From contig JAFASF010000245.1 of NCBI GenBank assembly GCA_019244745.1, positions 1-36,348 of the forward strand: a DNA stretch of 36,348 bases, given 5' to 3'. The position numbers and the translations under genes are program-made. The notes under the pieces were generated by a model. That model worked only from the letters and a program-made list of their open reading frames with translations. It was not told the DNA's origin and searched no databases. Every line of letters starts with the position of its first letter. Position 1 is the first letter of the stretch. The stretch comes from Solirubrobacterales bacterium. GTDB taxonomy: Bacteria; Actinomycetota; Thermoleophilia; Solirubrobacterales; Solirubrobacteraceae. Below, piece by piece: positions 1 to 36,348 of this stretch.

Positions 1-143
1 CCCGATGCTCTCGCACGGACGGTGGGTGGTGTGCGCGGCATCCGGCGAACCGAGCCGCGGGCGGGACTGGCACCCGCCTCACGCGGGCGCAGGCGGGACC
101 GGCACCCGCCTCGTCGGGCGGTGTCGGCTCAGGCGCACAGGGA

Positions 144-189
144 CGTGGTCGCTCGAATGGGGCACATACGCACCGTTGGAGCGACCACG
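144..189. repeat. 46-base hairpin with perfect 11-bp arms
   Basis: CGTGGTCGCTC at 144-154 is exactly complementary to GAGCGACCACG at 179-189, leaving a 24-base loop. It resembles in size, but not in sequence, the 45-base palindromic units at 32396-32676. Its role is unknown. Confidence 0.65.
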
Positions 190-192
190 CCC

Positions 193-285
193 CTTCCGGA
201 GCGGGTGGCCGGGGTTCGCCGACTGTCGACTCCCCCTACCCTTCCCGAGCGGGTGGCGGGATCCGCCGACCGCCGGCCCCCCTAC
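193..285. repeat. two tandem imperfect direct repeats of about 46 bases
   Basis: Copy one (193-239) and copy two (240-285) both begin CTTCC, share GAGCGGGTGGC near the start and CGCCGAC in the middle, and end in CCCCCTAC. Differences are substitutions and one- or two-base indels. Confidence 0.6.
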
Positions 286-397
286 ATGCGCGCCGGCCTC
301 GGTTCCTTTCGCAAACCACGCGGCCCCCGGGCTCACCGATCCCGCCCCCCGCTCGCATCCGGCCACATCTCCGGCCGACCCGGCTTTCCGCGTTTCG

Positions 398-1249
398 TCA
401 GGCCGCCTCGGCCTCGGCCGCAAATCCGAGGCCCACCTCCAGCCCCTCGAAGTACTCCCGCGCAAGCCGGCCCCAGCGCTGATGGCGGTCCACGAACAGC
501 GCGTGCGCCCGCTCGCGTGGCCACCGCGGCGGCAGCAGGCTCGCGGGTAGATCCGGGTCGAGGAACGGGAACTTCCGCCACGCGTGCACCAGCGTGGTCT
601 GCATCCGGAAACACGCTTCGGGCGTGGCCGGACGGACCCGCGCGAAGTCCTCGATGAACGCTGTGTACTGCTCTCGTACCCGCTCGAGATCCCAGGCGGC
701 CGCCGCGACTCGCTCTGGATCACCTACCGCCCCGAACTCGGCGACGAACGACGTCGCGTCAGCGGCGGCTTCGCCGTCGATCGCGTCGGCCAGCTCGCCC
801 TCGCGCTCGACATGCGGCGTCAGCCACACCCCGCCGCCGAGCGAACCTAGACCGGCCCAGGCCAGCCGCGAGCGCAGCTGGTGGCGGACAGCGCGGCGCT
901 CTTCCGGAACGCGCAGGACCACCATCAGCCAGCGTCCGTCCCACTGCCACGGGTGGCCGAACGAGTAGATGCGCTCGGCGCCGTTGCGAAGCAGCTCCGC
1001 GGTTTCCACGCTGAGCGACATCCGCGAGCGGCGCCCGCGGCGCTCGGTGGTCAGCCAGCCCTCACGGGTGCTGCGCGCCAGGGCCTGACGCGACGCGTGG
1101 CGGCTGTAGCCCACCGCGCCCAGCGCAGCGACGAGCGTCTCCTGCCAGACGCTGCCGGACCGGGGCAGCACGTATTCGCCCAGCACGGTGAGCAGCACCG
1201 ACCGTGCCGCCGGCGCGCCCACCGATCGCCGTCTCAGCTGGTCGTCCAC
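398..1249 (-). CDS. paaX: PaaX-family transcriptional repressor
   Basis: PaaX proteins are GntR-like winged-helix repressors of phenylacetate catabolism that are released by phenylacetyl-CoA; that role is known for the family and inferred here. The 283-residue product matches the usual length of about 300. It has an N-terminal winged helix (about residues 15-85, with a Ser-Arg-His-Ala-Ser-Arg-Gln recognition-helix pattern), a central PaaX domain (FGHPWQWDGRW, about 97-107) and the C-terminal PaaX_C region with conserved WRKFPFLDPDLP and LP..WP motifs near residues 230-250. The start is GTG at 1249, overlapping the zinc-ribbon gene by 16 bases, so it is translated as the last gene of the leftward operon. 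It probably represses its own operon and the divergent one from the palindromic region at 3700-3746. The actual ligand may be a different aryl-CoA. Confidence 0.85.
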   Translation of the reverse strand: MDDQLRRRSVGAPAARSVLLTVLGEYVLPRSGSVWQETLVAALGAVGYSRHASRQALARSTREGWLTTERRGRRSRMSLSVETAELLRNGAERIYSFGHPWQWDGRWLMVVLRVPEERRAVRHQLRSRLAWAGLGSLGGGVWLTPHVEREGELADAIDGEAAADATSFVAEFGAVGDPERVAAAAWDLERVREQYTAFIEDFARVRPATPEACFRMQTTLVHAWRKFPFLDPDLPASLLPPRWPRERAHALFVDRHQRWGRLAREYFEGLEVGLGFAAEAEAA

Positions 1250-1440
1250 GGCGCCGGCGGATCGTCAACATGCGAGTGACCGGCGGGGTCCGATGCCGGC
1301 AGATCCGAGCGCACCGCTTCGAAGTGCGTGTTACAGCTCCGGCAACGGACCTGGCTCGTGATCAGCTGTCCCCCCCAGAGCGACACCAGCTCGACCTCCG
1401 ACGATCCGCAGAACGGACAGCACGCGGGCTCGCCGCTCAC
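1234..1440 (-). CDS. free-standing PaaD-type C-terminal zinc ribbon
   Basis: This 68-residue protein has two cysteine pairs, C8xxC11 and C33xxC36, framing a GSSEVELVSLWGGQLITSQ segment. That is the signature of the zinc-ribbon tail normally fused to the C-terminus of PaaD, the maturation protein of phenylacetyl-CoA epoxidase. Here it is separate from the PaaD MIP18 domain (2361-2708), with paaB and paaC between them. The GTG start at 1440 overlaps the paaC stop (GTGA, 1437-1440), indicating coupled translation; an upstream ATG at 1470 would force a 34-base overlap. The last 20 residues (acidic, Pro-rich) look disordered. I infer that it works in trans with PaaD in loading iron into the oxygenase. 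Confidence 0.8.
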   Translation of the reverse strand: MSGEPACCPFCGSSEVELVSLWGGQLITSQVRCRSCNTHFEAVRSDLPASDPAGHSHVDDPPAPWTTS

Positions 1441-2144
1441 CTCCGATGCACCTCGTCCCAGCCGTCCCAATCAGCGGGCTCATCCAGCGCCACGCGCGCG
1501 CCCACGCCATCCGACAGAGCGAGAAGCCACTCGCGAACGCGCCGCCGGATCGCCGCCGGACCCTCGATGACCATGCCCCGCGCGATCGCCTCCTGGTAGC
1601 CGGGATGCCCGTCCGGACCGGGCCACCGCGAGGCCTGCGCCCACATCTCGCCTATTCGCTGGATGAGCAGGTCCAGATCGCTCCCGCCCGTCCGGCCGAT
1701 GCGGCGCAGCCACGCCTCGGCGTGAACCCGGTGGGCGCCTTCCTCCTGAAGGATCTTGCGCGCGCGCTGGGCCAGCGGCTCGATCGAGCTGTCACGCGCG
1801 GTCGCGACGAACGTGGTGAGGATGCCGTCGACCACCAGGTTGGCCGCGATGAACGAGGCCCAGTCGGGGAGCTCGCGCGCGATCACGGGCAAGGGATAAC
1901 CCGCTTCGAGCCCCTCGTCGTCGCGACTCACGCCCAGCTTCGCGAGCACCGGATAAGTGGCCCGCGCGTGGCCGAGCTCGTCCTGGGCCATGGCGGCCGC
2001 GGCCACCGCGGACTCGATCGTCGGGGCGCTGACCGCCCACTCCCCATAGCGCCGCCCGAGCGCCCCCTTGTTGTCCGCGAGCGATCCGATCAGGGAGATC
2101 ATCGTCGAGGTCGCCGCATCGACAGCAGAGGACTTCAAACTCAT
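1437..2144 (-). CDS. paaC: PaaC-like ferritin-fold subunit of an aryl-CoA oxygenase, with two ExxH motifs
   Basis: This is a PaaA_PaaC-family helical subunit of 235 residues (E. coli PaaC has 248). It aligns with classical PaaC through RxGEW..xAP (about 32-41) and the WLRRIG segment (145-150). Classical PaaC is a structural partner that has lost its iron ligands. Here the helix-B motif reads D55-E56-L-G-H59 and the helix-C motif E134-E135-G-A-H138, both ExxH, with an Asp at 106. The helix-A glutamate of PaaA is not evident (Lys26 at that position; Asp24 and Glu35 are near). The start is ATG at 2144, overlapping the paaB stop (ATGA). It may bind iron itself, or be an intermediate between PaaA and PaaC. 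Confidence 0.82.
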   Translation of the reverse strand: MSLKSSAVDAATSTMISLIGSLADNKGALGRRYGEWAVSAPTIESAVAAAAMAQDELGHARATYPVLAKLGVSRDDEGLEAGYPLPVIARELPDWASFIAANLVVDGILTTFVATARDSSIEPLAQRARKILQEEGAHRVHAEAWLRRIGRTGGSDLDLLIQRIGEMWAQASRWPGPDGHPGYQEAIARGMVIEGPAAIRRRVREWLLALSDGVGARVALDEPADWDGWDEVHRR

Positions 2145-2338
2145 GGGTGGATCGCCTCCCGGATAGCAACCCGTGGCACGAGGATCATGTGGACCCACGG
2201 CTGCTCGTCGTAGATCGCGCGCGCCGAGACCAGCGCGAGATCCTCGTCGTCCTCGGTCACCGTCCCCACGTGATGCAGCGGCTCCTCGTAGGCCTTGCGC
2301 GCGAACACCTCCCACACGGTTTCGTCCGCGCGGCTCAC
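2141..2338 (-). CDS. paaB: PaaB-like small subunit of the aryl-CoA oxygenase
   Basis: PaaB is the small bridging subunit that holds the PaaA-PaaC pairs together in phenylacetyl-CoA epoxidase. The product is only 65 residues (E. coli PaaB has 95). It shows the family pattern WEVFARKAYEEPLHHVG near residues 8-24 and a beta hairpin ending in WVHMILVPR. The start is GTG at 2338, 22 bases after the paaD stop; a longer in-frame extension would overlap paaD and shows no similarity. The gene ends in an ATGA overlap with paaC. The short length suggests a minimal bridge. The assignment rests on motif pattern and position between paaD and paaC. Confidence 0.78.
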   Translation of the reverse strand: MSRADETVWEVFARKAYEEPLHHVGTVTEDDEDLALVSARAIYDEQPWVHMILVPRVAIREAIHP

Positions 2339-2360
2339 GCGATCATCCCGAACCGTCGGC

Positions 2361-2708
2361 TCACGCCACGATCCCCAGGCTCCGCATCCTCTCGCGGGCC
2401 TCCGACCGGATCCGGTCCTTCGTCCACACCGGATCCCACACCACTTCGATGTCCACCCGATCCACATCCGGGTCGCGTAGAAGGGCATCGCGGATGTCCT
2501 CCTCGATGAACTCCATCGCCGGGCAGCCCATCGAGGTGAACGTGAGCTCGACCACGGCCACGCGCCCCTCCATCCCGTAGGCGAGCGACACGATCAAGCC
2601 GAGCCCGACGACCGACACCGGGAGCTCCGGATCCTCCACCTTGCGCAGCGCATCCCACAGCCGCGCCTCGACCCGCTCGGCATCGGTCAGCGCCACCGCG
2701 ACGCTCAC
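2361..2708 (-). CDS. paaD: PaaD-like MIP18/DUF59 protein lacking its zinc-ribbon domain
   Basis: This 115-residue protein is a MIP18-family (DUF59) domain. It contains DPELPVSVVGLGLI (26-39) and TFTSMGCPAMEFI (56-68) with the conserved Cys62. PaaD-type proteins help assemble the metal centre of the PaaABC oxygenase, and relatives such as SufT act in iron-sulfur assembly. Usual PaaD is about 160 residues because a zinc ribbon follows; here the reading frame stops after RMRSLGIVA, and the ribbon is encoded as a separate gene at 1234-1440. The start is GTG at 2708, overlapping the paaA stop (GTGA, 2705-2708). Confidence 0.85.
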   Translation of the reverse strand: MSVAVALTDAERVEARLWDALRKVEDPELPVSVVGLGLIVSLAYGMEGRVAVVELTFTSMGCPAMEFIEEDIRDALLRDPDVDRVDIEVVWDPVWTKDRIRSEARERMRSLGIVA

Positions 2709-3667
2709 GCCACCCTCCGCAACCCAGTGGTCTGATACCCACGCTGGAGCGTCCGAACGTATTGCTCGTTCATCGGACCCCGGGCCCGCCAGCGCGCCAA
2801 GACCTCGTCCCAGCCAATCGCGCCCTCGCCGAGCAGCCACTCGCGCCGGTCAGCGTCGAAACGGGCCGGAAACGGGCAGTCGATCACGTAGCGGTCCTGC
2901 GAGGCATCGAGGTGCGCGGGCACTCGGATCTCGATCTCCTCCATGAACGGGACCACCTCGGCCATCCACGTCTGGCGAAGCTGGTCATTGGATTTGCCCT
3001 TGAAGCCGTAGTCGAGCTGCTCGGAGTGCTGCTTGCGCGCGTCGGGCAGCCCGAACCACTCGAGCGTGAGGATGAACATCCAGTCGACCGCGCGCTGGAC
3101 CGCCTCCCTTCCGTCCGCCTCGCGAGTGAGCTTGCGCAGCCAGGTTCGGCCGTGGCGAAGATGAAACGTCTCCTCTTTGTCGACTTTGGCCAGCGCCCGC
3201 TTCCACGGACCGAACGTGCTCGACTCGTACACGTCTGAGAGCAGCACGAACCCGGCCTGGTCATACAGCGCGTTCGCGCACACCAGCTCGACCCACGAGC
3301 GGAGCGGTATGTCGAACGCGTACGGATATTTGAATTCCCGAGCAGGCCGCTCGTAGACGAGCCAGTCCATGTCCACCCCGAGATCGCCCAGCAGGCGATA
3401 GCCGATATGGGCGTGCGCGAGCTCGTCCTGGATGATCGACATGGCCGAACCGAAGTTGTTGAGCGCCGGGGCGCTCTGGGCCGCCAGCAGGTACGAGGGA
3501 GCGCTCACGAACTCCGTGTCGGCGGACACCGTAAGGATGCGCCGCATCCCCTCCAGATACTTGGGCGACATGTGCTGGAGGCCCTCCACGAGCTTTCCGG
3601 CGGCCAGGTGGGCCTGCACCTGCTCCTCGCTCAGCGGGGCCAGCTCTTCAATCGGGGTGTCGGCCAT
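2705..3667 (-). CDS. paaA: PaaA-like catalytic di-iron subunit of an aryl-CoA oxygenase
   Basis: PaaA is the catalytic subunit of 1,2-phenylacetyl-CoA epoxidase, which uses a carboxylate-bridged di-iron centre and O2 to epoxidise the CoA-activated aromatic ring. The 320-residue product has the ligand set in the expected order and spacing: Glu52, then D81-E82-L-A-H85 30 residues later, Asp136, and K-E-E166-T-F-H169. Downstream, IGWDEVLARWRARGPMNEQ (284-302) matches the C-terminal PaaA region. The start is ATG at 3667, preceded by GGAAAGG at a good distance; the in-frame extension to 3745 runs through the promoter. It is the first gene of the leftward operon. The true substrate (phenylacetyl-CoA, benzoyl-CoA or another aryl-CoA) cannot be read from sequence. 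Confidence 0.87.
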   Translation of the reverse strand: MADTPIEELAPLSEEQVQAHLAAGKLVEGLQHMSPKYLEGMRRILTVSADTEFVSAPSYLLAAQSAPALNNFGSAMSIIQDELAHAHIGYRLLGDLGVDMDWLVYERPAREFKYPYAFDIPLRSWVELVCANALYDQAGFVLLSDVYESSTFGPWKRALAKVDKEETFHLRHGRTWLRKLTREADGREAVQRAVDWMFILTLEWFGLPDARKQHSEQLDYGFKGKSNDQLRQTWMAEVVPFMEEIEIRVPAHLDASQDRYVIDCPFPARFDADRREWLLGEGAIGWDEVLARWRARGPMNEQYVRTLQRGYQTTGLRRVA

Positions 3668-3699
3668 GGCTGCCTTTCCGCGGACCAGATGGTATGACA

Positions 3700-3746
3700 C
3701 TTGACTTACGTCCGTGAGCGTATAGTCTCTCCTTGAAAACGTCAAG
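3700..3746. promoter_or_regulatory. shared divergent promoter with mirrored -35 boxes around a palindrome
   Basis: TTGACT (3701-3706, plus) with TAGTCT (3723-3728) at 16-base spacing, and TTGACG (3746-3741, minus) with TACGCT (3723-3718) at 17-base spacing, form overlapping promoters for the two catabolic operons. The -35 boxes are the arms of an inverted repeat CTTGAC/GTCAAG. Between them, GACTTACG (3703-3710) and CGTATAGTC (3719-3727) make a near-perfect palindrome centred on about 3715 and covering both -10 regions. It is a good candidate PaaX operator; this is inference from position. Confidence 0.6.
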
Positions 3747-3771
3747 CGAGAGCGGCAGCGAGGAGGAAGGC

Positions 3772-5226
3772 GTGCCGGAGATGCTGATCGGAGGCGAGTG
3801 GCGCCAAGCGAGCGCTCACGAGGAGCTCGAGGTCGTGAATCCCGCCACCGAGGAGGTGGTGGACAGCGTGCCGGCGGGCGCGCCGGACGACGTCGAGCTG
3901 GCGGTCGCGACGGCCAAGCGGGCGTTCACCGACTGGTCGCAGACGGACACCGAAAAACGCGCGGCGATCCTCACCAAAGCCGCCGACCTCATCCACGAGC
4001 AGGCGCGCGAGCTCGCGGCGAAGCTCACGGCCGAACAGGGAAAGCCGCTCGCGGAGGCGGCCGGCGAGGTCAGCCATCTCGCGCACGGCGTTCGCTTCTA
4101 CGCCGAGCTCGCGACCAAGGTTCGCGGCGCCTATCAGGATCTTCCGTCGACGCTCGGGCCGGCGTACGGCATGGTCATCCGCCGCCCCATGGGGGTCTGC
4201 GCCGCGATCACGCCCTACAACTTCCCGCTCACGCTCCTCGGCACGAAGGTCGCACCCGCGCTGGCGGCGGGAAACACGGTCGTGGCCAAGCCGGCGGCGA
4301 CCACCCCGCTCGCGACGCTCGAGGTGGGGCGCCTGTTCTCCGAGGCCGGCGTACCGGACGGCGTGCTGAACGTGGTCACCGGACGCGGGTCAGAGATCGG
4401 CGACGCGCTCGTCGGCCATCCGGACGTCCGGCGGGTCGCGTTCACGGGCTCGACCGCCGTGGGACGACGGGTCGCGGCCCTGGCCGCGCCGGAGCTGAAA
4501 CGGATCAGCCTCGAGCTCGGCGGCTCCGATCCGGTGATCGTGTGCGCGGACGCCGACGTCGACGCCGCGGTGAAGGCGGTGATCATCGGCCGCTACTGGA
4601 ACGCCGGTCAGGCCTGCCTGGGGTGCAAGCGGGTGTTCGTCCACGACTCGGCGTACGACAATTTCGTCGCGCAGCTGGTGGAGCGTGTCGGACGCTACGA
4701 GCCGGGAGACGGCACCACCAAACCCGAGAAGCCGAAGCTGCGCATGGGCCCGATTCACACCCGCGCCGGGCGCGAGGAGCTGCTCGAGCAGATCGAGGAC
4801 GGCGTGTCCTCGGGCGGAGAGCTCCTGATCGGCGGCGGCACCGGCTCGAGCCCCAACGGAAAGGGATACTTCCTCGAGCCGGCGGTGATCGCGCAGCCGG
4901 ACGACGGCTCCCGCCTGATGCGCGAGGAGGTGTTCGGCCCGGTGCTGCCGGTCCTGCGCTTCAGTGACTTCGACGACGCGCTGCGACGCGCGAACGACAC
5001 CCCGTACGGGCTCGGCTCCTCGATCTGGACGCACGATGCACGGCTCATCCACCGGGCGGCGCAGGAGATCGACGCCGGTATGACCTGGGTCAACCAGATC
5101 CACTACGGCTACGACGAGCTGCCGTTCGGCGGGATGAAGGCATCGGGGTTCGGCAAGGAGCACGGGCAGGAGGCGCTCGATTCCTACGCGGAAATCAAGT
5201 CCGTGGTCGTGGGAGGGCTGGCCTGA
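3772..5226 (+). CDS. NAD(P)-dependent aldehyde dehydrogenase (first of two paralogues)
   Basis: This 484-residue ALDH-superfamily enzyme oxidises an aldehyde, probably a semialdehyde acyl-CoA or an aromatic aldehyde, to the acid or CoA ester. It shows PYNFP with Asn150, the FTGSTAVG cofactor loop (224-231), the general base Glu248 in LELGG and the nucleophile Cys282 in NAGQACLGCKR, then EEVFGPV and a C-terminal PFGGMKASGFGKEHG. I chose GTG 3772 because GAGGAGG at 3760-3766 lies five bases upstream; a TTG at 3733 would put the promoter inside the gene. Its stop overlaps the next ATG by one base (TGATG). In the paa pathway the corresponding aldehyde step is done by PaaZ, but no hydratase domain is fused here. 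Confidence 0.88.
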   Translation: MPEMLIGGEWRQASAHEELEVVNPATEEVVDSVPAGAPDDVELAVATAKRAFTDWSQTDTEKRAAILTKAADLIHEQARELAAKLTAEQGKPLAEAAGEVSHLAHGVRFYAELATKVRGAYQDLPSTLGPAYGMVIRRPMGVCAAITPYNFPLTLLGTKVAPALAAGNTVVAKPAATTPLATLEVGRLFSEAGVPDGVLNVVTGRGSEIGDALVGHPDVRRVAFTGSTAVGRRVAALAAPELKRISLELGGSDPVIVCADADVDAAVKAVIIGRYWNAGQACLGCKRVFVHDSAYDNFVAQLVERVGRYEPGDGTTKPEKPKLRMGPIHTRAGREELLEQIEDGVSSGGELLIGGGTGSSPNGKGYFLEPAVIAQPDDGSRLMREEVFGPVLPVLRFSDFDDALRRANDTPYGLGSSIWTHDARLIHRAAQEIDAGMTWVNQIHYGYDELPFGGMKASGFGKEHGQEALDSYAEIKSVVVGGLA

Positions 5227-5996
5227 TGGCCGTCACCTTCGCCGAGCACGGCCGGGTGGGTCGGATCACGCTCGACAACCCGCCGGCCAACTCCTACGAC
5301 GCCCAGGTCATGAGCGAGTTCTCCGTGGCCGTGGACGAGGCCATCGACTCCGGCGTGCGCGCGGTGGTCGTGGCCAGCGCCTCGGAGAAGTTCTTCTCCG
5401 CCGGGGCCGACGTGAAGAAGTTTCTCGAGGGGGACGTCGAGGCGAACATGGAAATGATCCGCGTCAGCCAAGCCGCGTTCCGCCGCATGGCCGCCGCCGA
5501 CGCGGTGTTCATCGCCCACATCGGCGGCCATGCCCTCGGAGGGGGCCTCGAGATCGCGCTCGCCTGCGACATCCGCCTCGCCACGAACGGCAGCTACAAG
5601 CTGGGGACGCCGGAGGTGACGCTCGGGTTGCTTCCCGGCAACGGCGGCACCCAGCGACTCCCGCGGCTGGTCGGTCGCTCGCGGGCCCTGGAGCTCCTGC
5701 TCACCGGGCGCACCTTCTCGCCCGCCGACGCGCACGCCTGGGGGTTGGTGGCCGGGCTCTACGACCCCGAAGATGCCGACGACCGGGTCCGCGCGTACGC
5801 GCTGCGGTTTGCCACCGGACCGGCGCTGGCGACGGCGGCGATCAAGCGCGCCGTGCACGAGGGGAGCGAGATGAGCCTCGCCGAGGGGCTGGTCCTCGAG
5901 GGCGAGCTGATCGAGGAGCTGTTCCGCTCCGAGGACGCCCGCGAGGGACTGCACGCGTTCGTCGAGAAGCGCGAGCCGGAATTCGTGGGCGCATGA
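5226..5996 (+). CDS. enoyl-CoA hydratase/isomerase family protein
   Basis: This 256-residue crotonase-fold enzyme acts on enoyl-CoA thioesters. It has the oxyanion-hole segments SAGADVK (58-64) and GHALGGGLEIAL (101-112), and both hydratase glutamates: Glu109 (LGGGLE) and Glu130 (GTPEVTLG). With both present it should be a true hydratase (PaaF-like) or a multifunctional member, rather than an isomerase that keeps only one. It sits between two aldehyde dehydrogenase genes, with a one-base overlap upstream and an ATGA overlap downstream, so it works in the same pathway. It could handle the ring-opened or oxepin-type CoA intermediate or a later beta-oxidation step. Confidence 0.88.
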   Translation: MAVTFAEHGRVGRITLDNPPANSYDAQVMSEFSVAVDEAIDSGVRAVVVASASEKFFSAGADVKKFLEGDVEANMEMIRVSQAAFRRMAAADAVFIAHIGGHALGGGLEIALACDIRLATNGSYKLGTPEVTLGLLPGNGGTQRLPRLVGRSRALELLLTGRTFSPADAHAWGLVAGLYDPEDADDRVRAYALRFATGPALATAAIKRAVHEGSEMSLAEGLVLEGELIEELFRSEDAREGLHAFVEKREPEFVGA

Positions 5997-7453
5997 GCAC
6001 GCAGACGATCCAGACTTACGCCGGAGGCTTCTTCGACGGCCGCGAGCACACGAACGGCGGCGATCCGCTGCCGGTCACCGATCCCGGGATCGGGCAGGTG
6101 TTCGCCGAGGTCCCGGGCGGGACCGAGGCCGACGTCGACGCTGCCGTGCGCTCGGCGGCGCGCGCCTTCCCGGACTGGTCCGCGCTCGCGGTCCGCGAGC
6201 GCGGCGAGATCCTCGGTCGCGCTGCCCGTCACGCCGAGCAGCACTTGGACGAGCTGGTCCCCCTCCTAACCCGCGAGCAGGGTAAGACCCTGCGCGACTC
6301 CCGGATCGAGGTCACGAAGGCGCTCGACACGCTGATGCACTACGTCGGGCTGTCGCGCGCGCTGCGCGGGGCCCACACCCCGAACCTCGACCCGGGCGTC
6401 GAGGGAATCGTCCTGCGCCGCCCCCTCGGCGTGGTCGCCGCGATTGTCCCGTGGAACTTCCCGACCACGCTCCTGTGCAACAAGGTCGCCCCAGCTCTGG
6501 TCGCCGGCAACACGGTCGTGGCCAAGCCCGCCGGGACGACCCCGCTGACCACCCTGCGACTCGCCGAGCTCTTGGCCGATGGGGGGCTGCCGCCGGGTGT
6601 GTTCAACGTCGTCACCGGCAGCGGCTCGGTCACGGGCACCGCGCTGGTCAAGCACCCGCAGGTCCGCAAGATCGCCTTCACCGGCTCGACGCCGGTCGGC
6701 GAGCGGATCATGGCCCTGGCGGCGCGCGGCACGAAGCGCGTCACGCTCGAGCTGGGCGGGTCCGATCCCATGATCATCTGCGACGACGCCGACCTCGCGG
6801 CCGCAGCCAGCGCCGCATCGATGGGGCGCTTCTACAACTGCGGCCAGGCGTGCTTGGCGATCAAGCGCGTGTACGTGTTCGAGCCGGTGGCCGACGAGGT
6901 GATCGAGTCGATCACCTCGAAGGCCAAGCGGCTGAAGGTTGGGCGCGGCGATGTGGAGGGGTCGCAGATGGGGCCCATGCACTCCGCTGGGCAGCGCCGG
7001 GAGCTCAGCGGGCAGGTGGAGCGGACGCTGGCCCTGGGAGGCACTCTCACGACGGGCGGCGGTCCGCCCGACGATCCGGAGCTGGCCGACGGCTTCTTCT
7101 ACTCCCCCACCGTCATTGTCGATCCGCCGCACGACTCGCCGATGGCCACCGAGGAGGTGTTTGGTCCCGCGTTGCCGATCTGGCGCGTCGAGGACCTCGC
7201 CGAGGCGATCGAGCGCGCGAACGCGTCGCAGTTCGGCCTCGGCTCGTCGGTCTGGACGCGCGACCTCCACCGCGCCCGGCAGGCCGCCGAGCAGATCGAG
7301 GCCGGCTACACGTGGATCAACTCGCGCACCAAGGTCTACGACGAGCTCCCGTTCGGCGGGTGGAAGTCGAGCGGCTACGGCAAGGAGCACGGCGAGGAGG
7401 CCTTCTCCTACTACACCGAGACCAAGTCCGTCGTGGTCACCAGCGGGCCGTGA
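5993..7453 (+). CDS. NAD(P)-dependent aldehyde dehydrogenase (second paralogue)
   Basis: This 486-residue ALDH-superfamily protein is a paralogue of the one at 3772-5226, sharing the end pattern DELPFGGxKxSGxGKEHG. Catalytic elements are Asn155 in PWNFP, FTGSTPVG (229-236), Glu253 in LELGG and Cys287 in NCGQACLAIKR. The region after the nucleophile differs from the first copy (AIK against GCK), so the two may use different aldehydes. The start is ATG at 5993 in an ATGA overlap with the hydratase gene. An aldehyde dehydrogenase close to BoxD or succinate-semialdehyde dehydrogenase would fit; sequence alone does not decide it. Confidence 0.88.
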   Translation: MSTQTIQTYAGGFFDGREHTNGGDPLPVTDPGIGQVFAEVPGGTEADVDAAVRSAARAFPDWSALAVRERGEILGRAARHAEQHLDELVPLLTREQGKTLRDSRIEVTKALDTLMHYVGLSRALRGAHTPNLDPGVEGIVLRRPLGVVAAIVPWNFPTTLLCNKVAPALVAGNTVVAKPAGTTPLTTLRLAELLADGGLPPGVFNVVTGSGSVTGTALVKHPQVRKIAFTGSTPVGERIMALAARGTKRVTLELGGSDPMIICDDADLAAAASAASMGRFYNCGQACLAIKRVYVFEPVADEVIESITSKAKRLKVGRGDVEGSQMGPMHSAGQRRELSGQVERTLALGGTLTTGGGPPDDPELADGFFYSPTVIVDPPHDSPMATEEVFGPALPIWRVEDLAEAIERANASQFGLGSSVWTRDLHRARQAAEQIEAGYTWINSRTKVYDELPFGGWKSSGYGKEHGEEAFSYYTETKSVVVTSGP

Positions 7454-7905
7454 CCGGGCCGCAGTCGACCGACCGTCCCTGGGACCTGGCCGACCTGCCC
7501 TCGCCGCTCATCCCGCTGGAGCGAACATTCGAAGGGTTCCTCGGTCTCGAATGGCTCGAGCTATCGGACACGTCCGCGCGCGTTCGCTTTGAGGTTCGAG
7601 AGAACCTCAAGCAACCGCTGGGGCTCTTGCACGGCGGCATCTTCTGCGCCGTGGCAGAGACCGTCGCCTCGGTCGCCACCGTCCGCGCCGTCTGGCACGA
7701 CGGCCTCACCGGCTCCGGGCTCAGCAACTCCGCGAGCTTCGTTCGCCCCGTCAGCCAGGGCACCGTCCACGTGTCGGCCCGCCTGCGCCACCACGACGAG
7801 CGCGAATGGCTGTGGAGCCACGAGTTTCGCGACGACGACCAACGGCTGTGCGCGCTGGTGGACGTGACGATCGCCGTGCGTCCGCTCGCCGCTGCGCCCC
7901 GGTGA
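7450..7905 (+). CDS. PaaI-like hotdog-fold acyl-CoA thioesterase
   Basis: This 151-residue protein has the hotdog thioesterase signature H61-G-G followed by Glu70 on the long helix (LLHGGIFCAVAET), and a beta-sheet half with LTGSGLSNSASFVRPV. In paa pathways, PaaI hydrolyses stalled ring-hydroxylated aryl-CoA thioesters to recover CoA; I infer the same rescue role here. The start is GTG at 7450, forming a GTGA overlap with the preceding stop; the longer frame upstream is only antisense-like shadow inside the aldehyde dehydrogenase gene. Confidence 0.85.
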   Translation: MTGPQSTDRPWDLADLPSPLIPLERTFEGFLGLEWLELSDTSARVRFEVRENLKQPLGLLHGGIFCAVAETVASVATVRAVWHDGLTGSGLSNSASFVRPVSQGTVHVSARLRHHDEREWLWSHEFRDDDQRLCALVDVTIAVRPLAAAPR

Positions 7906-8672
7906 GTCCTGCGCCGGTCGCCAGGCGCGTCGAGGTCGACGGGCACGGGATTGAGGTACTCGAATTCGACGGCGACACCGACCGGGCGCCCCTCGTGCTG
8001 CTGCACGAGGGCCTCGGATCCGTGGGCCTCTGGCGCGGCTTCCCCGCCGCACTGAGCGACGCCACGGGCCGGCGCCTGATCGCGTTCTCCCGTTTTGGCC
8101 ACGGCCGCTCCGCGCCACCCCCTCGGCGGCGGACGGTCGCGTTCTTCCACGAGGAGGCACTCGAGGTGCTCCCCGAGCTCCTGGGCAAGCTGGATGCGGG
8201 CGAGCCGGTGCTCGTGGGGCACAGCGACGGCGCCTCGATCGCGCTCATCCACGCCGCCCAGTACCCGGTCGCCGGTCTGATCCTGCTGGCGCCGCACGTG
8301 ATCGTCGAGGACATCACGGTCGAGGCGATCCGCGCCACCCGCAAGGACTACCTCCGAGGCGCGCTGCGCGAGCGGATGGCGCGCCACCACGACGATCCGG
8401 ACGCCGCCTTCTGGGGGTGGTGCGACGTCTGGCTCGATCCCGAGTTTCGCCGCTGGAGCCTCGAGGACGAAGCCGGCCGGGTGACGGCTCCGGCGCTTCT
8501 CATCCAGGGCGCCGACGACCCCTACGGTTCGCTCGAGCAGCTCGAGCGGACCGAGGCCCGGGCGCGCGCTCGCGTCGAGCGCCTGGTCCTACCCGGCGGC
8601 CACAGCCCGCATCTCGAGCACCAGGATCGCGTCCTCGAGGCGGTGAGCGCGTTCACCTCGGCGCTGCCTTGA
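7902..8672 (+). CDS. alpha/beta hydrolase
   Basis: This 256-residue alpha/beta-hydrolase-fold protein has the nucleophile elbow G106-H-S108-D-G, an acid in QGADDPYG (Asp205 or Asp206) and the catalytic His234 in PGGHSPHLEH. The oxyanion region is LLHEGLGSVGLWRGF (33-47). The start is GTG at 7902 in a GTGA overlap with the thioesterase gene. It is the last intact gene of the rightward catabolic operon. By context it may hydrolyse a lactone, an ester or a C-C bond in a ring-cleavage product, or an aryl ester feeding the pathway; the substrate is unknown. Confidence 0.83.
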   Translation: MSPAPVARRVEVDGHGIEVLEFDGDTDRAPLVLLHEGLGSVGLWRGFPAALSDATGRRLIAFSRFGHGRSAPPPRRRTVAFFHEEALEVLPELLGKLDAGEPVLVGHSDGASIALIHAAQYPVAGLILLAPHVIVEDITVEAIRATRKDYLRGALRERMARHHDDPDAAFWGWCDVWLDPEFRRWSLEDEAGRVTAPALLIQGADDPYGSLEQLERTEARARARVERLVLPGGHSPHLEHQDRVLEAVSAFTSALP

Positions 8673-8673
8673 C

Positions 8674-9305
8674 CTACCGGGATTCGGTCACGGGGTGCCG
8701 ACGCTGAGCCCCGGATCGGGGTGCTCGGCTTTCGTCGTGGAGAACATCACGTCCGGGCTTACCGGTCGAGCCCGAGCTGTAGAGCCAGAACCCCACGTCG
8801 TCGCGGTGCATGGCCACCGCCTCGAGCTCATCCGGCGCGTTGGCCATGGCCTCGTGAAGGGTGATCACGCCGGCGCCGGCTTGCGTGCCGGCGCCGGCGG
8901 CGATAGTCGCTTCGTCGCCGCGACCAGCCAGCGAACGTCATGGCCCCCGAGGACTCCGGCCAGCCGCTCCAGCAGAGGCGCATCCGCCACCCCCAGCTCG
9001 GCGTAGGAGTCCTCGACGAAATGCCTGAAGTTGTCGTCCTTGTCGCGCGGGCTGACCGGAACCGGCACCGCGCCGATCCGCATCGCCCCGAGGAACACGA
9101 TCGGAAACGCGGCGGTGTCGTCCAGCACAAGCAGCACGCGCTGCTCGCGCCGCACGCCGAGTTCGCGCAGCGCTCCTCCGGCGCGGTTGATCTGACGCCG
9201 GAGCTCGTCGTAGGTCAGAGTCGCGTCCTCGGCCACGACCGCCGTCTTGGCGCCGCCCCCCGCGGCCACCTGCCGCTCGACGATGTCGCTGGCGTTCACG
9301 CCCAC
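8674..9305 (-). pseudogene. truncated, frameshifted benzoate-CoA ligase-like gene (AMP-forming)
   Basis: The first frame (GTG near 9305 to 8865) reads like the N-terminus of a benzoate-CoA ligase: TYDELRRQINRAGGALRELG, RVLLVLDDTAAFPIVFLGA and a VPVPVSPRDK segment. It then runs out of frame in a GC-rich stretch around 8870-8910. The shifted frame continues the same protein (LHEAMANAPDELEAVAMHRDD) and reaches the adenylate-forming P-loop YSSGSTGKP at about 8760-8790. The homology ends right there and the frame closes at 8674. About two thirds of a 520-residue ligase is missing. It points left, convergent with the hydrolase. The locus probably once carried its own aryl-CoA ligase. Confidence 0.78.
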
Positions 9306-9329
9306 ATGGCTGCACCGGAGGTTGCGAGA

Positions 9330-9388
9330 GAAACGACGGCCCTCTTTGCGTTAAAGACGCAACCCCGTACGAGGTATAAACGACGGCG
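9330..9388 (+). promoter_or_regulatory. promoter of the metallo-hydrolase gene with an inverted repeat and a direct repeat
   Basis: A -10-like TATAAA lies at 9375-9380, eight bases before the GTG at 9389, suggesting a leaderless transcript. Upstream, TTGCGT (9346-9351) and ACGCAA (9357-9362) form an inverted repeat with a five-base centre. AAACGACGGC occurs twice, near 9331 and 9378, flanking it. The inverted repeat is placed like an operator. Confidence 0.5.
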
Positions 9389-10129
9389 GTGTGCTCGGTT
9401 CGTCTCACGTTCATCGGAAGCGGGGATGCCTTCGCGAGCGGCGGACGGTTTCAGGCCTGCCTTCTCCTCGAGGGCGCGCCGGAGCCGCTATTGATCGACT
9501 GCGGCGCGAGTTCGCTGGTCGCGCTCAAGCGCGCGGGCGTTGATCCGGCGAGTCTCGGGTGGGTGGCCCTCAGTCACCTGCACGGCGACCATTTCGCGGG
9601 TCTGCCGTTTCTGATCCTGGACGGCCAGTTCGCCGGTCGCACCCGACCTCTGGTGATCGCCGGGCCGCCGGGCACCCGCGACCGGATGGAGCGGACGTTC
9701 GAGGCTCTGTACCCGGGCGCGACCAGCGCCGAGCGCGCGTTCGAGACGCGCTTCATCGAGTTCGAGGAGCGCGCGCCATGCGAGCTCGGCCCCGCGGTCA
9801 TCACGCCGTTTGAGGTACGCCACGGAAGCGGGGCGCCGGCCTACGCCTTGCGGGTGCAGTACGGCGAGCGGCTAATCGCCTACTCAGGCGACACGGAGTG
9901 GACCGACAACCTGATCGCGGTGGCCGACAGCGCGGACCTGTTCGTGTGCGAGTGCAACTTCTTCGACAGAGAGGTCCCCGGCCACCTCGACTACCGGACT
10001 CTGGCCGCGCACCGCAACGAGCTCACATGCCGGCGCCTGGTCATCACCCACATGCAGGACGACATGCTCGCCCGTGTCGGAGAGGCAGACGTCGAGGCCG
10101 CGTCCGACGGCGCGGTGTTCACGCTGTGA
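9389..10129 (+). CDS. metallo-beta-lactamase-fold hydrolase (RNase Z/arylsulfatase-like)
   Basis: This 246-residue protein starts with the RNase Z-like strand FIGSGDAFASGGR and has the metal-binding motif H63-L-H65-G-D67-H68. Later ligands are likely at YSGDTEW (the bridging Asp) and ITHMQDD. It lacks the exosite of tRNase Z and the expected tRNA-end features, so a small-molecule phosphodiesterase or ester hydrolase is as likely as RNA processing. The start is GTG at 9389, directly after a TATAAA box. Its last 11 bases overlap the 3' end of the convergent exporter gene. Function beyond the fold is not certain. Confidence 0.8.
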   Translation: MCSVRLTFIGSGDAFASGGRFQACLLLEGAPEPLLIDCGASSLVALKRAGVDPASLGWVALSHLHGDHFAGLPFLILDGQFAGRTRPLVIAGPPGTRDRMERTFEALYPGATSAERAFETRFIEFEERAPCELGPAVITPFEVRHGSGAPAYALRVQYGERLIAYSGDTEWTDNLIAVADSADLFVCECNFFDREVPGHLDYRTLAAHRNELTCRRLVITHMQDDMLARVGEADVEAASDGAVFTL

Positions 10130-11897
10130 CCTCGATCGCCGGCGCTTCGCTGCCGGCGGGACTTGCCTGCGGAGCGTCGTCGTGGTGGTACTTGCCGCCG
10201 CGCAGCAGCGACGCGAACGCGGCGATCAGGCACGCGATGATCGCGAACCAGAACGCGGCGTGCAGCCCGGAGCGGAAGGGCGCGGATATCAGCTCGGGGA
10301 AGAAGCTCCGGCCGGTGAGGGTGGCCACGCTGTGCGCCGGCAGCGCTGCGAGCACGTGCGCCCCGGCCAGGTGCTGGATCGGGTTGTAGCCCAGGAACGC
10401 GGCGAACAGCACCGACACAGGCGGCGCGTGGGAAATCCGACCGGCGTCGGCGACACTCACTCCGTGGGCGTGGAGTCCGGAGGCCAGGGTGTGCGGCAAC
10501 GAGCTCGCGAGGCCGGCGATCATCAGTGAGAAGAAGATGCCCACCGAGAGCACCTGCGCGGAGTTCTGGAAGGTCTGGTTCATGCCGCCGCCGGCCCCGC
10601 GGTCGCCGGGGGGCAGGCTGTTCATAACCGCGGCCCGGTTTGGGGAGGCGAACAGCCCCATCGAGATCCCGTTCATCAGCAGTACGAGGGCGAACACGGG
10701 GTAGGAGAAGTCGATCGGCAGCAGCATCAGCAGGCCGAAGCTGAGGGCCGCCGAGAGCATCCCCCCGGTCGCGAACGGACGGGCCCCGAAGCGATCGGAA
10801 AGGTAACCCGACGTGGGACCGGAGAGCAGCATTCCCACCGTCAGCGGCAGCATGTAGATGCCCGCCCACAGCGGCGTCTTCGTGAAGTCGTAGCCGTGCA
10901 GGGGCAGCCAGATTCCCTGCAGCCAGATGATCAGCATGAACATGAGCCCGCCCCGCGCGACCGCCGCGAGGAACGTCGACAGCGTGCCGAACGTGAACGC
11001 CCGGATCTTGAGCAGCGCCAGCCGGAACATCGGGTCGGTGACGCGCAGCTCGATGAACACGAACGCGATCAGGGACGCGATCCCCGACGACAGGAGCGCG
11101 ATCACCCGCGGGCTCGTCCAGCCGGTCGCATGGCCGCCCCAGGGCCTGATCCCGTACGTGATCGAGACCATGATCAGGATCAGGCCGAGCGCGAAGGTGA
11201 CATTGCCCGCCCAGTCGACCCGCGTGCGACGCGGCGTGCTGAGCTCCTGAAGCTTCAGGTAGGCCCACACGGTCCCGAACAGGCCGACCGGGACCGAGAT
11301 CAGGAACACCAAGCGCCAGCTGATCGGCGCGAGCACCCCCCCGAGGATCAGCCCCACGAACATCCCGCTGACGCCGACGATGTTGTTGATGCCGAGCGCC
11401 ATGCCGCGCTGGTTGGGAGGGAATGCGTCGGTCAGGATCGCCGCCGAGTTCGCCAGCAGACAGGCGCCCCCGATCCCCTGAACGATCCGAAACACGATCA
11501 GGTACGTCGCGCCCGCACGGCCGGTCATCCAGTCGACCGTCAGCAGGAGCGACGCCACGGTATAGATCACGAAGCCCAGGTTGTAGATGCGCACCCGGCC
11601 GAACATGTCGCCCAGGCGCCCGAGGCTGACGATCAGAACGCTCGAGACGACCAGGTAGCCCAGCACCATCCACAGGAGGTAGAAGCTGTTGCCCGGAACC
11701 AGCGGATCGAGGCGGATGCCGCGGAAGATGTCCGGCATCGCGATCAGCGTGATCGAGGCGTCGAGCGTCGCCAGCAGGATCGCCAGCGTGGTGTTCGAGA
11801 GCGCCATCCACTTGTAGCTCTCCGGCCTGCCCCGATGGCGATTCGCCCGAGCCAGCCCTCCGCCGACTTTGGATCGGATGCTCGAGTGGCTCGCCAC
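10119..11897 (-). CDS. 14-helix MFS transporter, DHA2 (EmrB/QacA-type) family
   Basis: This is a 592-residue membrane protein with about 14 hydrophobic segments. The DHA2 motifs are visible: LDASITLIAMPDI in helix 1 (about residues 45-57), GRLGDMFGRVR between helices 2 and 3, and the antiporter motif C region near GINNIVGVSGMFVGLILGG. The family exports drugs or metabolites by proton antiport. The start is GTG at 11897, six bases after a TAGGAT box on the minus strand (11909-11904). The gene diverges from the marR gene across a perfect operator palindrome, so it is probably repressed by that MarR protein. The C-terminal tail is cytoplasmic and Ala/Pro-rich. Confidence 0.85.
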   Translation of the reverse strand: MASHSSIRSKVGGGLARANRHRGRPESYKWMALSNTTLAILLATLDASITLIAMPDIFRGIRLDPLVPGNSFYLLWMVLGYLVVSSVLIVSLGRLGDMFGRVRIYNLGFVIYTVASLLLTVDWMTGRAGATYLIVFRIVQGIGGACLLANSAAILTDAFPPNQRGMALGINNIVGVSGMFVGLILGGVLAPISWRLVFLISVPVGLFGTVWAYLKLQELSTPRRTRVDWAGNVTFALGLILIMVSITYGIRPWGGHATGWTSPRVIALLSSGIASLIAFVFIELRVTDPMFRLALLKIRAFTFGTLSTFLAAVARGGLMFMLIIWLQGIWLPLHGYDFTKTPLWAGIYMLPLTVGMLLSGPTSGYLSDRFGARPFATGGMLSAALSFGLLMLLPIDFSYPVFALVLLMNGISMGLFASPNRAAVMNSLPPGDRGAGGGMNQTFQNSAQVLSVGIFFSLMIAGLASSLPHTLASGLHAHGVSVADAGRISHAPPVSVLFAAFLGYNPIQHLAGAHVLAALPAHSVATLTGRSFFPELISAPFRSGLHAAFWFAIIACLIAAFASLLRGGKYHHDDAPQASPAGSEAPAIEVTA

Positions 11898-11913
11898 ACG
11901 CTCATCCTACACA

Positions 11914-11933
11914 GGCAAACTGTTCAGTTTGCC
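11914..11933. promoter_or_regulatory. MarR operator, perfect 9-2-9 palindrome
   Basis: GGCAAACTG (11914-11922), TT, CAGTTTGCC (11925-11933) is a perfect inverted repeat of the size bound by MarR dimers. It lies between the divergent exporter and marR genes, upstream of a -10 box for each: TAGGAT (11909-11904, minus) and TATAGT (11945-11950, plus). Binding would cover both -35 regions. Confidence 0.8.
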
Positions 11934-11956
11934 TTCCCTGTGGCTATAGTCATGCC

Positions 11957-12382
11957 ATGCCCGCCCCCGCCCAGGTCAGTCCCCTGGCGAGTGAGCTCCG
12001 GGTCGTGCTCGGTCAGCTCGTCCGCCGCCTCCGGGTTGAGCACCGCTTCCCCCTCACCCACGGGGCCGTGCTCGGGCGCCTCGAGCGAGAAGGCCCCCAG
12101 TGCACCGTCGACCTGGCCGCCGCCGAACGGGTCAGGCCACAATCGATGGGGCAAACGCTCGCGGAGCTCGAGGCGCAGGGCCTGATCAGCCGCCGCCGGG
12201 ATCCAGCCGACGGCCGGCGCACGCTGCTCGAGCTGACGGATGAGGGCCGCGCCGCCCTGGCCGAAGATCGAGCGCGGCGCGATGGCTGGCTCACCGAGGC
12301 GATCGACGCCGGCTTCTCGGCCCACGAACAGCAGGTCCTCGAGCACGCGGTCCGCCTCCTCGCCCGCCTGACCGAGCTGTGA
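11957..12382 (+). CDS. MarR-family transcriptional regulator
   Basis: This 141-residue winged-helix protein of the MarR family has a recognition-helix stretch VRPQSMGQTLAELEAQGLI (about 59-77) and the basic beta-wing RRRDPADGRRTLLELT with the conserved Asp/Arg. Dimerisation helices are at both ends. MarR proteins are usually repressors released by small phenolic ligands. The start is ATG at 11957, six bases after TATAGT, so the mRNA is likely leaderless. It diverges from one DHA2 exporter and precedes a second by 22 bases; the operator at 11914-11933 implies autoregulation and control of at least the divergent exporter. Confidence 0.9.
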   Translation: MPAPAQVSPLASELRVVLGQLVRRLRVEHRFPLTHGAVLGRLEREGPQCTVDLAAAERVRPQSMGQTLAELEAQGLISRRRDPADGRRTLLELTDEGRAALAEDRARRDGWLTEAIDAGFSAHEQQVLEHAVRLLARLTEL

Positions 12383-12404
12383 TCGCGGCGCTACAGTAAA
12401 TCCG

Positions 12405-13847
12405 ATGCCTCCGGAACCGCGGGAGTCAGCCCGGCTGCACCCGTCGCTGATTCTGGCCATCCTCTCGCTGGCGGGCCTGGCCTACGCGATCCTGAGCTCG
12501 GCGGTCATCCCCGCGCTCCCGACGATCCAGCACGACCTGCACACCACGGAAACCGGCGGCGCGTGGCTGCTGACCGGGTTCTTGCTGTCGGCCTCGGTGG
12601 GCACCGCGATCATCGGCCGGCTCGGCGACATGTACGGCAAGGAGCGCATGCTGGTGTGGACGCTGGTTGTGCTGGCGGGCGGCACGCTGCTCGCCGCCGT
12701 GTCGGTGTCGCTGACCATGCTCATCGTGGCGCGCGTGATTCAGGGCGTCGCCGGGGGGATCTTCCCGCTGGGGTTCTCGATTCTCCGCGACGAGTTCCCC
12801 CGGGACAGGGTGGCCGGGAGCATCGGCCTGATGTCGTCGATCCTCGGCATCGGCGCGGGCGCTGGCCTGGTCGCCGGCGCGGTCATCGTCGAACACCTCG
12901 GCTGGCACTGGCTGTTCTGGATCCCGCTCGTCGTCACGCTGCTGGCCACGTTCTTCACCTGGCGGTATATCCCCGAGTCGCCGGTCCGTTCGCCGGGTCG
13001 GGTTAACTGGCTCGCGGCCGCGCTGATGAGCCTTGGCATCTGCTGCGTGCTGATCGCGATCGCCCAGACCACGGTGTGGGGTTGGGGCGGGACCAAGACA
13101 CTGGCACTGATGGCCCTCGGCCTGCTCGTGTGCGCGCTTTGGGTCGTGGTCGAGGTCCACAGCCGCGAGCCGCTCGTCGACATGACGATGATGCGAATCC
13201 GCGGGGTCTGGACCACGAACCTCGCGGCGTTCCTGCTCGGCGCGGGCATGTACTCGTCGTTCATCGTCTTCCCCCAGTTCGCACAGCTTCCGAAGAGCAC
13301 CGGGTTCGGATTCGGGGCCTCCGTCGTGGTCTCGAGCCTGTACCTGTTGCCGTCCGCGCTCGCGATGGGGTTGCTTGGCACCGCGGCGGGGCGGGTGGCC
13401 AGGCGATTCGGCTCGAAGTTCGCCCTCGTCGCCGGAACGGCGGTCTCCGCGGCAGCGTTCGGCTGGCTCGCGGTCCAGCACGGCCACCCGTACGACGTCC
13501 TGATCTCCGCGACGCTGCTTGGGGTCGGCATCGGGCTCGCGTTCTCGGCGCTCGGAAACCTGATCGTCCAGGCGGTGCCCCCGAACCAGACGGGTGTCGC
13601 CACCGGAATGAATACCGTCATGCGGACCCTGGGTGGCGCCTTGGGCGGACAGCTGTCGGCCACCTTCATCGCCGGCCACACCGCCCACGGACTGCCGACG
13701 GTGACGGGGTTCACGGAGACGTTCGTGATGGCTGCCGCGTTCCTCGTGGTGTGCGTGGTCTCGGGCCTGCTCGTCCCGACCCAGCGCGCGGCAACGGAAG
13801 CGGTCACGCTCGAGCGGCCGCTCGCCAAAGCTCCCGAGGCGGGCTGA
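12405..13847 (+). CDS. 14-helix MFS transporter, DHA2 family
   Basis: This is a 480-residue DHA2 exporter with about 14 membrane helices. Helix 1 carries AILSSAVIPALPTIQ, the loop after helix 2 carries GRLGDMYGKERML, and motif C is near GIGAGAGLVAGAVIVEHLGW. It differs enough from the transporter at 10119-11897 (shorter, no long N-terminal basic segment) to export other compounds. The start is ATG at 12405, with TACAGT at 12392-12397 seven bases before it, so it may have its own leaderless transcript as well as reading through from marR. Confidence 0.85.
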   Translation: MPPEPRESARLHPSLILAILSLAGLAYAILSSAVIPALPTIQHDLHTTETGGAWLLTGFLLSASVGTAIIGRLGDMYGKERMLVWTLVVLAGGTLLAAVSVSLTMLIVARVIQGVAGGIFPLGFSILRDEFPRDRVAGSIGLMSSILGIGAGAGLVAGAVIVEHLGWHWLFWIPLVVTLLATFFTWRYIPESPVRSPGRVNWLAAALMSLGICCVLIAIAQTTVWGWGGTKTLALMALGLLVCALWVVVEVHSREPLVDMTMMRIRGVWTTNLAAFLLGAGMYSSFIVFPQFAQLPKSTGFGFGASVVVSSLYLLPSALAMGLLGTAAGRVARRFGSKFALVAGTAVSAAAFGWLAVQHGHPYDVLISATLLGVGIGLAFSALGNLIVQAVPPNQTGVATGMNTVMRTLGGALGGQLSATFIAGHTAHGLPTVTGFTETFVMAAAFLVVCVVSGLLVPTQRAATEAVTLERPLAKAPEAG

Positions 13848-13968
13848 GACCTTCATCCCGGCTCGAGGCGATCCGCCGTTCGGGCCACCTGTGGAGCGCG
13901 CCGCTTGTGCTTTTAGGGCCCGGGGGCAGTCGTCGGCGCGATGTCGTTCACAACCGGAGGTGTTGGTC

Positions 13969-14295
13969 GTGTACATGATGCGGCTCGTCGTTCGGCCAGT
14001 TGGCTATCTCGTGTTCGTGATGGCTTTGCTGGCGCTCTCGGGCGCGGCCAGGCTGCTGGGTCAGGATCACGAGCTGGGGTTCTTTTCCGAGCGCCTCAGC
14101 CAGACCCTGTGGCGTTACCCGGAGATCACGCGGCGCGGGGTCCAAACCGCCTGGCTCGTGTGGGCCGGGCTGTTCGGGATCGCCCTCAGCCCGGTCGATC
14201 CGTTCTCTACCCCGTGGGACGAGGCTGCGCTTGTGGCTGTGGCGCTGATCGTGCTTTGGCACCGGCTCTACGGCGAGCGCCGAGCCGGGCGTTGA
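13969..14295 (+). CDS. small membrane protein of unknown function
   Basis: I do not recognise a family. The 108-residue product has three hydrophobic stretches: about residues 4-28 (VVRPVGYLVFVMALLALSG), 62-78 (TAWLVWAGLFGIALS) and 85-100 (EAALVAVALIVLW), with a short soluble loop containing GQDHELGFFSERL between the first two. The GTG start at 13969 is supported by CGGAGGTG at 13955-13962, six bases upstream. The 3' end overlaps the convergent XRE gene by 89 bases. Confidence 0.65.
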   Translation: MYMMRLVVRPVGYLVFVMALLALSGAARLLGQDHELGFFSERLSQTLWRYPEITRRGVQTAWLVWAGLFGIALSPVDPFSTPWDEAALVAVALIVLWHRLYGERRAGR

Positions 14296-14590
14296 GGTTC
14301 TCGAGCGCCTGCTCGAGGCCGACCTCGTTGGGGTCCAGCTCCCGCATCGCGACGGCCAGCCGGTATTCGGCGAAATACTCGGGACCGACCCCGCACGCCT
14401 GCGCGATCAACTCCATGGCGCGCATCGACGGCTTGTCGTGGCCGTTGGCGAGCATGTTGATATAGGCGTGAGTGATCCCCTTGCGGTCCAGCGCTCGGGT
14501 CGCCTCGGCGAGTCCGCGGTAGGTCAGGCCGCGCGCGTCCATCAGCTCTCGCAGAGCCTCGCCAAACGGCTTCGCGCTTGTGCGATTCAT
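14207..14590 (-). CDS. XRE-family helix-turn-helix regulator
   Basis: This 127-residue protein has a Cro/CI-type helix-turn-helix spanning about residues 8-70: FGEALRELMDARGLTYRGLAEAT, then ITHAYINMLANGHDKPS as the recognition helix, and AMELIAQACGVGPEYFAEYRL. The C-terminal 25 residues (RRAGAKARSAPQPQAQ) are low-complexity and are encoded antisense to the end of the small membrane gene. The start is ATG at 14590. A 15-base palindrome at 14685-14699 lies upstream and may be its operator. It does not look like a toxin-antitoxin component, since no partner gene is adjacent. Confidence 0.82.
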   Translation of the reverse strand: MNRTSAKPFGEALRELMDARGLTYRGLAEATRALDRKGITHAYINMLANGHDKPSMRAMELIAQACGVGPEYFAEYRLAVAMRELDPNEVGLEQALENLNARLGARRRAGAKARSAPQPQAQPRPTG

Positions 14591-14684
14591 CGAAATGTCA
14601 TCGGCCGGTGGGCAGACCTTGCGGCTGCCTCAGTGCGGGACATCTTGCCAGGTTGCCCACCCGGGTTGACCGCCGGCTTAGGTT

Positions 14685-14699
14685 GGTAAATTATCTACC
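14685..14699. promoter_or_regulatory. AT-rich palindrome upstream of the XRE gene
   Basis: GGTAAATTATCTACC reads as an inverted repeat with one mismatched pair. It stands out as AT-rich in a GC-rich genome and lies about 95 bases upstream of the XRE start codon. It could be an operator for that regulator. Confidence 0.4.
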
Positions 14700-14761
14700 T
14701 GTCGATATAGACCGTGCCGGACGGCAGCCGGTCGCGACGATCTGCGGCACCACCGGACGAA

Positions 14762-15082
14762 TCAGGCTTTGCGCGCCCTCACCGCCGTTCCGTAGGCGCA
14801 GATCTCGGTCCAGGTGGAGCCGAGCTCAGACGTGTCGAACCGGAACGCGATGACCGCGTTTGCGCCCTTGGCCTCCGCCTCTTCGGTCAACCTCGCGGTC
14901 GCGTGTTCACGGCCGTCCGCGAGCATCTTCGTCATGCCCTTGAGTTCCCCGCCAGCCAGCGACTTGAAGGCGGCGCCGAACTGGGAGCCGATGTTGCGCG
15001 AGCGGACCGTCAGTCCGAAGACCTCCCCGAACACCTCCTCGATTTCATAGCCGGGCAGTTCGTTCATGGTTGAGATGATCAT
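14762..15082 (-). CDS. YbjQ/UPF0145-family protein
   Basis: This 106-residue protein matches the YbjQ (UPF0145, putative heavy-metal-binding) family: it starts with a short strand, then LPGYEIEEVFGEVFGLTVRSRNIG (about 9-32), GMTKMLADGREHATARLTEEAEAKGANAVIAFRFDTSE (49-87). The family forms small oligomers and its biochemical role is not settled. Length is typical. The start is ATG at 15082, six bases after TAGGGT on the minus strand (15094-15089), again suggesting a leaderless message. Confidence 0.88.
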   Translation of the reverse strand: MIISTMNELPGYEIEEVFGEVFGLTVRSRNIGSQFGAAFKSLAGGELKGMTKMLADGREHATARLTEEAEAKGANAVIAFRFDTSELGSTWTEICAYGTAVRARKA

Positions 15083-15165
15083 GGGCGAACCCTAGTACTC
15101 CGGTGGGCGCGCGGTCGTCGTCGATGACGAGGATCTGTCGGCTCGCGGCCTACCGCAACCCTCCC

Positions 15166-15849
15166 CTACCGGCTCACCGGGGGCGCCGATATCACCGGGA
15201 CGCGCCGGCCAATCGCGTACACGGCCACGAGCAGCAGCGCCAGCGCATACGCGATGTCGACTGGCACGGCCGCGCCGATTGCAACGGTGGTGTCGATCGA
15301 ATGCGTGAGCAGCCGCTGCGGTCCCCAGAACGGCAGGAACTTCGCGACCAGCTGGCTGGACTCCGTCGTGAGCTGGATGCCCACCACGCCGATCAGGATC
15401 AGCGTGCCCTCGAGTTCCTGGGGTGCGAGCGCGCCGAGCGCGAGCCCGAACGGCACGCTCGTGAACGCGACCAGAGCGACCCCGCCGACGAGCGCCGGCG
15501 TGTCGGAGGGGCCGGTGCCCAGCACCATGACCACGCTGAACAGCGCCGCAACCAGCACCCCGAGCACCTCGAGCAGCAAGAGCCGTCCCAGCAGCAGCTC
15601 GTAGGGCCTGTAGCCGGCGAGCATCAGGCGCTGGTCGACCGCCCTGGTGGCAAAGGAGGCGAACATGGCGGCGCCCGCGACCGAGAACGCCATGACGACA
15701 CCGCCCGTCACCACGGCGTGACGAAGGTGCCCGGCCTGGGCGCCGTACAACGCGAGCGGCAACGCGGTCAGGAGCGCCAACGCGATGCGCCGGCGCGACA
15801 GATCCCGCGCGGTTATCTCCGCCGGCGCCAGGACGCGGGCCGGGCTCAC
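15166..15849 (-). CDS. ABC transporter permease (ABC-2-like)
   Basis: This 227-residue integral membrane protein has about six hydrophobic segments, for example IALALLTALPLALYG, AVVTGGVVMAFSVAGAAMFASF, LLLLEVLGVLVAALFSVVMVLG and a last one at VDIAYALALLLVAVYAIG. A GYRPYELLLGRLLLLE segment fits the coupling region of ABC-2 permeases. The GTG start at 15849 overlaps the ATPase stop (GTGA), so the two are translationally coupled and form one transporter. Substrate is unknown; export of a lipid or peptide-like compound would fit the two-component kinase upstream. Confidence 0.78.
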   Translation of the reverse strand: MSPARVLAPAEITARDLSRRRIALALLTALPLALYGAQAGHLRHAVVTGGVVMAFSVAGAAMFASFATRAVDQRLMLAGYRPYELLLGRLLLLEVLGVLVAALFSVVMVLGTGPSDTPALVGGVALVAFTSVPFGLALGALAPQELEGTLILIGVVGIQLTTESSQLVAKFLPFWGPQRLLTHSIDTTVAIGAAVPVDIAYALALLLVAVYAIGRRVPVISAPPVSR

Positions 15850-16481
15850 GAGACCACGGCTCCGCGCTCGGGCGAGGCGGTTAGCTCCACGACGCGATCT
15901 ACGAAGACCGTGTCGGTCAACAGGTGGGTGACGATCACCACGGCCAGGCCATCCCCCTTCCAGCCCGCGACGTGCTCCCAGAAGCTCACATAGGCGCCGT
16001 GGTCGAAGCCTTGGTAGGGCTCGTCGAGCAGCAACAGGCTCGCGTCGCCGATCAGCGCCAGCGCGAGATTGAGCTTCTGACGCGCGCCCCCGGAGAGGTG
16101 ACGGGCCTGGGAGCGATCTCTGACCGGGAACGCGAGCTCGGCGAGGAGCCTTCGGCCCTCGTGCAACGCTCGCTCGCGCGACAGCCCCAATGCCGGAGCG
16201 AACAGCGCGAGGTGCTCGTCGGCGGTCAGCAGATCGATCAGGCCAGGCTCCTGGGGGCAGTAACCGACGCGGGCGTTGACGCTGACTCGTCCCTGATCCG
16301 GACGGATCAGCCCGGCGCAGATGCGCAGCAGCGTGCTCTTGCCCGATCCGTTCTCGCCGACGACCGCGACCGCCTCGCCCGGGCTCACGGTCAGCGATAC
16401 ATCGTCCAGGACCGGGGTCTGGCCGAACCGCTTGCTTAGGCCCGCGACATCGAGCAGCGGGAGGAAGGAGAGATCACTCAG
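15846..16481 (-). CDS. ABC transporter ATP-binding protein with an apparent CTG start
   Basis: This 211-residue ABC ATPase has Walker A GENGSGKST (42-50), Q-loop Gln77, signature LSGGARQ (129-135), Walker B LLLLDEP (149-155) and H-loop His186. Its first strands (LLDVAGLSKRFGQTPVLDDVSLTV) lie upstream of the first in-frame GTG (16388), and no ATG, GTG or TTG exists in frame before them. CTG at 16481-16479 overlaps the upstream stop as CTGA, exactly where neighbours use ATGA or GTGA, and GAGGTGG lies seven bases before it. Starting at 16388 would remove the A-loop and two strands. I therefore call CTG the start; a sequencing error is the alternative. Confidence 0.8.
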   Translation of the reverse strand: MSDLSFLPLLDVAGLSKRFGQTPVLDDVSLTVSPGEAVAVVGENGSGKSTLLRICAGLIRPDQGRVSVNARVGYCPQEPGLIDLLTADEHLALFAPALGLSRERALHEGRRLLAELAFPVRDRSQARHLSGGARQKLNLALALIGDASLLLLDEPYQGFDHGAYVSFWEHVAGWKGDGLAVVIVTHLLTDTVFVDRVVELTASPERGAVVS

Positions 16482-16777
16482 TCGTCCACCACCTCGATCA
16501 CCTCGTACACGCCGGCCACGTGCTCGTTCTGCACGAACGCCGACATGTTGTCAACGCGCCGGTTCTCCTGTGCGTCGGCTTCCTCTCGCCAGCGCCGGTA
16601 GTCCGCATCGCTCATCTCGAAGAGCCCGAACGAGATGATCTCGTCCTCGTCGCGGATGTTGCGCGCGTGGTAGGCGCGCTGGAAGCCCGGCGGCCTCGCG
16701 TCGCCTGGATCCCAGGCCCGGCGAAACTGCTCCCACGCGTCGGGCTTGAGGCGACGGGCGCTGAGCATGACGATCAT
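16478..16777 (-). CDS. antibiotic-biosynthesis-monooxygenase-like dimeric alpha/beta-barrel protein
   Basis: This 99-residue protein has the layout of the ABM/dimeric alpha-beta barrel superfamily: strand MIVMLSARRL, helix with DAWEQFRRAWD, strand FQRAYHARN, an acidic segment DEDEIISFGLFEMSDADYRRWREE and a final strand VAGVYEVIEVVDD. It contains His37 and several Trp residues but no clear cofactor motif, so it may be a sensor or small oxygenase. The start is ATG at 16777 with AGGAGGT six bases upstream. It lies between the response regulator and the ABC transporter in one leftward operon. Confidence 0.65.
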   Translation of the reverse strand: MIVMLSARRLKPDAWEQFRRAWDPGDARPPGFQRAYHARNIRDEDEIISFGLFEMSDADYRRWREEADAQENRRVDNMSAFVQNEHVAGVYEVIEVVDD

Positions 16778-16839
16778 CTGCTGACCTCCTGGTAGCGGTT
16801 CGACGCCTACTCTCTCAGGTTCGAGGCCGCAAGCTGGAT

Positions 16840-17505
16840 TCAGCCGGGCTGCATGGCGCGCAGATACGCCAGAACGGCGAGGACCCGGCGGTGATCGTCG
16901 TCGCCGGTGGGAAGGTCGAGCTTGGTGAAGATGTTCGAGATGTGCTTCTCGACGGCGCCGAGCGTGATCACGAGCTCACGGGCGATCGCCGCGTTCGTAC
17001 GGCCCTGGGCGATCAGTTCCAGGACCTCCCGTTCGCGGTTCGTGAGCGATGCGAGCTCCCCGTCGGAGTCCCCGCGGCCCCGCTCCCGGACGAGCGAGGC
17101 CACCACCTCGCGGTCGAGCGCGGTGCCTCCTGCCGCAACCCGCTCGACCGCGTCCAGAAACGCGCGAACCTCGCTCACGCGTTCTTTCAGCAGGTAGCCG
17201 ACGCCGCTCTCGCCCGTCGACAGCAGCTCGCCGGTGTAGACCGGCTCGACGTACTGGGAGAGCACCAAGACGGCAAGATCCGGGCGGCGGCGTCGCGCCT
17301 CGAGCGCGGCGCGGATCCCTTCGTCGGTGAACGTGGGCGGAAGACGAACGTCGACGATCGCGAGGTCCGGTTTGTGGCCGGCGACGACCCGCAGCAGGCC
17401 GGCGCCGTCCTCGGCCTGGGCGACCACCTCGATTCCGTGCTCCTGCAGGAGCGCGACAATTCCCTCGCGCAGGAGCGCCTGGTCCTCGGCGATCACTACG
17501 CGCAC
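16840..17505 (-). CDS. NarL/FixJ-family response regulator
   Basis: This 221-residue two-domain regulator has a receiver domain with acidic Glu7-Asp8, phosphoacceptor Asp52 in IVDVRLP, and Lys107 in YLLKERV, followed by a LuxR-type helix-turn-helix LTNREREVLELIAQGRTNAAIARELVITLGAVEKHISNIFTKL. The start is GTG at 17505, overlapping the kinase stop by 10 bases, so kinase and regulator form a cognate pair. Targets are probably its own operon, including the ABC transporter genes downstream. Confidence 0.92.
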   Translation of the reverse strand: MRVVIAEDQALLREGIVALLQEHGIEVVAQAEDGAGLLRVVAGHKPDLAIVDVRLPPTFTDEGIRAALEARRRRPDLAVLVLSQYVEPVYTGELLSTGESGVGYLLKERVSEVRAFLDAVERVAAGGTALDREVVASLVRERGRGDSDGELASLTNREREVLELIAQGRTNAAIARELVITLGAVEKHISNIFTKLDLPTGDDDHRRVLAVLAYLRAMQPG

Positions 17506-18563
17506 GGCAACACCGCGCGCACCAGGGTTCCTCGCCCGACGGGGCTCGAGACGCTGAGCGCGCCGTCGAGCGCTTCGACACGCTGGCGCAGACCGGTGAG
17601 TCCGCTACCGGCCGGATCCGCGCCCCCCGGTCCTTCGTCGGCGACCTCGACGACCAGAGTCGCATCGCTTTCCTGGATGGCGATGTCGACCGGAGCTCCT
17701 GGCGCATGCTTGGCCGCGTTGGTGAGGGACTCGGCGACCACGAAGTACGCCGCCGTCTCGACCATCGGTGGCCCCCGATGCGCTACCTCGGCACTGACGT
17801 TGACCGGCGACGGAGAGCGAGCCGCGAGCGCCTCGACCGCCGCCACAAGCCCCCGGTCCGCCAGCACCGGGGGAGCAATCCCGCGGGCCAGATCACGGAG
17901 CTCGGCGATCGCCGCGCTCGCCTCCTCGCGCGCGCGGCGCACCAGGGCGGCGGCCTCGGGCTGGTCTTCGAGGCGTTCCTCGGCACGACCCAATTGCATG
18001 CTGAGCGCGACCAGGCGGGCCTGAGCTCCGTCGTGGAGGTCGCGCTCGATCCGCCGGAGCTCCGCGGCCTGGACGTCGAGAGCCCCACGGCGGGTCCGCG
18101 TCAGCTCATCGACGCGTCCGGCGAGATCGCGCTGGTGGGGCGACCCGGCGGCGGCGTGTGCCACGAACGCGAGGCCTAGCCCGAGAATCGGGAACACCGG
18201 CCAGAAGAAGCCGCCGCCGGCTAGTGCCCAGATCACTACCACGCTCACCGAGAAGATCATCGAGAGCGTGCGGTGCACGGCCAGCCGCCTCAGGCGCCCC
18301 CGCGGCTCGGCCCACGCCGAATGGATGCCGGCAGGGAGAGCGAGCGCGAGCGCGAGCCCGAACCAGACCCACATCGGCCAGAAGTACCCCATCCCGGTCG
18401 CGGCCCAGATGATCGTGACGGCGAGCGCGACGGTTGCCGACAGCGTCAGCTGGGCGGCGAGGACGGCGCTACCCGACCTCACGTTTCGTTCACGAGCCAT
18501 GGGTTCGGTGGTTGCTTGCTCCAGGAGCCACAGTCCGCGCTCCATGATCTCAGCAAGTCCCAT
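17496..18563 (-). CDS. NarL-type sensor histidine kinase with two 2TM modules
   Basis: This 355-residue kinase (from ATG 18563) carries two similar two-helix membrane modules, about 32-82 and 97-138; each ends in a GYFWP or GFFWP motif, as in the 2TM family. A HisKA_3 domain follows with the phosphoacceptor His177 in RIERDLHDGAQARL, and an HATPase_c domain with N-box AESLTNAAKHA (278-288) and the G-box segment VADEGPGG. There is no extracellular sensor domain, so it probably senses membrane state, as LiaS- and DesK-type kinases do. ATG 18500 is an alternative start that would keep both modules; neither has a clear Shine-Dalgarno. Confidence 0.88.
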   Translation of the reverse strand: MGLAEIMERGLWLLEQATTEPMARERNVRSGSAVLAAQLTLSATVALAVTIIWAATGMGYFWPMWVWFGLALALALPAGIHSAWAEPRGRLRRLAVHRTLSMIFSVSVVVIWALAGGGFFWPVFPILGLGLAFVAHAAAGSPHQRDLAGRVDELTRTRRGALDVQAAELRRIERDLHDGAQARLVALSMQLGRAEERLEDQPEAAALVRRAREEASAAIAELRDLARGIAPPVLADRGLVAAVEALAARSPSPVNVSAEVAHRGPPMVETAAYFVVAESLTNAAKHAPGAPVDIAIQESDATLVVEVADEGPGGADPAGSGLTGLRQRVEALDGALSVSSPVGRGTLVRAVLPCA

Positions 18564-18762
18564 CCGGGCATAGGCTGTCGCCCGCCGCGCGTCTTGTCGC
18601 TGGGGCTCCACAGCGTCATGCGTGCTGCGAACCCCCGGCGCCGGGGGTGGGGTCAGCCCGAGCGCCCTCCGGTGGCGTGGGCCGGGCGATCGAGCAGACC
18701 CCTTCCGTTCAGCGGCAAAAGGATCTCGCGCAAAATCCGATGTTGGGTTATAACTTGGCGCG

Positions 18763-19341
18763 GTGACCGGTGGACCCAGCGTTGGGGATCTGGTAGCGCA
18801 CCTACCGCGTACGAGAGCTGCGCTTCTGTACGCGCAGCGCCAGCACGCCGGCCAGCGGCGCTCCGACGGCGCCCCGTTCATCGCCCACCCGCTCGAGGTC
18901 GCACGGCTCCTGCACGAGGCGGGTGCGGCCGACCAGGTTGTAGCCGCCGGCCTTCTGCACGACACGATCGAGAAAACGAGTGCCACCGCGAGCGAGCTTC
19001 ACGGGCGCTTCGGGCCCGAGGTCACCTCGCTCGTGCTGGCGGTGACCGAGGACGAGCGAATCGCCGGCTACCGAGCGCGCAAGGCGGCGCTGAGGGCCCA
19101 GGTGTCGCGCGCCGGCGATCAGGCTCTCTTGCTGTTCGCCGCCGACAAGGTCTCGAAGACGCGCGAGTTCCAGGTCGGGCCGCATCCCGTCAGACGCCGG
19201 CGACTGAGCCACTACCGCCGCTGTCTCGAGCTCCTCGAAAGCCGCCTGCCCGGGACGCCGCTCATCGCACAACTCCGAGCTGAGCTCGAGATCCTCGCGG
19301 CAACAGCCGGCGACCGGCCGGTGCTGGCGCAGGCAACCTGA
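18763..19341 (+). CDS. single-domain RelA/SpoT-type HD hydrolase (small alarmone hydrolase-like)
   Basis: This 192-residue protein has the metal-binding HD pattern of SpoT/MESH1 hydrolases: His28 (QHAGQRR), His42 in PFIAHPLEVA, H66-D67 in LLHDTIEKT, and Asp128 in FAADKVSKTRE. No synthetase domain follows. Family members hydrolyse (p)ppGpp or NADPH. The usual LHDVVEDT and KLADRLHN motifs are altered (LHDTIEKT, AADKVSK), so the substrate could differ. The start is GTG at 18763, eight bases after TATAAC (18749-18754). It is convergent with the sigma factor gene and diverges from the kinase operon. Confidence 0.78.
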   Translation: MTGGPSVGDLVAHLPRTRAALLYAQRQHAGQRRSDGAPFIAHPLEVARLLHEAGAADQVVAAGLLHDTIEKTSATASELHGRFGPEVTSLVLAVTEDERIAGYRARKAALRAQVSRAGDQALLLFAADKVSKTREFQVGPHPVRRRRLSHYRRCLELLESRLPGTPLIAQLRAELEILAATAGDRPVLAQAT

Positions 19342-19475
19342 GCCGCCGCCTGGCCAGCGCCGGCAGACGCCAACGCACGGCATGGGCGGTGGACGCGGCC
19401 ACTGCGCGTAGGCGAACGTCTAACGTCAACCAGGCACACGCTCAAGGTACTCCGGGGCGGGCCCCCGATCAAGGC
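19342..19475. other. intergenic region between the HD hydrolase and the terminator
   Basis: No gene is visible. A GC-rich pairing at about 19452-19467 (CGGGG with CCCCG) could act as a terminator for the rightward HD hydrolase gene, but no T-run follows on that strand. Confidence 0.4.
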
Positions 19476-19514
19476 AAAAACGGCGCCGGTCGCCACGCGG
19501 GCGACCGGCGCCGT
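19476..19514 (-). terminator. strong intrinsic terminator of the sigma factor gene
   Basis: A perfect 15-bp stem (19480-19494 with 19500-19514) and a five-base loop are followed on the minus strand by five T residues (19480-19476 complement). It sits about 60 bases downstream of the sigma gene stop. The G+C-rich stem core would make an efficient stop. Confidence 0.88.
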
Positions 19515-19572
19515 GACTACACCTTGCGCGCGCGCCGGCCTGCTCAACGGGACCAGCGCCGCGAACCGCGCG

Positions 19573-20607
19573 TTACGCCGCCAGCTGGAGTCCTTCGAGC
19601 TCGGAGTTGGAGGCGAGCCGTCTGAGGCCCCGCTCCTCCAGCTCGTGGGCTCGCTGCGGCGAGATGCCGAGCTCGGCCCCGACCTGCCTCAGCGTCTGTG
19701 GTTCGTCTCCGTCCAGTCCGAAGCGGAGTCGGATCACGTTCCGCTCGGCGTCGGGGAGCCGGTCGACTACATCCTGGACGCGACGCGCACGATCGGAGTC
19801 TTCGATCTCCTGCACCGGCTCGGGACGTTCGCTGGCGATCAGGTCACCGAGGGCGGTCTCGCCGTCGTCGCTCACGGACTGATCGAGGCTCGCGAGACCC
19901 CGGCTCAGCTCGCGCAGCTCCGCGACTTCGTCAAGGTCGAGCTTGGCGACTTCCGCGATCTCCTCGTCCGTGGGATCCCGCGCGAGCTTCTTGCTCAGCT
20001 CGCCTTCTATCTTGCGGACCTTGACTTGCCGCTGTGCCACGTGGACCGGCACGCGAATCGTCCTGCCGTGATTCTGGAGGCCGCGCTGGATCGCCTGACG
20101 GATCCAGAGCGTGCCGTAGGTCGAGAACTTGAATCCCCGCCGCCAGTCGAACTTCTCGACGGCACGGATCAGTCCGAGCATTCCCTCCTGGACCAGATCC
20201 TCCATCGGCAGTCCGTGACCCTGATAGCGCCGGGCCTGGGAGACCACCAGCCGGAGGTTCGAGTTGATCATTCGATCCTTGGCCTCGAGATCGCCGCGCT
20301 CGATTCGCTTGGCAAGCTCGATCTCCTCGGCCGCAGTCAGCAGCGGATAGACGCGCGCGCGGCGAAGGAACAGCTCGAGCGAATCCTGGGTTACTCCCCG
20401 CTCCTCGTCGCGCTCCGTGGCGCCGTAGTCGCGGTCGGGCGCGGCCGCGGCGGCATGGGCCTGCCGGCGCCTCCTCTGGCGCCGGTTCGCGGTCGTGGCC
20501 CCGGCTCTCGGCCGGGAGCTGCGCTTACGCGCGGGCTGATTTGGTTCTGCGTGATCGCCTCTCACCCGCTGAGCGGCGTCACGATCATGCGTTTCAAAAC
20601 TGCTCAA
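19573..20607 (-). CDS. RNA polymerase sigma-70 factor, group 1/2
   Basis: This 344-residue sigma factor has a basic, disordered N-terminus (Arg-rich near 41-49), region 1.2 (TQDSLELFLRRARVYPLL), region 2 with SNLRLVVSQARRYQGHGLPMEDLVQEGMLGLIRAVEKFD and FSTYGTLWIRQAIQRG, region 3 (VPVHVAQRQVKVRKIE) and region 4 with LGISPQRAHELEERGLRRL as recognition helix. The -10 melting stretch reads TLWIRQ where primary sigma factors have TWWIRQ. The TTG start at 20607 has GGAG five bases before it and lies downstream of the TATAAT promoter; the frame upstream to 20727 crosses that promoter. It may be an essential housekeeping or a stress sigma factor; the altered region 2 favours an alternative group-2 role. 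Confidence 0.88.
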   Translation of the reverse strand: MSSFETHDRDAAQRVRGDHAEPNQPARKRSSRPRAGATTANRRQRRRRQAHAAAAAPDRDYGATERDEERGVTQDSLELFLRRARVYPLLTAAEEIELAKRIERGDLEAKDRMINSNLRLVVSQARRYQGHGLPMEDLVQEGMLGLIRAVEKFDWRRGFKFSTYGTLWIRQAIQRGLQNHGRTIRVPVHVAQRQVKVRKIEGELSKKLARDPTDEEIAEVAKLDLDEVAELRELSRGLASLDQSVSDDGETALGDLIASERPEPVQEIEDSDRARRVQDVVDRLPDAERNVIRLRFGLDGDEPQTLRQVGAELGISPQRAHELEERGLRRLASNSELEGLQLAA

Positions 20608-20646
20608 GACGTCTCCGAAAATAGCTTCTTGTTCGATGTATATCGA

Positions 20647-20652
20647 ATTATA
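20647..20652 (-). promoter_or_regulatory. -10 box TATAAT of the sigma factor gene
   Basis: A consensus TATAAT reads leftward at 20652-20647, about 40 bases before the TTG start, in an unusually AT-rich patch (about 20610-20660) of a GC-rich genome. A recognisable -35 is weak (GGGTTC at 17-base spacing). The leader would be about 35 bases. Confidence 0.6.
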
Positions 20653-20748
20653 GCATGAGTTCGATGACCGAACCCGTTGTTCCTGGGCCTCCACGACCCG
20701 TTGCGCGGGGCGCTTCGAGCCCTCCAACCGGTTAGACCCCGTGCGCCG

Positions 20749-23433
20749 TCAGGCCGATTCCGAATCCGATAGCGCCGCGCGCGCGGCGGCTACGCGCGCG
20801 ATCGGGATTCGGAACGGCGAGCACGACACGTAGTCCAGGCCGGCCTTGTGGAAGAACGCGATCGACTCGGGGTCTCCCCCATGTTCGCCGCAGATGCCGA
20901 GCTTCAAACCCGGGTGCGCCTCCCGCCCCACCCAAGCCGCGAGTCGAACCAGCCAGCCGACGCCGGGGCTATCGATCGTCTGAAACGGCGAACGATCGAC
21001 GATCTTGCGCTCCATATACGTGGGAAGGAACTTCGACTCGGCATCGTCGCGCGAGAAGCCGATCGCGGTCTGTGTGAGGTCGTTGGTGCCGAACGAGAAG
21101 AAATCCGCGTGCCGCGCGATTCGGTTGGCGACGAAGCAGGCGCGTGGGAGCTCGATCATCGTCCCCACGGTGTAGTCCTCGGTCTCGGTCAGCCCGTGCT
21201 CGGAGGCCACCTTCACCACGAGCGCGCGCAGGATCTCGATCTCCTGTTCGTACGCGACCAGGGGAATCATGACCTCCGGGTGCGGACGCGGCTCGACGGC
21301 CTTGACGGCGCGCGCGATCGCCTCGACCTGCATCTCGTAGATCTCCGGGTAGAGGATGGCCAGCCGGCCGCCCCGGGTCCCGAGCATGGGATTGCCCTCG
21401 TGGATCTCCTCCACGCGCGCGAGCAGGCGCTCGATCTCCTCGAGGTCCTGCCCGCCCTCCAGGCGCGCCCGCTCCACCTGGGCGCGGAGCTCGGGGAGGT
21501 TGGGCAGGAACTCGTGCAGCGGCGGGTCGAGCAGGCGGATCGTGACGGGAAGTCCGGTCATCGCGCGGAAGATCCCCATGAAGTCCTCCTCCTGCAGGGG
21601 CAACAGCTCGTGCAGCGCTTCGCGCCGGCCCTGGGTCTCCTGCGCCATGATCATCGCCCGCATCTTCGGCTGGCGGTCCTCGGCCATGAACATGTGCTCG
21701 GTCCGGCAGAGGCCGATGCCCTCCGCCCCAAATCGCCTTGCTCGGGCGGCGTCCTCTGGCGTATCGGCGTTGACGCGCACTCCGAGCCGGCGGATCTCGT
21801 CCGACCACGCGAGGACCTGGTCGAAGCGCTCGTCGATCGAACTCTCGAGCAGCCTGGCCCCAGGCTCGACCACGGCCCCCTCGCTTCCGTCGATTGCGAT
21901 CTCATCGCCAGCGCGGAATACACGAGCGTCGATCCGCAGCTCCCCCTGCTCGACGTCGATCACGACCCCCGCGCCGGTCACCGCCGGCACCCCCATCCCG
22001 CGCGCCACGAGCGCCGCGTGCGATGCCTTGCCGCCCTCTGAGGTGAGGATTCCCTTGGCGGCGTGGAAGCCAGCCACGTCATCCGCCTCGGTGAACGGAC
22101 GGACCAGGATGACGGCCTTGCCCTCGGCCGCGGCCGCAACCGCCTCCGGTGCGCTGAACACGATCCCGCCCGCGGCGGCGCCCGGAGACGCTGCGACCCC
22201 CTGCGCCAGCACGGTGTATCCCTCGCCCCGGTCGAACGTGGGATGAAGGAGCGCGTCGAGCGCCGACAGGTCGATCGTTCGAAGCGCCTCCTCGCGCGTC
22301 AGCAGCCCCTCCGCCACGGCGTCGACCGCGAACCGCACGGCGGCCTGGGCGGGTCGCTTGGCGTTCCGCGTCTGGAGCATCCACAAGTGCCCTTCCTCAA
22401 CCGTGAACTCGCTGTCCTGCATGTCCTTGTAATGGGCCTCGAGCGTGCGCAGGATCTCGAGCAACTGCCGGTAGGTGTCCGGCATGACCTCCACGAGCTC
22501 TGAGATGTCCCGCGGGGTGCGAACGCCGGAGACCACATCCTCACCCTGCGCGTTCAGCAGGAAGTCGCCCGAGGGCTCGGGAGCGCCGGTGACTTCGTCG
22601 CGGCTGAACGCGACCCCGGTGGCCGACGTCTCCCCCTTGTTGCCGAACACCATCCGCTGGACGTTGACCGCGGTCCCCCACTCGTCCGGGATGCGGTTGA
22701 TCCGCCGGTAGTGGACGGCCCGTTCCCCCATCCACGACTCGAAGACCGCGCGGATGGCGCGGGCCAGCTGCTCGCGCGGATCCTGTGGGAACTCGTAGAA
22801 CTCCTTGAACCGGTCGACGAGCTCGCGCAGGGCGACCACCGACAGGTCGACGTCGCTCCTGACGCCGTGGGCGCGCTTGACCTCCGCGATCGCATCCTCG
22901 AAGCGCTGACCGGGAACGCCCTCGGCGACGTTGCCGAACATCTGCACCAAGCGCCGGTAGGAGTCCCACGCGAACCGCTCGTTGCCGGTCGCGCGCGCCA
23001 GCCCCTGCACCGAGGCATCATTCAGGCCCACGTTGAGGATCGTGTCGAGCATTCCCGGCATCGACTCGCGCGCGCCGCTGCGAACCGACACGAGCAGCGG
23101 GTCGCCCGCCGCGCCGAACCGCTTGCCGGCGGCATCCTCGAGTCGCTCGAGCGCCTCCGCGACCTGCTCGTTCAAACCCTCGGGCTCACGTCGCTCGCGC
23201 ATGTATGCCACGCAAGCCTCGGTGGTGGCGGTGAACCCGCCGGGAACACGGTCGGCGCCGAGCACCCGCGTCATCTCGGCGACGTTCGCCCCCTTTCCGC
23301 CGAGCAGCTCGCGCATCTCCCGCGAGCCCTCGGCGAAGTCGTAGACCCACTTCTCCCGGGGGGCGGTCGTCGGCACCGCGACGGCCGCCTCAGCGTCGGC
23401 CGATGATTCCGCTGGGGCGCCGGCGCCTACCAT
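20749..23433 (-). CDS. ppdK: pyruvate, phosphate dikinase
   Basis: PPDK interconverts pyruvate, ATP and Pi with phosphoenolpyruvate, AMP and PPi. The 894-residue product has full length: an N-terminal ATP-grasp domain (KGANVAEMTRVLG near 47-59; SVRSGARESMPGMLDTILNVGLN, 116-138), the phosphohistidine domain with His472 in GGKASHAALVARG, and the C-terminal TIM barrel with GLCRTEHMF, GTNDLTQ and GICGEHGGDP carrying the proton-donor Cys. The residue two before His472 is Ala, where regulated PPDKs have the Thr phosphorylated by the DUF299 regulatory protein. The ATG at 23433 overlaps the preceding phosphoesterase gene by 44 bases; a later start such as the Val near residue 20 is possible. Confidence 0.95.
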   Translation of the reverse strand: MVGAGAPAESSADAEAAVAVPTTAPREKWVYDFAEGSREMRELLGGKGANVAEMTRVLGADRVPGGFTATTEACVAYMRERREPEGLNEQVAEALERLEDAAGKRFGAAGDPLLVSVRSGARESMPGMLDTILNVGLNDASVQGLARATGNERFAWDSYRRLVQMFGNVAEGVPGQRFEDAIAEVKRAHGVRSDVDLSVVALRELVDRFKEFYEFPQDPREQLARAIRAVFESWMGERAVHYRRINRIPDEWGTAVNVQRMVFGNKGETSATGVAFSRDEVTGAPEPSGDFLLNAQGEDVVSGVRTPRDISELVEVMPDTYRQLLEILRTLEAHYKDMQDSEFTVEEGHLWMLQTRNAKRPAQAAVRFAVDAVAEGLLTREEALRTIDLSALDALLHPTFDRGEGYTVLAQGVAASPGAAAGGIVFSAPEAVAAAAEGKAVILVRPFTEADDVAGFHAAKGILTSEGGKASHAALVARGMGVPAVTGAGVVIDVEQGELRIDARVFRAGDEIAIDGSEGAVVEPGARLLESSIDERFDQVLAWSDEIRRLGVRVNADTPEDAARARRFGAEGIGLCRTEHMFMAEDRQPKMRAMIMAQETQGRREALHELLPLQEEDFMGIFRAMTGLPVTIRLLDPPLHEFLPNLPELRAQVERARLEGGQDLEEIERLLARVEEIHEGNPMLGTRGGRLAILYPEIYEMQVEAIARAVKAVEPRPHPEVMIPLVAYEQEIEILRALVVKVASEHGLTETEDYTVGTMIELPRACFVANRIARHADFFSFGTNDLTQTAIGFSRDDAESKFLPTYMERKIVDRSPFQTIDSPGVGWLVRLAAWVGREAHPGLKLGICGEHGGDPESIAFFHKAGLDYVSCSPFRIPIARVAAARAALSDSESA

Positions 23434-24841
23434 GCTCCTGGCGGGGGAAGGGGCCCGTTGTCGCAGCCAGCGGCGTGGCCGTGCTCGGAAGGCACGCGGT
23501 GCCGGCGGATGGGCTGGGCATTGGCAGCGATGGCTTACCGTAGCGCGGAATCGCGGCGAAGTTGAACGCGCTGGTCAGATCACCGGTGGTCCGGCGCCGC
23601 CAGGCGCTGAGGTTGGGAACCCTCACCCCGAACCGGGTCTCGAGGAACCGCAGCGTCGAGGTGTGGTCGAACACTTCGGAGCAGACGAGCCCTCCCCTGG
23701 AATACGGCGACACCACGAGCATCGGAACCCGGAACCCGAGGCCGATCGGACCGCGTATCCCGTTGGCAACCGCCGGCAGCGTGGAAACCGTCAGGTACTC
23801 GTCCGGCGTTCCGGGCGGAGGCGTGGGAGGCGCCACATGGTCGAAGAAGCCGCCGTTCTCATCCCAGGTGATGAACAGCGCGGTCCGCGCCCACACCTTC
23901 GGATGCGAGACGAGCGCCTCCAGGATCATCCGCGCCACTTTCTCGCCGGCGGCGGGAGTGGAGAAGTCTGGGTGTTCGGTGTCGAAGACCCCGGTCAGCA
24001 CCCACGAGACGTGCGGCAGCTGGCCGTGGGCGACATCCCACATGAAGTCATCGGGGAACTGCGGCTTCAGGCCGAGTTTGGCGAGCTTCGATGCGGTGGA
24101 GAACTGCTTGAAGTACGTCAGCACGTTGTCGACCACGCCGCCGCGCGGCGACGTGAACACCCTCCAGCTCACTCCGCGAGCCGATAGATGCTCGGGCATG
24201 GTGGTCCAGCTGAACAGGCCCGAGCGCCCGGTTAGGTTCGTCTGGAGCAGGGGACCTCCGCGGGTGCCCGCCGGATCGATCGAAGCGGACATCGACATCA
24301 GGCGGTTGGGGTCGGTGGGACCGAGGACCGAGCAGTGATAGCGATCGCAGATCGTGAACGCGTCCGCCAGGGCGTAGTAGAAGTGCAGATCCGACCGGTC
24401 GTAGTAACCCATCGTCTCGACGCCGATGGCAGGACCGTCGTTCGCCTCGTGGGCGAGCAGAAACCCGTCCATCCGGCCGTGGTTCCACGAGTCATGTTGC
24501 GGAACCCAGTCGTGGGTCAGGTCGGGAAGGCAGCCCTTCGGAATGTGAAAGGGGTGAATCGTGTTGCCGGCCGCATCGCGCTGGAAGAACACGTTGCGCG
24601 CATGCCGATCCCCGAAGCCCCTGACGCCCGAGAGCGCCCCGAAGTAATGGTCGAACGAGCGGTTCTCCTGGATCAGGATCACCACGTGGTCGATGTCCGC
24701 GAGCGAACCGGCGCGCGGGCCGGCCTCCGCCGCGCGGGCGAGTAGGTCTCCTAGTGCGGTCATCCCCAGGCCGGCTAGCCCGAGGTCCCGCAAGGCGCGC
24801 CGGCGCGTGATGCCGGCGTTCGGATCCTGCGTGGGTTGCAT
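23390..24841 (-). CDS. Tat-exported phospholipase C-type phosphoesterase
   Basis: This 483-residue protein belongs to the phosphoesterase family of bacterial phospholipase C and acid phosphatases (AcpA-like). The N-terminus has a twin-arginine signal (R13-R14-R15 then LGLAGLGMTALGDLL), and the catalytic motif DHVVILIQENRSFDHYFG (51-68) follows immediately. Further metal-binding segments are HDSWNHGRMDGF, TWDENGGFFDHVAPP and PMLVVSPYSRGG. It is predicted to be exported folded and to act on phospholipids or phosphate esters. The C-terminal 45 residues are Ser/Pro-rich then Arg-rich and lie antiparallel-free but overlap the ppdK start by 44 bases. AGGGG lies upstream of the ATG at 24841. Confidence 0.88.
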   Translation of the reverse strand: MQPTQDPNAGITRRRALRDLGLAGLGMTALGDLLARAAEAGPRAGSLADIDHVVILIQENRSFDHYFGALSGVRGFGDRHARNVFFQRDAAGNTIHPFHIPKGCLPDLTHDWVPQHDSWNHGRMDGFLLAHEANDGPAIGVETMGYYDRSDLHFYYALADAFTICDRYHCSVLGPTDPNRLMSMSASIDPAGTRGGPLLQTNLTGRSGLFSWTTMPEHLSARGVSWRVFTSPRGGVVDNVLTYFKQFSTASKLAKLGLKPQFPDDFMWDVAHGQLPHVSWVLTGVFDTEHPDFSTPAAGEKVARMILEALVSHPKVWARTALFITWDENGGFFDHVAPPTPPPGTPDEYLTVSTLPAVANGIRGPIGLGFRVPMLVVSPYSRGGLVCSEVFDHTSTLRFLETRFGVRVPNLSAWRRRTTGDLTSAFNFAAIPRYGKPSLPMPSPSAGTACLPSTATPLAATTGPFPRQEHGRRRRPSGIIGRR

Positions 24842-25222
24842 CCTGCTGCCCCTCTCGTCGCGTCAGTGCGCCCGGCCCGCGCGGGGAGCGAGCCTATCAG
24901 GCAACGGATCTCGCCTCGTCGTTCCGCCGACTCGGATTTGTCGGCCCCAGGGATGCTGCGCCGCAGTGTGGCGTCCGGTGATTGGGGTGCATGGACCGCG
25001 TGACCCGGTGGGCAGCAGGCGAGGACGCAGGAGCCAGCCGGATGACTCGGGCGCGGCCCATCAAGGCGAGGCAGGATGCCGAGCGGGCCGCAAGCCCGAG
25101 GCAGCAGCGCTGCGCGAGGCTCCGAGGACGAAGCATGATGGCCATCCGGGGCCGCGATACATGTGCCCTAATTACCGGACGGTGCACCTAGGCGCAGCCC
25201 CATATTGGCGCGTGGAAGCTGG
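24842..25222. other. 381-base intergenic region without a convincing gene
   Basis: Between the PQQ lipoprotein stop and the phosphoesterase start there is no recognised gene. Short frames exist (24897-25187 minus, 24982-25191 plus) but have Arg-rich shadow-like composition and no domain. It holds a CCGAC/GTCGG inverted repeat near 24930, a GCAGCGCTGC palindrome at 25104-25113, and an AT-richer patch with TAATTA near 25175. The TAGGCT at about 24898-24893 (minus) could be the -10 of the phosphoesterase gene. No riboswitch or tRNA pattern was found by eye. Confidence 0.45.
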
Positions 25223-26758
25223 CTACCGGCCGGGGAGGTGGTAGATGTCGATCGTGCCGCTCGTGAGGTGGTTGTTGGCGTCCCCCACTGGGACGATCAC
25301 GCGTCCGCCGGCGACGATGGGGCTGTTCCAGTGACCGGAGCCGGCGCTGAGCGACGTCAGCTCGCGCCCGCTGGTCGGGTCGAATACGTTGAGCGACCCG
25401 CTCGGGTTGTACACGTACAGCAGGCCCCCGGCGAGCACTGGGCTCGTGCCGCCGGACCCGTTCTGCCAGGCGACGTGCAGGCGGGGCCTGGTCCCGCTGA
25501 GGATGTACGCCGCGGTTCCCGAATTGTCCGCCGCGAACACGTAGATCCGGCCCCGGTGGGACCAGACCACGGGCGCAGTGAGCAGCTGATCGGAACCGGG
25601 AGTGGGGATGTCCTGGAGCTCGCCGCCCAAACGGCTGGAAGCGCCGCCGGTCGTACCGTTCAAGCGGTCTAGGTCGAGCAGGTGGAAGGTCGAGTCCTTG
25701 CCCCCCTGTAGAGCCAAACGGCGTCCGTTCACCTCGGGGAGGACAGCGGGGACGCTGCTGCCCAGATCACCGTCGGTCGCGTTCAGCCGGGCCTGGTAGG
25801 TCGGCGTCCAGTTGTGCAGCAGGCGCTTGCCGTCCGGGCTCAGCTCGAGCACGCTGTCGCCCCAGTCGGTCGAGCCGTTGAACGGAGCGTTCCCGGTCGC
25901 GATCAGGATGCGACCACTCACGGGCTCGACGACCGCGCCGGCGCGAGCCCAGATCGCCGAGTCGCTGGCGTGGCACGAGCTGGGCGGATCGATCAGGTGG
26001 TGGATGTTCGAGCACAGCGAGTTCCACACCGCCGTGATCCGGCCCGTGGCGCGGTCGATCATCACAACGTGGCCCTGATAAGGAGGGGCGTCGCCAACGT
26101 AGCCGCCGGTGGTGACGATCAGTGAGCCGCCGCTGATGTTCAGCGCGGCCGCCAGCTTCTCGCGGCTCGCGTCGAACGTGATGCGCGCCGGCCAGTGAGC
26201 GGAGCGGACCTCCCCGCCGGTCGCGACCGCCAGCTTGTGGATCAGGCCGTCGGGGCTGGCGGCGTAGACGAAGCGCCGGCCCGGATCGGCGATCGGCGTG
26301 GTGTTGGTGATCTGATAGGTGCCCTGGTAGGAGCCGATGGCCGGCGGCACGTACTCCCAGAGCCTGGCGCCCGTGCCGGGATCCAGCGCGATCGTGCGGC
26401 CGTACGTCGTGGTCACCACGATCACGTCGCGCGACCGCCCGTGGATCTTGATCGCGTGCAGCTCGATCGGGGATGAGTCCACCGTGCCATCGATCGCCAC
26501 CTTGCGCAGGCGCAGCGCTCCGAGGTTCCGCGCGGTGATTCCGGTGAGGGCGGGACCGACGCCGGTGCGCTGCGCGTCGTAGTCGAACCGGAGCCAATCG
26601 GCTCCGGGAATCCGGGCGTCAGCGGACGCGGACGGGCTCGCCCCGGAGCCACCCTCCTGAGTCGAGCTGCTGACCGCCTGGCCGCTGCCGCAGCCGGCGA
26701 GCACGAATATGGCCGTGATCAGTAGCCCCCCGACCCGGGCGCGTATGGCCCGGCTCAC
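25223..26758 (-). CDS. PQQ-repeat (BamB-like) lipoprotein
   Basis: This 511-residue protein begins with a lipoprotein signal ending in the lipobox L-A-G-C23, then a Ser/Gly linker and a beta-propeller of PQQ-like repeats: blades are recognisable from phrases such as TIALDPGTGARLWEYVPP, IDRATGRITAVWNS, FAADNSGTAAYILSG and LNVFDPTSGRELTSL. Cysteines in the LCSNIHHLIDPPSSCHASD stretch may form a disulfide. It is predicted to sit on the outer face of the membrane. The GTG start at 26758 overlaps the stop of the upstream repeat-rich gene (GTGA). Enzyme activity is not certain; a quinoprotein dehydrogenase would need calcium and PQQ ligands I cannot confirm. Confidence 0.83.
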   Translation of the reverse strand: MSRAIRARVGGLLITAIFVLAGCGSGQAVSSSTQEGGSGASPSASADARIPGADWLRFDYDAQRTGVGPALTGITARNLGALRLRKVAIDGTVDSSPIELHAIKIHGRSRDVIVVTTTYGRTIALDPGTGARLWEYVPPAIGSYQGTYQITNTTPIADPGRRFVYAASPDGLIHKLAVATGGEVRSAHWPARITFDASREKLAAALNISGGSLIVTTGGYVGDAPPYQGHVVMIDRATGRITAVWNSLCSNIHHLIDPPSSCHASDSAIWARAGAVVEPVSGRILIATGNAPFNGSTDWGDSVLELSPDGKRLLHNWTPTYQARLNATDGDLGSSVPAVLPEVNGRRLALQGGKDSTFHLLDLDRLNGTTGGASSRLGGELQDIPTPGSDQLLTAPVVWSHRGRIYVFAADNSGTAAYILSGTRPRLHVAWQNGSGGTSPVLAGGLLYVYNPSGSLNVFDPTSGRELTSLSAGSGHWNSPIVAGGRVIVPVGDANNHLTSGTIDIYHLPGR

Positions 26759-27648
26759 GGCGTTTGCGGGACCCCCGGTGGCGAACTGGCAGATGGGGGT
26801 GCCGGCGGCCGGGGGACTGACACTGGCATGGAGCCTGGGACGGGCACCGGCATCGAGCCAGGCACGGGCACCGGCATCGAGCCCGGGGTGGGCACGTGCA
26901 CGGGCGCGGCCACCGGAGCGTTGTCGATATGGGAGCTGACGGCTTGGAGCGCCTGGGCGGCGATCGGCCCCGCGGGGCCGGGGACGTTTTGGACGGCCGA
27001 CGTGACGAGGCCCACCGCTCGGTCGATCAACCCCCGCGCGCTCGGAACGGCCGATGGCGCCGTCATCGGCAGGGTTGGCTCGGAGATGGGCGGCGAGGTG
27101 ACGGGCGATCCGCTCGATGAGCCGCTGCCCGACGAGCTCCCGGCCGAGCCGGTCGAGCCGGTGGCGCCGGTCGAGCCGGTCGGGGTACCGCCACCCGAGG
27201 GGGTCGTGGTTGCGGGGGAGGAGCCGATCGGGCTTCCCACATGGGAGCTGAATCCTCCACCCCCACCTCCCGGGGCTCCGCCACGGCCGAACGCGCCCGT
27301 ACCCCCGCCGGCCGGCGCCGGGAATATCGTCGGCGGGATCGCGATCCCACTCGGAGTGGCGATGGCGGCAGGCACGGCGCCCGTCGCTTGAAGCGCCGCG
27401 ATCGCCGCCGCCGCGGCGCCGCCCTGCCCCACCGGGGTCAGCGAACTCGAGCGAGCTCCGCTCCGGCCGAGGGGCGACGGGGCCGGCGGGATCGAAGGAC
27501 CTGCGAAGGCCTGTCCGAGCGTCCCAAGGCGCCCAAACGCGCCCGCCAGAGCGAGTGAGATCAGGGCGGCAACCATCGCCGCAGGGACGATCAGCGCCAC
27601 CGCGGAGGCGCTCAACAACTGCCGCCTCCAAGCGCGGGCAAGCGTCAT
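26755..27648 (-). CDS. membrane-anchored Pro/Gly/Ser-rich protein of unknown function
   Basis: I do not recognise a family. The 297-residue product starts with a basic N-terminus (MTLARAWRRQ) and one hydrophobic segment (about 12-38), then a long low-complexity chain: Pro-rich, a Gly-rich run (GAPGGGGGGF), a Gly-Ser-Thr stretch (TGSTGATGSTGSAG), a predicted helix (ARGLIDRAVGLVTSAVQNVPGPAG) and three C-terminal GSMPVPVP-type repeats. It looks like a cell-wall-spanning stalk or adhesin-like protein. The ATG at 27648 lies seven bases after TAACAT (27661-27656, minus). It shares an operon with the PQQ lipoprotein through a GTGA overlap, so they may form one envelope complex. Confidence 0.75.
   Translation of the reverse strand: MTLARAWRRQLLSASAVALIVPAAMVAALISLALAGAFGRLGTLGQAFAGPSIPPAPSPLGRSGARSSSLTPVGQGGAAAAAIAALQATGAVPAAIATPSGIAIPPTIFPAPAGGGTGAFGRGGAPGGGGGGFSSHVGSPIGSSPATTTPSGGGTPTGSTGATGSTGSAGSSSGSGSSSGSPVTSPPISEPTLPMTAPSAVPSARGLIDRAVGLVTSAVQNVPGPAGPIAAQALQAVSSHIDNAPVAAPVHVPTPGSMPVPVPGSMPVPVPGSMPVSVPRPPAPPSASSPPGVPQTP
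26825..26895 (-). repeat. three tandem 24-base repeats encoding GSMPVPVP-type units
   Basis: Copies at 26825-26848, 26849-26872 and 26873-26895 differ at a few positions. They encode the Pro-rich C-terminal repeats of the stalk-like protein; copy-number change by slippage is plausible. Confidence 0.85.
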
Positions 27649-27710
27649 GCGGGCAATGTTAGCCCCCGGCTCTGGCCGGGCTCGCGGGCCCGGTCGGCCG
27701 GAAGCGCGAG

Positions 27711-27731
27711 TACGATCCCCTGCACTAGGGG
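27711..27731 (+). promoter_or_regulatory. candidate promoter and small hairpin before the hybrid kinase gene
   Basis: TACGAT at 27711-27716 resembles a -10 box, about 45 bases before the kinase ATG. Immediately downstream, CCCCT (27717-27721) and AGGGG (27727-27731) form a five-base inverted repeat around GCACT. It would lie at the transcription start, as an operator or a 5' hairpin. Confidence 0.4.
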
Positions 27732-27760
27732 TCACGTCACCGCTTCCCCGGTATTCGTGG

Positions 27761-30220
27761 ATGCAGCGCCTTTCGATTGCTCGTCTGCTCCGCCTGGCGC
27801 TCGTCGGGTTGACTGTCGCGCTGGCTGTGATCGCCGCGCTCGGGATCGCAAGCCTGTACAACGCCCGGCAGCGCTATGAGAACACGCTGATCGCGAGTTC
27901 CTCGCTCGCCACCGCCACCGCGAACCTCCAGAGCGCGGGCATCGCCGAGGTGGAGGTGTTGCGCGACGCGCGCGGGCCGCTGGCCCCTGCGGCGCGCCAC
28001 CAGGCGTCCGCCGCCTATGCGACCGCGGCCGCGCAGGCCACGTCGCTGGCCGGGTCGGACTCCGTTAGCGAGCGGCTCCTCAGCGCGCAGATCGCGGCCC
28101 AGTCCCGGGCCCGGTCCCTCGCCGTCAGCGGGCGGTTCGTGGCGGCGAGCGCACCCTCCGGGCCCCTCGCCGCCGCACGTAATGCCGCGGCGGCGTTGCA
28201 GGCGCGCCAGCTCGCGAGACGCGAGACGGCGCGGTCCAAGGCCCGTTCGGACTCGCGGCGCGCGATCATCCTCGTGACGATCGCGGGCCTGCTCGCGCTC
28301 GCCGGCGCGCTGGCGCTGATCACGGCGCTCGTGCGGGGCATGCGCCGGCCCCTCGACGACCTCGTGCGGGCGACGCGCGGTCTGGCCTCCGGGGAGCTCG
28401 AGCGGCGCGTTCAGCCCGCGGGGCCGCGCGAGCTCCAAGAGCTGGGCACGGCGTTCAACGCGATGGCCGACGATCTGTCCACGGCGCAGCGACGGATCGA
28501 GGAGGAACGCCACCGGCTCGCGGTCACGATCGAGAGCCTCGGGGACGCGCTGATCGTGACCGAGCCAGCCTCGAGCACGATCGCCGCGGTCAACCCACGC
28601 GTGTCGGAGCTCGTACCCGAGTTGGCCGTCGGGGGCGACGTCGACGCCGAGGCCAGCCCGCTCCCGCCGCTCGGTCAGGCGCTTCGCAAGGAGATGATCG
28701 TGGAGCACCACGGGCGGACGCTCGCCGTCACCGCCGCACCACTCGGCACCGAGTCCGACGGGGTGGTGTGGACCGTGAGGGACATGAGCGAGCGGGCGCG
28801 GCTCGAGCGGGCCAAGAGCGAGTTCGTGGCGACGGCGTCGCACGAGCTGCGCAGCCCCCTGACCTCGATCAAGGGCTTCGTCGAGTTGCTGTCGCGCGCA
28901 CCGCAGGACATGTCCGAGCGCCAGCAGGAGTTCGTCGAGATCATCCTGAAGTCGACCGACCGTCTCGTGGACCTGGTCAACGACCTGCTCGACGTGGCCC
29001 GGATCGACTCCGACCACGTGGAGATCAACCGCCGTCCGATCGACGTCGGCGAAGCCGTCCGGGAGGTCACCGAGTTGATCGGGCCGCGACTGGCGCAAAA
29101 GGGTCAGGACCTGGGCGTGTACATCGCGCCCATGCTTCCGTTCGCGCTGGCCGACCCCGCGCGGGTGCGCCAGATCGTCGCGAACCTGCTCACGAACGCG
29201 CATCTGTACACCGGGGAGGGGGGCAAGATCCACGTCGGCGTCGAGCCCGACCGCGCCTGGGTGGAGATCGTGGTGGCCGACTCCGGCGTCGGGATGACGA
29301 AGGAGGAGACCGAGCGGGTGTTCGAGCGGTTCTACCGGGGCCGCAACGGCAGCGCGTCGAACCCCGGGACCGGGCTCGGCCTGTCGATCGTCAAGTCCCT
29401 GGTGGAGCTCCATCACGGGCAGATCGCGGTCGAGAGCGAACCGGGTCGGGGCAGCACGTTCCGGGTACGGCTTCCCGCCGCCGTTCCGGGTCCCGAGTCC
29501 GGCCGCTCGCTGGCGGCGATTCGGGGGCGTCACGTCCTCGTGGTCGACGACGAACCCGAGATCGCGGAGCTGATCGCCGGCCAGCTCGCTCCGCAGGACG
29601 TTCACGTCACGATCGCCTCGAGCGGGCGCGAGGCGCTCGACCGGCTGCGGGCCGAGCACTTCGACGCGGTCACGCTCGACATCCTGATGCCGGGCATGGA
29701 CGGGTTCGAGGTCCTGCGCGAGATCCGTGCCGACCCGGAATTGCGCAACACCCCGATCGTGTTCGTGTCGGTGTTCTCGGGCCAGCGCGAGCTCGCCGGC
29801 GAGTGGATCGTGTCAAAGCCGATCGACGCGGATGAGCTCCGAGACGTGCTCGGCGCCGCGGTGCACGCGGGGCGCTCGCGGGTGCTGGTGGTGGGGCGTC
29901 AGGAGATGCGACCGGTGCTCGAGCCCGCCCTCGATGAGCTCGGGATCGAGCACCAGTGGGAGACCTCCGGCCCCGCTGCTGCCCGGGTCTGCGCAGAGCG
30001 CCGGTTCGAGGTCGCGCTGGTCGACGTGGGCGTCCGTAACCCCCAGGCCGTACTCCAGGCTCTGGACCTCCGCGGCAGGCGCCTGCGGCGCGTCGTGATC
30101 CTGTTCTCCGACGACCACACGCCGGCGCCACCGGGAGTGAGGAGGCTCGGGATGGAGGTGGTCGCGGTCGAGCAGGCGGCCACCGCGGTCCTGGCGACGC
30201 TCCGCGGCGACCGAGAGTAG
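27761..30220 (+). CDS. hybrid sensor histidine kinase with two receiver-like domains
   Basis: This 819-residue protein has a first membrane helix (about 10-32), an extracytoplasmic helical region (about 35-165, Ala-rich), a second helix (168-190), a HAMP domain (about 193-245), a degenerate PAS-like region (250-340), a HisKA domain with phosphoacceptor His361 in ASHELRSPLTSIKGFVELL, HATPase_c (NLLTNAHLYTGEGG, ADSGVGM, GTGLGLS), then receiver 1 (phosphoacceptor Asp640 in LDILMPGMDG, Lys686) and a second degenerate receiver (706-819) that keeps Asp755 but lacks the acidic pair and the conserved Lys. ATG 27761 precedes the first helix; the upstream frame is low-complexity. It heads an operon with HD-GYP and CheY-like genes. 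Confidence 0.9.
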   Translation: MQRLSIARLLRLALVGLTVALAVIAALGIASLYNARQRYENTLIASSSLATATANLQSAGIAEVEVLRDARGPLAPAARHQASAAYATAAAQATSLAGSDSVSERLLSAQIAAQSRARSLAVSGRFVAASAPSGPLAAARNAAAALQARQLARRETARSKARSDSRRAIILVTIAGLLALAGALALITALVRGMRRPLDDLVRATRGLASGELERRVQPAGPRELQELGTAFNAMADDLSTAQRRIEEERHRLAVTIESLGDALIVTEPASSTIAAVNPRVSELVPELAVGGDVDAEASPLPPLGQALRKEMIVEHHGRTLAVTAAPLGTESDGVVWTVRDMSERARLERAKSEFVATASHELRSPLTSIKGFVELLSRAPQDMSERQQEFVEIILKSTDRLVDLVNDLLDVARIDSDHVEINRRPIDVGEAVREVTELIGPRLAQKGQDLGVYIAPMLPFALADPARVRQIVANLLTNAHLYTGEGGKIHVGVEPDRAWVEIVVADSGVGMTKEETERVFERFYRGRNGSASNPGTGLGLSIVKSLVELHHGQIAVESEPGRGSTFRVRLPAAVPGPESGRSLAAIRGRHVLVVDDEPEIAELIAGQLAPQDVHVTIASSGREALDRLRAEHFDAVTLDILMPGMDGFEVLREIRADPELRNTPIVFVSVFSGQRELAGEWIVSKPIDADELRDVLGAAVHAGRSRVLVVGRQEMRPVLEPALDELGIEHQWETSGPAAARVCAERRFEVALVDVGVRNPQAVLQALDLRGRRLRRVVILFSDDHTPAPPGVRRLGMEVVAVEQAATAVLATLRGDRE

Positions 30221-30256
30221 GCCTGCGGTGGGTAGGACGAGGTAGCCTGATCGCCT

Positions 30257-31009
30257 GTGACGGTCCACAGCGAGACCGATCTGATCCGGGAGAACGAGCG
30301 TCTCCGGGCGGAGCTGGCACGCCGCGAGGAGGAGGCGGCCGCCAAGGAGCGCCAGCTCGAGCGTTACGCCGCCGACCTGCGTGACACGTTCAAACAGGAG
30401 CGCACCCGGTCCCAGGAGCTGAGAAGCTCCTACACGGCGACAGTCCGGGCGTTGTCGAACGCGGTCGAGGCGCGGGACGCGTACACGGGCAAGCACGCCG
30501 AGCGCGTCACCGCCTACGGGATCGAGATCGCGCGCGCGGTTGGGGTCTCGATCGCCGATACCCGCGAGCTCGAGTTCGGGTTCCTGTTGCACGACATCGG
30601 CAAGCTGGGAATCCCGGACGCGATTCTCTACAAGCCGGGCGCCTTGACCGACAACGAGCGGGCGCTGATGACCCAGCACCCGCTGATCGGGGCACAGATC
30701 GTGGACGACATCGAGTTCCTGGCGCCCGCGGCACGGGTCGTGCGCTCCCATCACGAGCGCTGGGACGGAAGCGGTTATCCCGACGGCCTCGCGGGCGAGG
30801 AGATTCCTCTGGCCGCGCGGGTGTTCTCCGTCGCCGATGTGCTCGACGCGCTCACCACCGACCGCCCGTACCGGCACGCGTTGCCGCTGAGCAAGGCGCG
30901 GGAGATGATCGTCGCCGGTTCGGGGACGCAATTCGACCCGCGCGTCGTTGAGGCGTTCAAGTCCATCCCGGACCGCAGGCTCGAGCGCATCGCCGCCGAG
31001 ATTCGATGA
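30257..31009 (+). CDS. HD-GYP domain phosphodiesterase with N-terminal coiled coil
   Basis: This 250-residue protein has an N-terminal coiled coil (about 8-58, Glu/Arg-rich) followed by an HD-GYP domain: GKHAERV (79-84), HD at His112-Asp113 in LLHDIGKLGIPD, HPLIGAQIV (141-149), HHERWDGSGYPDGLAG with the GYP motif (165-180), and ADVLDALTTDRPYR. The family hydrolyses cyclic di-GMP. The start is GTG at 30257, eight bases after TAGCCT (30243-30248). It is 36 bases downstream of the hybrid kinase and overlaps the next gene by ATGA. The coiled coil probably mediates dimerisation or contact with a receiver domain, since it has none of its own. Confidence 0.92.
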   Translation: MTVHSETDLIRENERLRAELARREEEAAAKERQLERYAADLRDTFKQERTRSQELRSSYTATVRALSNAVEARDAYTGKHAERVTAYGIEIARAVGVSIADTRELEFGFLLHDIGKLGIPDAILYKPGALTDNERALMTQHPLIGAQIVDDIEFLAPAARVVRSHHERWDGSGYPDGLAGEEIPLAARVFSVADVLDALTTDRPYRHALPLSKAREMIVAGSGTQFDPRVVEAFKSIPDRRLERIAAEIR

Positions 31010-31416
31010 CCTCGGGCCTGGAGCCTCAGGGACCCCGGGGACCCGGCCTCGGAGTGCTGATCGTCGACGACGATCGATTCATACGCAGGCTGATCTCGAC
31101 CACGCTCGAGGACGTGGCCGATTTCGAGCTTCACGAGGCCTCGGATGGGTTGCAGGCCCTGGAGGTGGCGCGCCGAGAGCGTCCCTCGCTCGTATTCCTC
31201 GACGTCGACATGCCCGGCCTCGACGGGATCGAGACCTGCCGGCGCCTGCGCTCCGAGGAGGCGACCGCCGCCAGCACGATCGTGATGCTGACCGCTGCCC
31301 ACGGCGACCGAGTCGTTGACCACGCCGAGCAGGCGGGCGCCGATCTATTCCTGACCAAGCCGTTCAGTCCCCTCGAGCTGCTGCGGCTGGTTGATCGGCT
31401 GGGTGAGCAGCGATGA
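31006..31416 (+). CDS. CheY-like single-domain response regulator
   Basis: This 136-residue receiver domain has an N-terminal Gly/Pro-rich tail of about 16 residues, the acidic pair in VLIVDDDRFI (Asp21-Asp23), phosphoacceptor Asp66 in FLDVDMPGLDG and the conserved Lys in FLTKPFSP (about 118). There is no output domain, so it likely signals by contact, perhaps with the HD-GYP enzyme encoded just upstream. Start ATG 31006 and stop lie in ATGA overlaps with both neighbours. Confidence 0.9.
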   Translation: MTSGLEPQGPRGPGLGVLIVDDDRFIRRLISTTLEDVADFELHEASDGLQALEVARRERPSLVFLDVDMPGLDGIETCRRLRSEEATAASTIVMLTAAHGDRVVDHAEQAGADLFLTKPFSPLELLRLVDRLGEQR

Positions 31417-32369
31417 CCCGGCGCGCCTGGGTGGCCTTCGCGGCGATGTCGCTGATCTGGGGCGTGCCCTACCTGTTCATCAAGATCGCGGTGGACGGCG
31501 GAGTCACGCCGCTCATGCTCGCCTGGGGGCGGGTCACGCTCGGGGCCTTGGTGCTGCTGGCGTTGGCGCGGCGGGCGGGCACGCTGCGGACGGTCCGCGG
31601 GCACTGGCGCTGGCTGGCCGCTTACGCGATCGCCGAGATCTCGATTCCGTTTCCGCTGATCGCGTTCGGCGAGCAGCGTGTGGCCTCGTCCCTGGCGGCG
31701 ATCATGATCGCGTCGGTGCCGCTGGTCGGAGCGGTGCTGGCGATGCGGTTCGACCACTCGGAGCGGCCCACACCGGTGCGCGCCCTCGGGTTGGTGCTCG
31801 GGTTCGGTGGCGTCATCGTGCTCGTGGGAATCGACGTCGCCGGACGGGCGGATGAGCTCCTCGGCGCGGGGGCGATCCTGGTTGCGGCCGTCGGCTACGC
31901 GATCGGGCCGATGGTGGTCAAGCATCGCCTAGGCGGCCTCGACGCGCGGGCGACGATGGGCTCGAGCCTGGCGATCGCGTCGGTGGTCCTGCTCGCCGGC
32001 GCCGCGGTCGACCGGCCGCAGCGGGTTCCTTCGGCCGGCGCGATCGCCGCGGTCGCCGTCCTCGGGCTGCTGTGCACGGCGGCCGCGTTTGTGATCTTCA
32101 CGGTGCTGATTCGCGAGGCCGGTACGAGCCGGGCCACGGTTATCACCTACATCAACCCGGTCGTTGCCGTCACCTTGGGCGTGGCGCTGCTCGGCGAGCG
32201 GCCGGGCGCCGGCGCGGTGGCCGGGTTGTTGCTGATTCTGGCCGGGTCGTGGCTGTCCACGGACGGGCGGCTGCCGCCGTCGCTGCGGCGGGCGGTGGCG
32301 GTGGTCCTGCGGTGGCGGGGCCGGCGTGAGCCGGCGGCCGAGCGATCGGTCGGGTGCGTGGAGGCGTAG
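31413..32369 (+). CDS. EamA/DMT-family transporter
   Basis: This 318-residue membrane protein has the ten-helix two-repeat EamA layout. Repeat 1 starts at WVAFAAMSLIWGVPYLFIKIAV, repeat 2 at GAILVAAVGYAIGPMVV, and it ends with a helix then a basic tail (LRRAVAVVLRWRGRREP). Family members export metabolites or amino acids. The start is ATG at 31413 in an ATGA overlap with the receiver gene. It is the last gene of the signalling operon; its stop is 26 bases before a palindromic repeat array. Confidence 0.9.
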   Translation: MTRRAWVAFAAMSLIWGVPYLFIKIAVDGGVTPLMLAWGRVTLGALVLLALARRAGTLRTVRGHWRWLAAYAIAEISIPFPLIAFGEQRVASSLAAIMIASVPLVGAVLAMRFDHSERPTPVRALGLVLGFGGVIVLVGIDVAGRADELLGAGAILVAAVGYAIGPMVVKHRLGGLDARATMGSSLAIASVVLLAGAAVDRPQRVPSAGAIAAVAVLGLLCTAAAFVIFTVLIREAGTSRATVITYINPVVAVTLGVALLGERPGAGAVAGLLLILAGSWLSTDGRLPPSLRRAVAVVLRWRGRREPAAERSVGCVEA

Positions 32370-32395
32370 GGCGGGTATCGGCCCCCGACAAACCC

Positions 32396-32676
32396 AGCGT
32401 GGGCAATACCTACGCGTATTCCATAGTTATTGCCCACGCTCCGGCGTGTCGCCCTCCCGACGCAGCGTGGGCCGAGCGGGGGTCGCTCCTGCCCCTCGTC
32501 CTCCGACGCAGCGTGGGAGATAACTGTCGCTATGCGGTAGATATTGCCCACGCTCCGGCCCCTGCGCCCTCCCAACGCAGCGTAGGAGATAACTGTCTCC
32601 ATGCGGTAGTTATCTCCCACGCTCGCGGGTGAGGGTGGGAGATAACTCGGACATAGTTCGAGATATTTCCCACGCT
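32396..32676. repeat. array of five 45-base palindromic units
   Basis: Each unit is exactly 45 bases: 32396-32440, 32464-32508 (decayed, left arm only), 32510-32554, 32579-32623 and 32632-32676. The arms begin AGCGTGGG and end CCCACGCT. Unit 1 has perfect 13-base arms and unit 4 has 16-base arms with one mismatch. The spacers after units 1 and 3 are also related (CCGG... GCCCTCCC... ACGC, 23-24 bases). Since 45 is a multiple of three and each unit is palindromic, both strands give similar peptides (SVG...IAHA or ISHA), but I do not think it is translated. It fills the gap between two convergent genes. Confidence 0.85.
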
Positions 32677-32781
32677 GGGCGGAGGCGTGATCCGGTGGAG
32701 ACCGGGGGGCGCACGCCGGCGGAGACCGGCGCGCCGGCTTGATCCGGCGGAGACTGGCGCGCCGGCGGTGACCCGGCGGAG
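32673..32781. repeat. GC-rich direct repeats of 24-29 bases
   Basis: Four related copies end in GGTGGAG or GGCGGAG at 32700, 32724, 32752 and 32781, with units of 24, 28 and 29 bases. Most contain the palindrome GGCGCGCC or a relative. The array begins where the palindromic array ends and lies just past the secG stop, so it could stop or stabilise secG transcripts. Confidence 0.7.
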
Positions 32782-32804
32782 CGCGCGCCGGCGCCCCAGT
32801 CAGC

Positions 32805-33032
32805 TCAGGAGATCTTGATCAGAACGATCGTGTTGATGGCAAACGCCACGGCAAACGCGATCGTCCAGCGATTCAGGTTGCGCTCGACCAGCGAACCGCC
32901 GCCGAACGGTCCTGCGCCGGTGCCCACGCCGAAGGCGCCCGACAAGCCCGAGTCCTTGCCCGAGTGCATCAGGATCAGGAAGACCAGCACGACGCAGATG
33001 AAGACCTGCACGACGCCGAGGACGGTTGCCAT
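32805..33032 (-). CDS. secG: SecG, protein translocase subunit
   Basis: SecG is the small third subunit of the SecYEG translocon. The 75-residue product has two membrane helices (about 4-22 and 57-73) and the conserved loop with GLSGAFGVGTGAGPFGGGS between them. Length and composition are typical. The start is ATG at 33032, six bases after the stop of the CcmI-like gene, so it ends the cytochrome c maturation operon. Confidence 0.95.
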   Translation of the reverse strand: MATVLGVVQVFICVVLVFLILMHSGKDSGLSGAFGVGTGAGPFGGGSLVERNLNRWTIAFAVAFAINTIVLIKIS

Positions 33033-33038
33033 GCCTCG

Positions 33039-33452
33039 CTACGGTAGCGCAGAGCGCTGATTTTCCGCGGCCGCGGCCGAGGCGGAGGCCGAGGCACGAT
33101 CGAGCGCCCGCAGGATCGTGAGCGCCTCGGCGCGCAGAGTCTGGTCGATCGCCTCGTAGTCGGCGTCGGACAGCTTGCCGGTCCGATGGTCGAGCTCGGC
33201 GTCGCGAATCTCGCGGTACTTGGCGTCGCGGGCAGCCTCGAGCTCGGCGATCTCCGAAGCCGACGGCGCCTCGCCCCCGCCCTCCGCGTTGCCCGTCACC
33301 TGAACGTGCGCCGGGCCGGCGTGGCCGTTTCGCCGAGCTGCGCCGTCGGTCCGCTCCCGAGAGGTCCGGTCGGCAGCTACCGCACGCAGCGGACCGCCAA
33401 CCACGACCACGACCACCGCCAAGACCGCGAAGATGATCAGGAACTCGAGCAC
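33039..33452 (-). CDS. CcmI-like cytochrome c biogenesis protein
   Basis: This 137-residue protein begins with one membrane helix (LEFLIIFAVLAVVVVVVGGPL). After a polar linker, it has ELEAARDAKYREIRDAELDHRTGKLSDADYEAIDQTLRAEALTILRALDRA (about 70-118), which is the helical motif following the helix in CcmI/CycH-type proteins, where it helps present apocytochrome c to the haem lyase. The TPR part is missing, so it is a short version. It lies 45 bases downstream of ccmF and six bases upstream of secG. Confidence 0.78.
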   Translation of the reverse strand: MLEFLIIFAVLAVVVVVVGGPLRAVAADRTSRERTDGAARRNGHAGPAHVQVTGNAEGGGEAPSASEIAELEAARDAKYREIRDAELDHRTGKLSDADYEAIDQTLRAEALTILRALDRASASASAAAAENQRSALP

Positions 33453-33497
33453 GTTGCTTCTGGGGCCGCCGTCATCCGCTGCCGCCGCGCGCCGGCG

Positions 33498-35729
33498 TTA
33501 GACCACCGTCTCCCGAGCGGGCAGGGCCGGCGCCGGGCTCCCCCGCCGCGCGGCCGACGGCACCGTCGCGCGCCGGCCCGCGAACGCCGGGATCGGCCAC
33601 AGCGCGATCAGTCCCCCGAACGCGATGATGAGCGCGCCCAGCCAGATCCAGGTCACGAGCGGGGAGACGATCAGCAGGAACTCGACGGGCCACGGATGGT
33701 TCACGAAGCGAGCTGTGAGGCCGGCGATCGCGCGGTCGCGCTCGGCCCACAGCGGCGCCAGCGCCTGCTGGGCCTGGGCAGGAGGCATGCCGACCACGGT
33801 CTTCATCTCCTGCGTCGCGAGCGCGGCGAACAGGCGATCTCCCTTGGAGATGTAGCCCTGGAGCGGCGTCAGATTGGGATTGATGACGGTCCAGATGTCC
33901 TTGGTCAGGCCGGCTCGCAGCCCCACGTTGCTGTCGGACTCGCCGTTGAAGAACCGCCCCAGGATGCCGAGACTCGCGTCCTGCGCGGGGTAGAACCCGC
34001 GCGTGGTCGTGAGCGTGCTGACGTGGTGGCCGCCCCTGGAGACGTCGAGGACGGCACCGAACGAGATCTTCTGGGCAGTCGCCTGCGCCGTCGGCCGCAC
34101 GTACCGGATCGTGTAGCCGTCAACGTGGGCGCGCTGCCCCGGCGCCAAGCTCACGTCCTGGGAATGCTGGAACGAGGACGAGGCGGCCACGCCCACCAGC
34201 AGCACCGCCAACCCGGCGTGGACGATGTAGCCACCGTAGCGCCGGCGGTTGCGACGTACCAGTTGGACCAGTGCGACCGGCACCGGGTCGCCGGTTATCG
34301 CTCGCCGCGCGATCACGCCGCGCCCGAACTCCTGGCCGACGGTGGCGACCACGAATGCGCCCAGGGCGAACATGATCAGCGCGAACGGCCGTGCGCTGAC
34401 CCCGCCCACGAGGAGTAGCGCGACGAGTGCGGCCGCCCCCGCCAGGACCGGCAGGGTGAAGTTCCGGCGCAGGTTTGCCGCCGTCACCCGCCGCCAGGCG
34501 ATGATCGGCCCGATCCCGGAGAGAAGGACGAGCACGAGCGCGAGCGGCACGATGAACGGCCGGAACGCAGGCGGTCCGACGGACACCTTCGTGCCAGTCA
34601 CGGCCTGGGAGATCAGCGGGAAGAACGTAACCCAGAAGATCACGAACACCATGCCGACCAGCACCAGGTTCTGGAACAGGAACACCGCCTCGCGGGACAA
34701 CAGCGAATCCAGTTGGGACTCCGAGCGAAGCTGCGGCCGCCGCCACACCACGAGGCCGATCCCGGCGGCGATCATCGCGGCGATGAGCAGCACGAACGGC
34801 ACGCCGAGGGTCGAGGCCCCGAAGGCGTGGATCGAGTCGAGCACGCCCGAGCGCACGAGGAACGTCCCCAGGATCGCGAGGGTCCCGCTCGCCAGGATCA
34901 GCGATACGTTCCAGACCTTCAGCATCCCGCGCTTCTCCTGGATCATGATCGAGTGGATGAACGCCGTCGTGCAGAGCCACGGCATCAGCGCAGCGTTCTC
35001 CACCGGATCCCAGGCCCAATACCCTCCCCAGCCGAGCTCGGTGTAGGACCATCGCGCCCCGAGCAGGATTCCGATCCCCAAGAACAGCCATGCGGCCAGC
35101 GCGAAGCGCCGCGTCACCACGATCCATTCCGAGCCCAGCCGACCCGTCACCAGGGCGCCGATCGCGAACGCGAACGGAACCGTCAGCAGCGTGTACCCGG
35201 AGTAGAGCATCGGGGGGTGGATCATCATGCTCGGATGAAGGAGCAGCGGATCGAGGCCCGCGCCCTCGGTCGGCGGGCTGGCGGTGGTCGCGAACGGGTT
35301 GGCGTAGAACACGGCCAAGGCGGTGAAGAAACCCGCGAACCCGAGCAATACGGCCGTGGCGTAGGGAGCGATTTCGCGAACCCGGTTGCGGGTCAGGAAC
35401 AGGATCAGGCTCGACCACAGCGACAGCAGCAATACCCACAGCAGCAGCGAGCCCTCCTGCGAGGACCAGGGGGCCGCGAGCTTGTAGAACGTCGGCGTCG
35501 TGGTCGAGGAATGGCCCGCGACCACGTTGAACGAGAAATCCGAGCGCACGAACGCGACCTCGAGGATCGCGAAGGCGCCGATCATCAGCGCCGCGAGCGC
35601 GTAGACGGAGCGGCGGCCCGAATCGACCCATTCCCGCCGGCCCGTGCGCGCCCCGTAGATCGAGGCGCCCGCTCCGTACGCCGCCACGAGCAGCCCGAGG
35701 ATCAGCAGTGCGCGACCGATCAGCGCCAT
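33498..35729 (-). CDS. ccmF: CcmF, cytochrome c haem lyase subunit
   Basis: CcmF, with its partners, attaches haem to apocytochrome c in system I. The 743-residue product (E. coli CcmF has 647) has many membrane helices, the tryptophan-rich WWD motif WGGYWAWDPVENAALMPWL (234-252), flanking histidines (HPPMLYSG near 171-178, HS near 259) and a large extracytoplasmic domain near 535-690. The start is ATG at 35729, one base after the ccmE stop (TGATATG), which couples the two. A C-terminal helix pair ends the protein. Confidence 0.95.
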   Translation of the reverse strand: MALIGRALLILGLLVAAYGAGASIYGARTGRREWVDSGRRSVYALAALMIGAFAILEVAFVRSDFSFNVVAGHSSTTTPTFYKLAAPWSSQEGSLLLWVLLLSLWSSLILFLTRNRVREIAPYATAVLLGFAGFFTALAVFYANPFATTASPPTEGAGLDPLLLHPSMMIHPPMLYSGYTLLTVPFAFAIGALVTGRLGSEWIVVTRRFALAAWLFLGIGILLGARWSYTELGWGGYWAWDPVENAALMPWLCTTAFIHSIMIQEKRGMLKVWNVSLILASGTLAILGTFLVRSGVLDSIHAFGASTLGVPFVLLIAAMIAAGIGLVVWRRPQLRSESQLDSLLSREAVFLFQNLVLVGMVFVIFWVTFFPLISQAVTGTKVSVGPPAFRPFIVPLALVLVLLSGIGPIIAWRRVTAANLRRNFTLPVLAGAAALVALLLVGGVSARPFALIMFALGAFVVATVGQEFGRGVIARRAITGDPVPVALVQLVRRNRRRYGGYIVHAGLAVLLVGVAASSSFQHSQDVSLAPGQRAHVDGYTIRYVRPTAQATAQKISFGAVLDVSRGGHHVSTLTTTRGFYPAQDASLGILGRFFNGESDSNVGLRAGLTKDIWTVINPNLTPLQGYISKGDRLFAALATQEMKTVVGMPPAQAQQALAPLWAERDRAIAGLTARFVNHPWPVEFLLIVSPLVTWIWLGALIIAFGGLIALWPIPAFAGRRATVPSAARRGSPAPALPARETVV

Positions 35730-35730
35730 A

Positions 35731-36135
35731 TCAATACGAGGCGCTCGCCGCCTGGTACTTGGAGGGGCACTTGGTGGTCAGCGAGTTCTGCTCGCCGATG
35801 AATACCGAGTCCCCCTCGTGGACCGTGACGAGAACCGCCCGGCCGGCGCGGAACGGATCCGGGACAATGCCCGTGTAGCGCACCGGGACCGAGAGCTTGA
35901 GCCTCGGATCGCGGATCCGAAACAGCAGCGCTGTCCCCTCCTGGTGCACCGATCCATTGAGCACGGTGCCGGCGAGTATGTAGGACTGGCCGGGTTTGGC
36001 CTTGCTCAGCAGCTGCGAGGCGGTGACCTCATCGCGCCCGGCGCTGAAGCTCGTATACACGAGGGCCGAGGCGAGCAGCACAGCGGCGGTCAAGGCGACG
36101 GCGAGGCGGATGGCTCGCTTGCGGCTGGGGTCCAT
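35731..36135 (-). CDS. ccmE: CcmE, cytochrome c haem chaperone of the CxxxY type
   Basis: CcmE carries haem covalently from the CcmABC(D) complex to CcmF. The 134-residue product has a basic start, one membrane anchor (about 9-30), an OB-fold domain (DEVTASQLLSKAKPGQSYILAGTV, LLFRIRD, VPVRYTGIVPDPFRAGRAVLV, HEGDSVFIGEQNSLT) and the haem-binding site C123-P-S-K-Y127. Classical CcmE has HxxxY there; a Cys-type variant is known from Desulfovibrio and archaea. The start ATG at 36135 is used because the upstream frame to 36234 has no similarity. It is upstream of ccmF by one base. Confidence 0.93.
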   Translation of the reverse strand: MDPSRKRAIRLAVALTAAVLLASALVYTSFSAGRDEVTASQLLSKAKPGQSYILAGTVLNGSVHQEGTALLFRIRDPRLKLSVPVRYTGIVPDPFRAGRAVLVTVHEGDSVFIGEQNSLTTKCPSKYQAASASY

Positions 36136-36348
36136 TCCTGTGTGAATTCTCCCATAACGCCTGTCGAGCGGACCGGGGGCGAGACTGCGTCCTCGAGGTC
36201 GCAAACCCCGCCGGTCTTCGAGCCAAGCACCCACCCGGCATGGCGATTAGCGCCGTGTTAGGGGCCAGGAATCGGTCGGGCGACCGCGAAACCATTTGCG
36301 CCGGGCGGCGTTGATATCTATGAACATGGTGGTTCGATCCAAGCCCAA
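36136..36348. other. intergenic end of the window, possible start of a rightward gene
   Basis: The region upstream of ccmE shows no complete gene. Near its right end, ATG at 36326 follows an AT-rich patch (GATATCTATGAAC). It could be the first codons of a rightward gene cut by the window edge, with a leaderless-type promoter as seen elsewhere. This is weak evidence. Confidence 0.3.

What the first reader, a model, noticed from the sequence alone, without database searches (positions are those of the whole stretch)
32396..32676. Array of five 45-base palindromic units between convergent genes
Five units of identical length share AGCGTGGG/CCCACGCT arms. One has perfect 13-base arms and one has 16-base arms with a single mismatch, while the inner sequences vary. 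One unit has lost its right arm. The spacers after two units are related, so whole 68-69-base unit-plus-spacer blocks seem to have been duplicated. Base changes are partly matched across the stem, as in units 3 to 5, suggesting RNA or cruciform structure matters. It may be a mobile palindromic repeat family, or a transcriptional punctuation element.
Basis: seen in the sequence. Interest (0 to 1): 0.8.

Follow-up and report, generated by a model that had tools for sequence, protein, structure and literature searches.

The report
Mobile 45-base palindromes in soil actinobacteria
A 45-base mirror-image DNA repeat is scattered through the genome of an uncultured actinobacterium and some of its relatives, mostly between genes but sometimes in frame inside them; it looks like a small parasitic element, similar in habit to the known REP repeats, whose mobilising enzyme was not found.

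Summary
The array is real: four full 45-bp quasi-palindromes plus an 8-bp arm remnant, between convergent EamA and secG genes. It belongs to a dispersed family: 22 distinct full copies at 18 loci of this genome, control 0. With a free gap length, nine of nine exact-arm matches are 45 bp.

Relatives in the order carry palindromes of the same plan (tip CT-N4-CTAT-N5-AG) with different but self-complementary arms: 14 of 232 genomes, 4 of 54 genera, two families. Stem changes covary.

Seven congeners keep EamA-secG without the array. Most copies lie between genes. A few are in frame inside genes: a UvrD intein here, and a methyltransferase in three congeners where 23 orthologues lack it. One 15-codon frame is open in 22 of 22 own copies.

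REP-defining features fail: no GTAG/CGTC tag in the own flanks, and a Y1 transposase domain in only 1 of 10 genus carriers. Best reading: a new REP/RPE-like family of non-autonomous mobile palindromes. Mobility is inferred and the mobiliser unknown. A terminator role lacks a T-tract.

The parts
32396..32440 (+). Unit 1, full 45-bp palindrome, perfect 13-bp outer arms
32464..32471 (+). Remnant of unit 2: outer left arm AGCGTGGG only
32510..32554 (+). Unit 3, full 45-bp palindrome (centre CTATG)
32579..32623 (+). Unit 4, full 45-bp palindrome, one outer-arm mismatch
32632..32676 (-). Unit 5, full 45-bp palindrome, opposite orientation by its central base, one outer-arm mismatch
32450..32471 (+). 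Spacer plus arm repeated at 32565-32586 (91%), a sign of block duplication
   Evidence: family D5
31413..32369 (+). EamA-family transporter gene, convergent left neighbour
   Evidence: Pfam PF00892
32805..33032 (-). secG, convergent right neighbour
   Evidence: Pfam PF03840

Best explanation
The units are copies of a non-autonomous mobile palindromic repeat of 45 bp, REP/RPE-like in habit. It spreads by copying the whole unit to new sites, mostly between genes, and has duplicated locally with its spacer to give this array. Shown: dispersion at fixed length, patchy occurrence with species-specific arms, absence from orthologous gaps, in-frame copies inside genes. Inferred: an enzyme encoded elsewhere recognises the extruded hairpin, probably near its conserved tip (CT-N4-CTAT-N5-AG), while the outer arms need only be complementary; an open 15-codon frame lets some insertions into coding sequence survive. 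Any effect on transcription is probably secondary.
For: 23 places in the own genome, 22 distinct, control 0; nine of nine free-gap matches are 45 bp. Asymmetric inner sequences (GTCGC...GCGGT, CGAAC...GTGCG) recur in many copies, so whole units were copied. 14 of 232 genomes of the order match, in two families, with other arms. Cells changed on both sides of a pair: 41 vs 17.3 shuffled in 22 own copies, 112 vs 41.8 in 29 genus sequences. Seven congeners keep EamA-secG without the array. Methyltransferase: in-frame copy in 3 genomes, absent from 23 orthologues. Own UvrD intein copy in frame. Frame 0 open in 22/22, and 21/22 on the other strand, vs 9.7 and 11.2 shuffled.
Against: No transposase, target-site duplication or excision product was found; mobility is inferred from distribution. 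No base-exact empty site: congener matches at this locus are mostly 70-86% identical, and in the methyltransferase the element stands in place of a short turn, net gain 9, 10 and 15 residues. In the own copies two covariation measures do not stand out: pairs changed on both sides 8 vs 6.4 (54 of 500 shuffles reach it), further pair types 19 vs 16.8 (67 of 500). Arm covariation could also come from template-switch repair. Copies share ancestry, so counts over copies are not independent; most G025 copies have a stop in frame 0 (1 of 10 open). The exact own arms in relatives gave chance-like matches too: G003 and G008 with other gap lengths, and the reversed control hit G022 and G056 once each.
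Confidence: 0.7

Rival explanations
1. Host RNA punctuation element: the hairpins act as bidirectional terminators or mRNA 3' stabilisers between genes.
For: 7 of 18 own loci lie between convergent genes and 8 between co-directional ones by a crude gene caller. Very stable fold.
Against: No T-tract at any unit. 18 of 28 genus genomes match neither model. Some copies lie inside reading frames. Wobble pairs: raw cells 79 G-T vs 53 A-C, inner stem 55 vs 18, which would favour one strand, but distinct types are 27 vs 24.
Confidence: 0.12
2. Protein-binding operator or nucleoid site: a 45-bp palindrome bound as duplex DNA by a regulator.
For: Constant length and two-fold symmetry.
Against: Outer arms differ between species and within one genome (G201) while staying complementary. 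In-frame genic copies.
Confidence: 0.06
3. A true GTAG or CGTC REP family moved by a RAYT that is missing from the incomplete assemblies.
For: Gene-end placement, stop-codon overlap and intragenic copies are described for REPs (PMC3733652, section 15 read). Most carriers are incomplete MAGs.
Against: Y1_Tnp found in 1 of 10 genus carriers, partial (G016), against 5 of 18 non-carriers. No GTAG/CGTC consensus at the own ends.
Confidence: 0.07
4. Palindromes kept matched only by mutational template switching in hairpins, with no mobility; copies are old duplications.
For: Template switching is described as a way to homogenise palindrome arms (PMC6649704, passages).
Against: Does not explain dispersal to 18 loci, nor mismatches that many copies share (position 14/32 Watson-Crick paired in 3 of 23, 6.7 expected).
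Confidence: 0.05

Closest known systems
Rickettsia palindromic elements (RPE)
   Same: Palindromic, several families, found between genes and in frame inside unrelated protein genes; target-site duplication marked unknown (PMC2229807 and PMC10969869, passages).
   Different: Given as 105-146 bp (PMC2229807) or about 150 bp (PMC10969869); here 45 bp, another phylum, and few interior genic cases. Sequence relation was not tested.
GTAG and CGTC REP elements
   Same: Short hairpins mostly between convergent or co-directional genes, tandem clusters with flanking DNA, overlap with stop codons, intragenic copies including UvrD/REP helicase; the CGTC type is said to lack a dedicated transposase (PMC3733652, section 15 and passages).
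   Different: REP stems are 5-13 bp (GTAG) or 8-9 bp (CGTC) with an end tag; here about 21 bp, no tag consensus in the own flanks, conserved at the tip.
Bacterial MITEs (Correia, ERIC, RUP)
   Same: Small non-autonomous inverted-repeat elements, sometimes fused in frame to genes (PMC2229807, passages).
   Different: Here no target-site duplication was seen by eye and the whole element is one hairpin.

Membership tests
GTAG/CGTC REP | Unpaired GTAG or CGTC tag at one end | tested here: not met
   Flank counts of the 22 own copies: left -2 is never A (no GTAG); CGTC is not seen among the 22 printed left ends; right +2 is never T. Other species were counted only in two pooled groups, without a tag consensus.
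GTAG REP | RAYT (Y1 transposase) in the genome | tested here: not met
   0 in own genome (5 of 14 control genomes ring); 1 of 10 genus carriers, partial, and 5 of 18 non-carriers. Genomes are incomplete.
REP | Mostly intergenic, convergent or co-directional gene pairs | tested here: met
   Own 18 loci: 7 convergent, 8 co-directional, 1 divergent, 1 at a called gene start, 1 inside an ORF (crude caller, not compared with random placement).
RPE | In-frame copies in unrelated protein genes | tested here: met
   UvrD intein (own), methyltransferase (G007, G022, decayed in G023), membrane protein (G007, G018). An orthologue without the copy was seen only for the methyltransferase.
RPE | Element length of about 100-150 bp | tested here: not met
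   45 bp in most copies, a few of 44 or 46.
RPE | Sequence homology to a Rickettsia RPE family | not tested
   No RPE sequences were fetched.
MITE | Target-site duplication | tested here: inconclusive
   None seen by eye in the flanks; no base-exact empty site.
Intrinsic terminator | G+C-rich hairpin followed by a T-tract | tested here: not met
   one terminator-like site (32209-32224, inside EamA), none at a unit.
Rfam RNA family | Match above gathering score | tested here: not met
   0 matches in the window.

The most novel reading that the evidence does not exclude
A distinct class of selfish palindrome, in Actinomycetota, recognised at its hairpin tip and indifferent to arm sequence: arms change freely between species but stay complementary, length is locked at 45 bp (15 codons), and one frame is usually kept open, so the element can enter protein genes without breaking them. 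It would be moved by an unidentified structure-specific enzyme that is not a Y1 transposase.
Probability: 0.3. Interest if true: 0.75.

Novelty: new variant of a known kind. Interest (0 to 1): 0.55.

Why it matters
Protein-coding palindromes are known from Rickettsia and Wolbachia (titles seen in the reference list of PMC2229807). In the main text of the tagged-REP survey PMC3733652 the word start 'actino' has 0 occurrences. An actinobacterial family with species-specific arms, a 15-codon length and in-frame insertions that can be placed on a phylogeny would give a natural series for asking how such elements move without a known transposase and how they add peptides to proteins.

Tried and rejected
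RAYT partner: rejected. RNA strand polarity: the raw excess of G-T over A-C mispairs (79 vs 53 cells; inner stem 55 vs 18) shrank to 27 vs 24 distinct types, so it is not claimed. Start-codon role of the element: three called genes start inside a copy (L049, L119, L127) and a fourth probably does (L128, by likeness to L119), but many copies lack a central ATG, so this is taken as exaptation or start misassignment. Virus origin: 0 hits for both patterns in viral contigs. Exact own pattern in GTDB r220: 0, where the own genome may be left out; a looser pattern gave 16 stretches, 13 from Solirubrobacterales MAGs. Paper searches; Solirubrobacter plus palindromic gave 7 listed papers, none relevant by title.

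Full report
Observation. The window holds four full 45-bp quasi-palindromes and one 8-bp arm remnant at 32396-32676, between a convergent EamA gene and secG. The stretch folds far better than shuffles (z = -9.96). A 22-bp spacer-plus-arm repeat supports block duplication. No Rfam family matches the window. The single arm with one mismatch is no commoner in the window than chance (61 vs 58.7); it is the paired arms that are unusual.

Genome family. The exact-arm pattern with any gap of 14-44 bases finds nine places, all 45 bp long, and 0 for the reversed pattern. A fixed 45-base consensus with up to three mismatches gives 23 places against 0 (here the length is set by the pattern). Two of these, on C182 and C456, share an identical 78-base block and flanks that look near-identical by eye, and are taken as one locus on two strain contigs. 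That leaves 22 copies at 18 loci. There is also one decayed copy (C93:2923-2966) and one partial at a contig edge (C169:1-31), and the remnant in the window.

Structure. In the 22 own copies 41 cells are changed on both sides of a pair against 17.3 in shuffles, and the covariation score is 0.223 against 0.101 (0 of 500 shuffles reach either). Two other measures do not stand out: pairs changed on both sides (8 vs 6.4; 54 of 500) and further pair types (19 vs 16.8; 67 of 500). In 29 sequences from six genomes of the genus all five measures do: 112 vs 41.8 cells, score 0.478 vs 0.150, 17 vs 14.0 pairs (6 of 500). These counts follow lineages, not independent events. In those 29, CT at 15-16 and AG at 30-31 are invariant and CTAT at 21-24 nearly so. 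Position 14/32 is Watson-Crick paired in 3 of 23 own copies against 6.7 expected, p about 0.04 uncorrected. Wobble pairs give no independent sign of strand polarity.

Distribution. The exact own arms in 61 relatives match four genomes: own, G003, G008, G027. The G003 and G008 matches have other gap lengths, and the reversed control hits G022 and G056 once each. The own-genome model matches 9 of 28 genus genomes at E 0.01. The genus-wide model matches 11 of 146 family genomes at E 0.005, 8 of them in the genus, and 14 of 232 order genomes at E 0.001, in 4 of 54 genera and two families. Either model marks 10 of 28 genus genomes. The models were built from some of these copies; nine copies in the second family were not in them. 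Eight of these nine are 45 bp; six have the CTAT centre and three CCAT. The two G107 copies are 46 bp with another centre, and a weak G087 match is 38 bp. The name of the order for the own genome is inferred from these congeners. The exact own pattern gave none there, and two viral scans gave none.

Placement. By a crude codon-usage gene caller the 18 own loci are 7 convergent, 8 co-directional, 1 divergent, 1 at a called gene start and 1 inside an ORF. Of 71 copies in own and related genomes (two of them duplicates in sequence), 13 were called inside or overlapping an ORF. Five of these are interior by my reading, in three gene kinds: a UvrD-type helicase intein (own), a SAM methyltransferase (G007, G022) and a membrane protein (G007, G018; no orthologue without the copy was looked for). 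Placement was not compared with random expectation. Seven congeners showed EamA and secG in one fetched locus; their gaps between matches are 44-366 bases and hold no array. G019 has another CTAT-centred palindrome in that gap.

Coding copies. The methyltransferase was found in 27 of 28 genomes. G007, G022 and, decayed, G023 carry the element in frame; 23 orthologues lack it; G018 gave only a fragment and G005 no hit. Against G009 the net gain is 9, 10 and 15 residues, so it is not a clean 15-codon addition in all. The own intein carries RVGDNCRYATDISHP directly after HTHFAG. G021 has a decayed, related palindrome at the same point of its intein (VVGRNWRQATVPSHG); shared ancestry and repeated insertion cannot be told apart. 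The intein query matched 11 of 28 genomes. Pfam finds UvrD domains, and the intein domain just below its cut-off (35.4 vs 35.8 bits). Upstream of a PolyA_pol-type gene, G007 and G025 carry a copy with the same arm type; the other 14 genomes printed show none by eye. Frame 0 is open in 22/22 own copies (21/22 on the other strand) and 24/29 (25/29) of the copies of G007, G018, G022 and G023, but in 1/10 (7/10) in G025, where other frames are open.

Mechanism. Whole units are copied, since asymmetric centres recur in subfamilies. Arms diverge between species while staying complementary. This fits recognition of an extruded hairpin near its tip; that step is inferred. No enzyme was identified. A Y1 domain is absent from the own genome, partial in 1 of 10 genus carriers and present in 5 of 18 non-carriers. 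Template switching (PMC6649704, passages) could add to arm matching.

Comparison. REP placement, clustering, stop-codon overlap and insertions in UvrD/REP helicase genes are described for GTAG/CGTC REPs (PMC3733652, section 15 and passages). In-frame palindromes are described for Rickettsia (PMC2229807 and PMC10969869, passages). This family shares these habits but shows no tag consensus and no matching transposase, and has its own length and tip. The Ogata papers were not read; the one looked up was not held.

Noticed in passing
L076 about 1989-2033 (G019, EamA-secG gap): A different palindrome with the same CTAT centre (GGTGGTCGCTATCCGACCACC) sits in the orthologous gap of a congener.
   Followed up: partly
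L031 2412-5126 (G000:C218): UvrD/PcrA-type helicase gene with a small intein; the intein query matched 11 of 28 genus genomes.
   Followed up: partly
L039, L045, L048, L050 (G021): An asymmetric relative of the element with similar flanks in all four copies, so the repeated unit in G021 may be larger than 45 bp.
   Followed up: no
window 32679-32762: G+C-rich imperfect repeats (GCGGAGGCGTGATCCGGTGGAGACCGG type) between the array and secG (family D3).
   Followed up: no
L068 (G007) EamA-secG gap: Several short repeats of the type CACACTCGGC / GTCGAGTGTGGC, perhaps another hairpin family.
   Followed up: no
L023 and L024 (G000:C182, C456): Two contig ends that look near-identical, probably strain variants kept in one MAG.
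   Followed up: partly
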